The notes under the pieces are model-generated. The model saw only the letters and a program-made list of their open reading frames with translations. It made no database searches and was not told the origin of the DNA. From assembly GCF_006738645.1 (NCBI RefSeq), contig NZ_AP019700.1, forward strand, positions 4,818,001 through 4,882,000: a DNA stretch of 64,000 nucleotides. Reading direction: 5' to 3'. Of this stretch, positions 1 through 64,000 are shown piece after piece. Source of the stretch: Stella humosa. Lineage in GTDB: Bacteria > Pseudomonadota > Alphaproteobacteria > ATCC43930 > Allostellaceae. Position numbers and translations under genes: made by a program. Positions within the stretch are counted from its first letter, which is position 1; each line of letters starts with the position of its first letter.

Positions 1-350
1 GCCCAGCCATAGGAGCCGGCATAGATCGCGCGGCTGCCGAACGTCTCGCGCACGCGGGCCAACTCGCCCGCCACGAGGTCCAGCGCCGTATCCCAGCCGA
101 CCTCGACGAACGGCTCCCCGCCGCGGCCCTCGCCGCCCGCGCGCTCCCGCCTTGCCAGCCACGAGCGGCGGACCATCGGCCCGCGGATGCGCAAGGGGCC
201 GTCCAGCGTCGGCGGGACGGAGCGGGCGATGGGCGACGGGTCGCCATCCAGCTCGAACGGGTGCAGGCCGACCAGCCGGCCGTCCCGCACCTCCGACCGG
301 TAGGTGCCCCAATGGGTGGCGGTGGTGGCGAAAGCCGCGTCCTGGGGCAT
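1..350 (-). CDS. Molybdopterin-dependent oxidoreductase, BisC/TorA type (N-terminal fragment)
   Basis: Only the first 116 residues lie in the window; the gene runs off the left edge. The translation from ATG at 350 carries the start seen in biotin sulfoxide/TMAO/DMSO reductase-like enzymes: a THWGTYR segment near residue 12, a DGDPSPIARSV segment near 34, a VRRSWL segment near 60 and EVGWDTALDLVAGEL near 80, ending in YAGSYGWA. Family members bind bis-MGD molybdenum cofactor and reduce S- or N-oxides; the exact substrate cannot be told from this part. No Tat signal is visible, so a cytoplasmic BisC-like enzyme is more likely than TorA. It starts 26 bases after hyuB and is probably cotranscribed with it. 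Confidence 0.8.
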   Translation of the reverse strand, partial: MPQDAAFATTATHWGTYRSEVRDGRLVGLHPFELDGDPSPIARSVPPTLDGPLRIRGPMVRRSWLARRERAGGEGRGGEPFVEVGWDTALDLVAGELARVRETFGSRAIYAGSYGW

Positions 351-376
351 CGTCCGGTCCTTTCCCTGCTGGGCCG

Positions 377-2047
377 TTACTCGGCTGCGGCGGCCGTGGC
401 GCCGTAGAGGCGGGCGGCGGCCTCGGCCGAGACCAGCCCGTCGCGCAGGTCGGCCGCCACCTGGTCGCGCGGCCGGGTGTTGGGGTCGCCGATGCCGGCA
501 CCGCCGGGGGTCTGGATGATGAGGCGTTCGCCGGGCGGCACCATCTGCGAGCCCTTGCCCTTCATCACCAGCCCGGAGGCCAGGCCGACCGTGCCCGACG
601 CCCCGTCGCCGCCGCCCTCGCGCCCGCGCGGCGGATGGTCGATGCGGTCGAAGGCGGCCAGCAGCTCGACCGGCAGGCCGTCCGCGCTCTCGATCTCGAT
701 GATCTGGCCGAGCCCGCCGCGGGTGTGGCCGGCGCCGGCCGAATCCGCCCGCAGCTCCTTGCGCCAGAACAGCAGCGGCGTGACCGATTCGGCGATCTCG
801 ACCGGGGTGCCGCGCACGCCGCTGGGATAGGCGGTGGCCGACAGCCCGTCCTTGGCCGGCCGGGCGCCGGTGCCGCCGTTGGAAGTGATGGTGACGGCGA
901 AGCCGTACTTGCTGTCGGGCTTGTCGGCGCTGGGGCCGCGGAAGGTCATGTTGTAGAGGCAGGACGTGCCCTCGGCCGGCACGCGCTCGGGCACCACCTG
1001 GCGCAGGCAGCCGAACACCATGTCGGGCAGCATCTGGCCGGTGATGTGGCGGGACGAGACCGGCAGCGGATAGGGCGCGTTCAGGATGGTGCCGGGGGGT
1101 GCGGACACCGTCAGCGGCTCCAGCGAGCCGGCATTGTTGGGGATTTGCGCTGCCACGACGCAGCCCAGCCCGAAGCAGGTATAGGCGGTCGTATAGGCGA
1201 TCGGCACGTTGATGCCCTTCGACGACGCAGGCGAGGTGCCGTCATAGGCGACGTGGATCGACTTTTCCGACACGGTCACCGTCGCGTGCAGGTCGATCGG
1301 CTGGTCGAAGCCGTCGATGCGCATGCGGTGCGTCCAGCTACCCTTGGGCAGGCGCGCGATCTCCGCCAGGACGGCCTCGCGCGAGTGGTGGATGATGTGC
1401 TCTGCCAGGTCGTCGAGGCTGTCGAGGCGGAACTCGTCCATCATCTCCGACAGGCGCTTGCAGCCGACATCGTTGCAGGCGGCCAGCGAATAGACGTCGC
1501 CCTCGGTGTCGACGGGCAGGCGCGTGTTGGCGCGGATCATCGCCAGCAGCGTCTGGTTCATCTGGCCGCGCTCGGCCAGTTTCAGCATGGGGATGTAGAG
1601 CCCCTCCATGAAGACGTCGGTGCCGTCCGGCCCGAAGCCGATGCCGCCAATGTCCATGAGGTGGCTGGTGCAGGACAGCAACGCCACCAGCTTGCCATGG
1701 TGGAAGCAGGGCGTCGTCAGGACGAAATCATTGAGGTGGCCCGTGCCCATCCACGGGTCGTTGGTGATGTAGATGTCGCCCTCCTCCATCGTCTCGACGG
1801 GGAAGTGCCGCAGGAAGTGCCTCACCGATTCGGCCATGGAGTTCACATGGCCGGGCGTGCCCGTCACCGCCTGCGCCAGCATCCGCCCGCGCAGGTCGAA
1901 GACGCCCGCCGACAGATCGCCGCATTCCCGCACGATCGGGCTGAAGGCGGTGCGGATCAGGGTCTGCGCCTGCTCCTCGACGACCGCGATCAGGCGGTTC
2001 CACATGATCTGGGTGTGGATCTGGGAGAGCGTGTTGGAACGGGCCAT
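377..2047 (-). CDS. hyuB: Hydantoinase B / oxoprolinase family protein (HyuB)
   Basis: Beta-type subunit of the ATP-dependent N-methylhydantoinase/acetophenone carboxylase/5-oxoprolinase family, which opens cyclic amides or carboxylates ketones together with HyuA. The 556 residues match the usual length (about 510-580) and include family blocks such as QTLIRTAFSPIVRECGDLSA (residues about 28-47), DIYITNDPWMGTGHLNDF (about 92-109) and near the end GGAGIGDP. An AGGAA site lies 9 bases before the ATG. HyuA, normally the adjacent upstream gene, is present but 2.1 kb away with foreign-looking genes in between. The substrate is not predictable from sequence alone. Confidence 0.88.
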   Translation of the reverse strand: MARSNTLSQIHTQIMWNRLIAVVEEQAQTLIRTAFSPIVRECGDLSAGVFDLRGRMLAQAVTGTPGHVNSMAESVRHFLRHFPVETMEEGDIYITNDPWMGTGHLNDFVLTTPCFHHGKLVALLSCTSHLMDIGGIGFGPDGTDVFMEGLYIPMLKLAERGQMNQTLLAMIRANTRLPVDTEGDVYSLAACNDVGCKRLSEMMDEFRLDSLDDLAEHIIHHSREAVLAEIARLPKGSWTHRMRIDGFDQPIDLHATVTVSEKSIHVAYDGTSPASSKGINVPIAYTTAYTCFGLGCVVAAQIPNNAGSLEPLTVSAPPGTILNAPYPLPVSSRHITGQMLPDMVFGCLRQVVPERVPAEGTSCLYNMTFRGPSADKPDSKYGFAVTITSNGGTGARPAKDGLSATAYPSGVRGTPVEIAESVTPLLFWRKELRADSAGAGHTRGGLGQIIEIESADGLPVELLAAFDRIDHPPRGREGGGDGASGTVGLASGLVMKGKGSQMVPPGERLIIQTPGGAGIGDPNTRPRDQVAADLRDGLVSAEAAARLYGATAAAAE

Positions 2048-2427
2048 GGGCGGGGGTTCCTGCGGGTTGGAGAGAGAGCGCTTTGAGGCGAGTATAGCGG
2101 TTCGATGTCGAATGGGGGGCGCAATAGCGTCGTGGGCCGCCAGCTTACACTTGAGCCGCCCACCTACTTTCAGTCAGCATGTGCGGCGACCGCGGCTTGC
2201 GAGCAAGCGTCAACTGCTTCCGGCTTGAAACTGCTTCGCAGTCAATATAATCTTTACCGGACCCTCGCCTTCATCGAAAAATACACTCAGCCAAACTCTC
2301 CAAATAACTAGAGTTTCTCGTATTAATTGCGTATTCATGCACGTTAAGTGAATATATTTGCGCAATAGCCTAATTTTTTCGACGGACAATTCTACAGCAT
2401 TTTTTGATAACTTATATCATCAACACA
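2048..2427. other. AT-rich intergenic stretch, left part of the islet
   Basis: No gene is supported here. After about 100 bases of ordinary GC-rich hyuB leader the composition turns clearly AT-rich (2240-2427 contains many A/T runs). Two short perfect hairpins sit at the change: GCTTGC-GA-GCAAGC at 2195-2208 and ACTGC-TTC-GCAGT at 2230-2242. They could mark an insertion edge, but no integrase or flanking duplication was found. Confidence 0.5.
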
Positions 2428-2946
2428 TCAATCCACTTCATCCAACGTCCGCACAAGCTGCCCAATTCTTTGGGTTAGCGCCGTTTGTGTACTAACAGTA
2501 TTTATCATCCGGCCTTTCGCTTCAACCTCATCACTCGATAGACCAATTTCGGCCACTTGGCTGCGCAGTCGATCAGCCAATACCCGTACCTCATCGTCAC
2601 GCACTCGGCTCGCGAGCAACATCGTTTCGGTAGTCAGGCGGAGAAGATCGTCTGACAGACCTGGCGGAAGTTGCTGGCGTTGCCAGATGCTGGTCGCACG
2701 ATGTGCCAAAATATCTTGGTGGAGTGACGCACCGGCGTTGCGCACCAGATTCTGGGAAGCGATCTGCAGGGCGAGTAGCGTCTCTCGTTGGAATTCATTG
2801 CGCCGCATCACCTGCCGTTCGTTGCGTTCTTCGCGACGGCGCTCACGGTCACGTTCAGAAATTCGCCGATCGGCTAGCCAAGCGGCCAGCATCGTTAGCA
2901 CCCCTCCCGCTATTACGCTGACCGTTGCAGCAAGCCAATTCGGCAT
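2428..2946 (-). CDS. Membrane-anchored coiled-coil protein of unknown function
   Basis: I do not recognise the family. From ATG at 2946 (GGAGG 5 bases upstream) the 172-residue product begins MPNWLAATVSVIAGG with one hydrophobic segment (about residues 3-19), then a very charged ADRRISERDRERRREERNER stretch (about 20-40) that predicts a coiled coil, then an amphipathic helical body to the C-terminus. The topology suggests a single-pass inner-membrane protein with a helical cytosolic domain. A longer ORF starting at 3099 exists, but its first 51 residues look non-coding and lack a good ribosome site. Base composition is well below the neighbours, and it is divergent from the HEPN gene at 3146, 199 bases away. 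It may form a two-gene cassette with it. Confidence 0.6.
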   Translation of the reverse strand: MPNWLAATVSVIAGGVLTMLAAWLADRRISERDRERRREERNERQVMRRNEFQRETLLALQIASQNLVRNAGASLHQDILAHRATSIWQRQQLPPGLSDDLLRLTTETMLLASRVRDDEVRVLADRLRSQVAEIGLSSDEVEAKGRMINTVSTQTALTQRIGQLVRTLDEVD

Positions 2947-3145
2947 CCATTCCTCCACTTGTGAATCTCTGACTTTCACTGGCAGACTGCACAAAGTTGC
3001 TCGATTGCCGTGCGCCCTGGCAAACTTTCGACAAGCCCAATCAACTTGGCAGCCGCAGGCTGTTGACTGGAATCCAGGATGACCACAGCATCGTGGCACG
3101 GATACGCATTCATCGTGGTATTTTTATTCGCACAAAGGAATAACC

Positions 3146-3814
3146 ATGGCCGACTCAGAACACTTGCGTGATCTAAAGGTGGCGTGGGGCGACTCCTGTC
3201 ATTCAATGTGGGCGGAGTTACTTTCAATCTCCATCGCCGAGAACGCAATTCGAAGCCGTTATGCCGAAATCAAAAGCGATACTGTTCTCCACGACATCGC
3301 CTATGCGCCCGACGTAAAGGGGCGACTAGGCATGCTAACCAAAGACCGATTTCTTGAACGTGTTCCAAAATACAAAGATGCAGTCATTACCAATCGTTTA
3401 ATTATTCTTTCAGCATCATTCGAATTATACTTAAATAACTTCATTGAGAGTTACCTTGCTAAGCGGCCCAAATTTTACGACAACGCGCTAAAGAAACGGA
3501 CGCCCGCAGGAGATAAGATATATGGAGAGGCCATAAAGACTCGCGGCCTGAGTGCCAGAGTCCGAAAGATGGCAGAAGAAGTTCCCTTTAAGATCAAGTC
3601 GCTGGACAACGGTCTCGAATTCCTTGATGATGTATATACATTGCGCAATGTGCTCGCGCATCGCGCTGGACGCGTCGACGATCATGCCTCCCACTCGCTC
3701 AGGCACATCTTATTCAGATCAGGCGATCGCGTTACAATGTCTGCTCAGCAGATGATGGACTTAGCCGCTCCGGTCATCAAGATAGCCGAAACTCTTGACC
3801 GCAAACTTAACTAA
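3146..3814 (+). CDS. HEPN-domain protein (RiboL-PSP-HEPN / MAE_28990-like)
   Basis: The 222-residue all-helical protein has the conserved HEPN core: NRLIILSASFELYLNNFIES (about residues 83-102) and, at the end of the last helix, LRNVLAHRAG with R167-N-x3-H172, the R-x4-H motif that forms the RNase site of many HEPN toxins and defence effectors. Proteins of this kind are known in toxin-antitoxin and abortive-infection settings; that it acts as an RNase here is inference. AAGGA lies 7 bases before the ATG. Codons and base composition are AT-richer than the host average, a sign of transfer. No nucleotidyltransferase (MNT) antitoxin is next to it; the only partner is the divergent coiled-coil gene. 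Confidence 0.7.
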   Translation: MADSEHLRDLKVAWGDSCHSMWAELLSISIAENAIRSRYAEIKSDTVLHDIAYAPDVKGRLGMLTKDRFLERVPKYKDAVITNRLIILSASFELYLNNFIESYLAKRPKFYDNALKKRTPAGDKIYGEAIKTRGLSARVRKMAEEVPFKIKSLDNGLEFLDDVYTLRNVLAHRAGRVDDHASHSLRHILFRSGDRVTMSAQQMMDLAAPVIKIAETLDRKLN

Positions 3815-4169
3815 ACGACGACACTATCGATGTTTGGGAGTGGTGTTCTTGATCCCATATAGGTAGTGCTGCGCCAGGAGACTGTAAACGCGCACTTCGA
3901 TTGTACAGATCAGCGGTGGCGTCCTCCACATTAGCGTAGCCACCAAGACTCAAAGTACTTCGACCGCTTTAAAGCATTATAATCTATCGTTATTTTACCA
4001 AAAATGTCGATGAAAGCCGTTATCTTGCCCGCGACGGCCGATAGGTGCTCGTCGGCAATCGGCCAATTGCGCTATAAGCAGTGCACTGAGACGGCGGCCA
4101 CAGCACAAAGGCGCCTGATAGGCACCTTCTAGCAGCGCAAATGCGCCCACCACGATTTTTCGAGTTCGC
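3815..4169. other. Intergenic, right part of the islet
   Basis: No supported gene in 355 bases. AT-rich up to about 4020, then reverting to host composition. It holds imperfect and perfect inverted repeats: AAGGCGCCT/AGGCACCTT at 4108-4128 and GCGCA-AA-TGCGC at 4135-4146, neither followed by a T-run on either strand, so they are not convincing terminators. Confidence 0.5.
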
Positions 4170-6260
4170 CTACCCCGCCCTTCTCTCCAGCACGATGCTC
4201 CCCGTAGCCGCGATCCGCGCCCCGAACCGTGCCGGCACATAGGTCGACGTCTCGTCCTCCGCGATCACCGCCGGGCCGGACAGCGCCGCGCCCACGGCCA
4301 GGTCCGCGCGCCAGTAGAGCGGGATCTGCGCGCGTTCCCCCGTTTCCGCGTCGAACACGTCGATGCGGGCGGCCTCGACGGCGACGGAGCGCTCCGCCGG
4401 GTCGGGCACGGCGGCCGGCAGCGGGGCCTCGGTCGAGACGACGACGCCCCAGCTCAGTACCTCGACGGCGGCCGTCGGCACGACGCGGGCGAACAGGGTG
4501 CGGTATTCGGCGTCGTAGGCGGCCTGGAGGGCGGTGCGGTCGGCCTCCACCAGCGGGCGGTCGGGCAGCGGCACCACGATCTCGTGCCCCTGGCCGACAT
4601 AGCGCATGAAGGCGTAGCGGGTGCGCGTCAGCGGGCGGCCGCGGGCGCCGGCCGCGACCACCTCGTCGGCCTCGGCCGTCATCGCGGCCAGGAGCTGGTT
4701 GGCGAGGCCGGCGTCAAAGGCGTCGAGGCGCATGTAGCGGCTGCGCACCACCTCGTAGGCGATGGGGGCGAGCAGGAACCCGACGGCGGAGCCGACGCCG
4801 GCATTCACCGGCACGATCACCCGGTCGATGCCCAGCTTCTCGGCCAGGCGGGCGGCGTGGAGGGGGGCGGCACCGCCGAAGGCGACGATGGTGTGGCCGT
4901 CGGCGGCCTGGCCGCGCTCGACCGCGTGGACGCGGGCGGCGTTGGCCATGTTCTCGTCGACGATCTCGGCCACGCCCAAGGCTGCCATCTCGGGCCCGAG
5001 GCCCAGGGGCTCGCCCACCTCGCGCTCCAGCACGGCGGCCGAGCGGTCGGGGTAGAGGGGGATCTTGCCGCCGGCAAAGCGGGCCGGGTCGATCTTGCCC
5101 AGCACCACGTCGGCGTCGGTCACGGTCGGCATGGCGCCGCCGCGGCCGTAGCAGGCGGGGCCGGGCTCCGAGCCTGCGCTGTCCGGGCCGACGGTGATAC
5201 GCTTCAGCACGTCGACGCGGGCGATCGAGCCGCCGCCGGCGCCGATCTCGACCATCTCGATCACCGGGATGCGCAAGGGCAGGCCGCTGCCCTTGAGGAA
5301 GCGGGCGGCGCGGTCGACCTCGAAGGCGCGCGCGCTGGCGGGCCGGAACTTCTCGATCAGGCAGATCTTGGCCGTGGTGCCGCCCATGTCATAGGACAGC
5401 ACCTTCTCCTCCCCCGCCGCGGCCGCGATGTGGGAGGCCAGGATGGCGCCGCCGGCCGGGCCGGATTCGACCAGCCGTATGGGGAAGCGGCGGGCGGTCG
5501 CGATGGTGGTGAGGCCACCGCCCGACGTCATCAGGTAGACGGCGCCAGCGAAGCCGCCCTGGCGCAAGGCTGCCTCCAGCCGGGCGAGGTACCCCGCCAT
5601 CAGCGGCTGGACATAGGCGTTGGCGATCGCGGTCGAGGTGCGCTCGTACTCGCGGATCTCGGGGCAGACCTCGGACGACAGGGTCACCCACAGGTCGGGC
5701 AGGTGCCGGTTCAGCACCTGGCGGATCTGCTCCTCATGGGTGGGGTCGGCGTAGCTGTGCATGAGGGCGACGGCGACGCTCTCGATCTTGTGCTCGGCGA
5801 GCGGGCCGGTCAGCGCCTCGACGGCGGCGAGATCGAGGGGCAGGCGCACCTGGCCCTTCACGTCGACCCGCTCGGGCACGGTGAAGCGGCGCCAGCGCGG
5901 GACCAGGGCCGGCGGCTTGTCGATGAAGACGTCGTACTGGTCGTAGCGGCTCTCGTAGGCGATATCGATGGTGTCGCGGAAGCCCTCGGTGGCGATGAGG
6001 GCCGTCAGCGCCCCCTTGCGCTCGATGATGGCGTTGGTCGCCAGCGTCGTGCCGTGCACCAGGATGTCGATTTCCGCCAGCATCAGCCCGGCATCGGCGA
6101 TGGTGACGGCCACGCCCTCCATCACGCCCAGCTCGGGGGCCTGGGGCGTCGTCAGCACCTTGCGCGTCCAGCGCCGGCCGGCCGCCTCGAGCACGATGTC
6201 GGTGAAGGTGCCGCCGATGTCGACCGCCAGCCGCGGCCCGTTCGCTTGCGTCTCAGCCAT
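4170..6260 (-). CDS. hyuA: Hydantoinase A / oxoprolinase family protein (HyuA)
   Basis: ATP-binding subunit of the N-methylhydantoinase/acetophenone carboxylase/5-oxoprolinase family, acting with HyuB. It begins with the ASKHA-type phosphate-binding block AVDIGGTFTDIVLE (about residues 12-25), and contains VHGTTLATNAIIERKGA (about 70-86), LSYDMGGTTAKICLIE and AFGGAAPLHAARLAE. The 696 residues fit the usual 650-710. ATG at 6260 was chosen because the DIGGTFTD block should be near the N-terminus; the upstream extension to 6353 has no support. Its natural partner hyuB lies downstream beyond the HEPN islet. It is divergent from the tctC operon. Confidence 0.9.
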   Translation of the reverse strand: MAETQANGPRLAVDIGGTFTDIVLEAAGRRWTRKVLTTPQAPELGVMEGVAVTIADAGLMLAEIDILVHGTTLATNAIIERKGALTALIATEGFRDTIDIAYESRYDQYDVFIDKPPALVPRWRRFTVPERVDVKGQVRLPLDLAAVEALTGPLAEHKIESVAVALMHSYADPTHEEQIRQVLNRHLPDLWVTLSSEVCPEIREYERTSTAIANAYVQPLMAGYLARLEAALRQGGFAGAVYLMTSGGGLTTIATARRFPIRLVESGPAGGAILASHIAAAAGEEKVLSYDMGGTTAKICLIEKFRPASARAFEVDRAARFLKGSGLPLRIPVIEMVEIGAGGGSIARVDVLKRITVGPDSAGSEPGPACYGRGGAMPTVTDADVVLGKIDPARFAGGKIPLYPDRSAAVLEREVGEPLGLGPEMAALGVAEIVDENMANAARVHAVERGQAADGHTIVAFGGAAPLHAARLAEKLGIDRVIVPVNAGVGSAVGFLLAPIAYEVVRSRYMRLDAFDAGLANQLLAAMTAEADEVVAAGARGRPLTRTRYAFMRYVGQGHEIVVPLPDRPLVEADRTALQAAYDAEYRTLFARVVPTAAVEVLSWGVVVSTEAPLPAAVPDPAERSVAVEAARIDVFDAETGERAQIPLYWRADLAVGAALSGPAVIAEDETSTYVPARFGARIAATGSIVLERRAG

Positions 6261-6512
6261 GATCCCTTCGCCCGTATCCTGCTCGCCCGTCACTCGCCGG
6301 TCCGGCCAGCCTGGCCGGGCCGCGCACTCTAGCGGCGTCGGGGGCGGCTGCAAACCGCGTGCGATGGGCGGTTGGCAGGACCGCCGGTCCAGGGTTAGGC
6401 TGATCCATCGCTAAGCCGCGCCGGACCATCGGTGCGGCCCCCGACCATCCGCGCCGCCCGACGGCCAGCCCCAGCGAGGACCATCGCCGACCGATACCGG
6501 GCGGACTTTTCT

Positions 6513-6526
6513 GCAAGCGCTTTCAG
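6513..6526. promoter_or_regulatory. LacI-family operator-like palindrome
   Basis: TGCAAGCGCTTTCA fits the TGNAANCGNTTNCA consensus of LacI/GalR-family operators at every fixed position, with one imperfect pair. It sits in the 300-base divergent region between hyuA and tctC, 34 bases before the TTG start of tctC, a typical place for repression of an uptake operon. No LacI-type regulator gene is in the window, so the regulator would act in trans. The rest of 6261-6560 holds no recognisable gene. Confidence 0.5.
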
Positions 6527-6560
6527 CGTCGCCAAGAACGTGAAAGACGGAGGAAACGAA

Positions 6561-7523
6561 TTGAAGATGCCGCATATCCGCGTGCTGGCGCTGGCCCTGC
6601 TGGCGATGGCCGGCACGGCCACGGCGCAGGACTTTCCCGCGCGCGACCTCACCTTCATCGTGCCATATGGCCCGGGCGGCTCGACCGACCCCATCTCGCG
6701 GCAGTTCGCCACGCAGATGGAAAAGGAGCTGGGCCGCAGCATCACCATCCAGAACAAGCCGGGTGCGGCGGGCGCGCTCGGCGTCAGCCAGATCGTGGCG
6801 GCCAAGCCCGACGGCTACACCATCGGGCTGGCGCCGAACACGACGCTGATCTTCGCGCCGATGACCAACAAGGACCTCACCTTCCAGTCGCCTTCCGACT
6901 ATGAGCCGATCGCCAAGCTGGTCAGCCTGCCCTACGTGCTGGTGGTGAAGGCCGACGCGCCGTGGAAGACGCTGCAGGAATTCATCGACGACGCGAAGAA
7001 GCAGCCGGGCAAGCTGCGCGCGTCCGTATCCGGCATCCGCGCCACCAACGACCTGACGATGCAGCAGTTGAACAAGGCGGCCGGCATCCGCGTGCGCACC
7101 GTGCCCTTCACGGGCGGTGGCGGCGAGGCGATGGTGGCCCTGCTGGGCGGCCGGGTGGAAGCCTATGTCGGCACCGGCGCCAGCACGGTGGGCCATGCCC
7201 AGGCGGGCTCGGTCAGGGTGCTGGCCGTGTTCCAGAAGGGGCGCTACGACCTGTTCCCGGACGCCACGCCCACGGCCGACGCCGGCTATGACGCGACGCT
7301 GGGGCCGGGATACTACGCGATCGCGCCCAAGGGCGTGCCGCAGGCGGCGCTCGACCGCCTGACGGCCGCCGCGAAGAAGGTCATCGCCAGCCCGGAATAC
7401 CTGAAGTTCGCCGCCGACAACGGCTATTCGGTCGAGAACCTGGAGCCCAAGGAGATCCGCGCGGAGTTCGAGCGCGACCACGCGATGTTCACCGAGCTGC
7501 TGAAGTTCCTGGAACAGAAGTGA
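6561..7523 (+). CDS. tctC: Tripartite tricarboxylate transporter substrate-binding protein (TctC/Bug)
   Basis: Periplasmic receptor for the TctABC importer encoded downstream. It has a Sec signal peptide (hydrophobic segment LALALLAMAGTATAQ, cleavage after ATA-Q), then the family hallmark FIVPYGPGGSTDPISR at the start of the mature protein and the DGYTIGLAP segment. The 320 residues are standard. GGAGG at 6549-6553 is 7 bases from TTG 6561 and 13 from ATG 6567, so I favour the TTG start (adds Met-Lys). Bug proteins bind carboxylates, amino acids or aromatic acids; here the divergent hydantoinase genes hint at a related ligand. Confidence 0.9.
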   Translation: MKMPHIRVLALALLAMAGTATAQDFPARDLTFIVPYGPGGSTDPISRQFATQMEKELGRSITIQNKPGAAGALGVSQIVAAKPDGYTIGLAPNTTLIFAPMTNKDLTFQSPSDYEPIAKLVSLPYVLVVKADAPWKTLQEFIDDAKKQPGKLRASVSGIRATNDLTMQQLNKAAGIRVRTVPFTGGGGEAMVALLGGRVEAYVGTGASTVGHAQAGSVRVLAVFQKGRYDLFPDATPTADAGYDATLGPGYYAIAPKGVPQAALDRLTAAAKKVIASPEYLKFAADNGYSVENLEPKEIRAEFERDHAMFTELLKFLEQK

Positions 7524-8326
7524 CGATGGAAGCGCAGATGACCACCGATCCGATGAAGCCGATCGATCCATTGAAGCCATTGGCCGGCCGCACCGCCATC
7601 GTCACCGGCTCCGGCCGCAACCTGGGCCGGGGCATGATCCTGGCCTTTGCCAAGGCCGGCGCCAACGTGGTGGTGAACGGCCACCGCGACCAGGCCGCCA
7701 TCGAGGCCGTGGCCGACGAGGCGCGCGCGCTGGGGGCAGAGGCGCTGACCATCCTGGCCGACGTGTCGCAGCCGGACGAGGTGGTGCGCATGGTGGCCGA
7801 GACGGTCGACCGCTTCGGGTCGGCCGACATCGCCGTCGCCAATGTCGGCCTGCGCCCGCGCCAGGCCTTCCTCGACATCTCGGTCGAGGACTGGCGCCGG
7901 GTGATCGAGACCAACCTCAGCTCGGCCTTCTACCTGGCCCGCGCCGTCCTGCCGGAGATGAAGAAGCGCAACTGGGGGCGAATCATCCACATCTCGGGCC
8001 GGGACGGGTTCTTCACCATCTCGCACCGGGCGCACAACGTCACCTGCAAGGCGGGGCTGCATTCGCTGGCGAAGGCGATCGCGGTGGAGTTCGGGGAGTT
8101 CAACATCACCGCCAACACCATCGCGCCCGGCAAGATGGATACGGTGCGGGACGAAAAGCACTATCCCGGCTACCAGGCGGCCTGGGCCGAGGCGGTGAAG
8201 GTGATGCCGCTGCGCCGGCTCGGCACGGCCGAGGATGTGGGCGAGGCCTGCGTCTACCTCGCCTGCGGCGGGGAGTACGTCACGGGCCAGCTCCTGCACC
8301 TGAATGGCGGGGAGTTCGTGTTCTGA
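7520..8326 (+). CDS. SDR-family protein with Asn in place of catalytic Tyr
   Basis: Short-chain dehydrogenase/reductase fold: TGSGRNLGRG nucleotide-binding loop (residues 29-38), GRIIHISG with Ser159, and Lys177. The position four before the Lys is Asn173 (NVTCK) where nearly all SDRs have Tyr (YxxxK). The usual NNAG is replaced by VANVG. This points to an atypical or non-redox role, or use of another acid such as a nearby His. GTG at 7520 overlaps the tctC stop (GTGA); ATG at 7526 or 7538 are alternatives. Sandwiched between tctC and tctB, it probably acts on the imported substrate. Confidence 0.82.
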   Translation: MTMEAQMTTDPMKPIDPLKPLAGRTAIVTGSGRNLGRGMILAFAKAGANVVVNGHRDQAAIEAVADEARALGAEALTILADVSQPDEVVRMVAETVDRFGSADIAVANVGLRPRQAFLDISVEDWRRVIETNLSSAFYLARAVLPEMKKRNWGRIIHISGRDGFFTISHRAHNVTCKAGLHSLAKAIAVEFGEFNITANTIAPGKMDTVRDEKHYPGYQAAWAEAVKVMPLRRLGTAEDVGEACVYLACGGEYVTGQLLHLNGGEFVF

Positions 8327-8352
8327 AGCCGGGGCGCGGCACGACGCCCGTT

Positions 8353-8464
8353 GCGTCCCTCGACAAGAGGCTCGGGATGAGGAACAGCGGGTTTGGCATG
8401 ACTGCCGGTACCGAAAGGCTGTCCTCATCCCGAGCGCGGAGCGCAGCGAGCAGTCGAGGGACGC
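8353..8464. repeat. Long interrupted palindrome (REP/BIME-like element)
   Basis: GCGTCCCTCGAC at 8353-8364 is mirrored by GTCGAGGGACGC at 8453-8464, and CTCGGGATGAGGA at 8371-8383 by TCCTCATCCCGAG at 8422-8434, giving a stem of about 25 bp with unpaired internal segments. An extra perfect hairpin GCGGGC-A-GCCCGC follows at 8463-8475. It lies just after the SDR stop and before tctB, so transcripts could form a strong secondary structure there. It resembles dispersed intergenic palindromes of high-GC proteobacteria; no second copy was seen in this window. Confidence 0.7.
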
Positions 8465-8501
8465 GGGCAGCCCGCGTGCGCGCCTGTCCGCCGGCCGTCG
8501 C

Positions 8502-8981
8502 ATGACCAGCGCTGCGCGCTCCATCGGCAAGCGCGGCGCCTACCTGGCGACGGGGGCGATCGGGGTGGCGCTCAGTGCCGGGTACCTGGCCCTGGCCCGG
8601 CGGCTGCCGCTGGGCGAGCTGGACCAGCCGGGCGCCGGGGTCTTTCCCGTCATCGTCGGGACCCTGGTGCTGCTCGCCAGCCTGGCGGTGCTGTGGGAAG
8701 GCTGGCGGATGCCGGCCGCGGCCAGCGTCGACCTGCCGGCTGGCGCCGATGCCGGGCGGGTGCTGAGCCTGCTGGGGCTGATCGTCGCCTATGTCGTGCT
8801 GCTGCCGTGGGCGGGCCAGCTCGTCGGCGGCTTCGTCTTCTGCCTGCTGCTGATCCGCCTGCTCTCGGGCAATGGCTGGGTGCGGGCGGCCATCCAGGCG
8901 GCCGTGATCTCGGCCGTCGCCTATCTCGTCTTCGTCCGCCTCCTCCAGGTCCAGATGCCGCGCGGCATCCTGGGCCTGTAG
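8502..8981 (+). CDS. tctB: Tripartite tricarboxylate transporter small permease TctB
   Basis: Small membrane subunit of the TctABC importer. The 159 residues show four hydrophobic segments, among them AYLATGAIGVALSAGYLALA, VFPVIVGTLVLLASLAVLW and LSLLGLIVAYVVLLPWAG, and end in the family-typical LLQVQMPRGILGL. The first Met with this topology is at 8502, though no clear ribosome site precedes it, perhaps because of the upstream palindrome. TctA follows 30 bases later. Confidence 0.85.
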   Translation: MTSAARSIGKRGAYLATGAIGVALSAGYLALARRLPLGELDQPGAGVFPVIVGTLVLLASLAVLWEGWRMPAAASVDLPAGADAGRVLSLLGLIVAYVVLLPWAGQLVGGFVFCLLLIRLLSGNGWVRAAIQAAVISAVAYLVFVRLLQVQMPRGILGL

Positions 8982-9011
8982 GACCGGTCGGCAACCAGCA
9001 CCGGAGAAGCG

Positions 9012-10502
9012 ATGGGTCCGATCGAGGGGCTGCTCTACGGCTTCGGCGTGGCGCTGGGCTTCCAGAACCTGGCCGCGGCCCTGCTGGGGGCGCTGGTCGG
9101 CACGATGATCGGCGTGCTGCCGGGCCTGGGCCCGGTGGCGGGCGTGGCGATGATCCTGCCGCTGTCCTATGCGTTCGAGCCGGTGACCGGCCTCATCATG
9201 ATGGCCGGCATCTATTACGGCGCCATGTATGGCGGCTCGACGACCGCCATCCTCCTCAACATGCCGGGCGAGTCCGCCTCGGTCATGACCTGCATCGACG
9301 GCTACAAGCTGACGCAGAAGGGCCGGGCCGGCGCCGTCCTGGCCCTGGTCGCGGTCGGCTCCTTCGTCGGCGGCACGGTGTCGGTCATCGGCGTGATGCT
9401 GTTCGCGCCGTGGCTGGCGCAGTTCGGCATCCTGTTCGGCCCGGCGGAGTTCCTGGCGGTGTCGGCGGGCGGCCTGCTGGTGCTGTCGCGCATATCGGGC
9501 GGCAGCTTCGCCGCCGGCATCTTCCCGATGACGCTGGGCCTGATGCTCAGCACCATCGGGCAGGAGGCGATCACGGCGCAGAACCGCTTCACCTTCGGCG
9601 TCCTCGACCTGGCCCAGGGGGTGGAGCTGGTGGCGGCCGTCGTCGGGCTCTACGGCATCGCGGAGATCCTGGCGCTCGTCGAATCGCGCATCGCCTCGCG
9701 CCCGCCGGTGCCGGTGCGGCTGCGCGAAATGATGCCGACGGCGACGGAATGGCGCCGGTCGGTGCCGCCGTTTGGCCGCGGCACGCTGGTGGGCTTCGTC
9801 TTCGGGCTGCTGCCCGGCCCGTCGGCCGCCATGTCGAGCTTCGCCTCCTACCGGCTGGAGAAGGCGGTCTCCAAATACCGCGACGAGATCGGCCAGGGTG
9901 CCGTCGAGGGCGTGACCGGGCCGGAGACGGCCAACAACGCGGCCGCCACCTCGTCGATGGTGCCCCTCCTGGCGCTGGGCATCCCCTTCGGGTCGGTCAC
10001 CGCGCTCATGCTGGCGGCGATGATGGTGCACGGCATCCAGCCGGGGCCGCTGCTGATGGTCAGCAACGCCGACGTCTTCTGGGGCGTGATCGCCTCGCTC
10101 TACATCGGCAACGTGGCGCTGCTGGTCCTGAACATCCCGATGATCGGGCTGTGGGTCAGCATGCTGCGGGTGCCGCGCCACATCTTCCTGCCGATCATCG
10201 TGGTGATCGCCGTCATCGGCTCCTATGGCGTCGGCAACAGCATGGTCGACGTCTACGTGCTGGTGCTGCTGGGGGTGGTCGGCTACCTGCTGCGCAAGCT
10301 CGACTTCCAGCTAGCCCCCATGGTGATCGGGCTGGTGCTGGGGCCGCTGATCGAGAAGCACCTGCGCGAGGGCCTGTTCATGAGCGACGGCGACCTGATG
10401 GTCTTCGTCGAATCGCCGATCGCGCTCTCAATCTGGGCCATGGTGGCGCTCGTCATGGTCGGCGGTACGCTGGTGCCGATCCTGCGCCGACGCCGGGGAT
10501 AG
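9012..10502 (+). CDS. tctA: Tripartite tricarboxylate transporter large permease TctA
   Basis: Large channel-forming subunit (496 residues, normal length) with about 10-12 membrane segments. It shows the TctA signature GTMIGVLPGLGPVAGVA (about residues 31-47), GGSTTAILLNMPGE (about 76-89) and a second inverted-repeat half with GLLPGPSAAMSSFASY and EGVTGPETANNAAATSS. GGAG lies 5 bases upstream of the ATG. It completes the operon tctC-SDR-tctB-tctA, and converges with the racemase gene 4 bases after its stop. Confidence 0.93.
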   Translation: MGPIEGLLYGFGVALGFQNLAAALLGALVGTMIGVLPGLGPVAGVAMILPLSYAFEPVTGLIMMAGIYYGAMYGGSTTAILLNMPGESASVMTCIDGYKLTQKGRAGAVLALVAVGSFVGGTVSVIGVMLFAPWLAQFGILFGPAEFLAVSAGGLLVLSRISGGSFAAGIFPMTLGLMLSTIGQEAITAQNRFTFGVLDLAQGVELVAAVVGLYGIAEILALVESRIASRPPVPVRLREMMPTATEWRRSVPPFGRGTLVGFVFGLLPGPSAAMSSFASYRLEKAVSKYRDEIGQGAVEGVTGPETANNAAATSSMVPLLALGIPFGSVTALMLAAMMVHGIQPGPLLMVSNADVFWGVIASLYIGNVALLVLNIPMIGLWVSMLRVPRHIFLPIIVVIAVIGSYGVGNSMVDVYVLVLLGVVGYLLRKLDFQLAPMVIGLVLGPLIEKHLREGLFMSDGDLMVFVESPIALSIWAMVALVMVGGTLVPILRRRRG

Positions 10503-10506
10503 GCGC

Positions 10507-11259
10507 TCAGGAGGGGCCGGCCAATCCGCCCGCCAGCATCCGCGCCAGGCCGTCCGGCAGTCCGGGATAGGGCTTGGCCGGGTCGCGCGGCGGCGGTCGC
10601 ACCGGTCGCGCGGCCACGGCGGCCAGCGCCGCCTCCACCGCCGCGCCGACACCGTCGTAGAGCGGCACGCCCGCCCGGTCGCCCAGTTCCCGCCCGATGC
10701 CGGCGAAGACGGCACCGCCGAAGAGGATCGCCTCGGCCCCGTCCTCGGCCACGACGCGGGCCGCGAGTGCCATGATCTCGTCGAGGAAGGCCGCGCGGTC
10801 GCGCGCCAGGTCCAGCACCCCGCCCGAGACGTAGCGCAAGGCCACCAGCCGGTCGGCCACGCCGCAATCGGCGATCACCCGGTCGACCCCGACGCGAAGT
10901 CGCGGCGCCAGGCTGACGATGGCAAAGCGCCGGCCGCCGGCCGCGGCCGCCCGCACGCCGGATTCGGCGATGCCGACCGCCGGCACGAGCGCCGATTCGC
11001 GCAACGCCTCCAGGCCCGGGTCCATGAAGGCGGCGACGATGACGGCGTCCATGTCCGACCGCGCGGCGACCGCATCCAGCACCGCGTGCGCGGCCACCGT
11101 CGCCTCGGCCAGGGTCTCGATGCCGGCCGCGCCGAAGCGGGCGGTGGCGGCCGGGATCTCCGCCCGGTCGCCGGCGACCAGGCGCGCCTCGGTCGCCAGC
11201 CGGTCGGTGACCGACTGGCTGGTGTTGGGGTTGACCAGCAGGATGCGAGGGACCGCCAT
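10507..11259 (-). CDS. Asp/Glu/hydantoin racemase-family protein lacking both catalytic Cys
   Basis: A 250-residue paralogue of the neighbouring hydantoin racemase. The family fold is clear (RILLVNPNTS start, DPGLEALRE, PLYDGVGAAVE), but both cysteines used as acid/base are gone: Ala77 stands where Cys76 should be (VAAFMDPG) and Gly182 where Cys181 should be (FGGAVF). Classical racemisation is therefore unlikely; decarboxylation, isomerisation or a binding role is possible. Its start overlaps the upstream racemase stop by one base (TGATG), so the two are translationally coupled. Confidence 0.8.
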   Translation of the reverse strand: MAVPRILLVNPNTSQSVTDRLATEARLVAGDRAEIPAATARFGAAGIETLAEATVAAHAVLDAVAARSDMDAVIVAAFMDPGLEALRESALVPAVGIAESGVRAAAAGGRRFAIVSLAPRLRVGVDRVIADCGVADRLVALRYVSGGVLDLARDRAAFLDEIMALAARVVAEDGAEAILFGGAVFAGIGRELGDRAGVPLYDGVGAAVEAALAAVAARPVRPPPRDPAKPYPGLPDGLARMLAGGLAGPS

Positions 11260-11999
11260 CAGCCGGCCCTGGGAGCGAAGGGGGCGAACATCCCCGCATA
11301 GGCCTTGGGCAGCGGCGGGGCGTAGGGGCCGGACTTGGCCGTGCGCAGGCCGAGCCGCGCCAGCCCCTCCACCAGCACGACCGCCGCGGCCACGCCGTCG
11401 ATCACCGGCAGGCCGTGGGCGGCCGACAACTCGCCCGCCAGGTCGGCCATGCCGGCACAGCCGAGCACGATGGCGTCGGCCCGGTCCTCGGCCCGGGCCC
11501 GCTCGATCTCGGTCGCGATGCGGCCGATGGCGTCGCCGTCACGGTCCTCCAGCGCCAGCACCGGCACCTCGGCCGCGCGCACCCGCGCGCAGCGGGTGGC
11601 CAGGCCATAGCGCACGAGGTTGCCCTCGATCGCCGCGATCGAGCGCGACAGGGTGGTGACGACCGTGAAGCGATGGGCCAGCAGGGCCGCGACGTGGAAG
11701 GCCGCCTCGCCGATGCCGACGACGGGCGCGGCAGCCAGGCAGCGGGCGGCATCCAGCCCGGTATCGTCGAAGCAGGCGATGACGTGGCCCGCCACGCCGG
11801 CCGCCTCGCCCGCCGCGATCTCGGCCAGCAGGCCCGGCACCGAGAAGGCCTCGTCGTAGAAGCCCTCGATCGAGGCCGGCCCCATCGCCGGCTGGGTGGC
11901 GCGAACCCGCGTGCCGGGGGCGGCGGCCGCCTGGGCCGCGCGGCCGATCTTGTCGGTCATGGCGCGGGTGGTATTGGGGTTGACGACCAGGATCTCCAT
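11259..11999 (-). CDS. Hydantoin racemase / Asp-Glu racemase family protein
   Basis: The 246-residue protein begins MEILVVNPNTT and has Cys76 in VIACFDDTGLDAAR and Cys181 in VLGCAGMADL, the two-cysteine pair that interconverts D- and L-5-substituted hydantoins in known enzymes. Allantoin racemase is a close alternative in the same family. It is the fifth gene of a minus-strand operon after an ABC importer, 18 bases after the second permease, which suggests that the imported compound is the substrate. Confidence 0.85.
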   Translation of the reverse strand: MEILVVNPNTTRAMTDKIGRAAQAAAAPGTRVRATQPAMGPASIEGFYDEAFSVPGLLAEIAAGEAAGVAGHVIACFDDTGLDAARCLAAAPVVGIGEAAFHVAALLAHRFTVVTTLSRSIAAIEGNLVRYGLATRCARVRAAEVPVLALEDRDGDAIGRIATEIERARAEDRADAIVLGCAGMADLAGELSAAHGLPVIDGVAAAVVLVEGLARLGLRTAKSGPYAPPLPKAYAGMFAPFAPRAG

Positions 12000-12017
12000 G
12001 CCGGCAGTCTCGACCCC

Positions 12018-12902
12018 TCAGCCCTTCGCGCGCAAGGCGGCCGCGCGGTGGCGCAGCGCCCGGATCGTCAGCAGGGCAGACAGGATGACGGCGAAGGAGA
12101 CACCCGTCGTCAGGCTGCCAAGGGCATAGATCTCGGGGTTGGTGACGGTGGTGGTGAGGCCGGTCAGTTCCAGCGGCAAGGTGTTCTGGTCGCCGCCCAG
12201 CGCCTGGCTGCTGCGCGCGGCCTCGTCCCAGGACAGCGTGAAGCCGAACAGGCCGATGCCGATCAGCGAAGGCGCCACAATCGGCAGCACGACATGGCGG
12301 AAGGTCTGCCACGGCGTGGCGCCGAGGTCGCGCGCGGCCTCCTCGAAGCGGCCGTCGAAGCGGTTGAAGACCGCGAACATGATCAAGAGGCCGAACGGCA
12401 GCGTCCAGGTCAGGTGGGCGCCCAGGCCCGAGGTGTAGATGCCGGCCGTCGTCTGGAAGCTCTCGGCGAACCACTCGATGCCCAGCGCCTCACCCACCGA
12501 CGTGACACCCAGGTCGAGCAGGCGGAACATGACGGCGATGCCGAGCGAGACCACGATCGAAGGCACGATCAGGCTGGCGACGGCGGCATAGAAGACGAGG
12601 CCCGAGCCCGGGAAGCGCCGCCGGAAGGCATATCCGGCGGCCAGCGACACCAGCACCGTCAGCACCATGACGACGAGGCCCAGCCGGAACGAGCGGCCGA
12701 AGGCGGCCCAGATGTCGACCACGCCCACCCCTTCCCACAGCCGGCCGAACCAGTGCAGCGACATCCCCTGCATCGGGAAGGTGAGGCCGCCGGACGGTCC
12801 CTGGAAGGACAGCACGACAATGGTGATGACCGGGCCATAGAGAAACAGCACGAAGAGCGCGAAGAAGCCGGACAGGACCCAGAAGGCAGGGGGGCGCCGC
12901 AT
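12018..12902 (-). CDS. ABC transporter permease, PotC-like
   Basis: Inner-membrane permease (294 residues, about six TM segments) of a polyamine/opine/iron-type ABC importer. The cytoplasmic coupling loop EEAARDLGATPWQTFRHVVL with following LP is the EAA motif that contacts the ATPase. ATG at 12902 lies 5 bases after the stop of the first permease and within the same transcript. Ligand class cannot be told from the permease alone. Confidence 0.88.
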   Translation of the reverse strand: MRRPPAFWVLSGFFALFVLFLYGPVITIVVLSFQGPSGGLTFPMQGMSLHWFGRLWEGVGVVDIWAAFGRSFRLGLVVMVLTVLVSLAAGYAFRRRFPGSGLVFYAAVASLIVPSIVVSLGIAVMFRLLDLGVTSVGEALGIEWFAESFQTTAGIYTSGLGAHLTWTLPFGLLIMFAVFNRFDGRFEEAARDLGATPWQTFRHVVLPIVAPSLIGIGLFGFTLSWDEAARSSQALGGDQNTLPLELTGLTTTVTNPEIYALGSLTTGVSFAVILSALLTIRALRHRAAALRAKG

Positions 12903-12907
12903 GACCC

Positions 12908-13798
12908 TTAGAGCTCCTTGCGGATGTCGACGACGCGGGTCATGGCCCAGATGATCATCATCACGACGGCCAGCAGGATGACCGCGTTGGCCGCCGCCAG
13001 CGGGAACTGCAGGTAGCTCATCTGCACGCTGATGATCTTGCCGATCGAGGCGATCTGCTGCCCGCCCATGACGCCGATCGTCACGAAGTCGCCCATGACG
13101 ATGGTGACGACGAAGATCGAGCCGATGACGATACCGGGCTTGCAGAGCGGGACGACGACGTTCCACAGGGTCTGCCAGCCGGACGCGCCGGCGTCGTAGG
13201 CCGCCTCCAGCAGCGACCGGTCGATGCGCGTCATCGAGTTGAAGATCGGGACGATCATGAACATCGTGTAGAGGTGGACGAAGGCCAGCAGGACCGAGAA
13301 GTCCGAGAACAGCAGCCATTCCAGCGGCGCGTCGGTGACGCCGACGGACTGGAGCCACTGGTTGATGACGCCGTTGCGGCCGAGCAGCGGGATCCACGAG
13401 ATCATGCGGATGACGTTCGAGGTCCAGAAGGGGATGGTGCAGACCAGGAACAGCACCACCTGCCAGCCCAGCGAGCGCACATGGAAGGCCAGGAAATAGG
13501 CGACCGTGAAGCCGATCAGCAGCGTCGACAGCCAGACCAGCAGGCAGAACTTCAGCGTCGACAGGTAGGTCTTGAAGGTCAGGCACAGCTCCGGCAGCGA
13601 GGCGACGCAGCCCTCGAACACGTCGCGATAGTTGCGCGGCGTCACGTCCGGCAGGATGGCGTAGTCGTTGTAGTCCCAGACGCTGACGACGACGACCAGC
13701 ACCAGCGGCAGCACGAAGAACACCGCCAGCAGCAGCGCCAGCGGGGCGGCCTGCCAGAGTGCGGCCCGATTGGGGTAGGGCCGGGTCATCGACGCCAT
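12908..13798 (-). CDS. ABC transporter permease, PotB-like
   Basis: First permease of the importer (296 residues) with about six TM segments and an EAA loop, EAAYDAGASGWQTLWNVVVP. ATG at 13798 has AAGGA 7 bases upstream. Met4 (ATG at 13789) is an alternative start. Its leader contains a second ribosome-site/ATG module that opens a nine-codon ORF running into the gene, and an 11-bp stem-loop further up after the binding-protein gene. Confidence 0.88.
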   Translation of the reverse strand: MASMTRPYPNRAALWQAAPLALLLAVFFVLPLVLVVVVSVWDYNDYAILPDVTPRNYRDVFEGCVASLPELCLTFKTYLSTLKFCLLVWLSTLLIGFTVAYFLAFHVRSLGWQVVLFLVCTIPFWTSNVIRMISWIPLLGRNGVINQWLQSVGVTDAPLEWLLFSDFSVLLAFVHLYTMFMIVPIFNSMTRIDRSLLEAAYDAGASGWQTLWNVVVPLCKPGIVIGSIFVVTIVMGDFVTIGVMGGQQIASIGKIISVQMSYLQFPLAAANAVILLAVVMMIIWAMTRVVDIRKEL

Positions 13799-13815
13799 GG
13801 GCGATCCTTGATCAT
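13786..13815 (-). CDS. Tiny upstream ORF overlapping the permease start
   Basis: Reading from ATG at 13815 gives MIKDRPWRR followed by TGA at 13788-13786, which overlaps Met4 of the permease (ATGA). It has its own AAGGG 6 bases upstream. The segment around it is a near-duplication: TTGATCA occurs at 13808-13814 and again at 13825-13831, so the ribosome site is present twice. It may be a leader ORF for coupling or just a by-product of the duplication. Confidence 0.25.
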   Translation of the reverse strand: MIKDRPWRR

Positions 13816-13837
13816 GAACGACCCTTGATCAACGACC

Positions 13838-13863
13838 GCGGGCGGGGCACCGGCCCCGCCCGC
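13838..13863 (-). terminator. Intercistronic stem-loop after the binding-protein gene
   Basis: GCGGGCGGGGC (13838-13848) and GCCCCGCCCGC (13853-13863) form a perfect 11-bp stem with an ACCG loop, 15 bases after the stop of the solute-binding protein. There is no T-run, so it is better read as an RNA-stabilising or attenuating hairpin that keeps binding-protein mRNA above permease mRNA, a common arrangement in ABC importer operons, than as a full terminator. Confidence 0.6.
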
Positions 13864-13878
13864 CGTCGCGACCTGTCC

Positions 13879-15162
13879 TCAGGCGGCGATGAACTCGTTC
13901 CACTTGCGGACCATGTACTCGTTCTCGTCCATGATCGCGTTCCAGCAGGCGACGCCGCCCATGCGCGCCTCGTAGGAGCCGCCGTCGCGCATGGCGCCGG
14001 CCTTCTCCAGCACCGTGCCGTCCGGCGCCTTGATGTCCTTCTCGGCCGGCTTGCCCTCCATCCAGTAGGCCCACTCGTAGGCTTCCATGTTGGCCTTGGC
14101 GGTATCGAGCACGGCCGAGTAGTAGCCCTGGCGGTTGAGGAAGGCGCCGGCCCAGCCGGACAGGAACCAGTTGATGAAGTCGTAGGAGGCGTCGAGCTTC
14201 TTGCCCTTCAGCGTCTTGGGCAGCGCGAAGCCCGCCGCCCAGGCGCGATAGCCCTCCTTCAGCGGCTGGTAGGTGCAGGCGACCCCCATCGAGCGCACCT
14301 TGGTGACGGCCGGCGACCACATCGACTGGATCACCGTCTCGCCCGAGGCCATCAGGTTGACGCTCTCGTTGAAGTCCTTCCAGAAGGCGCGGAACTGGCC
14401 GGCCTTCTTGGCCTCGATCATCACCTTCATGGTGAGGTCGATCTCGGCCTTCGTCATGTTGCCCTTGTCGGCATATTTGTGGATGCCCGACGCCTCGACG
14501 ACCATGGCCGCGTCCATGATGCCGATGGAGGGGATGTTGAGGATGGAGGCCTTGCCCTTGAATTCCGGGTTCAGCAGCTCCTTCCAGCTCTCGATCGGGC
14601 GCTTGATCAGGTCGGGGCGGATGCCCAGCGTGTCGGCGTTGTAGACGGTGGGGATCAGCGTGATCCACTGCGTCGGCTGGCTCGCGAACTTCTTCGAGGT
14701 CTGGCCTTCCAGGTAGAAGACCTTCTTGGGCGCGGTGCCCTGGTCGCCGATCTTCTTGCCGCCGACCTCGCCCCGGGTGAAGACGGGCGTGATCTTGTCG
14801 GCCAGCTTGATCCGCTTGGCGTCCATGCCGAGCAGGTTGCCCGACGGCACCAGCTTCTTCAGCGAGAAGTATTCGGTGTCGACGATGTCGAACGAGTTCG
14901 GCTGGGTGATGACGCGCTTGGTGACGTCGTCGGTGGTGACGGGGATGTATTCGATGATGATGCCGAGGTCCTGCTTCACCTTCTCGGCGATCTCGCGCGA
15001 CTGGTTCACCGCGGTGCCGAGATAGCGCAGCGTCACCGGCTCGGCCGAGACGATGGCCGGGAAGCCGGTGATGGTGCCGACGCCGGCCGTGGCGGCCGCC
15101 CCCTTCAGCAGGGCGCGGCGGGAAATCGTGGTCCCCGTCTTGTTCGTGCTGGCCTTGGTCAT
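13879..15162 (-). CDS. ABC transporter solute-binding protein, PotD-like, Tat-exported
   Basis: A 427-residue periplasmic binding protein with a twin-arginine signal (ISRRALLKGAAATAGVGT, residues about 13-30, then AIVSAEP cleavage). The mature part resembles type II extracellular binding proteins of the spermidine/putrescine and iron family: TDDVTKRVITQPNSFDIVDT near 87-106 and ASYDFINWFLSGW late in the chain. ATG 15162 is preceded by AGGGGAA at 8 bases; the longer ORF to 15213 overlaps the ATPase end and is not needed. It lies 17 bases after the ATPase gene. Confidence 0.87.
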   Translation of the reverse strand: MTKASTNKTGTTISRRALLKGAAATAGVGTITGFPAIVSAEPVTLRYLGTAVNQSREIAEKVKQDLGIIIEYIPVTTDDVTKRVITQPNSFDIVDTEYFSLKKLVPSGNLLGMDAKRIKLADKITPVFTRGEVGGKKIGDQGTAPKKVFYLEGQTSKKFASQPTQWITLIPTVYNADTLGIRPDLIKRPIESWKELLNPEFKGKASILNIPSIGIMDAAMVVEASGIHKYADKGNMTKAEIDLTMKVMIEAKKAGQFRAFWKDFNESVNLMASGETVIQSMWSPAVTKVRSMGVACTYQPLKEGYRAWAAGFALPKTLKGKKLDASYDFINWFLSGWAGAFLNRQGYYSAVLDTAKANMEAYEWAYWMEGKPAEKDIKAPDGTVLEKAGAMRDGGSYEARMGGVACWNAIMDENEYMVRKWNEFIAA

Positions 15163-15179
15163 GGTCCGCTTCCCCTCGT

Positions 15180-16172
<993 letters not shown>

Positions 16173-16264
16173 GCAGGCCCCCCTGCCTGAATTCTATGCA
16201 GAGTGTGTGCCAGCGGTCACGGAAGCAATGCCGGCCTGCACATGATTCGGGCTAGGCTGTCGCG

Positions 16265-17863
16265 ATGGTCGACCATGCCCCGCCGACGGTGCCGCGCGTT
16301 ACCGTCATCGTCACCCAGCGCGAGCGCTTCAGCCTGTCGGAGCGGTCGCTGGAGACGGTGCTGGCCGACCGCGCCATCGCCTTCCGCCTGATCTATGTCG
16401 ATGCCGGCGCCCCGCCCGCGATTGCCGCCTATCTGCGGCGCCGGTCGCGCGAGGCGGGTTTCCTGCTACTGCACCAGCCGGCGCCGGCCTGGCCCAACCA
16501 TTCGCGGATCGTGGCGCTGCGCCATGTCGAGACCGAGTATGTGCTGTTCCTCGACAACGACGTGCTGCTGGAGCCGGGCTGCATCGCCGCATTGGTCGCG
16601 TGCGCCGACGAAACCGGGGCCGGCATCGTCGGGCCGCTCTATCTGTGGTCGGATGGCGAGGAGCGGCCGCGCATCCATACGGCGGGTGGCGCCCTGAAGA
16701 TCGTCGAGCGCCCGGCCGGCCGCGCGATCTTCGAGATCCACACCATGATGAACGAGCCGGTCGCCGCCATGGACGGGCGCACCGCCCCGGAGCCGTGCCA
16801 GTTCCTGGAATATCACTGCCTGCTGGCCCGCACCGACCTGGCAGCCGGCGCCCACGGCATCGACCCGGACATCGTCTGCGTGCACGAGCATATCGACCTG
16901 TGCCTGGAAGCCGCGCGACGGGGCCTGCCGGTGATGCTGGAGCCGCGGGCGCGCATCGACTACCTGGCCTTCGCCGACTATCACCTGCACGACCTGCCCT
17001 ACTTCATCTGGCGCTGGCGGCGCGAGGCGGTGGAAAGCAGCCTTGCCATGCTCTCGGCCAAGTGGAATTTCCTGGACGATCGCGAGGCCTATTCCGGCAT
17101 CCGCGCCTTCTGCCGCGAGCATGTCGCCGGCAAGACCCTCGTCCACTCCGCCGCCGCCTTCCAGCCGGCCGAGGGGGACGCCATGCCAACCCCGGTCGAA
17201 AGCCTGGCACCGCTGATCCGGCAACTGACGCGGCTGGGCTATCCCGATACCGGCCTGCGATCGATCGTCTTCGCCCACGATCTGGCGCGGGACCTGTTCG
17301 ACGGCTGCTACCGGCCCTGCGGCCGGCCGTTCCTGAACCACGCGGTCGGCACCGCCGGGGTGCTGGCGCATTTCCGGCTGCGCGTCGACATCGTCTTTGC
17401 CGGGCTGCTGCACGCCGCCTTCTCCCACGGCCGCCTGGACCAGGACCGGGCGCCGACGCCGGCCGAGCTGGCCGCCCGCCTGCCCGGCGCCCTCGGCCGG
17501 CGGGTGATCCTGCTTCTCCACCGCTATCATGCCTGGCAGCGCGATCCCGGGCGGCTGCTACGGTCGTGGCCGGACCCGGCCAGCCTGCCGGTGGCCGAGG
17601 CCGAGGTCGCGGCCATCGCCATCGCCAATGCCATCGAGGAACTGGCGAGCGGCGAGATCACCCTGTCGGCCAAGCCCGCCGCAGGGGCAGGGCAGATCGA
17701 CTATCTGGCGCGGGCCGCGGTCGCCATGGGCTCGGCCTCCATGGGCCAGGCGCTGCGCCGGTTGCACGCGGCGGTCGCATCGAGCCGACTGAGCGTGCGC
17801 CTGCCCATTCAGGACAGCTTCCGCCTGCGGGACGGCCGGAAGGTGCCGGCCGCCCACGCCTGA
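16265..17863 (+). CDS. GT2-like glycosyltransferase fused to an HD-like C-terminal domain
   Basis: Two modules in 532 residues. Residues about 10-300 are a family-2 type GT-A domain: RVTVIVTQRER start, YVLFLDNDVLLEPG with D97-N-D99 as the metal/sugar-nucleotide motif, and CVHEHIDLCLEAARRG. Residues about 310-530 form a separate helical domain with CGRPFLNHAVGTAGVL and FAGLLHAAFSHG, spaced like the H...HD elements of HD/DUF6817-like metal-binding domains. The C-terminal domain also contains an internal MPTPVESLAPLIR that looks like an old separate start. No membrane segment. The sugar acceptor is unknown; nearby sulfotransferases suggest glycan work. Confidence 0.7.
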   Translation: MVDHAPPTVPRVTVIVTQRERFSLSERSLETVLADRAIAFRLIYVDAGAPPAIAAYLRRRSREAGFLLLHQPAPAWPNHSRIVALRHVETEYVLFLDNDVLLEPGCIAALVACADETGAGIVGPLYLWSDGEERPRIHTAGGALKIVERPAGRAIFEIHTMMNEPVAAMDGRTAPEPCQFLEYHCLLARTDLAAGAHGIDPDIVCVHEHIDLCLEAARRGLPVMLEPRARIDYLAFADYHLHDLPYFIWRWRREAVESSLAMLSAKWNFLDDREAYSGIRAFCREHVAGKTLVHSAAAFQPAEGDAMPTPVESLAPLIRQLTRLGYPDTGLRSIVFAHDLARDLFDGCYRPCGRPFLNHAVGTAGVLAHFRLRVDIVFAGLLHAAFSHGRLDQDRAPTPAELAARLPGALGRRVILLLHRYHAWQRDPGRLLRSWPDPASLPVAEAEVAAIAIANAIEELASGEITLSAKPAAGAGQIDYLARAAVAMGSASMGQALRRLHAAVASSRLSVRLPIQDSFRLRDGRKVPAAHA

Positions 17864-17957
17864 GCCGGCCCCCCGCCCCCGGACTCCGCGATCTCCAGCT
17901 TCGTCTTGTCACCCGGATGACCTATTGTCCGTTCTGCGTCGGTCTGGGGGGATTGGA

Positions 17958-18026
17958 ATGGCAAGCGAGCGGCCGTCGGTCATCGACGGCGACGGTGCGG
18001 TGCGCGCGGGCGGCTTCCGGCCGTGA
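17958..18026 (+). CDS. 22-residue leader ORF coupled to the permease
   Basis: ATG 17958 follows a strong purine tract (GGGGGGATTGGA) and opens 22 codons ending in TGA at 18024-18026, which overlaps the GTG start of the permease (GTGA). The permease itself has no good ribosome site, so translation through this ORF could deliver ribosomes to it. The peptide starts MASERPSV and ends GGFRP, with no recognisable motif. It may be only a coupling leader. Confidence 0.35.
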   Translation: MASERPSVIDGDGAVRAGGFRP

Positions 18027-19471
18027 TCGGGCTCGACAAGGTGTCCTATCGCCCCGGCCCCATCGCCGGGCCGATGCTGCGGCGGCACGCCGGCCCCTGG
18101 TCGCTGTGGGGCCTGGGTGTCAGCGTCGTCATCACGGGCGAGTTCACCGGCTGGAACACCGGCCTGCTGGAGGGCGGTTTCGGCGGCATGCTGATCGCCA
18201 CCTTGCTGATGTCGGTCATGTACATCGCCGTCAGCCTGTCGCTGGCCGAGCTCTCGGCGGCCATGCCCTATACTGGTGGCGCCTACGCCTTCACGCGGAT
18301 CGCCTTCGGCCCGTCGCTCGGTTTCGCCGCCGGCATCGCCCAGATCGTCGAGTTCACGCTGGCCGCCGCCGCCGTCGCCGTCGGGCTCGGCGCCTATGTC
18401 CGCATGCTGGCATTGCAGGCCGGGCTCGACCTGCCGAACATCGTCTGGTGGGCGGTGCTCTACGTCGTCTTCATCGGCCTCAACATCCATGGCGTGGTGA
18501 CGCTGTTCCGCCTGGCCATCGGGCTGGCGGTGGTGGCGCTGCTGGCGCTGGTCGCCTTCTGGATCCGCGCCGTGCCGCAGTTCGACCTGGCGCTGGCGCT
18601 CGACATCGTGCCCAAGGGCGGGGGGTCGACCTGGCTGCCCAACGGGCTCATCGGCATCGCCTGGGCGGTGCCCTTCGCCGTCTGGTTCTATCTGGCGATC
18701 GAGGCGGTGGCCCTGGCAGCGGAGGAAACGCGGGACCCGGCGCGCGCGGTGCCGCGCGGCTTCGCCTGGGGCATCGGCACCCTGGTCGTGGCCGCGATCC
18801 CGACCTTCATCCTCAACAGCGGCGTGCCGCCCGGCGCCACCGTGATCAGCCAGGCGGAAGAGCCACTGCTGCTTGCCTTCGCGGCCCTGCAGGGCGACCG
18901 GCCGCGGCCGGTCTTCCTGGCGATCATCGGCATCTGCGGCCAGGCGGCCAGCTTCCATGCGGTGATCTACGCCTATGGGCGCTCGATCTATGCCATGGCG
19001 CGGGCCGGCTACCTGCCCGATGCCCTGGGCCGGCTGCATCCGACGCGCCGCACGCCCCTTCCCGCGCTGGTCGTCGGCGGCATCCTCGGCTTCGCGGTGG
19101 CGGTGGCGGGGGATCTTCTCCCGGAGACGCTGGGGCTCGAGGCGCTGCTGATCGCCATGGCGGTCCTGGCCGCCATCATCTCCTACATCCTGCAGATGCT
19201 GGCGTTCCTCCAACTCCGTCGCGCCCAGCCCGACATGGTGCGGCCCTACCGCAGCCCGTTCGGCGCCACCGGGGCGATGACGGCCCTGGTGATCGCGCTG
19301 GCGGCGGTCGTGCTGATGGCGTTCGATCCCCACCTGTTGCCCGGGTTCTTCGGCTGCGCGGCGGTCACGGCCGTGGGCCTCGTCTACTATGCGTACCGCG
19401 CCCGGAACCGGCTGCGGCTTTCGCCGGAGGAGACCGCCGCGCTGGCGTTGCGGGAGCAGAGCCGTGGCTGA
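18023..19471 (+). CDS. Amino acid/ethanolamine-type permease (APC superfamily)
   Basis: The 482-residue protein has about 12 membrane segments and the N-terminal motif VVITGEFTGWNTGLLEGGFGG typical of ethanolamine permeases in the APC superfamily, followed by LAELSAAMPYTGGAYAFTR. The middle has IEAVALAAEETRDPARAVPR, a conserved APC loop. GTG 18023 is chosen because the family begins just before VSYRPGP; GTG 18041 is an alternative. No ethanolamine ammonia-lyase genes are near, so the true substrate could be another amine or amino acid. MscS overlaps its 3' end. Confidence 0.85.
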   Translation: MIGLDKVSYRPGPIAGPMLRRHAGPWSLWGLGVSVVITGEFTGWNTGLLEGGFGGMLIATLLMSVMYIAVSLSLAELSAAMPYTGGAYAFTRIAFGPSLGFAAGIAQIVEFTLAAAAVAVGLGAYVRMLALQAGLDLPNIVWWAVLYVVFIGLNIHGVVTLFRLAIGLAVVALLALVAFWIRAVPQFDLALALDIVPKGGGSTWLPNGLIGIAWAVPFAVWFYLAIEAVALAAEETRDPARAVPRGFAWGIGTLVVAAIPTFILNSGVPPGATVISQAEEPLLLAFAALQGDRPRPVFLAIIGICGQAASFHAVIYAYGRSIYAMARAGYLPDALGRLHPTRRTPLPALVVGGILGFAVAVAGDLLPETLGLEALLIAMAVLAAIISYILQMLAFLQLRRAQPDMVRPYRSPFGATGAMTALVIALAAVVLMAFDPHLLPGFFGCAAVTAVGLVYYAYRARNRLRLSPEETAALALREQSRG

Positions 19472-20501
19472 CCATCTCCTGCCCAACAGTCTGATGGAGG
19501 TCCTGGGCCTGGCGGCCATCCTCGTCTTCCTGCTGACCAGCATCAGCGCCGTCCTGGCGGCCCTGCTGGTGGCGCGCGACAACCTCTTCTATCTGGGCTT
19601 CCAGTTCATCGGCCTGGCCTTGGCCCTCATACTGTCGGAGGCTTGGCTCTTCGACCTCGCCTTCGCCGGCATCCTGGACGACCGCGCCACCTATCGCCAG
19701 GCGGCCTGGACGACGCTCGTCCTGGCGATCACCTACACCATCGACATGGGCCTCAAGATCTTCGTCTGGGAGGGGGTGCTGGCACGCGACGGTCGCGAGG
19801 CGGTGCCGCGCCTGCTGGTCAACGTCGTGCGCTTCCTCATCTACCTGCTCGGCCTGCTGATCGTATTGCAGTTCATCTACGACCAGTCGATCACGGCGCT
19901 CGCCACCCTGTCCGGCGCCTTCGCCATCGTGCTGGGCCTGTCGGCGCAGACGACGCTGGGCGAGATGTTCGCCGGCATCGCCATCGCGCTGTCGCGGCCC
20001 TTCCGCATCGGCGACTGGGTCAAGATCGGCAACATGGACGAGGGCCGCATCATCGACATGACCTGGCGCCTGGTGCGGCTGGAGTTGCGCGACCGCACCG
20101 TCGTCCACCTGACGAACCGGCAATGCGCGGAACTGCCGGTGAAGAACTTCAGCTTCCCGAACAGCGCGATCCGCATGGCAGAGGACATCTTCTTCCCGCG
20201 CGGCAGCGACCAGGACCGGGTGAAGGCCGTCGTCCGCCGCGCCATCGGCGAGGTGCCGACCGTACTGGCCGACCCGCCGCCCAACGCCGTCTACATGAGT
20301 GCCCGCGACGGCGTGGACCATTATTCGATGCGGTTCTACATCCGCGAATACAACCTGCGCCGCCGCATCGTCGAGCAGGTCTGGCGCAGCGTCACCAAGC
20401 ATCTCGACCGCGAGGAAATGCCGATCGCCCAGCCGCGCCAGGCGGTCGACCAGTTCAGCCGACCAGTCCCCGCGCCGACCGCCGAGCCCGAGGCGACCTG
20501 A
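19464..20501 (+). CDS. Mechanosensitive ion channel family protein (MscS)
   Basis: A 345-residue small-conductance channel homologue with four N-terminal hydrophobic segments and the MscS pore-lining/beta domain: SGAFAIVLGLSAQTTLGEMF, IALSRPFRIGDWVKIG and VHLTNRQCAELPVKNFSFPN. GTG 19464 overlaps the permease stop by eight bases and has GGGAG 7 bases upstream; ATG 19494 is the alternative. MscS-type channels release solutes on osmotic downshock; coupling to a permease suggests solute homeostasis, though this is inference. Confidence 0.87.
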   Translation: MADHLLPNSLMEVLGLAAILVFLLTSISAVLAALLVARDNLFYLGFQFIGLALALILSEAWLFDLAFAGILDDRATYRQAAWTTLVLAITYTIDMGLKIFVWEGVLARDGREAVPRLLVNVVRFLIYLLGLLIVLQFIYDQSITALATLSGAFAIVLGLSAQTTLGEMFAGIAIALSRPFRIGDWVKIGNMDEGRIIDMTWRLVRLELRDRTVVHLTNRQCAELPVKNFSFPNSAIRMAEDIFFPRGSDQDRVKAVVRRAIGEVPTVLADPPPNAVYMSARDGVDHYSMRFYIREYNLRRRIVEQVWRSVTKHLDREEMPIAQPRQAVDQFSRPVPAPTAEPEAT

Positions 20502-20507
20502 CCCCGT

Positions 20508-21431
20508 TCAGGCCCCCGCCCGCCAGGGATGCTCGGCCACCCAGTGCCGGGCGATGTCGGCCCGGCGGCAGAACCAGACGCCGGCATGGCGCCCGGCATA
20601 GTCCATGAAACGGGCGAGGGCCGCGGCCCGGCCCGGGCGCCCGGCCAGCCGGCAGTGCAGCCCGACCGACAGCATCTTGGGCGCCGTCCCGCCCTCGGCA
20701 TAAAGCAGGTCGAAGCTGTCCTTCAGGTAGGTGAAGAACTGGTCGCCCGAATTGAAGCCCTGGGCCGTCGCGAAGCGCATGTCGTTGGTGTCGAGCGTGT
20801 AGGGCACGACCAGATGCGGCCCGTTCGAGCCCGTCACCCAGTAGGGCAGGTCGTCGGCATAGCTGTCGGACGAATAGAGGAAGCCCCCCTCCTCCATCAC
20901 CAGGTCCAGCGTGCGCATCGAGCAGCGGCCGGTGTACCAGCCCTGCGGGCGCTCGCCGGTCACGGCCGTGTGGATGGCGATCGCCTCGGCCATGTGGGCC
21001 TGTTCCCGCTCGCGGGTGAAATCCTTGTACTCGATCCATTTCAGGCCGTGGCTGGCGATCTCCCAGCCGGCCTCGCGCATGGCTGCAACCTGTTCGGGCC
21101 CGCGCTGCAGGGCCGTCGCCACGCCATAGACGGTGACGGGGATGGCGCGCTGCGTGAACAGCCGCCACAGCCGCCAGAAGCCGGCACGCGCGCCATATTC
21201 GTAGATGGACTCCATGTTCCAGTGCCGCTCGCCGGGCCAGGCGGCGGCCCCCACGATCTCGGACAGGAACGCCTCCGACTGGCCGTCGCCGTGGAGGATG
21301 TTGTTCTCGCCCCCCTCCTCGTAGTTGATCACGAACTGGAGGGCGATGCGGGCGCCGCCCGGCCAGCGCGGGTCGGGCGGGTTGCGGCCATAGCCGCGGA
21401 GGTCGCGCGGATAGCGGTCTTCCATGGCCAT
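20508..21431 (-). CDS. Polysaccharide deacetylase-fold protein, PuuE allantoinase-like
   Basis: The 307-residue enzyme opens with YPRDLRGYGRNPPDPRWPGG and FVINYEEGGENN, the signature start of cofactor-independent PuuE allantoinase in the NodB/CE4 fold, and contains YEYGARAGFWRLWRLF and GWEIASHGLKWIEYKD. PuuE opens the hydantoin ring of allantoin, which fits the hydantoinase/racemase theme elsewhere in the window. Relatives can also act on other amides, so the substrate is a prediction. Met3 is an alternative start. It is followed upstream by an SDR on the same strand. Confidence 0.82.
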   Translation of the reverse strand: MAMEDRYPRDLRGYGRNPPDPRWPGGARIALQFVINYEEGGENNILHGDGQSEAFLSEIVGAAAWPGERHWNMESIYEYGARAGFWRLWRLFTQRAIPVTVYGVATALQRGPEQVAAMREAGWEIASHGLKWIEYKDFTREREQAHMAEAIAIHTAVTGERPQGWYTGRCSMRTLDLVMEEGGFLYSSDSYADDLPYWVTGSNGPHLVVPYTLDTNDMRFATAQGFNSGDQFFTYLKDSFDLLYAEGGTAPKMLSVGLHCRLAGRPGRAAALARFMDYAGRHAGVWFCRRADIARHWVAEHPWRAGA

Positions 21432-21455
21432 GGCCCCTTTCCCTTGCCCGCGCGG

Positions 21456-22220
21456 CTAGATCCGGCCCCCGTCGACGATGAAGGTCTGGGCCGAGACCAT
21501 GCGGCTGTCGTCGGCCGTCAGCCACAGCACCATGCGTGCCAGGTCGGGCGGATAGACCTTCTCCTTCAGGCATTGCAGCGTCATCAGCCGGGCCTCGGCC
21601 TCTGGCGTCAGCCACATCGACACCTGACGCTCGGTCATCACCCAGCCGGGCACCACCGTGTTCACACGGATCTTCTTGTCGCCGAGGTCACGGGCGAGCG
21701 CCCGGGTCAGGCCCTGCACGGCCGCCTTGGCGGTCAGGTAGACCGGGATGTTGGGCGTCATGCCCATCCACGAGATCGAGCCGAAATTGACGATGGCGCC
21801 GCCGCCGGCTTCCGCCATCGCCGGCGCCAGCGCCTGGGAGACGAAGAACTGGTGGCGCAGATTGGTCGCCATGCGCTCGTCCCAGTATTCCGGCGTCACC
21901 TCCTCGATCGTGTGGCGGTCGTCGCGCGCGGCATTGTTGACGACGGCACGGATCGGCCCGATCGCGGACGATGCCTGGGCGCAGGCCGCGCGCAGGGCCG
22001 GGATGTCGCGCAGGTCGCAGGGAATGAAGAGCGGCGCCGGCCCCACCCCTTTCAGCCGTTCCAGCAGGGCCGCCGCTGAAGCTTCGTCGATGTCGACGAA
22101 GGCCACGCGCGCACCCTGGGCGACGTAGTGCTCGACGATGGCGGCACCGATGCCGGTCGCCCCGCCACTGACGAACACGGCGCGATCCTCAAGGCTCGGA
22201 TAGCGAGCAAACCCTTCCAT
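21456..22220 (-). CDS. SDR family oxidoreductase
   Basis: Classical SDR of 254 residues: SGGATGIG cofactor loop, VVNNAARDD, IVNFGSISWMG with catalytic Ser, and YLTAK (Tyr-x3-Lys) intact, ending VSAQTFIVDGGRI. The D at the end of beta-2 (FVDIDEAS) predicts NAD(H) preference. ATG 22220 fits the fold; the ORF extension to 22619 is the shadow of the divergent glycosyltransferase. It precedes the PuuE-like gene by 24 bases, so both are probably cotranscribed. Confidence 0.88.
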   Translation of the reverse strand: MEGFARYPSLEDRAVFVSGGATGIGAAIVEHYVAQGARVAFVDIDEASAAALLERLKGVGPAPLFIPCDLRDIPALRAACAQASSAIGPIRAVVNNAARDDRHTIEEVTPEYWDERMATNLRHQFFVSQALAPAMAEAGGGAIVNFGSISWMGMTPNIPVYLTAKAAVQGLTRALARDLGDKKIRVNTVVPGWVMTERQVSMWLTPEAEARLMTLQCLKEKVYPPDLARMVLWLTADDSRMVSAQTFIVDGGRI

Positions 22221-22332
22221 GCGACCAGCTTCCTTCTCGACGCTTGACCCGGCGGCGCATCGGCGACCAATTTCGCTCCCTGACGCCGCCCGCCCCCAAT
22301 GGTAGCAGCCGCCTGCGCGAGTCCGGACAGCA

Positions 22333-23286
22333 ATGTCGATGCCCCCGATCCCCCCGGACCCGAATCCGGCAGAAGCCGCCCCGGACGGGGCGTCGCTGGG
22401 GCAGGCATGGCCGATCGCGGGACAACCCGCCCAGGCGCCGGCCGAAGTCGCCGTCGTGATCTCCACCGTGCTGCGGCCGTCGCTGCTGCGCGCCGTGCGC
22501 TCGGTCTTCGACCAGGAGCATGACGGGACGGTCCTGCTGGCGATCGGCTGCGACCGCCTGGATGGCGGGCTGGAGCTGGAGGCGCTGCGCCGCCTGCTCG
22601 ACCAGCGGCCGGCGCGCATGGGCGCCCTGCTGCTGACTCCCGGCTATTCGACGGCCAGGCGCAATGGCGGCATCCATGCCGGGCGCGGCGGCGGGGCCAT
22701 GCGCACCATCCTGTCCTTCCTGGCCAACGCCCCGCGTGTCGCTTTCCTGGACGACGACAGCTGGTACCTGCCGCAGCACCTGGGCGACCTGCTGCGCGCG
22801 GTCGACGGGTTCGACTGGGCCTTTTCCATGCGCTGGTTCGCGGCGGAGGACGGGCGGCTGCTGTGCCGTGACCAGTGGGAATCGCTGGGGCCGGGGCGCG
22901 GCATGTATGCCCGCATATCGGGCGGGTTGATCGACACCAACTGCTACATCGTCGACAAGCGCCAGGCGATCCTGCCGCTGTCGGCCTGGACCATGGTGAC
23001 GAAGGAGGACGGCTCCGGCCAGGACCGGCAGATGCTGCAGATGCTGACGCGCATGCACAGCGTCGGCTGGACCGGCCGGCACAGCGTCGCCTATGCCCTG
23101 CGCCCGGGCTCGCGCCTGTGGCGGCTGGCGCACGCGCCGCAGTTCCACGACCGCCTGGCCGCCGCCGGCCGCCGCGGCCTGTCCTATGACGAGACGTTCC
23201 GGCGCTGGCCCGACCTTACCCAGGCGATGCTGGCCTACGCGGCAGAGAAGGCGGCGACCGGGCAGTCGCACGACCGGCCGGCATGA
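22333..23286 (+). CDS. Glycosyltransferase family 2-like protein
   Basis: A 317-residue GT-A fold protein: EVAVVISTVLRPSLLRAVRS with the usual N-terminal strand and helix, and VAFLDDDSWYLPQHL with the DxD-type metal motif. The region after it (SGGLIDTNCYIVDKRQAI, KEDGSGQDRQMLQML) matches acceptor-side loops of the family. The N-terminal 38 residues are Pro/Ala-rich and probably disordered. No membrane anchor. It overlaps the following sulfotransferase by 4 bases (ATGA), so sugar transfer and sulfation are likely linked. Confidence 0.78.
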   Translation: MSMPPIPPDPNPAEAAPDGASLGQAWPIAGQPAQAPAEVAVVISTVLRPSLLRAVRSVFDQEHDGTVLLAIGCDRLDGGLELEALRRLLDQRPARMGALLLTPGYSTARRNGGIHAGRGGGAMRTILSFLANAPRVAFLDDDSWYLPQHLGDLLRAVDGFDWAFSMRWFAAEDGRLLCRDQWESLGPGRGMYARISGGLIDTNCYIVDKRQAILPLSAWTMVTKEDGSGQDRQMLQMLTRMHSVGWTGRHSVAYALRPGSRLWRLAHAPQFHDRLAAAGRRGLSYDETFRRWPDLTQAMLAYAAEKAATGQSHDRPA

Positions 23287-24005
23287 CGACCCGCACCTGC
23301 ATGTTCCATATCGGGCGCAGCGGCAGCACGGTGGTGGCCGACCAGCTTCGCCAGCATCCCGGCCTGACCTGGGCGGGCGAGCTGCTCGACCCGCGGCGCG
23401 GCAGCTTCGACCGCGCAGCGGCGCTGTCCCGGATCGAGCGTGGCCTCGACAAGGCGGGCAGCAGGGGCTTCGGCTTCGAGACGAAGTTCTATCACCTGCG
23501 CCGGGCGGGGCTCGACCCGGCCGGGCTGCTGGAGTTGCTGGCAGCGCGCGGCTTCGTCCGCTTCCTGGTCATTCGCCGCCGCAACCTGCTGCGCAAGATC
23601 GTCTCGTCCCTGCTGGCGCGCCAGACCGGGCAGTGGCACCTGGAGGCCGGTTCGGGCGCCCGCCCCATCCTGCGGCCCATGCGGCTGGATGTCGGGGCGG
23701 TGGTGGTCGAACGCGCGACCACCCCGCTGCTGGACGCCATGGCCCGCTACCAGGCCGATTTCACTGCGCTGGACCGGGTGCTCGGCGATCGCCCGGTGCT
23801 GCGGCTGACCTTCGAGGACGACATCCGGCCCGACCCGGCCCGCGCCTATCGCCGGGTCACGGCCTTCCTCGGCCTGCCCGACCATCCGGCCGAGGTCCGC
23901 CTGGTACCGACGACGCCCTGGCCGCTGTCGCGCATCCTGACCAATTTCGACGAGGTACGCGCCCATCTGGCCGGCACCCCGCACGCCTGGATGACGGACG
24001 ACTAG
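23283..24005 (+). CDS. Sulfotransferase-like protein (PAPS-dependent)
   Basis: The 240-residue protein starts with CMFHIGRSGSTVVADQL, where GRSGST (11-16) is the 5'-phosphosulfate loop, and has LVIRRRNLLRKIVSSL (about 95-110), a good match for the 3'-phosphate-binding motif with Arg and Ser. ATGA overlap with the glycosyltransferase gene argues for a shared product. The Stf0-like style suggests a carbohydrate or lipid acceptor. No signal peptide. Confidence 0.75.
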   Translation: MTTRTCMFHIGRSGSTVVADQLRQHPGLTWAGELLDPRRGSFDRAAALSRIERGLDKAGSRGFGFETKFYHLRRAGLDPAGLLELLAARGFVRFLVIRRRNLLRKIVSSLLARQTGQWHLEAGSGARPILRPMRLDVGAVVVERATTPLLDAMARYQADFTALDRVLGDRPVLRLTFEDDIRPDPARAYRRVTAFLGLPDHPAEVRLVPTTPWPLSRILTNFDEVRAHLAGTPHAWMTDD

Positions 24006-24026
24006 TCGATGAAGGGCGAATAGCTG

Positions 24027-24818
24027 ATGGTCGCCAACTACCTGCCAGCCGACCACCCGGCCGACGCGCCGCCGCGCTTCCGCCTCTTTGGCATAGGGCT
24101 CGGCAAGACCGGCACGATCTCGCTCTGCGGCATCTTCGGCAGCCACTTCCGCTCGACCCACGAGCCCGAATGGCGCCAGATCATCCGGCTCGGCCTGCAC
24201 CCCGACGCCAACCGCTTCGGCGACTTCTTCAGCTCGCCGCCGCTGCAGAACCTGGTCGCCGGCTGGGGCTGGGAGATGAACTCCTCCACCCTCAACTATC
24301 ACCTGCTTCCGCTGATCCGCCGGGTGCATCCCGATGCCCGCTTCGTGCTGACGGTGCGCGACCCGGTTTCTTGGGTGGCGTCCATCTGCCGCCATGAGAG
24401 CACCCGGCCGCGCCGCACCCATTGGGACTGGTGGGAATTGCGCCGCATCCGCTTCCGCCCGGACCTCTATCGCCATGGCGAGGCCGATGCCGGGCTGGCA
24501 CGGCTCGGGCTGTTCTCGCTGGAGGGCTACCTGCGCTGGTATGCGCGCCATAACCGGCGCGCGCTGGAACTGCTGCCGGCAGAGACGCTGCTGGTGACGG
24601 CGATGGACCGCCTGTCGCAGCCGGCCGAGCTGGAGCGGCTGGCCGACTTCGCCGGCGTGGCACCGGACCGCCTGGCGCGCGAGCGCTCGCACATGCATGT
24701 CTCCGACACGCCATTCGACCTGTTCGACGTCGTCGACCGCGGCGTCGTGGAAGCCGCAGCGGAGCTGCATTGCGGGCCGGTGTGGCGGGCGCTGCGGATG
24801 CGCGCGGGCCTTGGCTGA
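24027..24818 (+). CDS. Sulfotransferase family protein
   Basis: Second, dissimilar sulfotransferase of 263 residues. FGIGLGKTGTISLCGIF (21-37) is the PAPS 5'-loop and RFVLTVRDPVSWVASI (105-120) the 3'-phosphate motif. It follows the first sulfotransferase by 21 bases on the same strand and probably belongs to the same operon. A four-codon ATG-to-TAG stretch lies directly before its start. The acceptor is unknown. Confidence 0.78.
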   Translation: MVANYLPADHPADAPPRFRLFGIGLGKTGTISLCGIFGSHFRSTHEPEWRQIIRLGLHPDANRFGDFFSSPPLQNLVAGWGWEMNSSTLNYHLLPLIRRVHPDARFVLTVRDPVSWVASICRHESTRPRRTHWDWWELRRIRFRPDLYRHGEADAGLARLGLFSLEGYLRWYARHNRRALELLPAETLLVTAMDRLSQPAELERLADFAGVAPDRLARERSHMHVSDTPFDLFDVVDRGVVEAAAELHCGPVWRALRMRAGLG

Positions 24819-25763
24819 CTATGCCGCCCCGGGATTGAACATATCGTCGAGCAGCGGGCCGAAGCGGCGCGACACCATGGTCACGCCCAGGCTGTCATGG
24901 TCGGTCAGGCCGGGGACCGGGATCAGGCGGATGCCCGGCACCACGGCCATGCGCGTGGCCGCCCAGCGGTCGCCGCGGTTCTGCTGGCCGAACACGATCG
25001 TCACCCGGGGAGGGCGCGCGGCTGCCCGATAGAGCGGCAGCACGTCCTCGACCAGGTGCGGATTCTCGGCATGCAGCCGGCGGATCATCGGAAAGCGGTC
25101 GCGATCCTTGGGGTCGATCCCCAGGGTCGTGACCGGCGAGAAGGCCAGCACCGCCTCCGCCTCCAGCCCGATGCCATAGCGCAGGGCCGAGAAGCCGTTG
25201 GCCGAATAGCCGATGCAGAAGCGCCGCGTCGCCCCCAGCCGATCGGCCAGAGCGCGCAGGCCAGCGATGCAGCCGGCCAGGTCCGGCGCCAGGCCGGGCA
25301 GGCCGGTGATGGAGAATTGCGAGCGCGGGTCGCGCACATGCACCGCATGGCACCCCTGCCGGCGCAGCCAGGTCTGCACCACGACATGGGCGAACGGGGC
25401 CTCGTCGGCCCCGGCGAAGACGAAGACGACCCGGTCGCTGCCGGGGCTCTCGACGACCTGCGGGCCGGCCCCGGGTGCTGCCGGGGCGGGCTGGTTGCGG
25501 CCGACCTCGTCCAGGATGGTGGCCATCATCCCCGCCACCTCCCCCGCCGGGCGGAAGCGCAGTTGCAGGGCGTGGCGGCAGGCGGCAATGAGGCGCCGGG
25601 CGATCGGGCGCAGCGCCGGCTGCAATGCCAGGTCGGCCGCGGCCGCCTCGGCCGCCTCGTACCGCCCCGCCGCCATCAGGTCTCGGACTGCCCGCAACCG
25701 ATCGCGGTCGGCGGCGATCCGGGCCGCCTCCGCTGCCGATTCGCGGGGTTGATCTTCCGTCAT
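24819..25763 (-). CDS. Alpha/beta-hydrolase-fold protein of unknown function
   Basis: I do not recognise a named family. The 314 residues begin with a helical, Ala-rich N-terminal part (1-90), then a core with VVFVFAGADE (strand and oxyanion-type loop), nucleophile elbow CIGYSANGFSALRYG with Ser187, VLAFSPVTTLG, and a late His289 in TDHDSLG, consistent with a Ser-Asp-His triad. Plausible roles are esterase or acyltransferase on the cluster product. Its stop abuts the end of the convergent sulfotransferase with no gap. Confidence 0.6.
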   Translation of the reverse strand: MTEDQPRESAAEAARIAADRDRLRAVRDLMAAGRYEAAEAAAADLALQPALRPIARRLIAACRHALQLRFRPAGEVAGMMATILDEVGRNQPAPAAPGAGPQVVESPGSDRVVFVFAGADEAPFAHVVVQTWLRRQGCHAVHVRDPRSQFSITGLPGLAPDLAGCIAGLRALADRLGATRRFCIGYSANGFSALRYGIGLEAEAVLAFSPVTTLGIDPKDRDRFPMIRRLHAENPHLVEDVLPLYRAAARPPRVTIVFGQQNRGDRWAATRMAVVPGIRLIPVPGLTDHDSLGVTMVSRRFGPLLDDMFNPGAA

Positions 25764-25897
25764 GCGATATCCCGGGCTCGCCCCCAGGGTGGCCTGTCGC
25801 CTTCGGCGATATCGATCGCTGCGAAATTGCGCAAATTCGTTGTCATGAAGTGCCCTCTCGGGACAATGTTGCGCCGCGTCGCCAGGAGAGCAAGAAC

Positions 25898-26275
25898 GTG
25901 GACAGCGCCAGCATTGCCGGAATTCGCATCATGATCGTCGAGGACGAGGCGATGATCACCTTGCTGCTGCAGGATATGCTGGAGGAGATGGGCTGCATCA
26001 TCGCCGCGACCGCGGCTGGCCTCGACGAGGCGCTGGCGGCGGCCGAGACGACCGCCCTCGATATCGCCATCCTCGACGTCAATCTGGGCGGAACCGAGAC
26101 CTATCCGGTGGCCGACGTGCTGCGCCGCCGGGGCATTCCCTATGTCTTCTCGACCGGCTATGGCGCGTCGACCCTCCATGCCGACCACCAGGGCCGGCCG
26201 ACCTTGCAGAAGCCCTTCGTCGAGCGCGACCTGCTGCGCTGCATCGGCCAGGGCCTGGGCCGCACGGCCGCCTGA
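25898..26275 (+). CDS. Single-domain response regulator (REC only)
   Basis: A stand-alone receiver of 125 residues: acidic pair E15-D16 in IMIVEDEAM, phospho-acceptor Asp60 in IAILDVNLGG, Thr86 in FSTGYG and Lys105 in LQKPF are all present. There is no output domain. GTG 25898 is chosen for GGAG nine bases upstream. It converges with the hybrid kinase gene 15 bases away and may be a phosphate relay or sink for it. Confidence 0.85.
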   Translation: MDSASIAGIRIMIVEDEAMITLLLQDMLEEMGCIIAATAAGLDEALAAAETTALDIAILDVNLGGTETYPVADVLRRRGIPYVFSTGYGASTLHADHQGRPTLQKPFVERDLLRCIGQGLGRTAA

Positions 26276-26290
26276 ACGGCTACCCGGCAC

Positions 26291-28507
26291 CTACGCGCCC
26301 CGGCCCTGCATCTGGGCCAGCTTGCGGGCGACCTCGCCGATCGTGAAGGGCTTGCCGATCATGTCGACGCCGGCATCGAGCATGCCGTTGTGGACGATGG
26401 CGTTCTGCGTGTAGCCGGTGGTGAAGAGGACCGCGAGATCCGGCCGGCGGCGCCGCGCCTCGTCGGCCAGATGCCGGCCGTTCATGCCATGCGGCAGGAT
26501 GACGTCCGTGAATAGCAAGGTGATGGCCGGGTTGGCATCGAGAATGTCCAGGGCGGCAGCGCCGTCGCCGGCCTCCAGCACCCGATAGCCGAGGTCGGCC
26601 AGGCATTCGACGCTGACCGCGCGCACGCCGGGGTCGTCCTCCACCACCAGCACCGTTCGGCCGCGCCCCAGCGCCCGATCCGTGGCGGCTGCGGGCGCAT
26701 CCGCCGGCTGGTCGAGGCCGCCGTCGCGCCGGGCGGCGGCATGACGCGGCAGATAGATCTTCACCGCCGTGCCCTGGCCGGGCTCGGAATAGATCTTCAC
26801 ATGGCCGCCCGACTGCTTGACGAAGCCATAGACCTGGCTGAGGCCGAGGCCGGTGCCCTCGCCCAGCGGCTTGGTCGTGAAGAACGGGTCGAAGGCGCGC
26901 GCGATCACCTCCGGCGGCATGCCGCCACCGGTATCGGAGACGGCGATCAGCACATACTGCCCCGCAATCACCTCGTCATGCGTGCGGGCATAGGCCTCGT
27001 CCAGATGGGCATTGGCGGTCTCGATCGTCAGCTTGCCGCCGTCGGCCATGGCATCCCTGGCATTGACCGCCAGGTTGAGCAGGGCATTCTCCAGCTGCGG
27101 GCCGTCGACGAAGACGGGCCAGAGGCCGCCGGCCAGCACCGTCTCCACCTCCACCACCTCGCCCAGGGTGCGGCGCAGCAGGTCGGACATGCCCGCGACC
27201 AGCCGGTTGGCATCCGTGGGCTTGGGGTCGAGCGGCTGCTGGCGGGCAAAGGCCAGCAGCCGCTGGGTCAGGGTGGCGGCCCGCCGCGCCCCCTCCAGCG
27301 CCCCGGTGATGCCCCGGCGCACGCGCGGGTCGCCACTGTCGCCCAGGCGGCGCAGGGCAAGGTCGAGGTTGCCGGTCACGACCGTCAGCAGGTTGTTGAA
27401 ATCATGCGCGACGCCGCCGGTCAGGCGGCCGATCGCATCCATCTTCTGCGATTGCCGCAGTTGTGCCTCGGTATCTTCCCGCAGCCGGGATTCCGCGCGC
27501 AGCCGGGCCAGCGCCGCACTCTCCCGCCGGGTCCGCGCCAGCGCGAACAAGGTGACGACGAAGAGCGCCAGGGTGACCGGCACGCCGAAGGCCAGGTGGC
27601 TGGCCGCGTCGGCCAGCCAGCGCTGGCGGATCGTCTCGACCGCGGCCGCCGTCGTGACATAGACGGGATAGCGCGGCAGGTGGCGATAGCGGACGATCCG
27701 CTCCACCCCATCGAAGATCGAGACGGCACGGAACTCGCCGCTCTCCGGGTTGGCCGCGATGGCCGCCGCCAGGCGACCGGAGGGCGGCAGCGCCTCCAGC
27801 CCCTGGGCCGGCCGGGGATAGCGCGCCAGGATCGACCCGTCCTGGCGGATCAGGGTCGCGTTGAAGCCAGTTTCGGCGGCCAGCCGGGCATAGAACTCCT
27901 GGAAGTAGCCGGGCCGCACCGACACCACGATCACCCCGTCGAAGCCGGCCGCGTTGGCGACGCGCCAGGTGATCTGGAAGAAGGTGGCGCCGCGCACGCG
28001 GCCGCGAATGACCGGACCGACATAGGTCTGGCCCAGTTCCGTCGCGGGGCGCCCTTCGGCGTGGTCGAAATGGAAGCGGAAATACTCCCGGTCGCGCACG
28101 TCCATGTCGGCCGGCACGGTCGGCACGGCCGCGGCCACGATCGGCCGGCCGGCGGCGTCAATGATCCAGATATCCTCGATCTGCGACAGGCGCTGCCGCA
28201 GCGACTGGAGCCGGAGGTGCAGGGTATCGGCCTGGGCGCGAGCGCCGTCCACGTCGGAGCCGCGCAGCATCTCGGCCACCTGGGCGCCCACCAGCTCCTG
28301 GGTCTCGAACACCTTGATCGCGTGTTCGAGCACCAGGTCGGCCGTGCCGCTCAGACGCGCCCGCGTCTCGTCCAGGGCAAGCCGCCAGCCCTGCCAGGTG
28401 AAGAGCGCGAACAGCAGCGCGGGCAGCACGATGGTGCCGACCGCCACTGCCCGCAGGAGGCGGGTGGCGGCGCCCTCGTCGCGGCCGGCTGGGGCGGTCC
28501 TGGTCAT
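26291..28507 (-). CDS. Hybrid sensor histidine kinase with periplasmic sensor and C-terminal receiver
   Basis: 738 residues: TM1 about 18-38, a roughly 260-residue periplasmic dCache/PDC-like sensor ([24 protein letters not shown]), TM2 about 303-324, HisKA with [11 protein letters not shown] (His368), HATPase with N-box [10 protein letters not shown] (478-487), G1 DTGGGM and G2 GEGTGLGLS, then a REC domain with Asp668 in FTDVILP and Lys719. ATG 28507 overlaps the stop of the upstream sulfotransferase (ATGA); the longer ORF to 28705 would run into that gene. The kinase lineage (AHDFNNLL) is usual in alphaproteobacteria. Ligand unknown. Confidence 0.9.
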
Positions 28508-29439
28508 GGCTGTTCCGGCCCCAGATCCAGGGCGCTTTCGGCGTAGCGGCGAAGGAAGGGCGTGTCGGCGATGATCCCGCCGAGCCGCTGGCGGCGCTCG
28601 GGCGGCCAGTCGATCTCCCGCCGGCTCTGGCGCGCGGAGGGCAGGACCCGGCCTGCGGCGGCCGACAGGTAGCGGGCCGGCGCCCCCACGCCCAGAAAGG
28701 TACAAAGGCGGGCCAGCTCTTCCTCGGGTGCTGCCACGAAATCCTCATGCCAGAGCGTGATGCTGCGTTCGGGCCCGAGCCGGTCGAGCAGCCGGGCGTT
28801 GGCCGCGGCCAGCGCGGCATAGTGGTTCAGCGAGACGAAGAGATGATCCTTGCCCGGCTGTTCCACGCTGCGGCGGACCATGGTGGCGATGTTGTCGGCC
28901 GGATGGCGCACGACGTGGATGAAGCGGACCGGCAGGTCGATGAACCGCTCGAACGCCTCAAGGGCGCCGGGGTCGAGCACCAGCCGGCGTGTCGTCTCGC
29001 CCCCCTTCTTGTCGCCGATCACCTGCAACCGGTCCCAGCGCCCCTGCCAGGCGCCAGGGACGCTGTAGTCGTAGGGGTGCCAGCGCCGGCCGAGGCGGCC
29101 GAGGCGTCGGCTGTTCTCGGCGATCAGCAGCAGGATCTGGTCGCGCGAGAAGCCGGCCTTGCGGAACCGCAGCACGTCGAGCTCGTGCGAGATGGCCATT
29201 TCCGGATGGGCGTCGAGCAGGGCGCCGGTCAGGCTGTGACCGCTGCGGGGATAGCCGATGAAGAGGACGAACAGGGCCGGCAGCGCCGCCAGCCGCTGGG
29301 GACGGGCACGCGACCATGCGTCGAGCTGCGCCATCTCGGCCGGCGTCTCGCCGAACAGGTTGTGCGGCCCCTCCGTGGTCGTCCGGCGCACGACCTCGGC
29401 GTCGGATATGGGAAAGTCGTCGGGATCGGCCGGCATCAT
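28504..29439 (-). CDS. Sulfotransferase family protein coupled to the kinase
   Basis: Third sulfotransferase, 311 residues. FIGYPRSGHSLTGALLD (61-77) is the PAPS 5'-loop, RFIHVVRHPADNIATMVRR (172-190) the 3'-phosphate motif. It shares no obvious close similarity with the other two. Its stop overlaps the ATG of the hybrid kinase by four bases, an unusual pairing of enzyme and sensor. It is divergent from arsR. Confidence 0.8.
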   Translation of the reverse strand: MMPADPDDFPISDAEVVRRTTTEGPHNLFGETPAEMAQLDAWSRARPQRLAALPALFVLFIGYPRSGHSLTGALLDAHPEMAISHELDVLRFRKAGFSRDQILLLIAENSRRLGRLGRRWHPYDYSVPGAWQGRWDRLQVIGDKKGGETTRRLVLDPGALEAFERFIDLPVRFIHVVRHPADNIATMVRRSVEQPGKDHLFVSLNHYAALAAANARLLDRLGPERSITLWHEDFVAAPEEELARLCTFLGVGAPARYLSAAAGRVLPSARQSRREIDWPPERRQRLGGIIADTPFLRRYAESALDLGPEQP

Positions 29440-29602
29440 CCGGCGGCATCCTCGGTCGTGCGGGTGGATCGGTATGGCGGGCGGTCAGGCAAGGCGCGAA
29501 GATAGACGGGGGCCGCGGCCAGTTACAATCGTTCACGCCACCGTTCGCGCGGGGGATGCTGCGGGCTTGACCGCCATCGACCGCCGATTTACGTTTAACT
29601 TT

Positions 29603-29932
29603 ATGGTTAACTCTACGCAACCCTCGCTGGACCGCACCTTTTCCGCCCTGGCCGATCCCACGCGCCGCGCCCTGCTGGCGCGCCTGGGCGAGCAGGACGG
29701 GCTGTCGGTCAGCGCGCTTGCAAGACCGTTCGCGATGTCCCTGCCGGCCGTCATGAAGCACCTGGACGTACTGTCGGACGCAGGCCTGATCACCCGCACC
29801 AAAACCGGCCGGACGGTCTCCTGCCGCCTCAGCGCCGGGCCGATGGAGGAAGCCATGAGCTGGCTCGCCCACTACCAGCAATTCTGGAGCGGAAGCCTGG
29901 ACCGGCTGGCGGCGCTGCTCGAACGGGACTGA
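29603..29932 (+). CDS. ArsR-family winged-helix transcriptional regulator
   Basis: A 109-residue HTH regulator: LDRTFSALADPTRRALLARL start, MSLPAVMKHLDVLSDAGLI recognition helix region and GRTVSCRLSAG wing. No Cys pair of metal-sensing ArsR proteins is present; the C-terminal WLAHYQQFWSGSLDRL is typical of the subgroup next to SRPBCC/AHSA1 genes, though none is here. GTTTAAC and GGTTAAC repeat 11 bases apart over the start codon in an AT-rich patch, a possible autoregulatory site. Confidence 0.83.
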   Translation: MVNSTQPSLDRTFSALADPTRRALLARLGEQDGLSVSALARPFAMSLPAVMKHLDVLSDAGLITRTKTGRTVSCRLSAGPMEEAMSWLAHYQQFWSGSLDRLAALLERD

Positions 29933-29938
29933 GCAGCG

Positions 29939-29969
29939 GCCCGGGCGCTATCCGCATATCGCCCCGGGC
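29939..29969. terminator. Stem-loop between convergent genes
   Basis: GCCCGGGCG and CGCCCCGGGC form a nine-pair stem with one bulged C between arsR and the small membrane protein gene. There is no T-run, and it overlaps the last codons of the small gene, so termination is only possible, not shown. Confidence 0.3.
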
Positions 29970-30085
29970 AGCAGCCACAGGACGGCCAGGTCCGCCTGCT
30001 GCCAGGCGTCGAGAACGGCCAAGCCGGCCAGCAGCAGCAGGACCAGCGGCAGCCAGCCGCCGCGTGCTGCCAGGCGCGGTGTCAT
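29948..30085 (-). CDS. Small single-pass membrane protein coupled to the MFS gene
   Basis: 45 residues beginning MTPRLAARGGWLP, then a strongly hydrophobic helix LVLLLLAGLAVLDAW and a second weaker one up to LLPGAICG. Its ATG overlaps the MFS stop (ATGA), so it would be translated from the same message. Basic N-terminus predicts an N-in orientation. It could be an accessory subunit or chance ORF; the overlap plus membrane character favour a real gene. Confidence 0.5.
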   Translation of the reverse strand: MTPRLAARGGWLPLVLLLLAGLAVLDAWQQADLAVLWLLPGAICG

Positions 30086-31329
30086 GCCGGGGCCAGGCGG
30101 CCGCCTGGCCGGACGAGCGCGCGATCGTCGATCGGCCAATGCACGGCCGCCGCCAGCACCCCCAGCGCCACCGCCCCCAGCCATACCGCGTCATAGGACC
30201 CCGTCGCCTCGAAGACATGCCCCCCGAGCCAGACGCCCAGGAACGAGCCGAGCTGGTGGCCGAGGAACACGAAGCCGAACAGTGTCGCGATGTAGCGCAC
30301 GCCGAACACCTGCGAGATCAGGCCGTTGGTCAGCGGCAAGGTGCCCAGCCACAGGAACCCCATGGCCGCCGCGAAGGCATGCAGGCTCCAGCTCGTCAAC
30401 GGCAGCAGGACGAAGAGGGCGATCGCCGCCGCCCGCAGGAGATAGAGGACGGACAGCAGGTACTTCCGCCGCACATAGCCGCCCCACAGGCCGAACAGGT
30501 AGGTGCCGGCGACGTTGGCGAGCGCGATGATCGCCAGCGCGGCCACCGCCTCCTCGGGGGGCAGGCCCCGATCCAGCAGATAGGCCGGCAGGTGCGTGGC
30601 GATGAAGGCAAGCTGGAAGCCGCAGGCGACGAAGCCGAGGTTCAGCAGCCAGAAGCCGCGATGGCCGAACGCCTCGCCGATCGCCGCCGACATGGAGTTG
30701 GCCGAGGCGGCCGGCTGTCCGGCGCCGGGACGGTCGCGCAGCGGGCGGACCAGCGGCAGCAGCAGCGCCATCGTCGCCGCCAGGGCCAGCAGCGCGCCGG
30801 TCCAGGCCCACGCCCCGATCATGACCTGCGCCGCCGGGACCATGGCGAACTGGCCGAGCCCGGCGATGGCGCCGGCCAGGCCCAGGGCCCAGCTGCGCCG
30901 ATCGGGCGATACGAGGCGGCTGATCGCGCCATAGATCGCCCCGAAGGCGGTGCCGGCGAGCGCGACGCCGATGCAGATGCCGGCCCCCAGGACGAAGACG
31001 GGGGGCGTCGTCGCCTGCGCCATCACGACAAGGCCCAGGGCATAGAATGCCAGCCCGCCCGCCACCACCCGGGCCGACCCGAAGCGGTCGGCGATCATGC
31101 CGGCGATGGGCTGGACGGCACCCCAGGTCAGGTTCTGCACCGCCAGGGCAAGGCCGAAGGTTTCGCGCGACCAGCCCCGGTCCATCGTCACCGGCAGCAG
31201 GAACAGCCCCTGGACATGGCGGATGCCGAGCGCCAGGCCCATGATCACCCCGCCGGCCAGAATGGCGGCCCAGATCCCGGTGGAACGGCGCGCGGCCGGC
31301 GACGATGGTGGCGCAGACGGTGTTGGCAT
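30082..31329 (-). CDS. Major facilitator superfamily transporter
   Basis: 415 residues with about 12 membrane segments. The A-motif-like loop GMIADRFGSARVVAGG follows TM2, and LTWGAVQPIAG and VFGVRYIATLFGFVFLGHQ are typical of the monocarboxylate/oxalate-type MFS group. The substrate cannot be assigned. It follows the LysR gene by 89 bases and ends in the coupled small membrane protein, forming GNAT-LysR-MFS-small protein on the minus strand. Confidence 0.85.
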   Translation of the reverse strand: MPTPSAPPSSPAARRSTGIWAAILAGGVIMGLALGIRHVQGLFLLPVTMDRGWSRETFGLALAVQNLTWGAVQPIAGMIADRFGSARVVAGGLAFYALGLVVMAQATTPPVFVLGAGICIGVALAGTAFGAIYGAISRLVSPDRRSWALGLAGAIAGLGQFAMVPAAQVMIGAWAWTGALLALAATMALLLPLVRPLRDRPGAGQPAASANSMSAAIGEAFGHRGFWLLNLGFVACGFQLAFIATHLPAYLLDRGLPPEEAVAALAIIALANVAGTYLFGLWGGYVRRKYLLSVLYLLRAAAIALFVLLPLTSWSLHAFAAAMGFLWLGTLPLTNGLISQVFGVRYIATLFGFVFLGHQLGSFLGVWLGGHVFEATGSYDAVWLGAVALGVLAAAVHWPIDDRALVRPGGRLAPA

Positions 31330-31418
31330 GCTGGGGCTCTCCGTGCGGATCGTACGGAGGCTGATCGCCGGCCGACCTCATGTCGAATGAGGGTCTCGTC
31401 GGCCGGGCTGAGTTCTTC

Positions 31419-32348
31419 TCACGCGCGCCCGACCTTGGATGCCTCCGCCAGCAGCCAGGGTTTCAGGTTGCGGATCCGCCGGTCGCGGGCGAGTGCGGGC
31501 GGATAGACGAGGTAGTAGCCGCTGTCCGTGCCGATGCGATGATCGAAGAGGACGGCGAGCCGGGCGGCGGCGATATCGTCCTGGACCATCTCGAATCCAC
31601 CCAGCGTCAGGCCGACGCCGTCCATGGCGGCTTTCAGGCCAAGGCCGGACGTATCGACGATGGTGATGGATGCGGGCCGGATCGCCCCGCCCGGCAGGGT
31701 CGCATTCCAACGCTCGAAATCCGCCTGCAGGCGCTGCGGCAGGAACAGCGGCATGCGGGCGGCAGCCGCGCGGACGTCGCCCGCCGCCGGCCATCCAGGC
31801 CGCCCCAGCAGCACCACGCTCTCCTGGAACAGCAAGTCGGCGGCAAGGCCGGGCCAGTTGCCCCGGCCATGGCGGATGCCGGCATCGGCACCCCCGGCAT
31901 TCAGGTCCGCCAGGTCCTGCGTCGTCGAGATCAGCAGCTCGAACCCCGGCCGCGCCAAGGGATAGGTTGCCAGCCGCGGCGAAAGCCAGTGGCTGGCGAA
32001 GGTCGGCATGATGGACAAGCGCAGCGGGCCCAGCCGGCGCTGCGTCTGCAAGGCGCCCACCGCCCCGACGATGCGGGCGAAGCCGGCGGTCAGGTCCGGC
32101 GCCAGGGCACGGCCGGCCGCCGTCAATTCCAGCCCCGGTCCCGCCCGCCGCATCAACTCCAGCCTGAAGGCCTCCTCCAGGATGCGAAGCTGGTGGCTGA
32201 CCGCCGACGGCGTCACCCCGATCTCGGCCGCCGCGTCCTTGATCGACAGATGGCGGGCGGCTGCCTCGAACGCGCGCAGCGCGTTGAGCGGCACGGTGAG
32301 GCGCATGGGGCTGGACGGCACGTCGGGACGGCCAGGACGGGCGGTCAT
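31419..32348 (-). CDS. LysR-family transcriptional regulator, GcvA-like
   Basis: 309 residues with the N-terminal HTH PLNALRAFEAAARHLSIKDA and VTPSAVSHQLRILEEA, then a periplasmic-binding-like effector domain (GPLRLSIMPTFASHWLSPRL, ADAGIRHGRGNWPG) of the GcvA/AmpR subgroup. ATG 32348 overlaps the GNAT stop (ATGA); Met15 is an alternative. As it is cotranscribed with, not divergent from, the MFS gene, autoregulation of the whole operon is likely. Confidence 0.87.
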   Translation of the reverse strand: MTARPGRPDVPSSPMRLTVPLNALRAFEAAARHLSIKDAAAEIGVTPSAVSHQLRILEEAFRLELMRRAGPGLELTAAGRALAPDLTAGFARIVGAVGALQTQRRLGPLRLSIMPTFASHWLSPRLATYPLARPGFELLISTTQDLADLNAGGADAGIRHGRGNWPGLAADLLFQESVVLLGRPGWPAAGDVRAAAARMPLFLPQRLQADFERWNATLPGGAIRPASITIVDTSGLGLKAAMDGVGLTLGGFEMVQDDIAAARLAVLFDHRIGTDSGYYLVYPPALARDRRIRNLKPWLLAEASKVGRA

Positions 32349-33190
32349 GGCACCCGGGCCATCTCCAGTTGCGATATCGCCGTCCGGCGCCAGCCGGTCG
32401 CGGCGAAGAATCCGGCCGCCATGGCCTCCGGCACGATGGCCGGGATGGACCATGACGCCCCGGGCCATTGCGCCGCCAGTGCGTTCAGGAACCGCCGGCC
32501 GAGCCCCCGCCCGCGCCAGTCGGCCGCGACCGCGAAAGCCAGCAGCCGCATCGCCGGGCCCGCCGGCTGCACCAGGGCCGCGGCCTCGCCGCCTTCGCTG
32601 CGGAAGGCCAGGACGGGCAGGGTCGCGCCAGCGAAGCACAAGGGCGAGGCCTGCCAGGACGGGTCGGCCGGATAGGCCGCCAGCAGCGCATGCAGGATGT
32701 CGTCGGGCGCGCAGCGCGCAATGCCGATCCGCTCGCCCGCGTCGCCACCAAGCGGACGCTCATATCCGACCAGCACCCGCACCGCGGCGAACCCTTGCCG
32801 GGTGTAGACGCGCAGCGCCGCGGCATTGCCGGCGATGACCTCGAGCACGATCTCGGCATCCTGGCGCCGGCGGGCATCCGCGATCGCCAGGGCGATGGCG
32901 GCGCGGCCGAGACCCCGGTTGCGCGCCGCAGGCGCGATCCCGAGGGCCGCCACCCGCGACCGCCGTCCCCGCCGCGCAACGAGCATCGCGCCGATCCGCT
33001 GGCCATCCCGGTCGATCAGGAGGTGGCTCGCCGCCAGGTCGACATGCTCGGCCCGGACGCGCCGGGCCAGCCCGTCGACGTCGAACGCCACTGGCACGAC
33101 ATAGCCGGCATACCCCGTCTCCAGGAGGCGGACCGTCTCGGTCAGCGCGACATGGGATAGCGGCAGGGACCGCAGATCGTCCTCGGGCAT
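32345..33190 (-). CDS. Tandem GNAT-domain N-acetyltransferase
   Basis: 281 residues holding two GNAT modules: the first with VAALGIAPAARNRGLGRAAI (acetyl-CoA R/Q-x2-G-x-G/A loop), the second with FAVAADWRGRGLGRRFL. Such double-GNAT proteins act as amine acetyltransferases or have one catalytic and one degenerate half; which is active here is not clear. ATG 33190 fits the domain start. A hairpin with TGTCCC/GGGACA arms (33198-33234) lies in the leader just before it. Confidence 0.75.
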   Translation of the reverse strand: MPEDDLRSLPLSHVALTETVRLLETGYAGYVVPVAFDVDGLARRVRAEHVDLAASHLLIDRDGQRIGAMLVARRGRRSRVAALGIAPAARNRGLGRAAIALAIADARRRQDAEIVLEVIAGNAAALRVYTRQGFAAVRVLVGYERPLGGDAGERIGIARCAPDDILHALLAAYPADPSWQASPLCFAGATLPVLAFRSEGGEAAALVQPAGPAMRLLAFAVAADWRGRGLGRRFLNALAAQWPGASWSIPAIVPEAMAAGFFAATGWRRTAISQLEMARVP

Positions 33191-33278
33191 ATCGTCTTGT
33201 CCCGCTTTCCGGCCGGGTGCGATCCGGTGGGACAGTTTTTCCCGAAGACCGAACGAAATCAACGGCTGGCGGGAAGGA

Positions 33279-33364
33279 TGGTGCCCCTGGTCGGACTCGA
33301 ACCAACACGCCCTTGCGGACAACAGATTTTGAGTCTGCCGCGTCTACCATTCCGCCACAGGGGC
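33279..33364 (-). tRNA. tRNA-Leu (anticodon CAA)
   Basis: 86 bases including an encoded CCA. The acceptor GCCCCTG pairs perfectly with CAGGGGC, followed by discriminator A. The anticodon arm GCAGA-CTCAAAA-TCTGT places CAA at 33329-33331 (complement), reading UUG codons. A long variable arm (about 33305-33320) and GGTTCGAGTCC T-arm mark a class II leucine tRNA. Confidence 0.95.
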
Positions 33365-33375
33365 ACTCGGGCGCG

Positions 33376-33381
33376 AACATA
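33376..33381 (-). promoter_or_regulatory. Candidate -10 element for tRNA-Leu
   Basis: TATGTT on the minus strand lies 11 bases before the tRNA 5' end, about the right distance for a short leader. No convincing -35 hexamer is visible. Confidence 0.3.
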
Positions 33382-33430
33382 GCGGCGGCTTGGGCGGAAG
33401 GGAATGGCCGCGTTGAGGGGCGACCTGCAA

Positions 33431-33958
33431 CTAGACCCAGCCGGCGGCACCGACGATGCCGCCCAGCACCAGCACCCACAGCGGGTTGATGCGGCCCCAC
33501 ATCGAGACCGCGACGGTCGCCAGCGTCAGCAGGGCCGCCACCAGGGAGCGGTCGACGGTCTGCGCCACCACGAAGGCGCCGGCGGCGACGATGCCGATGG
33601 TGACGGGGGCAAGGCCGCGCTGGACGACGCGGCGCCAGGGGCGGTCGCGGAAGCGTTCCCACAGGTGGGCCACGATGTAGGTCAGCGTGCAGGCCGGCGC
33701 GCAGATGGCGGCCGTCGCGACCAGCGCGCCCGCCAGCCCCGCCACCTGCCAACCGATCAGGGTGACGATCAGGATGTTGGGGCCGGGTGCCGCCTGGGCG
33801 ATGGCGAAGAGGTCGGCGAACTGCTGGTCGGTGAGCCAGCCCGACACCTCCACCGCCTGGCGGTGCATCTCGGGCAGGACGGTGTTGCCGCCGCCGAAGG
33901 CCAGCAGCGAGAGCAGCGCGAAATGGCGCGCCATCACCAGGAGGACGGCGGTCTCCAC
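33431..33958 (-). CDS. Chromate transporter, C-terminal-type short ChrA
   Basis: One half of a split CHR transporter (175 residues, about six TM). It shows FALLSLLAFGGGNTVLPEM and QAAPGPNILIVTLIGWQ, the FGG...PEM and PGP motifs of the family. GTG 33958 (GGGG seven bases upstream) gives the proper length; ATG 33934 would clip the first helix. It starts 16 bases after the other half and both are needed in known two-gene CHR systems. Chromate/sulfate export is the family role. Confidence 0.82.
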   Translation of the reverse strand: METAVLLVMARHFALLSLLAFGGGNTVLPEMHRQAVEVSGWLTDQQFADLFAIAQAAPGPNILIVTLIGWQVAGLAGALVATAAICAPACTLTYIVAHLWERFRDRPWRRVVQRGLAPVTIGIVAAGAFVVAQTVDRSLVAALLTLATVAVSMWGRINPLWVLVLGGIVGAAGWV

Positions 33959-33974
33959 TACAGCACCCCGCCCG

Positions 33975-34565
33975 TCATCGGTTGCGCCGCCACCAGGCGA
34001 TCGCCATGCCGACCGCCAGCAGCGGCGGCAGCACCCAGGCGAGCGGCCAGCGCAGCAGCCCCACCGTGACGAACCCCACCAGCGCCACCGGTGCTGCCTC
34101 CAGCGGGCGTTCGCGGATGAGCGGGATCGCCATCTTGATCGCCATGGCGACCACCAGCCCTGCGGCCGCTGCCCCCACGCCCGCGAAGATCGAGCGCACC
34201 ATCGGCTGGTCGCCATGGCGGGCATAGAAGGCGCCGGCCGCGCACATCAGCAGGACCGGCCCGCCGATCAGCCCCGAGATCGCCGACAGGGCGCCGGGCA
34301 GCCCGCGGAAGCGGCTGCCGACGGCGATCGACACGTTGATGATGTTGGGGCCGGGCAGGAACTGGCAGAGGCCCAGTATGTCCGTGAATTCCGGCCCGGT
34401 CAGCCAGCGCCGCCGCTCCACCAGCATCCGCCGGGCCCAGGGCAGCACCCCGCCGAAGCCCGACATGGCGATGCCGAGGAAGGCCAGGAATAGCTGCGAC
34501 AGGGTGGGGACGGGGCGGCCTTCGACCGAAAGGTCGCCGACGGCCGCGTCCGGCGGGTGCGACAT
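33975..34565 (-). CDS. Chromate transporter, N-terminal-type short ChrA
   Basis: Partner half (196 residues, about six TM): FLAFLGIAMSGFGGVLPWAR and LCQFLPGPNIINVSIAVG carry the FGG and PGPN motifs. ATG 34565 has AGGA 4-5 bases upstream; GTG 34592 is the upstream alternative. Paired with the gene directly downstream to form a heterodimeric SCHR transporter. Confidence 0.85.
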   Translation of the reverse strand: MSHPPDAAVGDLSVEGRPVPTLSQLFLAFLGIAMSGFGGVLPWARRMLVERRRWLTGPEFTDILGLCQFLPGPNIINVSIAVGSRFRGLPGALSAISGLIGGPVLLMCAAGAFYARHGDQPMVRSIFAGVGAAAAGLVVAMAIKMAIPLIRERPLEAAPVALVGFVTVGLLRWPLAWVLPPLLAVGMAIAWWRRNR

Positions 34566-34665
34566 CGCGTCCTGGTTAGTCGCCGCCGGCACTTTCTGAC
34601 AACTGCTTTCTGTGCTGCCCGCGCCGCCGCGCTATATCTGCCGGCGGCGAGACGAGAGGCGAAGC

Positions 34666-35163
34666 ATGGATTCGACGAAGTCGCTGGCGGCGGTCATCCT
34701 GGTGGGCGCGGTCGGCGTGCTGGGCGGGGCGCTGCTGTTCGAGCATGTGGGCGGCCTGGCCCCTTGCGTGCTCTGCCTGTGGCAGCGCTGGCCCTGGTGG
34801 ATCGCGGCCGCGATCACCCTGCCCGTTCTGCTGCTGCCGCCCGTGCGGCGCACCCTGGGACCGGCCCTCCCGGCACTCTTCGCCCTCCTGTTCGCGGCCA
34901 GCTTCGCGCTGGCGGCCTACCACGTGGCCGTCGAGCAGCACTGGATCGCCGGCCCCGCCACCTGCAGCGCGCCCCTGTCGGGTGCGCGCACGCTGGCCGA
35001 CTTCCAGCGCATGGTGGTGGACCGCCCGGTGGTCCGCTGCGACGAGGTGCCCTGGGCGCTGTTCGGGGTGTCGCTGGCGGGCTTCAACGCCATCTTCTCG
35101 GCCATTCTGGCGGTATTATCCGTCCGCACGCTGCGCCGCCACCGCCAGGGAGGGTTGCGATGA
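34666..35163 (+). CDS. dsbB: Disulfide bond formation protein B
   Basis: Inner-membrane quinone reductase that reoxidises DsbA. 165 residues, four TM segments, redox pair Cys34-VL-Cys37 in the first periplasmic loop and second pair Cys100/Cys125 in the second loop, as in the family. ATG 34666 has GAGG six bases upstream; the ORF extension to 34612 is not needed. Its stop overlaps the coq7 start (ATGA), linking it to quinone synthesis. Confidence 0.88.
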   Translation: MDSTKSLAAVILVGAVGVLGGALLFEHVGGLAPCVLCLWQRWPWWIAAAITLPVLLLPPVRRTLGPALPALFALLFAASFALAAYHVAVEQHWIAGPATCSAPLSGARTLADFQRMVVDRPVVRCDEVPWALFGVSLAGFNAIFSAILAVLSVRTLRRHRQGGLR

Positions 35164-35738
35164 CCCCGGCCGACGCCGACCAGACCACCCGGCCGTCGCT
35201 TGCCTGGCGCCTGCCGGGCGACCCGCCGGCCGATGCGCAGCTGCAACGGATGATCCGCGTCGACCACGCCGGCGAGTACGGCGCCCGGCGCATCTATGCC
35301 GGCCAGCTCTCCGTCCTGGGGCGCGGCCCGGCCGGCCCGGCGATCCGCCACATGGCCGAGCAGGAGGCCCGCCACTTGGCCGCCTTCGAGCGCCTGATCG
35401 TCCAGCGCCGGGTGCGGCCGACGGCGCTGCTGCCGGTCTGGCACCTGGCGGGCTATGCCATGGGGGCGGCCACCGCGCTGCTGGGCGAGAAGGCCGCCAT
35501 GGCCTGCACCGTCGCCGTCGAGGAGGTCATCGACGAGCATTATCGCGACCAGGTGAAGGCGCTGGGCGATTCCGAAAGCGCGCTGAAGGACCAGATCGAG
35601 GAGTTCCGCGCCGAGGAGCTGGAGCATCGCGACACGGCACTCCAGGCCGGCGCCACCGAGGCGCCCGCCTATCCGCTGCTGTCGGCCGCCGTCAAGGCGG
35701 CCTCGCGCCTGGCGATCCGTCTCTCCGAGCGATTCTGA
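35160..35738 (+). CDS. coq7: Demethoxyubiquinone hydroxylase (Coq7 family)
   Basis: Di-iron monooxygenase for the last hydroxylation in ubiquinone synthesis. 192 residues with ligands in DHAGEYGARR (E39), MAEQEARHL (E69-x2-H72), VEEVIDEHY and EELEHRD (E-x2-H), the two repeated ferritin-like halves. Translationally coupled to dsbB. Membrane-associated, aerobic pathway enzyme. Confidence 0.92.
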   Translation: MTPADADQTTRPSLAWRLPGDPPADAQLQRMIRVDHAGEYGARRIYAGQLSVLGRGPAGPAIRHMAEQEARHLAAFERLIVQRRVRPTALLPVWHLAGYAMGAATALLGEKAAMACTVAVEEVIDEHYRDQVKALGDSESALKDQIEEFRAEELEHRDTALQAGATEAPAYPLLSAAVKAASRLAIRLSERF

Positions 35739-35739
35739 T

Positions 35740-36105
35740 TCAGAAGAGCCGGCCGCCGTTCGGCACGGGCTTGTCGACGCTGGCCAGCACCACCGCACCA
35801 TCGGCATCCGGGAAGCCCAGCACCAGCACCTCGGAGCGCATCGGGCCGATCTGGCGCGGCGGGAAGTTGACCACGGCCGCGACCTGGCGGCCCACCAGCT
35901 CGTCCAGCCGGTAGTGCACGGTGAGCTGCGCGGAGCTTTTCTTGATGCCGATTTCCGGGCCGAAATCGACCTGCAGGCGATAGGCCGGGCGGCGCGCCTC
36001 GGGAAAGGGTTCGGCCGAGACGATGGTGCCCACGCGGATGTCGACGCGGGCGAAATCGTCATAGGCGATGCGGTCGGCGACCGGCTGGGAGGGATTGTCC
36101 GTCAT
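35740..36105 (-). CDS. csaA: tRNA-binding protein, CsaA-like
   Basis: A 121-residue single OB-fold tRNA-binding domain: FARVDIRVGTIVSAEPFPEA, LQVDFGPEIGIKKSSAQLT and VVNFPPRQIGPMRSEVLVLG match CsaA, a homodimeric protein with proposed chaperone activity. Full length for the family. Converges with coq7 at one base distance. Confidence 0.92.
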   Translation of the reverse strand: MTDNPSQPVADRIAYDDFARVDIRVGTIVSAEPFPEARRPAYRLQVDFGPEIGIKKSSAQLTVHYRLDELVGRQVAAVVNFPPRQIGPMRSEVLVLGFPDADGAVVLASVDKPVPNGGRLF

Positions 36106-36121
36106 GGCGGCGGCGACCCTA

Positions 36122-37447
36122 TCACCAGCCGACGAGGTCGAGCACCCCCCAGCTCAACACCGGGAAGGCCACCAGCAGGACCACGCGCACGAAGTCCGAC
36201 ACCAGGAACGGCACCACGCCGCGGAAGGTCTCGGCCATCGGCACGTCGCCCGCCAGCTTGTTGATGACGAAGACGTTCATGCCGACCGGCGGCGTGATCA
36301 GCCCGACCTCGATCACCACCAGCACCAGGATGCCGAACCAGATCGCCGTATGCTCCGGCGTCATGCCGAAATCGAGCCCCAGCACGGCCGGCAGGAAGAT
36401 CGGCAGGGTCAGGATGATCATGCTGATCGAATCCATGAGGCAACCCAGCACGACATAGATCAGCAGGATGGCGACCAGGACCGCCATCGGCGCCATGCCG
36501 CTGTGCCCGATCGCGTCGGCCAGGCCCTGGGGGACGCCGCTCAACGCCATGAAGGCGTTGAAGACGTCGGCGCCGATCAGGATGAGGAAGATCATCGCGC
36601 TGGAGAGCGCGGTGTCGAGCAGGCTGGCCGTCAGCTCCGCCCAGGGGATGCGATAGACCAGCAGGGCCAGGAGCAGTGCCCCCAGCACGCCAAAGGATGC
36701 CGCCTCGGTCGGCGTGAAGACGCCGGAATAGATGCCGCCCAGCACCAGCAGGAAGAGGCTGGTGGGCGGTCCCATGGCGACAAGCGCCCGCAGCCGCTCG
36801 GCCCGCGTCGCCCGCCCGCCCGGCGGGCCGTCCTGCGGGCGCAGCCGCACCTGGATCATGATCGCCGCCATGTAGCCCAGCGCCGCGATGAGGCCGGGGA
36901 CGAAGGCCGCCAGGAACAGCTTGGCGATGTTCTGCTCGGCCAGGATGCCATAGACGATGAGGCCGATCGAAGGCGGGATCAGGATGCCGAGCGTGCCGCC
37001 GGCCGCCAGCGTGCCGGTCGCCAGGCGGCCGGAATAGCCGTGCCGGCGCATCTCGGGCAGGGCCACCTGGCCCATCGTGGCGGCGGTCGCCAGCGAGGAG
37101 CCGCAGATCGCCCCGAACATGGCGCAGCCGCCGACCGCGGCCAGCGCCAGCCCGCCGCGGACATGGCCCATCACCGCGTGCGCGCCGCCGAAGAGCGCGC
37201 GGCTGATGCCGGCCCGGGCCGCGATGTAGCCCATCAGCAGGAACAGCGGGATGACCGAGAAGCTGTCCGACGCCAGCAGCAGGTACGGGCCGGTCTTGAG
37301 GTGCGACAGAAGCGGGGTCCACCCCGACAGCACGACATAGCCGCCGGCCCCGGCCGTCAGCATGGCGACTGCGATCGGCACGCGCAGGAACATCATCGCC
37401 AGCATCAGCAGGATGCCGGCGATGCCCACCGCATGGGCGCTGGTCAT
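36122..37447 (-). CDS. dctM: TRAP transporter large permease (DctM)
   Basis: 441 residues, about 12 TM: FLLMGYIAARAGISRALF, GCAMFGAICGSSLATAATMG, GTLGILIPPSIGLIVYGIL and GLITPPVGMNVFVI are DctM landmarks. ATG 37447 overlaps the dctQ stop (ATGA). Last gene of pcaH-pcaG-dctP-dctQ-dctM. Sodium-dependent uptake of a carboxylate; next to pcaHG an aromatic acid is likely. Confidence 0.92.
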   Translation of the reverse strand: MTSAHAVGIAGILLMLAMMFLRVPIAVAMLTAGAGGYVVLSGWTPLLSHLKTGPYLLLASDSFSVIPLFLLMGYIAARAGISRALFGGAHAVMGHVRGGLALAAVGGCAMFGAICGSSLATAATMGQVALPEMRRHGYSGRLATGTLAAGGTLGILIPPSIGLIVYGILAEQNIAKLFLAAFVPGLIAALGYMAAIMIQVRLRPQDGPPGGRATRAERLRALVAMGPPTSLFLLVLGGIYSGVFTPTEAASFGVLGALLLALLVYRIPWAELTASLLDTALSSAMIFLILIGADVFNAFMALSGVPQGLADAIGHSGMAPMAVLVAILLIYVVLGCLMDSISMIILTLPIFLPAVLGLDFGMTPEHTAIWFGILVLVVIEVGLITPPVGMNVFVINKLAGDVPMAETFRGVVPFLVSDFVRVVLLVAFPVLSWGVLDLVGW

Positions 37448-37947
37448 TCCGGTGTCCCGCCCGCCATGCGCAGGGCCGCGACCAGGGCCGCCACCGCGGT
37501 CACGACGAAGCACGGGACCGCCAGCGCAAAGCCGATCCAGGTGGGCAGGCGCAGGACCATGGATTCGTCGCCGAAGGCCCGCATCTCCACCCCGCCCACG
37601 CCCATCCGCCAGGCCAGCAGCATGGCGACGCCGGCCAGCAACAGGCCGCCCGCCATGTCGAGCGCCACCCGGCCGCGCCGCGGCAGGCGGGTCGTCGCGA
37701 CATCGACCACGACATGCCCGCGCCGCCAGGCGCACCAGGGCATGGCCAGGCTGATCGCCACCGCCAGCGCCAGGCCGGCAATCTCGCTGTCGCCCGGGAT
37801 CGGCCAGGAGAGGAAATAGCGGCCCAGCACGCTGACGCCGGTCATCGCCGAGGCCGCCACCAGGACCACCCCCGACAGGACGCCTAGCATCCGGCAGAGG
37901 CCGTCCAGCAGGCGGATGCCCGCCCCCTCCACCGGCGCCCCGGTCAT
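37444..37947 (-). CDS. dctQ: TRAP transporter small permease (DctQ)
   Basis: 167 residues with four TM segments and the DctQ pattern VLGRYFLSWPIPGDSEIAGL plus CAWRRGHVVVDV. It overlaps both neighbours by four bases (dctP upstream, dctM downstream), as is common in TRAP operons. Confidence 0.9.
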   Translation of the reverse strand: MTGAPVEGAGIRLLDGLCRMLGVLSGVVLVAASAMTGVSVLGRYFLSWPIPGDSEIAGLALAVAISLAMPWCAWRRGHVVVDVATTRLPRRGRVALDMAGGLLLAGVAMLLAWRMGVGGVEMRAFGDESMVLRLPTWIGFALAVPCFVVTAVAALVAALRMAGGTPE

Positions 37948-38966
37948 CGGCCGTGCTTGACGATCAGCGCCTCGGCTGCCGCCAGCAGGGCCGCACCGTC
38001 CTTGCCCGACTTCGTCACTTCGTCCACCCAGGCTGTGTCGACGGCGCGCGCGAGATCACGCAGCTTTGCCGTCTCGGCCTCGGACATGGTGACGATGCGG
38101 TTGCCACGCGCTGCCGCGGCGTCACGGCCCGGTTTCTCGACCGCCTCCCAGATGGCGCCGGCGCGCGCGGCCAGGGCCATGCCGGAATTGGCGTCGATCA
38201 CCTGCCTGAGGTCGGCCGGCAGGCTTTCATAGCGCTGCTTGTTCATCGCGTAGGCGAAGACGGAGGTGTATAGGCCGCGCGGGCCCGCGATCTCGGTATG
38301 GTTGTCGGTCAGCTCGTAGAGGCGCAGCGGCACCGTCACCTCCCACGGCACGACGGCGCCGTCGATGACGCGCTTGGACAGGGCCTCCGGCACCTGCGGC
38401 ACCGGCATGAAGATGGCCGCCGCCCCGTAGCGCGCCAGCGCGTCGCCCACCGGCCGGGACGGCGCCCGCAGCTTCAGGCCCTTCAGGTCGTCGACCGTCA
38501 GGATCGCCTTGCCCTTCACATGGATGACGCCCCGGGCATGGACATGGAACATCAGCGGGTGGACGTCGGCGAACTCCGCCCGCGCATGGGTCTCGTAGAA
38601 CTCCTGGGCGGCCTTGCTGGTGGCGACCGCGTCGCTGACCTTGAACGGCAGCTCGAACACCGACATCAGCGGGAAGCGCCCGGGCGTGTAGCTGGGCAGG
38701 GTCCAGACCACGTCGGCCACCCCGTCGCGGACCTGGTCGATCAGTTGCGGCGGCCGGCCGCCCAGTTGCATGGCGGGGAAGATCCGGACCTTGATTCGCC
38801 CGCCCGACTGCTCCTCCACCGCCTTGACCCAGGGTTCCATCAGTTCGCGCTGGGCGGGCGCACCGGCGGGCAGGAAATGCGCCAGCTTCAGTTCCACGGT
38901 CTGGGCCGCGGCGGGTGCGGCCAGCACGGCCGCCAGCATGCCGGCGGCCAGCAGGATCGGTCTCAT
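37944..38966 (-). CDS. dctP: TRAP transporter substrate-binding protein (DctP)
   Basis: 340-residue periplasmic receptor with a Sec signal peptide (MRPILLAAGMLAAVLAAPAA, cleavage near AAA-Q), then LKLAHFLPAGAPAQRELMEP. LRAPSRPVGDALARYGA contains the Arg that usually clamps the ligand carboxylate. GGAGG precedes the ATG by six bases. The gene lies 34 bases after pcaG. Confidence 0.9.
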   Translation of the reverse strand: MRPILLAAGMLAAVLAAPAAAQTVELKLAHFLPAGAPAQRELMEPWVKAVEEQSGGRIKVRIFPAMQLGGRPPQLIDQVRDGVADVVWTLPSYTPGRFPLMSVFELPFKVSDAVATSKAAQEFYETHARAEFADVHPLMFHVHARGVIHVKGKAILTVDDLKGLKLRAPSRPVGDALARYGAAAIFMPVPQVPEALSKRVIDGAVVPWEVTVPLRLYELTDNHTEIAGPRGLYTSVFAYAMNKQRYESLPADLRQVIDANSGMALAARAGAIWEAVEKPGRDAAAARGNRIVTMSEAETAKLRDLARAVDTAWVDEVTKSGKDGAALLAAAEALIVKHGR

Positions 38967-39000
38967 GGCATCCTCCCCCCTTGGGTTCTTGGTCCGTGGC

Positions 39001-39561
39001 TCAGAGATTGAGGAACACGGTCTCGGACGGTCCCTGCATGACGATGTCCCAGCGATAGGCACCCTCCCCATCCGGCAGCGCCACCATCGTCGACCGCCGG
39101 CCCGCCGGCACCAGCGCCAGGATGGGGCAGCCGTCATTGGCCGGGTCGCCCGCGAAGTAGACGCGCGTATAGAGATGGCGCAGCAGCCCGCGCATGAAGA
39201 GGCAGACCAGCAGGTGCGGCGCCTGCATCCGGCCGCCCGGCCCCGGCACCGGACCGGGGCGGATGGTGCGCAGGCGATAGCGGCCCCCGGCGTCGGTCGG
39301 CACGCGCAGGAAGCCGCGGAAAGCCGGATCGAGCGGCACGTTTCGACGATCGTCGGGATGGTCGTAGCGGCCGGCGGCATTGGCCTGCCACACCTCCAGT
39401 ACCGCGTCGGGGATGGGCTGGCCCTGGCCGTCCAGCACCCGGCCCGACAGCGTCACCACCGGCCCGGCCGCGCCCGCGGCGGCATCGGCGCGCGTCATCG
39501 GGTCGAACCCCAGATGGACGAAGGGCCCCACCGTCTGCGACGGCGTGACGGGCAGGGTCAT
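39001..39561 (-). CDS. pcaG: Protocatechuate 3,4-dioxygenase alpha subunit
   Basis: 186 residues: TPSQTVGPFVHLGF start, VLEVWQANAAGRYDHPDD and RLRTIRPGPVPGPGGRMQAP match the non-catalytic alpha chain, which pairs with PcaH to form the active site. ATG overlaps the pcaH stop (ATGA). No other pca pathway genes (pcaB, C, D, I, J) are in the window. Confidence 0.92.
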   Translation of the reverse strand: MTLPVTPSQTVGPFVHLGFDPMTRADAAAGAAGPVVTLSGRVLDGQGQPIPDAVLEVWQANAAGRYDHPDDRRNVPLDPAFRGFLRVPTDAGGRYRLRTIRPGPVPGPGGRMQAPHLLVCLFMRGLLRHLYTRVYFAGDPANDGCPILALVPAGRRSTMVALPDGEGAYRWDIVMQGPSETVFLNL

Positions 39562-40271
39562 GGCGCATCCCCTTCCATCGGCGTTGCCTCGCGGCCGCGC
39601 ACGACGATGTCGAAGACATAGCCCAGCGCGAATTCCGGCACCGTGGCGTCGAGGGAGAAGGCCGCCACCATGCGGTCGCGCGCCACGGGATCGTCGACGC
39701 AGTTGAAGATGGGGTCGAGCGGCAGCAGCGGGTCGCCTGGAAAGTACATCTGGGTGACCAGCCGGGTCAGGAAGCTGGGTCCGAACAGCGAAAAATGGAT
39801 GTGGGCCGGCCGCCAGGCGTTGGCATGGTTGCGCCAGGGATAGGCGCCGGGGCGGATGGTGACGAAGCGATAGAAGCCGTCATCGTCCGTCACCGCGCGC
39901 CCGAAGCCATGGAAATTGGGATCGAGCGGGGCGTCATGCTGGTCGAGCGGATGGTGGTAGCGGCCGGCGGCGTTGCACTGCCACAGCTCCACCAGGGTGC
40001 GGGGGACCGGCCGGTTGTCCTGGTCCAGCACGCGGCCCTGGACGATGATGCGCTCGCCCTGCGGTGGGGCGGCGGACCCTTTCGTCAGATCGGCCTCGTG
40101 GGCGCCCACGGCCAGATCGGCGAACAGCGGGCCCGTCACTTCGGACAAGGTCTGCGGCACCGCCACCGGCGGCAAGGCAGGCGCGCGGGCGACGGAGGAT
40201 TTGTAGGGCGGGTGCAGATAGGCCGGTTGGGCACCGGCGCCCGGCCGGCGATAGCCGACGATGTCGCTCAT
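39558..40271 (-). CDS. pcaH: Protocatechuate 3,4-dioxygenase beta subunit
   Basis: 237-residue catalytic chain that cleaves protocatechuate between the hydroxyls to 3-carboxymuconate. The Fe(III) ligands are all in place: Tyr105 in AGRYHH, Tyr144 in RPGAYPW, His157 and His159 in RPAHIHF. Heads the pcaHG-TRAP operon. Confidence 0.94.
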   Translation of the reverse strand: MSDIVGYRRPGAGAQPAYLHPPYKSSVARAPALPPVAVPQTLSEVTGPLFADLAVGAHEADLTKGSAAPPQGERIIVQGRVLDQDNRPVPRTLVELWQCNAAGRYHHPLDQHDAPLDPNFHGFGRAVTDDDGFYRFVTIRPGAYPWRNHANAWRPAHIHFSLFGPSFLTRLVTQMYFPGDPLLPLDPIFNCVDDPVARDRMVAAFSLDATVPEFALGYVFDIVVRGREATPMEGDAP

Positions 40272-40410
40272 TGCAGCCCCTCCCCCGCGCGCGGCATTCG
40301 GCTTTGCGGCCGTGGCGCGCTTGGGTGGGACGTTCGTCGGGAAAGGTGGCCCGCGTCAACCGGCTTCAAGAGCCGATCGACGCCACCCTTCCGTCCGCTG
40401 CGGCCTTGCG

Positions 40411-40454
40411 GCCGGTATCAGGCCTTCGGGCCGGTATCAGGCCTTGGGGCCGGT
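40411..40454. repeat. 19-bp tandem repeat covering the phasin stop codon
   Basis: GCCGGTATCAGGCCTTCGG at 40411-40429 is repeated at 40430-40448 with one mismatch, with partial units at both flanks (40402-40410, 40449-40454). The second unit contains the stop codon of the phasin gene, so the C-terminal end and stop have been duplicated downstream by slippage. Confidence 0.8.
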
Positions 40455-40889
40455 CTTGGCGTCGGCCGCCTTGGCCATCAGGGCGCGGACCTCGTCCATG
40501 CCCTCGGCCACGCGCTTGTTGATGACGGCGTAGGTGTCCTGGTTGGCCCGGGCCATCAGGTCGGCGATTTCCTTCATGTTGGCGATGGCCGCCTCGAACG
40601 CGGTCTTGGCGACCTCGGCCTGCTTCACCGCCTGGCGCTCCGGGCCGCCGGCCTGGGCGATCGAGCCCATCATGCGCGAGGCCTCTTCCATCGTCTGCCG
40701 CATGATCTCGGCCTGGCGCCGCATCACCGCCTGCATGCCCTCGGCCGCGAGCTGGTTGGCCTTGGTCAGGGCCTCGATGTTGCGGCGCTGGGCCGCCATC
40801 AGCGCCTCGGTGTCGAAGCCCGGCACGCGGAAGTCGCTCATCATGCGCGTGACGTCGAAATCGAGGAACGGGTTCGGGTTGCTGGCCAT
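40437..40889 (-). CDS. Phasin family protein
   Basis: 150 residues, almost all amphipathic helix, starting NPNPFLDFDVTRMMSDFRVP and with ALMAAQRRNIEALTKANQLA and EAAIANMKEIADLMARANQD, the pattern of alphaproteobacterial phasins that coat polyhydroxyalkanoate granules. The C-terminal AKAADAKTGPKA is a typical flexible tail. No PHA synthase is nearby. A TetR gene lies 69 bases upstream on the same strand. Confidence 0.83.
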   Translation of the reverse strand: MASNPNPFLDFDVTRMMSDFRVPGFDTEALMAAQRRNIEALTKANQLAAEGMQAVMRRQAEIMRQTMEEASRMMGSIAQAGGPERQAVKQAEVAKTAFEAAIANMKEIADLMARANQDTYAVINKRVAEGMDEVRALMAKAADAKTGPKA

Positions 40890-40958
40890 CGGTCGATCTC
40901 CGGCTGGGGGTCAGGGACAAGCGGAACCGTTAGCAGATCATGCTGCACTGCAACATAA

Positions 40959-41591
40959 CTATTGCGCCGCAGCATCCGCCGGTGCTTGCGGCGAATCGCC
41001 GCCGAACAGCGAGGTCCATCCATCGACCCGGCGCAGCGCCCGGTCGAGGCGGGCCATGGTCGCCGTCAGGTCGGGGGATTCGTCGCCCATCCAGGTGGAT
41101 ACGGTGGCAAGATAGATGGCGCCGAACGCCTTCAGCCGCACCGCGCCGCGCAGGCCGGCGGTGTCCTGTCCGGCCGCCTCCAGCATCCAGCCGAGCGACC
41201 GGCGGAAGTTCGGCAGGGCGGCGATGCCGGCCAGCGGGTCGCCGCGCAGGTCGCGGGCGATCGCCGCCAGGCCCGCCCGCCACGGGCGCAGGTACTCCAG
41301 CCGGCGCATCACCACGTCGAACAGCCGATCGCGCGGTCGCTCGCCCGCATCCTCGGCCGGGTCGCCGCCGCGCACCACAGCCAGGTCGGCATGGCGCGAG
41401 ACCGCGCCCAGGATCGCCGATTTCGATGGGAAGCGGTCATAGAGATCGGCCAGCGGCCGATCGGCGGCGAGCGCGATGTCGGCCAGCGCGACTCGGCGCC
41501 AGCCCTTTTCCACCGCCAGCCGCATAGCGGCTTCGATGATCGCCAATTCGACATCGGCCGCCGCGGCCGGCCGGCGCGCGCCCTTCGCCAT
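40959..41591 (-). CDS. TetR-family transcriptional regulator
   Basis: 210 residues. N-terminal HTH: IIEAAMRLAVEKGWRRVALA, DIALAADRPLADLYDRFPSK, with the recognition helix somewhat degenerate. The C-terminal part (WMGDESPDLTATMARLDRAL) recalls COQ9-like TetR relatives. ATG 41591 has GGAGG 8 bases upstream, better than the ATGs at 41624 and 41615. Could regulate the downstream phasin gene. Confidence 0.83.
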   Translation of the reverse strand: MAKGARRPAAAADVELAIIEAAMRLAVEKGWRRVALADIALAADRPLADLYDRFPSKSAILGAVSRHADLAVVRGGDPAEDAGERPRDRLFDVVMRRLEYLRPWRAGLAAIARDLRGDPLAGIAALPNFRRSLGWMLEAAGQDTAGLRGAVRLKAFGAIYLATVSTWMGDESPDLTATMARLDRALRRVDGWTSLFGGDSPQAPADAAAQ

Positions 41592-41689
41592 ATCGTCTTC
41601 CTCCCGAATCGCCATACAAGACATAGGGTCCGACAGGGGCTATCGCCACCAACAAACGCGTTGCGATCACGTTGGATCCACGCTCGTCC

Positions 41690-41717
41690 TTGCCAGGGCC
41701 TTTGGCGATGCTATAAG
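41690..41717 (+). promoter_or_regulatory. Sigma-70-type promoter for the amidase gene
   Basis: TTGCCA (41690-41695) and TATAAG (41712-41717) are separated by 16 bases, each matching five of six consensus positions. The predicted start of transcription near 41724 leaves a leader of about 37 bases before GTG 41761. Confidence 0.55.
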
Positions 41718-41760
41718 ACTCAAGCGCAACTACCTGAATCATTGGGGGGTCAGGTCGATC

Positions 41761-42582
41761 GTGAGTGACGATCCGCGCAAGACTTTGCAGCGGCTGGACC
41801 GGCGTTCGATGTTGACCGGGATGGCGGCTCTCGCCTTTTCGGCAGCAGCCCTGCCGGTACCCGCATCGGCGATGCCGCGCGGGCCACGCAAGCCGACCGT
41901 CGTCATCGATGCCGGCCATGGCGGGCACGATCCGGGCACCATCGGCTTCAGCGGCAGCCAGGAAAAGGACGTGACGCTGCTGGCGGCGCGCGAACTGTTC
42001 GCGCAGCTCCAGTCGACCGGGCGCTACCGCCCGGTGATGACGCGGCGCAACGATTCCTATCTGGGCCTGGCGCAGCGCGTCGACCTGGCGCGCGATGTCG
42101 ACGGCGACCTCTTCATCTCCATGCATGCGGATTCGATCGGGCGCGCGGATATCCGCGGCGCCTCGGTCTACACCCTGTCGGAGGTCGCTTCCGACGCCCA
42201 GGCAGCAGCCCTGGCGCAGAAGGAAAACCGTTCGGACCTGCTGGCCGGGGTCAACCTCGCCCACCAGTCGCGCGAGGTCAGCCGCATCCTCATCGACCTG
42301 ATGCAGCGCGAGACCAAGAACCGCTCGGCGGTGTTCGCCTCTGGCCTGCTGCCGGAACTGGCGCGCCACACCACGCTGATCTCCAGCAGCCACCGCTTCG
42401 CCGGCTTCACGGTGCTGACGGCACCCGACATCCCGTCGGTGCTGATGGAGATGGGCTACCTGTCGAACCGGCAGGACGAGCAACTGCTGGCGACCGCCGC
42501 CCATCGCGCGCGCATCGCCCAGGCGACCGTGCGCGCGGTCGGCCGCTACTTCGCGCAGAAGGAATTCCTCCGCCCCCTCTAA
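41761..42582 (+). CDS. N-acetylmuramoyl-L-alanine amidase (Amidase_3)
   Basis: Zinc amidase that cuts the peptide from MurNAc during cell separation. From GTG 41761 the 273 residues have a Tat-like signal (LDRRSMLTGMAALAFSAAAL, cleavage at ASA), then VVIDAGHGGHDPG (His53), QEKDVTL (Glu68), ISMHADSI (His122) and VLMEMGYLSNRQDE with the catalytic Glu. No AMIN domain, so shorter than E. coli AmiC. The upstream ORF extension overlaps the tetR gene and is not used. It converges with proC. Confidence 0.88.
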   Translation: MSDDPRKTLQRLDRRSMLTGMAALAFSAAALPVPASAMPRGPRKPTVVIDAGHGGHDPGTIGFSGSQEKDVTLLAARELFAQLQSTGRYRPVMTRRNDSYLGLAQRVDLARDVDGDLFISMHADSIGRADIRGASVYTLSEVASDAQAAALAQKENRSDLLAGVNLAHQSREVSRILIDLMQRETKNRSAVFASGLLPELARHTTLISSSHRFAGFTVLTAPDIPSVLMEMGYLSNRQDEQLLATAAHRARIAQATVRAVGRYFAQKEFLRPL

Positions 42583-42622
42583 GGGACGGAGCGCCTCATC
42601 CGCCCAAGAGCTTGGTCCGCCA

Positions 42623-42637
42623 GCGGGCTCAGCCCGC
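42623..42637. terminator. Short stem-loop at the amidase/proC convergence
   Basis: GCGGGC-TCA-GCCCGC is a perfect six-base-pair hairpin whose loop is the proC stop codon. No T-run follows on either strand, so it is a weak candidate for a shared terminator. Confidence 0.3.
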
Positions 42638-43450
42638 CAGTTCGCGGGAACGGCGCGTCGCGGCCGCGATGGCCCGCGTCATCAGCGGCTGCAGCCCGCC
42701 TTCCTCGGCCATCAGCACCGCCAGGGCCTCCTGGGTCGTGCCATTGGGCGAGGTGACGTTGCGCCGCAGCGTCGCCGCCGGGTCGGTCGATGCCTGCACC
42801 AGCGCGCCAGAGCCGGCGACCGTCGTGCGCGCTAGGCGCATGGAAAGGTCCGCGGGCAGGCCCGCCTCGCGCCCGGCCTCGGCCAGGCACTCGATCAACA
42901 GGAAGACATAGGCCGGGCCGCCGCCCGACACCGCCGTGACGGCATCGATCAGGCCCTCATCCTCGACCCAGGCGACGTCACCGACGGCGGCCAGCAGGCC
43001 GTCGCAGGCCTGTCGCTGGGCGGGCGACACCGCGCCGTTGGGCACGGCCACCGTCATGCCTTGCCCGACCGCGGCCGGCGTGTTGGGCATGGAACGGACG
43101 ATAGCGGCGGGCCCGAGCGCCTGCTCGAAATAGGCGATGGTCTTGCCGGCCGCGATCGACAGGAAGACCGTGTCCGGCCCGGCGAAGCGGCGATAGTGCG
43201 GCAGCACCGCATCCATGCTCTGCGGCTTCACCGCCAGCACGACGACGCCCGGCCGGAAATCCGCCGCCAGTCCGTCGGGCGCGGCATGGACCGCAACGCC
43301 GTCGAGCGCCGCGAAGCGCGGGTCGGCCGACGGCTCGACGATCGCGACCCCTGCCCCGGTCAACCCGCGGGCGCGCCAGCCGTCGAGCATGGCGCCGCCC
43401 ATCTTGCCGCAGCCGACGAGCAGCAGCGGTCCCATCGAATTGCCAGCCAT
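42629..43450 (-). CDS. proC: Pyrroline-5-carboxylate reductase
   Basis: Last step of proline synthesis. 273 residues with NAD(P) loop LLLVGCGKMGGAMLDGW, VKPQSMD, MPNTPAAVGQGMT and the C-terminal VTAVSGGGPAYVFLL and VTSPNGTTQEAL motifs intact. It follows ybjN by 10 bases in the same direction. Confidence 0.93.
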   Translation of the reverse strand: MAGNSMGPLLLVGCGKMGGAMLDGWRARGLTGAGVAIVEPSADPRFAALDGVAVHAAPDGLAADFRPGVVVLAVKPQSMDAVLPHYRRFAGPDTVFLSIAAGKTIAYFEQALGPAAIVRSMPNTPAAVGQGMTVAVPNGAVSPAQRQACDGLLAAVGDVAWVEDEGLIDAVTAVSGGGPAYVFLLIECLAEAGREAGLPADLSMRLARTTVAGSGALVQASTDPAATLRRNVTSPNGTTQEALAVLMAEEGGLQPLMTRAIAAATRRSRELAG

Positions 43451-43460
43451 GCGCCGCCCC

Positions 43461-43967
43461 CTATGCCTCGCCGACGGGGTCGATCATCGCCGCCGTCAAT
43501 GCCTCGCCCGGGGCCTTGCCGCCCCAGACGACGAACTGGAATGCCGGGTAGAACCGCTCGCACTCGCTGAGCGCGGCATCCACCAGGTCCTCGACCTGCT
43601 CGACGCTGGCGCCCAGGGAGCCGCGCAGCAGCAGCGCGTGGCGGAAGCTCGGCTGGCTGGAATCTCCCGCTAGGTCGAAATGGCCGAGCCACAGCTTCTC
43701 GTTCACCAGCGACAGCAGCTCAAACACGGCTGCACGCCGGTTTCGCGGCACCTTCATCTCGAAACCGCACGAGAAGAGCAGCGCGTTCATGTCCGGCTGC
43801 CAGACGAAGAACAGCCGGTAGTCGCACCAGCGACCGCCGATCTCGACGAACATCTCGTCGTCGCTGGCGCGCTCGTGCGCCCACTCGTTGGCCGCCACGA
43901 TCTCCTCGACCAGGTCGATCGGATTGGCCGCCGGGGCCGACATCTCGGAAGCGGAGGTGATGGTCAT
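43461..43967 (-). CDS. YbjN-domain protein (type III secretion-like chaperone fold)
   Basis: 168 residues: NPIDLVEEIVAANEWAHERA, GRWCDYRLFFVWQPDMNALL and VNEKLWLGHFDLAGD are typical of the YbjN family in alphaproteobacteria, where it commonly precedes proC. ATG 43967 has GGAGG 10 bases upstream. Function is poorly known; chaperone-like or stress-related roles are proposed for the family. Confidence 0.85.
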   Translation of the reverse strand: MTITSASEMSAPAANPIDLVEEIVAANEWAHERASDDEMFVEIGGRWCDYRLFFVWQPDMNALLFSCGFEMKVPRNRRAAVFELLSLVNEKLWLGHFDLAGDSSQPSFRHALLLRGSLGASVEQVEDLVDAALSECERFYPAFQFVVWGGKAPGEALTAAMIDPVGEA

Positions 43968-44535
43968 CGGCAGGTTTCCTCCCGAGCTGGGCCATGCATG
44001 GGCCGGCCGGCCGACGGTCGGCCAGGGGTCCGCGCCCGGGCGATACCGTCCGGACGCGACGCGGGGAACGCCGACATATTGTGTAGCAACGCGCCTCTGC
44101 ACACCATTGCCTGTAGGGTGCCAAAACCGAGTCGCGCGCGCAAGCCAAGCTTGGGCATCGTCTTCTTACCGTCAGGGGCAGGCCCGCATCACCGACCGCG
44201 GAATTCCTTGCCGCCGACGCCCGATTGCCAGTGTCTGGGGGTCCGATGGGAACCCTTAGAGCCGCCGCCGGTTGGCCTGTCAAGAGAATTGAATGTCCAG
44301 CCCGCCCGTCCCCCAAGACGGAATGACGGCACTCCTGGCGGCATGCCCCCGTTCTCTGTCGCGGGAGCAGCCCGGAACTCCGTCATGGCCGGCGCGGCAG
44401 GTGCGAAGACTGAGCATCCTCGCATGCTGGACACACCGGTTCTCGGACACCGGCCATCACCACGGTCGGTGCGGCGCGGGGCCGGCCGCGTAGTATTGGA
44501 CCCCTGCGCGGCCGGTTCCTTCCTTTCCTCGCCCG
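43968..44535. other. 568-base intergenic region
   Basis: I see no supported gene. Short ORFs on both strands have unconvincing composition and no ribosome sites. The stretch probably holds the ybjN-proC promoter; an AT-richer patch around 44070-44120 is the likeliest place, but I cannot pick clear hexamers. Confidence 0.5.
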
Positions 44536-44820
44536 CTATTCGCCGCTGGGCTGGGGCGCGAACCGCGCCTCCAGGGCGGCAATCCGCGCCTCGAGCTCTG
44601 CCACCCGCAACGCCAGGTCCTCGCCGGTCGCCCGCGCGTTGGCGGCCAGCGTGCGCGCGGCCTCGAACTCCTCCCGGGTCGGCATGTCCATGCGCTGGAG
44701 CATGGATTCGACCTGGCCCTTGGCCCGCGCCTCGACCTCCTGGCGCACGGCGCCCAGCGCGTCGACGGCGCCGCCCGCCAGCCGCGCCAGGTCGTCGAAA
44801 ATCCGCTTGTCGGCCGACAT
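44536..44820 (-). CDS. ubiK: Ubiquinone biosynthesis accessory factor UbiK (BMFP domain)
   Basis: 94 residues: IFDDLARLAGGAVDALGAVR, then MPTREEFEAARTLAANARAT and a C-terminal coiled coil LALRVAELEARIAALEARFA, the BMFP/YqiC family that helps assemble the ubiquinone-synthesis complex with UbiJ. AGGGAGA precedes the ATG by seven bases. Confidence 0.85.
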   Translation of the reverse strand: MSADKRIFDDLARLAGGAVDALGAVRQEVEARAKGQVESMLQRMDMPTREEFEAARTLAANARATGEDLALRVAELEARIAALEARFAPQPSGE

Positions 44821-45019
44821 CGCAATTCTCCCTGGACTGTTCAGGGGCAATCTAGGGTCGCGCCCCGGCACCCGCAACGCATGCGCGCCGCCGACGCCGA
44901 TTTCCAGTCGACGATAACCGCGGCATCGACGATCCTGGCGAACGTAGAAGCGGACGACGGTCCCCGGAACGGCGGGATCGGCGGTTTCCAATCAGCGAGA
45001 AGCGGGAGGAGCGCGGATC

Positions 45020-45772
45020 ATGGCAGCCTCGGACAAGATCGCCCTGGTGACGGGTGCAGGTACCGGTGTCGGTCGCAGTGCGGCACTGGCGCTGGCGAAG
45101 GACGGCTTTGCCGTGGTCCTGGCCGGCCGGCGGCGCGAGCCGCTGGAAGAGACCGCCGCCCAGGCCGGCCAGGCCCGCACCCTGGTGGTGCCGACCGACG
45201 TCGGCGACCCGGCCTCGATCGAGGCCCTGTTTGCCAAGACCATGGAGTCGTTCGGCCGCCTCGACGTGCTCTTCAACAATGCCGGCATCAACGCTCCCGG
45301 CATCCCGTTCGAGGACCTGTCGGTGGCGCAGTGGAAGTCGGTCGTGGACGTGAACCTGACCGGCATGTTCCTGTGCACCCAGGCGGCCTTCCGCATCATG
45401 AAGGCCCAGACGCCCCAGGGCGGCCGCATCATCAACAACGGTTCGATCTCGGCGCACGCGCCGCGGCCGAATTCCGCCCCCTACACGGCCACCAAGCACG
45501 CCGTGACCGGCCTGACCAAGTCGACCAGCCTGGACGGGCGCAAGTACGACATCGCCTGCGGCCAGGTCGACATCGGCAATGCGGCGACCGAGATGACCCA
45601 GCGCATGACCAACGGCGTCATGCAGGCCAACGGCTCGACGATGGTGGAGCCGCGCATGGACGTGGCCCATGTCGGCAGCGCCGTCGCCTACATGGCCAGC
45701 CTGCCGCTCGACGCCAACGTGCAGTTCCTGACCGTGATGGCGACGAAGATGCCCTTCGTCGGCCGCGGCTAG
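45020..45772 (+). CDS. SDR family oxidoreductase
   Basis: 250 residues, classical [13 protein letters not shown] cofactor loop, [18 protein letters not shown] with Ser, YTATK with Tyr and Lys. RRREPLEE after beta-2 (AGRRREP) predicts NADP(H). GGAGG 10 bases before the ATG. It is followed by a serine hydrolase gene 34 bases on. Substrate unknown. Confidence 0.88.
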
Positions 45773-45806
45773 ACAGGATCGACGATCCCCGGGAAGGGTC
45801 AGCGCC

Positions 45807-47204
45807 ATGGATACGCGATCGACGCCCGCCATCTATAGCGGGCCGGCCGTCAGCCGGCTCCACTACGCCGCCAACACGTCGCTGGTGGACACCGGCAACA
45901 TCCATCTCGTATCCGGCCTGCCCCTGCCCGAGGCGATCCGCTCGACCAACCGCATCGGCGACCTCGACCCGGCCCTCGGCCACGAGGTCCAGCGCGACTG
46001 GCAGCGGATCTATGCCTTCGATGCCGGGCGCGGCACGCTGACCCAGACCATCGGCGGCTATCGCCGCACGCTGCGCCACTATGGCGGGCTGGGCTGCATC
46101 CTGCTGCCGGCCGGGTTCGACGACGTCTTCTTCGACACCACGCCCTATCGCGCGCCCAAGCCGGCGCACGCGTCGTCGGACTTCGACATCGACACCGGCG
46201 CCATGGCCGACGATGCGCTGGCGGCGGCCGTCGACCTGGCATTCGCGCCCGATTCCATGACCGCCTCGCTGCTGGTGATCCAGGGGGGTCGCATCATCGC
46301 CGAGCGCTATGGCGCCGGGGCCGATGCCGACACGATGCTGGCCAGTTGGTCCATGGGCAAGAGCATCGCCGCCCTCGTGATCGGCCGGCTGGTGCAGGAA
46401 GGCCGGCTCGACATCATGGCCGAGGCGCCGATCGACGAGTGGCGCACGGTGCCGGAGGATTCGCGCCACCGCATCCGCCCGGCCGACCTGATGCGGATGA
46501 GCAGCGGCCTGCGCTTTTCCGGCGCGCGCGAGGCCCCGCACCTGTGGGGCCGCGGCGTGGCCGACCACCAGCTCGTCTATGCCGAGGCGATCGACAGCTA
46601 CGCCTTCTCGCTGGCCCAGCCGGTGCAGCACCCGCCCGAGACAATCGGCCGCTACCGCAACTGCGACATCGCCGCGCTCGGCGCCATCGCCGCCCGCGCC
46701 GAGCGGGCGGCCGGGCGCGACCCGCTGACCCTGGTCGAGCGCCTGCTGCTGGCGCCGCTGGGCATCCGCCGGATGACCCTGTCGGCCGATGCCTATGGCA
46801 ACATCATCTATACCGGCATGAACTACGGCACGGCGCGCGACTGGGCCCGCCTCGGCCAGCTCTGCCTGGCACGCGGGGAATGGGCCGGCCAGCGCCTGGT
46901 GCCGGCCGAGTTCGTGGACTTCATGGCCACGCCCGCCCCCGCCTGGCTGTCCCTGCCCGAGCCGCTGAGCGATTTTCACCACCTCTATGGCGGCGGCTGC
47001 TGGCTCAACCGGCCGACCCAGCGGGTGGCCTCGCCCTGGGCGCTGCCGGCCGACGCCTACAACTTCGCGGGCGCCGGTGGGCAGCGAGTCTTCGTCGTGC
47101 CGTCGATGGACATGGTGATCGTCCGCCACGGCCACATGCGCGGGGTCGAGCCCGACCAGCGCACCAACGACTTCCTGAAGGCGTTGATGCGCGTGCTCGG
47201 CTGA
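45807..47204 (+). CDS. Serine hydrolase, beta-lactamase/6-aminohexanoate-dimer-hydrolase type
   Basis: 465 residues in the class C beta-lactamase/PBP fold. Catalytic SxxK is S182-MGK185 in ASWSMGKSIAAL, Y283-R-N285 is the YxN motif, and RHGHMRG near the end supplies the third motif. An N-terminal region of about 130 residues precedes the fold (IYSGPAVSRLHYAANTSLVD), usual in relatives of nylon-oligomer hydrolase. No signal peptide, so a cytoplasmic amidase/esterase is likelier than a beta-lactamase. Confidence 0.8.
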   Translation: MDTRSTPAIYSGPAVSRLHYAANTSLVDTGNIHLVSGLPLPEAIRSTNRIGDLDPALGHEVQRDWQRIYAFDAGRGTLTQTIGGYRRTLRHYGGLGCILLPAGFDDVFFDTTPYRAPKPAHASSDFDIDTGAMADDALAAAVDLAFAPDSMTASLLVIQGGRIIAERYGAGADADTMLASWSMGKSIAALVIGRLVQEGRLDIMAEAPIDEWRTVPEDSRHRIRPADLMRMSSGLRFSGAREAPHLWGRGVADHQLVYAEAIDSYAFSLAQPVQHPPETIGRYRNCDIAALGAIAARAERAAGRDPLTLVERLLLAPLGIRRMTLSADAYGNIIYTGMNYGTARDWARLGQLCLARGEWAGQRLVPAEFVDFMATPAPAWLSLPEPLSDFHHLYGGGCWLNRPTQRVASPWALPADAYNFAGAGGQRVFVVPSMDMVIVRHGHMRGVEPDQRTNDFLKALMRVLG

Positions 47205-47211
47205 GGCGCCC

Positions 47212-48150
47212 TCAGTAGCCGCGCGCGCGATCCACCGTCCCCAGCAGCGCCTCGCCGCGCTGGTGGCGGCGGAGGTTTTCCAGGAAGACGAAGGCCGCGG
47301 TCTGCGGCTGGGTCATGCTGGCGACATGCGGGGTCATGACGATCTTCGGATGCGACCAGAAGGGGTGGCCGGCCGGTGCCGGCTCGGTCGACACCACGTC
47401 GACGACCGCGCCCGAGAGATGGCCGGAATCGAGGGCCGCCACCAGGTCTGCATCGGCCAAATGGCCACCGCGCCCGACATTGACGATGCCGGCCCCGGCC
47501 GGCAGGGCGGCAAAGGTGCGAGCGTCGAGGATGCCGCGCGTCTCCGGCGTCAGGGGCACCAGGCAGACCAGGATGTCGGTGGTGGCCAGGAACGTCGCCA
47601 GCCCTTCGGCGCCGGCATGGCACTCCACCCCCTCGATCGTCTTGGCCGTCCGGCTCCACCCCGACAAGGGGAATCCGAAGGGCTTCAACCGCTCGAGTGC
47701 TGCCTGGCCCAGCGAGCCCAACCCCATGATGCCGACCCGCCGCCGCGCGGCCGGGACGACGCGCATCTCGTTCCACTTGCCGGCGCGCTGGAACTCCAGA
47801 TAGGCGAGGAGGTCGCGATGCAGCATCAGCACGCTCATCACGACGTACTCGGCCATGCTGGCGATCAGGTTCGGGTCGACCATGCGCACGACCGGCAGGT
47901 GGGCCGGCACCGACGTCAGGTCGAGCTGGTCGACCCCGGCCGCGACCGAGAACAGCACCTCCAGCTTGGGGAAGGTCGTCGCCAGGTCGGCCGGCGGCTG
48001 CCAGGCGACGAGGTAGCGCACGTCGGCCGTGTCGCCGACATCGGGCCACATGCGGAAATCGACGTCGGGCGCATGCTGGGCCAGCAGGGCCGCCCATTCG
48101 CGCCCGCGCACCGGATCGGACTTGTAGACGACGGAAATGGGAGCGGTCAT
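47212..48150 (-). CDS. D-2-hydroxyacid dehydrogenase, GhrA-like
   Basis: 312 residues: VGIMGLGSLGQAALERL (NAD(P) loop 143-148), NVGRGGHLAD (Arg227), DVVSTEPAP (Glu256) and MTPHVASMTQP (His275) give the full Arg-Glu-His active site. The short N-terminal domain and FSVAAGVDQL suit glyoxylate/hydroxypyruvate reductase A. ATG 48150 is preferred to 48216, which would overlap the upstream SDR. Confidence 0.87.
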   Translation of the reverse strand: MTAPISVVYKSDPVRGREWAALLAQHAPDVDFRMWPDVGDTADVRYLVAWQPPADLATTFPKLEVLFSVAAGVDQLDLTSVPAHLPVVRMVDPNLIASMAEYVVMSVLMLHRDLLAYLEFQRAGKWNEMRVVPAARRRVGIMGLGSLGQAALERLKPFGFPLSGWSRTAKTIEGVECHAGAEGLATFLATTDILVCLVPLTPETRGILDARTFAALPAGAGIVNVGRGGHLADADLVAALDSGHLSGAVVDVVSTEPAPAGHPFWSHPKIVMTPHVASMTQPQTAAFVFLENLRRHQRGEALLGTVDRARGY

Positions 48151-48203
48151 GGCAGGCGAACCCTTGTCTGGAGGCTGCGTCGACGAGGCAAGCGGCATGC
48201 CGG

Positions 48204-48947
48204 TCAGCAGGCCCACTGGAAACCGTCGACCACGAAATGCTGGCCGGTGATGAAGTTGGGCTCCGACGTTGCCAGGAAGACCACGAGCTGGGCCACGTCC
48301 TGCGGCGTGCCGACCCGGCCGAGTGCGATGCCGCGGCTGAATTCCGCCTCGCGGGCGGCGATCATGCCGCTGACCAGCTCGGTCTTGATGACGCCGGGGC
48401 AGATGGCGTTGACTGCGATCGTGGGCCCGAGCTCCTTGGCCAGAGCGCGCGTCATGCCGAGGATGCCGGCCTTGGCGGCGGCATAGGCAAAGCGGCTGAC
48501 GGCACTGGTGACGCCGCCGCTCAGCGCGTTGACCGAGGACATGCTGGCGATGCGCCCGCCACCCTGGGCCAGCATCGCGGGCGCCACGGCCTGCACATAG
48601 TTGAAGCAGCTCTTGAGGTTGATCGCGATGGTGCGATCGAACTCCTCCTCCGACACCTCCAGGATGCCCTTGGGCATCGACCGGCCGGCATTGTTGAGGA
48701 GGAAGTCGACGCGGCCCCAGGCCGCGACCACATCAGCCGCCACCGCCTTTGCGCGCGCGTGATCGACGACGTCGGCCTCGAAGGTCAGCACCTGGCGGCC
48801 GAGGGCGGCGATCTCGGCTGCGGTCGTCGCCATGTCGTCGGCCAGCAGGTCGACCAGCGCGATGTCGAAGCCCTTTTCGGCCAGCGCCAGGGCGCAAGCC
48901 CGGCCGATGCCGCGGGCACCGCCGGTCACGATCGCCGTCCGTCGCAT
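48204..48947 (-). CDS. SDR family oxidoreductase
   Basis: 247 residues: TGGARGIGRA loop, LLNNAGRSM, IASMSSVNAL with Ser and YAAAK with Tyr-x3-Lys; ITGQHFVVDGFQWAC C-terminus. Asp at the end of beta-2 (LVDLLAD) suggests NAD(H). It lies 53 bases upstream of the hydroxyacid dehydrogenase on the same strand and is divergent from the next SDR. Confidence 0.88.
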   Translation of the reverse strand: MRRTAIVTGGARGIGRACALALAEKGFDIALVDLLADDMATTAAEIAALGRQVLTFEADVVDHARAKAVAADVVAAWGRVDFLLNNAGRSMPKGILEVSEEEFDRTIAINLKSCFNYVQAVAPAMLAQGGGRIASMSSVNALSGGVTSAVSRFAYAAAKAGILGMTRALAKELGPTIAVNAICPGVIKTELVSGMIAAREAEFSRGIALGRVGTPQDVAQLVVFLATSEPNFITGQHFVVDGFQWAC

Positions 48948-49028
48948 TCTTCGCTCTCCTCGGGGTCACGGGGCTGCCCAAGGCTGCTAGCATGCCGGCC
49001 GGCGCCGCGCATCCATCTGGGGACCGCC

Positions 49029-49802
49029 TTGGACATCCATTTCGAGAATCGCCGAATTGTCGTGACCGGTGCCGCCCGCGGCATCGGCCAGGGCATCGCG
49101 CGCGCGTTCGCCGAGCGCGGCGGCACCGTCTTCGCCTGCGACCTGCTGGCCGACGAGTTGGCCGCGCTCGCCCGATCGGTCGCACCCGCACGCGGCGGCC
49201 GGATCGAGACGCGCGCGGTCGACCTGACGGATGGGCAAGCGGTCGCGGGCTTCGTCGCCGAGGCCGGCGCGGACGGTCCTGTCGACGTGCTGGTGACGGT
49301 GGCGGGCGGCGTACGCGGGCAGGTGCCGCGGCCGATCGAGGCGGTCGACGAGGACAGCTGGCGGGCGATCTACGATGCCAACGTCATGACCGCGTTCCAT
49401 GCCGCGAAGGCCGTGGTTCCCGGCATGAAGGCCGCCGGCCGCGGGCGGATCGTCACCATCTCCAGCGGCGCCGGGCTGCGGCCCAGCATGACCGGCATCC
49501 AGTCCTACTGCTCGTCCAAGCATGCGGTGGTCGGCCTCAGCCGGCAGCTCGCCCACGAGCTGGGGCCATTCGGCATCACCGTCAATTCGATCGCGCCCGG
49601 CTTCCTGCGTACCAGCCCCGACTATGAGCGCCAATGGGACGGCTATGGCCCGGCCGGCCAGCAGGCGCTGGTGGAGCGCATCGCCATGCGCCGTCTGGGC
49701 CAGCCCGAGGACATCGCCTGGGCCACCCTGTTCCTGGCGTCGGACTATGCCTCCTGGATCACCGGGCAGGTGCTGCCCGTGTCCGGCAACCCATTTCCCT
49801 GA
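49029..49802 (+). CDS. SDR family oxidoreductase
   Basis: 257 residues from TTG 49029 (GGGGA 5-6 bases upstream): VVTGAARGIGQGIA, VTVAGGVRGQ, IVTISSGAGLRPS and YCSSK. No ATG is available near the fold start, so TTG is the best choice. ACDLLADE suggests NAD(H). A deacetylase gene follows 24 bases later on the same strand and is probably cotranscribed. Confidence 0.83.
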   Translation: MDIHFENRRIVVTGAARGIGQGIARAFAERGGTVFACDLLADELAALARSVAPARGGRIETRAVDLTDGQAVAGFVAEAGADGPVDVLVTVAGGVRGQVPRPIEAVDEDSWRAIYDANVMTAFHAAKAVVPGMKAAGRGRIVTISSGAGLRPSMTGIQSYCSSKHAVVGLSRQLAHELGPFGITVNSIAPGFLRTSPDYERQWDGYGPAGQQALVERIAMRRLGQPEDIAWATLFLASDYASWITGQVLPVSGNPFP

Positions 49803-49826
49803 CCCTTGCTGCTCCGGAGAAACCCC

Positions 49827-50747
49827 ATGGCGCTGCGCCCCTTACCCGCCGCCGTCCCGCCCGCCGAACTCGAGCCCTGGCAATGGCCCGAGGCGCAATG
49901 GCGCGGCATCGTCGACCAGGTCCGCGCCGGGCGGACGCTGCGGCCGGAGCGCTGGCCGGGCGGCGCGCGCTGCGCAGTCGCATTGTCGTTCGATTCCGAC
50001 CATGAGACGAACGAGCTGCGCGACGGCGGCAAGTCCATCGGCCGCATGAGCCAGGGGCAGTACGGCGCCCGCCAGGGCGTGCCGCGCATCCTCGACATCC
50101 TGGCGCGCCACGCCGTGCCGGCCAGCTTCTATGTGCCGGCCGTGGTCGCCACCCTCTATCCCGACGAGCAGCGCCGCGTGGTGCGGGAGGGCCATGAGGT
50201 CGCCATCCATGGCTGGATCCACGAGCGCAACTCGATCCTGGGCGAGGCCGACGAGCGCGACCTGCAGATGCGCTCGGCCGACGTGCTGGAGAGGATCACC
50301 GGCGTGCGCCCGGTCGGCATCCGCACGCCGTCCTGGGACTTCAGCCCCAACACGCTGGCGATCACGCGCGACATGGGCCTCCTCTACGACAGCTCGCTGA
50401 TGGCCGACGTCGACTGCTACGAGCTGGAGATGCATGGCGAGCCGACCGGTGTCGTCGAGCTGCCGGTGGAATGGATCCGCGACGACGCGGTCTATTTCTC
50501 GATGAACCGCTTCAGCGCGCTGCGCCCCTACACCCCGCCCGAGGGCGTCTTCGACATCTTCCGGCGCGAGTTCGACGCGGCCTATGCCGAGGGCGGGCTG
50601 TTCCAGCTGACCATGCACCCGCACATGATCGGCTATCGCTCGCGCATCTGGATTCTGGAGGAGATCATCCGCCATGCGCGCACCCATGCGGATGTTTGGT
50701 TCGCCACCCATGCCGATGTCGTGCGGCATGTGAAGGAAGCCTGCTGA
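49827..50747 (+). CDS. Polysaccharide deacetylase-fold amidohydrolase
   Basis: 306 residues in the NodB/CE4 fold: VALSFDSDHETNELRD (metal Asp), GHEVAIHGWIHERNSIL (His-x3-His), GIRTPSWDFSPNTL and FQLTMHPHMIGYRSR. This layout is like PuuE-type and peptidoglycan-type deacetylases that act on N-acyl or ring amides. ATG 49827 has GGAG seven bases upstream. It lies just before a TRAP receptor gene, so it may work on the imported substrate. Confidence 0.82.
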   Translation: MALRPLPAAVPPAELEPWQWPEAQWRGIVDQVRAGRTLRPERWPGGARCAVALSFDSDHETNELRDGGKSIGRMSQGQYGARQGVPRILDILARHAVPASFYVPAVVATLYPDEQRRVVREGHEVAIHGWIHERNSILGEADERDLQMRSADVLERITGVRPVGIRTPSWDFSPNTLAITRDMGLLYDSSLMADVDCYELEMHGEPTGVVELPVEWIRDDAVYFSMNRFSALRPYTPPEGVFDIFRREFDAAYAEGGLFQLTMHPHMIGYRSRIWILEEIIRHARTHADVWFATHADVVRHVKEAC

Positions 50748-50802
50748 CGCCTGACCCGGGCGGCAGGCGGTCGCCCGGCAACGAGAACAACCGGAGGAAA
50801 CC

Positions 50803-51804
50803 ATGTCACGGATCGATTCGTCCCTGTCCCGCGGACTGGCCGCAGCAGCGGTGCTCGCTGCCGGCCTGACGCTGACGACCACCGCCCAGGCCCAGACCTG
50901 GAAAGGCTATACCTTCATCCCGTCCGTCACCCATGCCGCCTACAAGAACCTGGAGGCGATGGGGGCGGAGTTCACCAAGGTGTCGGGCGGCCGGATCCAG
51001 GTGCGCAACAGCGCCGGCGGCCAGTTGCCGGTCAACGCCACCTCGATCACGCAGGCCGTCGGCGAGGGCATCATCACCTTCGCCCAGGATGGCTTCTATA
51101 CCGGCAACATCCAGATCGGCGCCCTGCCCTTCCTGCCGATGCTGGCCGGCAACTACGAGGAGTTCCAGAAGATCGTCGCCCTGCTGGAGCCCTACCTGCA
51201 GGCCGAGTTGGACAAGCGTGGCGTCAAGCTGCTGGCGACCTACAACTTCCCGCAGCAGACGATCTGGGCCACGTCCGAGCTGACGGCGATGGACCAGCTT
51301 CAGGGCAAGAAGCTGCGCGTCGCCAACAACCCGCAGGCGCAGTTCTTCCAGCGCCTGGGGGCCATTCCGGTGACGCTCGGCACGCCCGAGGTGGCGTCCG
51401 CCCTGCAACGCAGCGTCGTCGACGGGGTCGTCACCGCCAGCGCCGGCGGCGGTCTGCTGTGGGGCGACATGTTCAAGTCGAACTACCGCATCACGATCTG
51501 CTGGGACAACTTCCTGATCATCGTGAACAAGGAAGCGTTCGAGAAGCTGCCCGCCGACATGCAGCCGAAGATCGTGGCCGCGGCCCGCCAGCACGCCGAC
51601 GCGCTGACCCGCGAGCTGGCCCAGTCGGAGATCACCAGCACCGAGATGCTGAAGGGCAAGGGCATCAAGATGTCGGAGCCGTCGCCCGAGATCGTGAAGG
51701 CCATGACCGCAAAGGCCGAGCCGGTGTGGAACGAATGGGCCAAGGGCGTCGGGCCGCAGGCGGTCGAGGCGCTGGCCAAGGCCCGCACGGCGATCGGCCA
51801 CTGA
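50803..51804 (+). CDS. TRAP transporter substrate-binding protein (DctP)
   Basis: 333-residue periplasmic receptor with Sec signal (GLAAAAVLAAGLTLTTTAQA, then Q). Mature part: YKNLEAMGAEFTKVSGGRIQ and GKKLRVANNPQAQFFQRLGA, with the Arg of the carboxylate clamp. GGAGG six bases before the ATG. Its permease genes face it on the opposite strand. Confidence 0.88.
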   Translation: MSRIDSSLSRGLAAAAVLAAGLTLTTTAQAQTWKGYTFIPSVTHAAYKNLEAMGAEFTKVSGGRIQVRNSAGGQLPVNATSITQAVGEGIITFAQDGFYTGNIQIGALPFLPMLAGNYEEFQKIVALLEPYLQAELDKRGVKLLATYNFPQQTIWATSELTAMDQLQGKKLRVANNPQAQFFQRLGAIPVTLGTPEVASALQRSVVDGVVTASAGGGLLWGDMFKSNYRITICWDNFLIIVNKEAFEKLPADMQPKIVAAARQHADALTRELAQSEITSTEMLKGKGIKMSEPSPEIVKAMTAKAEPVWNEWAKGVGPQAVEALAKARTAIGH

Positions 51805-51808
51805 CGGG

Positions 51809-51847
51809 AGGCCCCGGGGAATGGTCGGCGGCCATCCCCCGGGGCTT
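51809..51847. terminator. Bidirectional intrinsic terminator
   Basis: GCCCCGGGGAATGG (51811-51824) and CCATCCCCCGGGGC (51832-51845) form a 14-bp stem with one mismatch and a seven-base loop, extended by A-T and G-T pairs, exactly between two convergent TRAP genes. A short TT follows on the plus strand. Confidence 0.65.
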
Positions 51848-51849
51848 CG

Positions 51850-53157
51850 TCATCGGTCGAACATCTGGCCCGGCAGCCAGAGAGCGATCTCCGGGAACAG
51901 GGTCAGCAGGCCGGCGAAGCCGATGATCAGGAACCAGTAGGGTCCGCAGCCGAGGTTGACGTCGCGGAGCGGCCATTTCGAGATGCCCTGGACGACGAAC
52001 AGGTTGATCCCGAAGGGCGGGGTTATCTGGCCCAGCTCGACCATGATCACCAGGATGACGCCGAACCAGATGCCGTCGAAGCCGAAGCCGATGACGGCGG
52101 GATAGAGCAGCGGCACCGTCAGCACGATCATGCCGATGCTGTCCACGACGCAGCCCAGCACGATGTACATGAGCACGATCGCGATCAGGAACTGGTAGCG
52201 GTCAAGCCCGCTTTCGACCAGCAGGCGGGCAATGTTCTGCGACACGCCCACATTCTCGACCGCGTAGGCGAAGATGAAGGCGGTCAGGATGATGAACAGC
52301 AGGGCGCAGCTAATCTTCACCGTGTTGGTCAGCGCCGCCCGGAAACGTGCCAGCGTCAGGTCGCCCCAGATGACGCTGACGACGACCGCCAGCGACGCGC
52401 CGATCGCACCCGCCTCGGTCGGGGTGGCGAAGCCGAAATAGATCCCGCCCAGCACCGTCGCCATCAGCAGGATGAAGGGCAACAGGTCGATCAGCGCCCG
52501 CATCTTCTCGGCCAGCGACACATGGGTGCGGTCGCGCGGCGCCACGCCCGGGCGCATCCAGGCGACGATGCCGACATAGACCATGAAGATGAAGGCGAGC
52601 AGGAAGCCCGGGACGATGCCGGCCATGAACAGCCGCGCGATCGACGTCTCCGTGAAGGTGCCGTAGATGATGAAGGGGATGGAGGGCGGGATGAGGATGC
52701 CCAGCGTGCCGCCGGCACACAGGCTGCCGGCCGCCATCCGCCGGTCGTAGCCACGCTGGTCGAGCTGCGGTAGCGCCACCGTGCCGATGGCCGCCGCCGT
52801 GGCGACACTGGACCCGCTGATTGCTGCGAACATGGCGCAGCCGGCGATGTTGGTCTGCAGCAGGCCGCCCGGCAGGCCGCGGACCAGCTTGGTCAACCCG
52901 ATATAGAAGCGATGGCTGACCCCGCTCTGCAGCAGGATGTCGGCCATCAGGATGAACAGCGGGATGGCCGTCAGCGTGAAGCTGTTGACGCTGCCCCAGG
53001 TGACCAGGCCCAGCGCGCGGAAGCCCATCAGCCCGTCGGCGAAGTAGAGGGAGACCAGCCCGGCGATGCCGATGGCAAAGGGGATCCACATGCCCCCCAG
53101 CAGCAGCGCCAGCAGGACGCCCAGCGCCAGCGCGAAATCGGCGACCCAGCCGCTCAT
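51850..53157 (-). CDS. TRAP transporter large permease (DctM)
   Basis: 435 residues, about 12 TM: IPLFILMADILLQSGVSHRF, GCAMFAAISGSSVATAAAIG, GGTLGILIPPSIPFIIYG, GQITPPFGINLFVVQGI. ATG 53157 overlaps the small permease stop (ATGA). Converges on the dctP gene across the terminator. Confidence 0.92.
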   Translation of the reverse strand: MSGWVADFALALGVLLALLLGGMWIPFAIGIAGLVSLYFADGLMGFRALGLVTWGSVNSFTLTAIPLFILMADILLQSGVSHRFYIGLTKLVRGLPGGLLQTNIAGCAMFAAISGSSVATAAAIGTVALPQLDQRGYDRRMAAGSLCAGGTLGILIPPSIPFIIYGTFTETSIARLFMAGIVPGFLLAFIFMVYVGIVAWMRPGVAPRDRTHVSLAEKMRALIDLLPFILLMATVLGGIYFGFATPTEAGAIGASLAVVVSVIWGDLTLARFRAALTNTVKISCALLFIILTAFIFAYAVENVGVSQNIARLLVESGLDRYQFLIAIVLMYIVLGCVVDSIGMIVLTVPLLYPAVIGFGFDGIWFGVILVIMVELGQITPPFGINLFVVQGISKWPLRDVNLGCGPYWFLIIGFAGLLTLFPEIALWLPGQMFDR

Positions 53158-53690
53158 GACGACACCCGCGGCGCGCCGCCGGCCAGCACATGGACGTCGC
53201 GGGCGATCTCGGCCAGCAGGCCCAGCAACAGCAGCAGCGCGCCCACGGGCATGACGAGCTGCGGCAGGTAGATGGGGGTCTCCATCAGCGTCGGCGCCAC
53301 CATGCCGCGCTGCCAGGAGCTGATGGCGAGGCGGCCCATCTGGTAGAGGATCACCACCGCGAAGCCGAGGGACGCCACGTCGAACAGCAGTTCGATCCAG
53401 GCGCGCGCGCGCGACGGCAGGGCATTGATGATGAACTCGACCCGCAGCAGCGCCTGCTCGCGCAGGCTGTAGCTCATGCCCAGGAAGAGCAGCGCCACCA
53501 CCAAATAGCCGCAGGTCTCGTCGACGATCGTCAACGAGAAACCCAGGAACGAACGGCAGATCACCTCCAGCGTGATCAGCACCATCATCGCCACCAGCGA
53601 CAGCTCGGCACCCAGCCGGCCGGCGCCAATCAGGCGATCGACGGCCCACTCCCAGCGCGGCGGGCGCCGGTCGTCCAATCCCACGGTCAT
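53154..53690 (-). CDS. TRAP transporter small permease (DctQ)
   Basis: 178 residues, four TM: LVAMMVLITLEVICRSFLGF, DETCGYLVVALLFLGMSYSL and REQALLRVEFI give the DctQ pattern. ATG 53690 with a G-rich site upstream; the long ORF extension to 55118 is a shadow of the MFS gene. Confidence 0.88.
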   Translation of the reverse strand: MTVGLDDRRPPRWEWAVDRLIGAGRLGAELSLVAMMVLITLEVICRSFLGFSLTIVDETCGYLVVALLFLGMSYSLREQALLRVEFIINALPSRARAWIELLFDVASLGFAVVILYQMGRLAISSWQRGMVAPTLMETPIYLPQLVMPVGALLLLLGLLAEIARDVHVLAGGAPRVSS

Positions 53691-53782
53691 CGGTATTCCC
53701 CCCGGAGTCGCGCCTTGAAGGACGCGTTGCAGGACGGGGACGGTAGGCGTCGGGTCGGCCGGATGCAAGGAAGGCCGCGCCC

Positions 53783-54982
53783 CTATCGCGGGCGCGGCCG
53801 CAGCAGGACGATCGCGGCCCCGGCCGCCTGCATCGCCATGCAGGCGACGAGCGCCGCGTCGTAGGAGCCGCGCCATTCGCGCAGCAGGCCGAGCAGCCCC
53901 GGCCCGAAGGCGAAGGTGAACTGGTTGACGGCGACGACCAGCCCGACGACGCGGGCGAAATGGGCGGCCGGGAACTCCCGCTGGACGATGAGGGCGGGGA
54001 AGGTGATGAGGTTGCCGACCCCCAGGCCGAACAGCACGCAGCCGGCATAGAGCGCCGGGACCGAGCCCTCCAGCAGCAGGGCCGTGCCGGCGATCTGCAC
54101 CACGAAGTTGACGGCCGACGCGCGGCGCGGGTCGAGCCGGTCGACGAAGAAGCCGGTGCCGACGCGGCCCGCCACGGCCGCCGCCGTCGTGATGCTGATG
54201 GCCCAGCCGGCGGCCGTCACCCCCAGGCTGGGCGACAGGAACGAGAGCTGGTGCGTCAGCAGCCCCACCTGCGCCACCAGCCCCAGGGCGAAAGGCAGGC
54301 TGATGGTCAGGAAGCTGCGGCTGCGGATTGCCGTCCCCGCCCGCCAGGGCGCTGCCGGCACGGCATTGCGCGGGGTAGCCGGGCCGTGGCGATCCTCCAG
54401 CTCTTCCGGCCGGCGCTGGCGCAGGACCAGGGCCAGGAGGGGCACCAGCAGCACCAGCATTCCGGCGGCCGCCACCCAGATGGCGGTACGAAAACCGAAT
54501 GCGGCCACCAGTGCCACCAGGACCGGTGCCATCACCACCCCGCCGCAGCTGGCCCCGTTCAAGGCAAGGCTGACCGCCAGGCCGCGGCGGCGCTCGAACC
54601 AGGGCGCGATCATGGCATTGACCGCGGCCGTGCCCATGGCCGCCCAGCCCGCCGCCATCACCAGGAAGGCCGCGTATACCTGCCAGAGGTGACTGGCCAG
54701 CGACAGGAGCACCACGCCCGTCGCCATGGCCAGGCTGGCGGCGATGATCGTCGGGCGCTGGCCGAAGCGGTCGAAGACCGCGCCTACGCCGGCAATCAGG
54801 AAGGCGCCGGCGACGTAGTAGACGGTGATCGCGGCCGATATCGACGCCGTCGACCAGCCGTGCCGCTCGCGCAGCGCCACCAGATAGATGCCGGGCCCGT
54901 AGAAGCCCAGCCCCCAGCCGAAGAAGGCGACGGCAAAGGCGCAGAACACCACCCGCCAGCCATGATAGACGCCCTGCCCCAT
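53783..54982 (-). CDS. Major facilitator superfamily transporter
   Basis: 399 residues, 12 TM. HGWRVVFCAFAVAFFGWG at the N-terminus, GAVFDRFGQRPTIIAAS (A-motif) after TM2 and GLAVSLALNGASCGGVVMAP in TM4-5 are typical of oxalate/monocarboxylate-type MFS proteins. Substrate unknown. Divergent from ogt. Confidence 0.86.
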   Translation of the reverse strand: MGQGVYHGWRVVFCAFAVAFFGWGLGFYGPGIYLVALRERHGWSTASISAAITVYYVAGAFLIAGVGAVFDRFGQRPTIIAASLAMATGVVLLSLASHLWQVYAAFLVMAAGWAAMGTAAVNAMIAPWFERRRGLAVSLALNGASCGGVVMAPVLVALVAAFGFRTAIWVAAAGMLVLLVPLLALVLRQRRPEELEDRHGPATPRNAVPAAPWRAGTAIRSRSFLTISLPFALGLVAQVGLLTHQLSFLSPSLGVTAAGWAISITTAAAVAGRVGTGFFVDRLDPRRASAVNFVVQIAGTALLLEGSVPALYAGCVLFGLGVGNLITFPALIVQREFPAAHFARVVGLVVAVNQFTFAFGPGLLGLLREWRGSYDAALVACMAMQAAGAAIVLLRPRPR

Positions 54983-55065
54983 CGCCCGCCTCCACCGCCC
55001 TCGCTATGCCAACCTGCGACGGACGCGCCCGCGGTTCTTCCCGATTCGTGCGGCGACGGTACAGA

Positions 55066-55587
55066 ATGCGCGCCATGCGCCTCCATCGTGACCGGATCGA
55101 AACCCCCATCGGGGCCATGCTGCTGCTGGCCGACGACCGCCACCTGCGCGTGCTGGAGTTCGAGGATCAGGCCCACCGCCTGGACGACTGGGTACGCCAC
55201 CGCTTCGGCCGGCCGGAGCTGGTGGACGCCCGCGACCCGCTCGGCCTGGGCGCGATGCTGGCCGCCTATTTCGCCGGCCGGCTGGAGGCGATCGACGCCA
55301 TCGCCGCCCATGCCGGCGGCACCCCCTTCCAGGAGACGGTGTGGGCCGCGCTCCGCGCCATCCCGGCCGGGGAGACGCGGAGCTATGGCAGCCTGGCCGC
55401 CGCGATCGGCCGGCCGGCGGCCCAGCGCGCGGTCGGTGCCGCCAACGGCCGCAACCCGCTGGCGGTCGTCATCCCCTGCCATCGCCTGCTGGGCAGCAAC
55501 GGTGCCCTGACCGGCTATGGCGGCGGCATCACGCGCAAGCGCTGGCTGCTGGCCCACGAGGGCGCGCGGATCAGTCCTCGGGCGTGA
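55066..55587 (+). CDS. ogt: Methylated-DNA-[protein]-cysteine S-methyltransferase
   Basis: Suicide repair of O6-alkylguanine. 173 residues: ETPIGAMLLLADD start, GTPFQETVWAALRAIPAGET helix-turn-helix region, RAVGAANGRNP and active-site VVIPCHRLLG with Cys138. ATG 55066 or 55075. Its 3' end overlaps arfB by 17 bases, tail to tail. Confidence 0.93.
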   Translation: MRAMRLHRDRIETPIGAMLLLADDRHLRVLEFEDQAHRLDDWVRHRFGRPELVDARDPLGLGAMLAAYFAGRLEAIDAIAAHAGGTPFQETVWAALRAIPAGETRSYGSLAAAIGRPAAQRAVGAANGRNPLAVVIPCHRLLGSNGALTGYGGGITRKRWLLAHEGARISPRA

Positions 55588-55996
55588 TCCGGCGCGCCCG
55601 CTTCACGGTGGAGCGCCGGTCCTTGGCCTCCAGCCGGCGCTCCTTGGAGGCCTTCGTCGGGCGTGTGGCGCGGCGCACGGTGGGCGGCACAAGGGCCTGG
55701 CGGATCAGCTCCACCAGGCGGCCCAGCGCCTCCTCGCGGTTGCGGAGCTGGCTGCGCTCGCTGCGGGCGACGATGACGAGCACGCCATCCTGGGTCAGGC
55801 GGCTGCCCGCCAGCTTCATCAGCCGCACCGCCACATCGTTGGGCAGCGAGGGCGAGCGCCGGGCGTCGAAGCGTAGCTGGACCGCCGTCGCCACCTTGTT
55901 GACGTTCTGCCCGCCCGGGCCCGACGCCAGGACAAAGCTCTCCTCGATCTCGCGCTCGTCGATGGCGATGCTGTCGGTGACGCGGATGAGCCCCAT
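55571..55996 (-). CDS. arfB: Alternative ribosome-rescue factor ArfB (YaeJ)
   Basis: Peptidyl-tRNA hydrolase for stalled ribosomes. 141 residues: FVLASGPGGQNVNKVATAV with GGQ at 28-30, then a basic C-terminal tail (PTKASKERRLEAKDRRSTVK) that enters the mRNA channel. Complete. Confidence 0.94.
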   Translation of the reverse strand: MGLIRVTDSIAIDEREIEESFVLASGPGGQNVNKVATAVQLRFDARRSPSLPNDVAVRLMKLAGSRLTQDGVLVIVARSERSQLRNREEALGRLVELIRQALVPPTVRRATRPTKASKERRLEAKDRRSTVKRARRITPED

Positions 55997-56137
55997 GATC
56001 GTCCTCGGTCTTTCCCTGCTACCGTCGCGAGTATCGGTTCCGCCCGTACCGGCGATCCGTTAAGGTCGCGGGCCAAGAGCAGGGCACGTTCCCTCCGGGG
56101 GACGGCAAGCCCGCGCCGCCACCCGGGGAGGATCCTG

Positions 56138-57220
56138 ATGCGCCGTGCCAACGCCATCCATCTGCTTGCCGCCTTCGGGCTGGCGCTTGCCGCGACACCC
56201 GCGGCGCGCGCCGCCGACTTCGCCGGCAAGACCATCGAATGGGTCATCCCCTTTTCCGTCGGCGGCGGGTCCGACGTCTGGGCCCGCTTCTTCGCCCCCA
56301 TGCTGGGCGAGCAGCTGCCCGGCAAGCCCACGGTCGTCGTCAAGAACGTGCCGGGCGGCGGCTCGATCACCGGCGCCAATCAGTTCCAGAGCCGGGCCCG
56401 GCCCGACGGCCTTACCATCCTGGGCACGTCCGGTTCCACGCAGTTCCCCTACCTGCTGGACGATTCCCGCGTCAAATACCAGTACAAGGACTGGACCACG
56501 GTCCTGGCCTCGCCGACCGGCGGCGTCGTCTACGTCAACCCCGAACTGGGGGTGAAGACGATGGCCGACATCGCCCGGCTGCGCGGCAAGGAAATGAAGT
56601 ACGGCAGCCAGGGCGCCACCTCGCTCGACCTGGTGCCGCTGCTGGCGTTCGAGCTGCTGGAACTGAACGTGAAGCCGGTCTTCGGCATGAAGGGCCGCGG
56701 CGACGGGCGGCTGGCCTTCGAACGCGGCGAGGCCGCCATCGACTACCAGACCTCCTCAGCCTACCTCCGCAATGTCGTGCCGCTGGTAAAGGCGGGCAAG
56801 GCCGTGCCGCTGTTCTCGTGGGGCGTGCTGGACGAGAAGGGCGAGTTCGCCCGCGATCCCACCTTCCCCGACCTGCCGCACTTCATCGAGGCCTACGAGA
56901 TGGCCTATGGCAAGAAGCCGTCCGGCATCGCCTTCGAGGCGTTCAAGGCGTTCAACACGGCGGGCTTCGCCGTGCAGAAGGGCGTCTTCCTGCCCAAGGG
57001 CACGGCGCCCGATATCGCCGACGCCTATGCCAAGGCGTTCGCGGCCGTCGTGTCGGCCCCCGGTTTCAAGGAGAAGGCCGGCGACGAGATCGGCGAGTAC
57101 CGGCAGGCGACCGGTGCCGCCGCCCAGAAGATGCTCGACGTCGCCCTGGCGATCGACGGCGAGGCCAAGGGCTGGGTCAAGAAGTGGCTGACCGACAAGC
57201 ATGGCGTGAAGCTCGACTGA
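56138..57220 (+). CDS. Tripartite tricarboxylate transporter substrate-binding protein (TctC/Bug)
   Basis: 360 residues with a Sec signal (LLAAFGLALAATPAARA, then A), then IEWVIPFSVGGGSDVWAR and KNVPGGGSITGANQFQ, the Bug-family start. Slightly longer than the usual 320. GGAGG six bases before the ATG. It serves the fused permease 23 bases downstream. Confidence 0.87.
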   Translation: MRRANAIHLLAAFGLALAATPAARAADFAGKTIEWVIPFSVGGGSDVWARFFAPMLGEQLPGKPTVVVKNVPGGGSITGANQFQSRARPDGLTILGTSGSTQFPYLLDDSRVKYQYKDWTTVLASPTGGVVYVNPELGVKTMADIARLRGKEMKYGSQGATSLDLVPLLAFELLELNVKPVFGMKGRGDGRLAFERGEAAIDYQTSSAYLRNVVPLVKAGKAVPLFSWGVLDEKGEFARDPTFPDLPHFIEAYEMAYGKKPSGIAFEAFKAFNTAGFAVQKGVFLPKGTAPDIADAYAKAFAAVVSAPGFKEKAGDEIGEYRQATGAAAQKMLDVALAIDGEAKGWVKKWLTDKHGVKLD

Positions 57221-57242
57221 CGACCGCCGGGGGGCGGCGGTC

Positions 57243-59204
57243 ATGCTCGAAACCATCGTCAGCGCACTCATCGGCCTGCTGAGCGGCTGGCACCTCGCCT
57301 ACATGATGATCGGCGTGCTCGTCGGTCTCGTGATCGGCATCCTGCCGGGGCTGGGCGGCATCGCCGGCATGGCGATCCTGCTGCCCTTCATCTATGGCAT
57401 GGACCCGGTGTCGGCGCTGGGCATGCTGATCGGCATGGTGGCGGTGGTGCCCACCGGCGACACCTTCACCTCGATCCTGATGGGCATTCCTGGCTCGTCC
57501 GCCTCGCAGGCGACGATCCTCGACGGCTTCCCCATGGCCAAGCGCGGCGAGGCCGCCCGCGCCCTGTCGGCCGCCTTCCTGTCGTCGATGATCGGCGGCG
57601 TGATCGGTGCGCTGGTGCTGACCGTCTTCGTCGTCGTCGCCCGGCCCGTCATCCTGGCCTTCTCGTCGGCCGAACTCTTCATGCTGACGGTGCTGGGCCT
57701 CAGCATGGTGGGCGTCCTGTCGGGGTCGAGCCTGCTGAAGGGGCTGCTGTCCTGCGCGCTGGGCCTGCTGCTGGGGTCGATCGGCGCTGCTCCCGCGACG
57801 GGGGAATGGCGCCTGACGCTCGGGCTCGACTACTTGGCCGACGGGCTGCCGATCGTCGTCGTCGGGCTCGGCGTCTTCGCCCTGCCCGAGATCGTCGACC
57901 TGCTGCGCCAGAACAAGGCGATCGCGGCCGCCATGTCGCTCGGCAGCGGCTGGCGCCAGGGCATCCGCGACACGATGCAGAACATGGGGCTGGTGCTGCG
58001 CTGCTCGGGCATCGGCTGCCTGATCGGGGCGCTGCCGGGCCTGGGTGGATCCGTCGTCGACTGGGTCGCCTATGGCCACGTCGTGCAGACCAGCCGCGAC
58101 CGCTCGCAGTTCGGCCGGGGCGACGTGCGCGGGGTGATCGCACCGGAATCGGCCAACAATTCGGTCCAGGGCGGGGCGCTGATCCCGACCCTGCTGTTCG
58201 GCATCCCGGGCTCGGGCAGCATGGCCATCTTCCTGGGCGGCATGGTTCTGCTCGGCCTGCAGCCGGGCATCACCATGATCGAGACCCGGCTCGATCTCAC
58301 CTACACGATCATCTGGTCGCTCGCGATCGCCAACATCCTGGGGGCCGGACTGTGCGTGCTGGTGTCGCGCCACGTGGCCCGGCTGACCACCATTCCCTAC
58401 GTCTACCTCGCCCCCTTCATGATCATGATCGTCCTGTTCGCCGCCTACCAGGCGACGCGCGATTGGGGCGACATTCTGGCGCTGATGGGCCTGGGCGTCC
58501 TCGGCATCTATATGCGCCGCTTCGGCTGGCCGCGGCCGCCGCTGCTGATCGGCTTCGTCCTGGCGCCGGGGGCGGAGACCTATCTCTACCAGGCGATCCA
58601 GTTCCACGACTGGGCCTGGCTGTGGCGGCCAGGCGTCATCATCATCGCGGCGGCCACCATCCTGTCGGTCTGGGCCGGCATGCGCCTGGGCAAGAGCGGC
58701 ATCGACGAGGGCGGTCAATCGGCGGTCGGCGTCGAGCGGCGCTGGCCGCAGATCGTCTTCGCCGCCCTGCTGACCGCGGCCTTCGCCTATGCGCTGGAAC
58801 GCTCGCTCGGCTGGTCCTACCTCAGCCAGGTATTCCCGCTGGGCGTCGCCCTGCCCGCGACAGGCGGGATGCTGGCCGTCCTGGCGATCCTCGTCACGGG
58901 CCGCGACCATGTCGTGGTCTTCGACACCGAGCGCATCATCGCCGGCGGCGGCCGGTCGATGGAATACTATCTGGCTTGGCTGGTGGCCCTGCTGGTCGCA
59001 TCGGCCTTGGTGGGGTTCGTGCTCGGCCTGGCACTGTTCTTCGTCGCCTTCCTCGCCGTCGAAGCCCACGCAGGCGCCCGGCGGGTCGCCGTACTGACCC
59101 TGTCGGCGGTCGGCTTCCTGGCGCTCATGTCCTGGGTGTTCGTGCTGGATTTCCCGCGTGGCGTGCTCCAGGAAATAGCGAGGATGCCGTGGCCGCTGAA
59201 CTAG
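57243..59204 (+). CDS. TctA-TctB fusion permease
   Basis: 653 residues. Residues 1 to about 495 are a full TctA: IGILPGLGGIAGMAILL, TGDTFTSILMGIPGSSASQA, GCLIGALPGLGGSVVDWVAY and PESANNSVQGGALIPTLLFG. The remaining 155 residues have four more TM segments (for example AWLVALLVASALVGFVLGLA) and end LDFPRGVLQEI, matching the TctB terminus (MPRGILGL in the tctB at 8502). No separate tctB is present here, so both permease subunits are one chain. Confidence 0.85.
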   Translation: MLETIVSALIGLLSGWHLAYMMIGVLVGLVIGILPGLGGIAGMAILLPFIYGMDPVSALGMLIGMVAVVPTGDTFTSILMGIPGSSASQATILDGFPMAKRGEAARALSAAFLSSMIGGVIGALVLTVFVVVARPVILAFSSAELFMLTVLGLSMVGVLSGSSLLKGLLSCALGLLLGSIGAAPATGEWRLTLGLDYLADGLPIVVVGLGVFALPEIVDLLRQNKAIAAAMSLGSGWRQGIRDTMQNMGLVLRCSGIGCLIGALPGLGGSVVDWVAYGHVVQTSRDRSQFGRGDVRGVIAPESANNSVQGGALIPTLLFGIPGSGSMAIFLGGMVLLGLQPGITMIETRLDLTYTIIWSLAIANILGAGLCVLVSRHVARLTTIPYVYLAPFMIMIVLFAAYQATRDWGDILALMGLGVLGIYMRRFGWPRPPLLIGFVLAPGAETYLYQAIQFHDWAWLWRPGVIIIAAATILSVWAGMRLGKSGIDEGGQSAVGVERRWPQIVFAALLTAAFAYALERSLGWSYLSQVFPLGVALPATGGMLAVLAILVTGRDHVVVFDTERIIAGGGRSMEYYLAWLVALLVASALVGFVLGLALFFVAFLAVEAHAGARRVAVLTLSAVGFLALMSWVFVLDFPRGVLQEIARMPWPLN

Positions 59205-59409
59205 GCCCGAACTTCAGGCACAGGATCGGCGACATGGCCGCTTCATCGTCAGCCTCATAAGCGGTCCCGACATCTGTGAAATTCGCCTTCAGCGCGACGG
59301 GACCCGGGTGTGGCGCGATCCCGGCTCGATCGACTGCCAGGCTACGGTGCAGCATAGGGCGGGCGCCAACGAGACGAGGATCGACGTCACCTACAACATC
59401 CCGAAGGCG
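59205..59409 (+). pseudogene. Possible gene remnant between tctAB and bla
   Basis: In one frame this stretch is open without a start codon and reads a plausible peptide (for example DICEIRLQRDGTRVWRDPGS, about 59269-59328) with strongly GC-rich third positions to about 59400. It then runs antisense into bla. No family recognised; a decayed gene fragment is possible. Confidence 0.25.
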
Positions 59410-60297
59410 TCACGGCACCGCCGAGATCACCCGCGCCACCTGCTCGAACAGCGCGTTGCGGCGTTCCGCCGACGCGGTTACTTCCGCGCAATAGACCGCA
59501 ATCACGAGCGGGCTGCGGTCCGGCCGCCAGACGACGCCGATGTCGGCGGCAGTACCGTTCCCCCCGGTGCCGGTCTTGTCACCCACGCGCCAGCCGTCGG
59601 GGAACCCGGCGCGGAGGCGGCGATCGCCGGTGCGGTTGGCCACCATCCAGGTGATGAGCTGGGCGCGCGACGGCTCCGACAGCGCCGGCCCGAGGGTGAG
59701 CCGGGCCAGGTTGTCGACCATCGCCGCCGGGCTGGTCGTGTCGCGCGGGTCGCCGGTGGCCGCCTCGTTGAGGGCAGTCTCCATCCGGTCGAGACGGGTG
59801 ACGGTGTCGCCCAGCCCGCGGGCATAGGTGGTGACGGCGGCCGGCCCGCCGAAACTGTTCAGCATTAGATTGCCGGCGGTGTTGTCGCTGAGCGTCATCG
59901 CCGCCTCGCATACCTCGCCCATCGTCATGCCCTCGCCGCCGGCCCGCGGGCCGGTTGCGGGCGAATAGTCGACGACGTCGGAGGAGCCGAAGAGGATGCG
60001 CCGGTCAAGCCGCTCCTCGTTGCGGTCGACGCGCTCCAGCACCATTGCCGCCGCCAGCAACTTGAAGGTGCTGCACATCGCGAACCGCTCGTTCGCCCGG
60101 TGCTCGGTCCGCTGGCCACTGCCGGTATCGAGGACGGAAACACCGAGCCGCCCGCCATGGCGGGCCTCCAGCTCGATCAGGCGCGCCTGCGTGGCGTCGC
60201 CGACCGCCGCCTGCGAGCGCCTCGCCGTCAATGCCATACCGGCACCCGCGAGCATCGAGCCGACCAGCGCCGCGCGGCGCGTCAACAAGGCAGACAT
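59410..60297 (-). CDS. bla: Class A beta-lactamase
   Basis: 295 residues with a Tat-type signal (LLTRRAALVGSMLAGAGM, then ARRSQA). All catalytic motifs are intact: S76-TFK79 in MCSTFKLL, S137-D-N139, Glu173 in METALNEA, and K241-T-G in VGDKTGTGG. An active penicillin-type hydrolase is expected; chromosomal, no mobile element adjoining. The Cys before the active Ser (C75) is a feature also seen in some carbapenemase-type enzymes, but a second partner Cys is not obvious beyond C130. Confidence 0.9.
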   Translation of the reverse strand: MSALLTRRAALVGSMLAGAGMALTARRSQAAVGDATQARLIELEARHGGRLGVSVLDTGSGQRTEHRANERFAMCSTFKLLAAAMVLERVDRNEERLDRRILFGSSDVVDYSPATGPRAGGEGMTMGEVCEAAMTLSDNTAGNLMLNSFGGPAAVTTYARGLGDTVTRLDRMETALNEAATGDPRDTTSPAAMVDNLARLTLGPALSEPSRAQLITWMVANRTGDRRLRAGFPDGWRVGDKTGTGGNGTAADIGVVWRPDRSPLVIAVYCAEVTASAERRNALFEQVARVISAVP

Positions 60298-60350
60298 TCC
60301 CCAGATCTCCGCGACAAGCCGCCCCGGCAGATGGGGACGGCGAGGCCCCT

Positions 60351-61375
60351 CTATTCGACCGAGTCCGCGGCGACTTTATGGCGGCCCGGGGTCGGCGGCG
60401 GGGCTGCGTCGGGCAGGCGGAAGCGCGCGCGATAGGCCCGCGGCCCGATGCCGAGCCGGCCGCTGAAATGGTGGCGCAGGGTGGCCGCCGCGCCGAAGCC
60501 GCATTCGGTCGCGACCTGCTCCACCGACAGGCCGGTTTCCTCCAGCAGCGTGCGGGCATGGGCCAGCCGCTCGGCCACCAGCCAGTCGCCCGGCGTCATC
60601 CCCGTCGCCTCGGCGAAGCGGCGCAGGAAGGTGCGCTCGCTCATCCCCGCCTCGACCGCAAGCTGCGGCACCGACAGCGGCTGGGCCAAGCGGCGGCGCA
60701 GGGCATCGAGCAGGCCCGCCAGACGCTGCCCCTCATGCCGCGGCACCGGCCGCTCGACATACTGGGCCTGGCCGCCCTCGCGGTGCGGCGGCAGGACGAG
60801 CCGGCGGGCCACCTGATTGGCCGCGCGGGACCCGTGGTCGCGGCGGACGATATGGACGCAGAGGTCGATGCCGGCGGCACTGCCGGCCGCCGTCAGCAGG
60901 TCGCCCTCGTCGACATAGAGGACGTCCGGCTCGATGCGGATGGCCGGATGCAGTTCGGCCAGGACCGGCAGGTAGCGCCAGTGCGTGGTCGCCCGCCGGC
61001 CGTCGAGCAGCCCCGTCGCCGCCAGCACGAAGACGCCGGAACAGAGCGACACCAGCCGGGCGCCGTTCGCATGGGCCGCGCGCAGGGCATCGACGAGGGC
61101 GGCGGCGGCCGTTCGCGGGCACCGCGCCAGCCTGGGACGATGACCGTGCCGGCCTGGGCCAGCGGCTCCAGCCCGCAATCGGCTTCGACCCGGATGCCGC
61201 CGACGGCGCGGATCGGCCCGGGTTCCGCCGCGCAAACCTGGAAGCGATACCAGCCATCGCCCATCTCGGGCCGCGGCAGGCCGAACACCTCGACTGCGAT
61301 GCCGAACTCGAAGGTGCAGAGGCCGTCATAGGCGACGACCGCGACATTGGGGTTGGCGGATGGCTTTGGCGACAT
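60351..61375 (-). pseudogene. GlxA/FtrA-type AraC regulator with a frameshift
   Basis: From ATG 61375 the first 90 or so residues read the DJ-1/PfpI-like N-terminus (VAVVAYDGLCTFEFGIAVEV, QAGTVIVPGWRG); the match then moves by one base in the CCG-repeat at about 61097-61118 to the frame containing ALVDALRAAHANGARLVSLC, ATTHWRYLPVL and the AraC HTH (GMSERTFLRRFAEATG, ECGFGAAATLRHHF) to 60351. Joined, it is a normal-length 340-residue regulator. One base is missing in a GC-rich run, so this is a pseudogene, a sequencing error or a phase-variable tract. It is divergent from the rhodanese gene 100 bases away. Confidence 0.8.
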
Positions 61376-61475
61376 GTTTGCGATAATCGGCGATCCTGCC
61401 AGTTTCCGGCAAGGGCGATCGGCGGCATCTTCCGCTTCAGGGCCGACGGATGGCCCCGCAGCGGAGGAACGAGAC

Positions 61476-61868
61476 ATGAGCGTGGTATCGGAAACGGCGG
61501 CGGCATCGGCCGCGGACGCGGTTGCCCATTTCAGCCGCAAGCTGTCGGTCGAGACCGACTGCTGGGACGTCCATGCGTCGATGCGGGACGGCGCGGCGGA
61601 TTTCGTGCTGCTGGACGTGCGCACGGCGGCCCTCTACGCGGCCAGCCATGTGCCGGGTGCCACCAACCTGCCCCATCGCGAGATCGACCAGGCCCGCATG
61701 GCCGCATGGCCGGCCGAGACGCTGTTCGTCGTCTATTGCGCGGGGCCCCACTGCAACGGCGCGGACAAAGCGGCCTTGCGCCTGGCCCGCCTTGGCCGGC
61801 CGGTCAAGATCATGATCGGCGGGATGACCGGGTGGGTGGATGACGGTCTGAAGCTCGATCGCCTATGA
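61476..61868 (+). CDS. Rhodanese-like sulfurtransferase
   Basis: 130 residues, single rhodanese domain: FVLLDVRTAALYAASHVPGA, HREIDQ and active-site VVYCAGPHCNGADKAALRLA with Cys persulfide site, then GGMTGWVDDGLKL. GGAGG eight bases before ATG 61476. Often found beside GlxA-type regulators, as here. Its last six bases overlap the MFS gene end. Confidence 0.86.
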   Translation: MSVVSETAAASAADAVAHFSRKLSVETDCWDVHASMRDGAADFVLLDVRTAALYAASHVPGATNLPHREIDQARMAAWPAETLFVVYCAGPHCNGADKAALRLARLGRPVKIMIGGMTGWVDDGLKLDRL

Positions 61869-63086
61869 CGGCTGCCCGCGGCTGCGGCGGCGCGCCAGCA
61901 GCAGGGCCAGGATCGCGGTCGCGGGCAAGGTCGCGAAGATGAGGAAGACGATGTCGTAGCGCCCGGTCACCTCCACCAGGATGGAGAAGGCGGCCGGGCC
62001 GGCGGCATAGCCGATGAAGGTGAAGAAGCTCGAGGCCGAGGTCGTCTCACCCACCTTGCCTGCCGGCGCGATGCGCGCGACCTCTGCCAGGTAGACGCCG
62101 TTCCAGCTCACCGCCGAGATGCCGGTCAGGGCGGCCGCCGCCAGGATCGTCCACCAGGCCAGCGTGGGCGACAGGCTGGCGGTCAGCACCAGCGCGCCGC
62201 AGCCGGTCGCCGCCAGCAGCATCAGCGTGCCGATCGCCGAGGTGCGGTCGGCCAGCCAGCCAGCCGAGATGCGGCCGACCGCGCCCGCCATCTGCAGGAA
62301 GCCGTAGGCGGTGCCCGCCGCCGTCACCGCGAAGCCGAGGTCGGCCGTGAAATAGGGCACGTAGAACGAGAAGAGACTGCCCTGGGCGCAGGCCAGGCAG
62401 AAGCCGGCATAGGTCAGGAGCGCCATGTTGCGCACCTGGCGGACGGTCCGGTAGGGCTGCACGAAGTTGGCGGGGTTGAAGATGTGGCCATAGGGCAGCC
62501 GGCGCAGGCCGGCATCCGAGCGTCCTGCGTCGAACCGGCCGCGCAGCGGTTGGATCGACAGCACGATCGCCAGGGCGAGGCCAGCCGACAGCGCCAAGGC
62601 CCAGCGCCAATCGAGCGCGACCGCCACCACGGGGATGACGAAGCCGCCGATCGCCTGGCCCACCGGCACGCCCGACTGCTTCAGCGAGAAGGCCAGCCCC
62701 CGCCGCTCCGATGGGGTATGGCGGGCCAGGATGTCGCTGCTGGCCGGCGGCACCGGCCCATAGCCCAGGCCGAAAAAGATGGCCGATGCCAGCACCGCCG
62801 GCCAGGTGCCGACGGTGACGAGCAGCATCGACACGGCCGCCAGCGACAGCCCGACCTGGAGCAGGCGCAAGGGGCCGAACTGCCCAAGCAGCGGCCCGCA
62901 GCTCATCAGGTACCACATGCTGGCTACGGTCGAGAGCGCAGAGACATAGCCGATGCGCTCGACCGGGACGCCGGCCGCGGCCGTGATCATTGGCGCGCAT
63001 ACGGCGATCGCGCTCGACAGGAACGAGATCGAGACCTGGATCGAGAAGGTGGCGCCGAGCGCGCCCACCCAGCTGTTCTGGGACAT
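61863..63086 (-). CDS. Major facilitator superfamily transporter
   Basis: 407 residues, 12 TM: TFSIQVSISFLSSAIAVCAP, RRGLAFSLKQSGVPVGQAIG and GRISAGWLADRTSAIGTLML (second A-motif). The KQSGVPVG motif occurs in a CynX/NimT-like MFS group. Substrate unknown. It lies 57 bases after the phosphodiesterase gene and is likely cotranscribed. Confidence 0.85.
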   Translation of the reverse strand: MSQNSWVGALGATFSIQVSISFLSSAIAVCAPMITAAAGVPVERIGYVSALSTVASMWYLMSCGPLLGQFGPLRLLQVGLSLAAVSMLLVTVGTWPAVLASAIFFGLGYGPVPPASSDILARHTPSERRGLAFSLKQSGVPVGQAIGGFVIPVVAVALDWRWALALSAGLALAIVLSIQPLRGRFDAGRSDAGLRRLPYGHIFNPANFVQPYRTVRQVRNMALLTYAGFCLACAQGSLFSFYVPYFTADLGFAVTAAGTAYGFLQMAGAVGRISAGWLADRTSAIGTLMLLAATGCGALVLTASLSPTLAWWTILAAAALTGISAVSWNGVYLAEVARIAPAGKVGETTSASSFFTFIGYAAGPAAFSILVEVTGRYDIVFLIFATLPATAILALLLARRRSRGQPS

Positions 63087-63143
63087 GGGTACCCGTGGCC
63101 GGCCCCGTAGGCCGGGGCCGGTCGAGTGGAAGGGGCCTATTCC

Positions 63144-63890
63144 CTAGCGCAACGAATCGCGGATCGCCAGCGCCCGGTCGGGCCGGTCGGTGGTGAAGAC
63201 GTCGACCTCCAGCGCGAACATGCGGCGGATGTCCTCCTCCTCGTTCACGGCGAAGCCGCCGATGCCGAGCCCGGCGTCGCGCGCGGCCTTTACCACGTCG
63301 GCCGTCAGCATGGTGCGATGGACCGACAGGGCCGGCACGCCATGCAGCCTGGCGGTGGCAATCGCGCCGGCGATGCCGACATCGGTCATCACATAGTTCG
63401 ACAGGATCCAGATCGTGCCCTTGGGATCGACATGGCGGCGCAGTGCCACCAGCGTCTCGACCTGGAAGCTGGTGACCGTCGTGTCGGCCAGCGCGCCCTC
63501 GGCCTTCAGCACGGCCGCCACCATGGCCGGCGTCTGCGGGTACGGGCGGCGGTCGTGATCCGGCTTGATCTCCAGCCGCAGCTTGACCGGCGTGCCGCGG
63601 AAGATGCCGACGACATCCTCCAGCGCCAGCATGCGCTCGCCGTCCGTGCCCTTCAGCGTGATCTGCTGCAGCTCGGCCCAGCTCTTCGCGCCGATCGGGC
63701 CGGTGCCGTCCGACGTGCGTTCCAGGACCGGGTCGTGGAACACCGCCAGGCGGCCGTCGGTCGTCGGGTGCACGTCGAACTCGACCTGCTCGACCGCCAG
63801 CTTCGCGGTGTTGCGAAAGGCGGTCGGGCTGTTCTCGGGCCATACCAGCGCGCCGCCGCGGTGCGACGCGATCTCGGTCTTGATGGTCAT
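63144..63890 (-). CDS. Glycerophosphodiester phosphodiesterase
   Basis: 248 residues, GDPD TIM barrel: IASHRGGALVWPENSPTAF (His10, Arg11, Glu19), VEFDVHPTTDGRLAVFHDP (Glu37, Asp39, His52) and RLEIKPDHDRR give the catalytic His pair and metal ligands. Hydrolyses glycerophosphodiesters to glycerol-3-phosphate and alcohol. ATG 63890 with AGGA five bases upstream. It lies just after a peptide-type ABC permease on the same strand, which may import its substrate. Confidence 0.9.
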   Translation of the reverse strand: MTIKTEIASHRGGALVWPENSPTAFRNTAKLAVEQVEFDVHPTTDGRLAVFHDPVLERTSDGTGPIGAKSWAELQQITLKGTDGERMLALEDVVGIFRGTPVKLRLEIKPDHDRRPYPQTPAMVAAVLKAEGALADTTVTSFQVETLVALRRHVDPKGTIWILSNYVMTDVGIAGAIATARLHGVPALSVHRTMLTADVVKAARDAGLGIGGFAVNEEEDIRRMFALEVDVFTTDRPDRALAIRDSLR

Positions 63891-63909
63891 GTCGGTCCTG
63901 GTGCCAGCT

Positions 63910-64000
63910 TCACTTGAGGGTGGGGTCGAGGCGGTCACGCAGCCAGTCGCCGACGATGCTGATCGACAGCGTCGTCAGGATGATGACGATGCTGGGGGCC
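63910..64000 (-). CDS. ABC transporter permease, DppC/OppC-like (C-terminal fragment)
   Basis: Only the last 29 codons are in the window: VIILTTLSISIVGDWLRDRL followed by DPTLK and stop. This end, with GDWLRDRLDP, is the usual C-terminus of the second permease of dipeptide/oligopeptide/nickel ABC importers. Confidence 0.85.
   Translation of the reverse strand, partial: APSIVIILTTLSISIVGDWLRDRLDPTLK

Follow-up and report, generated by a model that had tools for sequence, protein, structure and literature searches.

A probable landing site for small defence cassettes between hyuA and hyuB in the genus of Stella humosa, occupied in this species by a HEPN-like gene and a membrane protein gene

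The hyuA and hyuB genes of Stella humosa, which the first-pass annotation expected to be adjacent, are separated by AT-rich DNA, and the locus raises the question of where this DNA came from and what it may do for its host. The window analysed here, a stretch of 64,000 nucleotides, carries both genes on the reverse strand, with hyuB (hydantoinase B/oxoprolinase, 377–2047; Pfam PF02538 Hydantoinase_B, E 6.2e-151) on one flank and hyuA (hydantoinase A/oxoprolinase, 4170–6353; Pfam PF01968 Hydantoinase_A, E 1.6e-82) on the other. The 3' end of hyuA was placed at 4170, and its 5' end was uncertain, at about 6290 or 6353. The islet between them (2048–4169) consisted of 2,122 bp with 51.0% GC compared to 69.7% for the 64-kb window, which bore out the earlier description of about 2.1 kb of AT-richer DNA at this place. 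When segments of 2,122 bp were compared in 100-bp steps, the 12 with the lowest GC content all overlapped the hyuA-hyuB gap.

Two long ORFs could be recognized in the islet, a 222-amino-acid HEPN-like protein on the forward strand (3146–3814), predicted to be a ribonuclease effector, and a 172-amino-acid, membrane-anchored, coiled-coil-like protein with one hydrophobic N-terminal segment on the reverse strand (2428–2946). Both had been described in the first-pass annotation, and their divergent start codons were separated by a 199-bp stretch (2947–3145) that presumably holds the promoters. Third-codon-position GC was 0.52 for the HEPN-like gene and 0.54 for the membrane protein gene, against 0.95 for hyuA and 0.94 for hyuB. 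Both ORFs look like real genes, because differences from their relatives fell mostly at third codon positions (36/22/98 at positions 1/2/3 over 172 codons for the membrane ORF and 93/71/162 over 222 codons for the HEPN-like ORF). The membrane ORF most likely starts at ATG 2946 rather than at GTG 3099, since in the sister-genome copy, 74% identical, the reading frame stays open for just one further codon upstream of the corresponding methionine. Long non-coding stretches lay at either end of the islet. Pfam revealed no integrase, transposase or MNT domain in the two long ORFs (E ≤ 1), a scan for promoters and terminators gave nothing above shuffled sequence, the islet DNA had no match in plasmids, and a PDB search by sequence returned nothing credible.

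The interval was then compared across the genus, for which four genomes were available, one per species: the S. humosa genome itself (G000) and the sisters G001, G002 and G003. In G002 the hyuA stop and the hyuB start were 71 bp apart with no insert. The gap of G003 measured 4,312 bp and contained an ATPase matching LmuB (E 3.3e-37), the ABC-3C middle component MC5 (E 4.4e-31) and a hydrolase with the ABC-3C domain CTD9 (E 2.9e-28); matches to LmuA and LmuC were weak (E 0.006 and 0.0046), and the predicted ABC-3C system is therefore termed Lamassu-like. The gap of G001 measured 3,857 bp and contained PDC-M65A (E 2.7e-37) and PDC-M65B (E 7.7e-89), which would make its cargo the system PDC-M65AB, of candidate status in PADLOC; PDC is taken here to mean PADLOC candidate. 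The conserved flanks thus enclose four different contents in the four genus members, namely nothing, a Lamassu-like system, PDC-M65 and the window islet, and PADLOC recognized two of the three cargoes. The Lamassu-like system fills the same gap as the window islet and shares no gene with it. With the islet absent from one sister and replaced by unrelated cargo in two others, the earlier proposal of a foreign insertion is supported.

Similarity to the sisters stopped within the last hyuA codons and restarted 14–18 bp before hyuB, and 13 more bases with a TATA-like stretch were common to G000 and G003 only. The sole DNA shared among the three inserts was one 25-bp match (E 0.027; three pairs, E 0.1). 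AT-rich islets, defined as DNA with less than 58% GC per 1 kb, were scanned in regions chosen around the hyuA-hyuB site. One was found in 114 kb of G003 and one in 114 kb of G001, both being the hyuA-hyuB gap, and two in 134 kb of G000, being the same gap and an islet that coincides in part with the specificity end of a type I restriction-modification (R-M) operon. Given four islets over 362 kb, chance would be unlikely to place three of them independently at the same junction, a rough estimate as the regions were picked around the site. Of the results of this analysis, the landing site between the two hyu genes is the firmest, and it matters more than the pairing of the HEPN-like and membrane proteins. 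The type I R-M genes of G000 extend from L099:19401 to L100:5006 (contig C1, about 25–31 kb before the window start), where a single protein carries methylase as well as specificity domains and the specificity end is AT-rich.

Signatures of an insertion mechanism were looked for at the site, and none was found. The longest flank-to-flank repeats that might represent a target-site duplication were 5, 6 and 6 bp. No tRNA or tmRNA was found in window positions 1–12000 or in the six loci scanned, no Rfam match was obtained up to E 0.5 in window positions 1500–5000, and no att site in the form of a tRNA or Rfam RNA was found. An exact 12-bp inverted repeat links the hyuA end and the hyuB start in G003 (L032:7018–7029 and 11359–11370), with a weaker one in G002. 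Its score was equalled by 33 of 200 shuffles in G000, 0 of 200 in G003, 105 of 200 in G001 and 2 of 200 in G002, and the empty site of G002 folded no better than shuffles (z 0.75). Insertion at this inverted repeat was dropped, as G000 and G001 did not exceed shuffles and the fold of the empty site was null. That cassettes are exchanged by recombination between the conserved flanks is a guess.

Outside the genus, 19 further hyuA loci (L008 and L039–L056) were inspected. A hyuB match was present in the stretch for 7 of them and absent in 12, several of the stretches stopping at contig ends. Five of the seven had hyuB within 40 bp, and the other two had gaps of 1.8 and 2.7 kb that held, as judged by eye, a mannose-1-phosphate guanylyltransferase and a chemotaxis receptor; the one insert of the two that was profiled had the composition of its host. 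Since these gaps hold metabolic-type or chemotaxis-type genes, an immune content of the gap is demonstrated for the genus only. As a separate observation, at least 16–18 hyuA-like genes per genome were present in G000–G003, with scoring up to 18 candidates, and among 57 other genomes only G053 had as many among the candidates listed.

The arrangement resembles the core defence hotspots cDHS1 and cDHS2 of Pseudomonas aeruginosa, a class of sites carried by most isolates of one species, where conserved flanking genes enclose varying immune systems or none, part of the sites (29% and 47%) lack a detectable mobile gene, and a tRNA or tmRNA lies at the flank (PMC10250203). The flanks are likewise conserved at hyuA-hyuB and the immune content differs or is absent. 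Unlike the sites so described, the cargo here is a single small system of 2–4 kb, it varies across species rather than strains, and the scans of the window positions and six loci given above turned up neither a tRNA nor a tmRNA in its vicinity. A literature search on the hyuA-hyuB site or on the proteins of the islet, judged by titles and abstract openings, found none, and no paper was found on PDC-M34, PDC-M65 or DUF6602 by name.

The assignment of the first islet protein to the HEPN superfamily was assessed by motif, relatives and profiles. The superfamily motif is given as R-x4-6-H with a polar residue after the arginine in PMC3710099, and the window protein carries R167-N-V-L-A-H172 (codons at 3644–3661, forward strand), the proposed catalytic motif, which conforms to it. 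With R-x4-H and asparagine after the arginine, a predicted all-helical build and an immune-type neighbourhood, the protein resembles the HEPN effectors described there; in contrast to them, it matched no curated family at E ≤ 1, including any HEPN family in Pfam, NCBIfam, PADLOC and PHROGs, and no MNT partner was seen. Its sole close relative came from scanning genome contigs with a pattern, a search limited to near relatives; it is a protein of Hansschlegelia quercus (L001:10001–10759), 48% identical, with the motif arginine and histidine invariant between the two. This relative matched HEPN_RiboL-PSP of Pfam at E 0.031 and 14.6 bits, below the cut-off of 28.4. Profile-profile comparison gave a HEPN match with the motif aligned at E 0.0028 and 11% probability (control 0.48); adding a protein found by the same profile gave E 5.4e-5 and 66.5%, a circular result. 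The structure model was mostly helical with a pLDDT of 37, too poor for a fold search or for recognition of the four-helix HEPN fold. HEPN membership of the window protein is therefore likely, short of proof: of the earlier HEPN assignment, the motif stood, and the profile matches were weak.

Searches of 290 relatives and of 385 genomes of the class, two overlapping sets, returned matches to the HEPN-like protein in its own genome and nowhere else, and no relatives were found in plasmids, phages or viral contigs. A two-sequence profile gave weak matches in three genomes among 398 of the phylum and in two among 150 of the Hansschlegelia order; the first count includes the own genome and the second that of Hansschlegelia. 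Two weak candidates were set aside. In G481 (E 6.9e-5; G918 has the same coordinates) the R-N-x3-H motif lies within a longer frame, and the protein is a distant relative at most; the match of G711 (E 4.3e-4) is short, lies in a frame of 791 residues and was dropped as chance. In Hansschlegelia the relative starts 22 bp behind PDC-M34B (Swt1-HEPN, E 1.8e-37), which is preceded by PDC-M34A (DUF5343, E 3.1e-37), inside an islet of 42–51% GC in a locus of 66% GC. Neither M34 gene is present in the window, and neither window protein had a PADLOC match at E ≤ 1. M34B matches were found four times in 249 genomes, three being clear M34AB pairs (L057–L059) and one, L060, a longer protein that matches in part; none of the three clear pairs had the HEPN-like gene within about 1.5 kb, and the idea that it regularly forms the third gene of PDC-M34 was rejected. 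Of the defence link suggested earlier, the neighbourhood stood, through PDC-M34 beside the HEPN relative and the immune-type cargo of the sisters; a defence role of the protein itself may be suggested from this context only.

Alignments place the second islet protein in an undescribed mobile family that is distributed over chromosomal islets, plasmids and phages. Its gene was the only islet-DNA match in G001–G003 and the Hansschlegelia genome, and this closest copy, 74% identical, lies at another place in G003, in a separate AT-rich islet where it is convergent with a DUF6602 protein (E 5.5e-23) that also matches NucC (E 1.1e-17); no such NucC-like nuclease is present in the window islet. The G003 islet occupies about 6650–8450 of L065 (G003:C1:3246500–3262500) and is flanked by 2-hydroxyacid dehydrogenase-like genes. 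Among 72,556 plasmid records, two gave weak tblastn matches at 38–40% identity over half the protein (E 7e-4 and 2e-3); when the G003 copy served as query, the E values improved to 7e-5 and 2e-4. These plasmid members, from Kocuria rosea and Arthrobacter sulfonylureivorans, each adjoin a type I R-M operon, represented by genes for a methylase, a helicase and a small HTH protein. A four-row profile further revealed members in three viral contigs, L104, where the protein is 30% identical over 159 residues, and the related contigs L105 and L106, the L105 copy being 33% identical to that of L104.

On L104 (IMGVR_UViG_3300047160_010714) the family gene (1864–2361) stands behind a gene for a 238-amino-acid protein without a Pfam match (858–1574); a caspase-like or protease-like reading of this neighbour was made by eye only and was set aside, as Pfam finds nothing. 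On L105 the family gene (5977–6501), as judged by eye, is placed between early-type and lysis-type genes, where accessory genes are typically found, and it has the same place in L106. The N-terminal hydrophobic segment and a QRETLLA core were conserved in all six aligned members. None of the six members scanned reached a Pfam cut-off, no PHROG match below E 0.01 was obtained for the family, and PADLOC, with which the window and G003 members were scanned, gave no match for the window member at E ≤ 1. A further weak candidate, G309 (E 1.4e-4), and a second place in G003 were dropped as weak matches in a charged helix. The structure model of the membrane protein was too poor for a fold search.

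The first-pass annotation had suggested that the two genes could form an undescribed toxin-antitoxin or abortive-infection module. Such a dedicated module, in which the membrane protein would be the antitoxin, sensor or tether of a HEPN toxin and the two would work only as a pair, draws on the adjacency of the genes in a two-gene islet, their divergence from the shared 199-bp region, and the lack of any other antitoxin candidate seen in the islet. It is disfavoured because each gene occurs without the other outside the window: the membrane protein was not found in the Hansschlegelia genome (E ≤ 0.1), which has the HEPN relative, and the HEPN relative was not found in G003, which has the membrane protein. 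The HEPN profile also gave nothing at E ≤ 10 around the membrane-family genes in G003, the two plasmids and the three phage contigs. Antitoxins are usually co-transcribed with their toxin, unlike the divergent genes seen here, and the other long ORF of the islet, the membrane protein, has no MNT match, which sets the islet apart from HEPN-MNT pairs. No co-occurrence of the two proteins outside the window, the outcome that the first-pass annotation had named as refuting the module, has been found so far in the genomes searched, and this agrees with that outcome; the numbers are small. An obligate HEPN-membrane pair was rejected on this ground as the best reading, and a dedicated module is considered distinctly improbable. 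Alternatively, the membrane protein may serve as a shared anchor or sensor for whichever nuclease adjoins it, in keeping with a nuclease or R-M operon at four of the six places read (the predicted one of the window included) and with the conserved membrane segment and core. Against this, gene order and orientation vary every time, the phage members on L104 and L105 have no recognized nuclease beside them, and the neighbours may be a matter of chance as defence genes cluster anyway, so that this reading is judged unlikely. Its broader form, in which the family would arm a HEPN RNase here, a NucC-like DUF6602 protein in the sister and type I restriction on actinobacterial plasmids, with the hyuA-hyuB gap as one landing site of such cassettes, is a speculative proposal of similarly low probability.

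Two further readings were weighed. The islet may hold two unrelated mobile pieces with no role in defence, or a decaying remnant, the HEPN-like protein being no ribonuclease; the weak HEPN evidence and the long non-coding ends agree with this, and the coding constraint in both genes, the motif residues kept in a 48% identical relative and the immune-type neighbours, at the site in the sisters and around the HEPN relative, argue against it and leave it doubtful. That both are native genes of the locus lost in other species found no support and is already contradicted by the foreign composition, by the only islet-DNA match lying elsewhere in G003, and by the restriction of the HEPN-like gene to its own genome among the 290 relatives; this reading is considered extremely improbable. 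On balance, and on a small sample of four genus members, it is rather probable that the hyuA-hyuB gap serves the genus as a recurrent landing site for small, integrase-less defence cassettes, and that the islet is the cassette of this species, with a predicted HEPN ribonuclease effector and a separate membrane family. From its context, the islet would be defence cargo that combines the effector with a loosely associated membrane protein. Most likely, the HEPN-like protein acts as a ribonuclease effector: it would remain silent until infection, the presumed trigger, and then cut RNA via R167 and H172, whereupon growth would stop. The membrane protein is probably an inner-membrane anchor whose helical part faces the cytoplasm, and it may exclude or sense the invader alone or assist the adjoining nuclease. 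A contact between the two islet proteins is putative.

For a small hotspot without a tRNA or an integrase, the route of cassette exchange becomes a question in itself, and the membrane family recurs beside nucleases and on phages. For this genus the comparison provides a usable rule, that the content of the hyuA-hyuB gap is likely an immune cassette, and the unlabelled cargo of S. humosa is therefore a good candidate for a new system.
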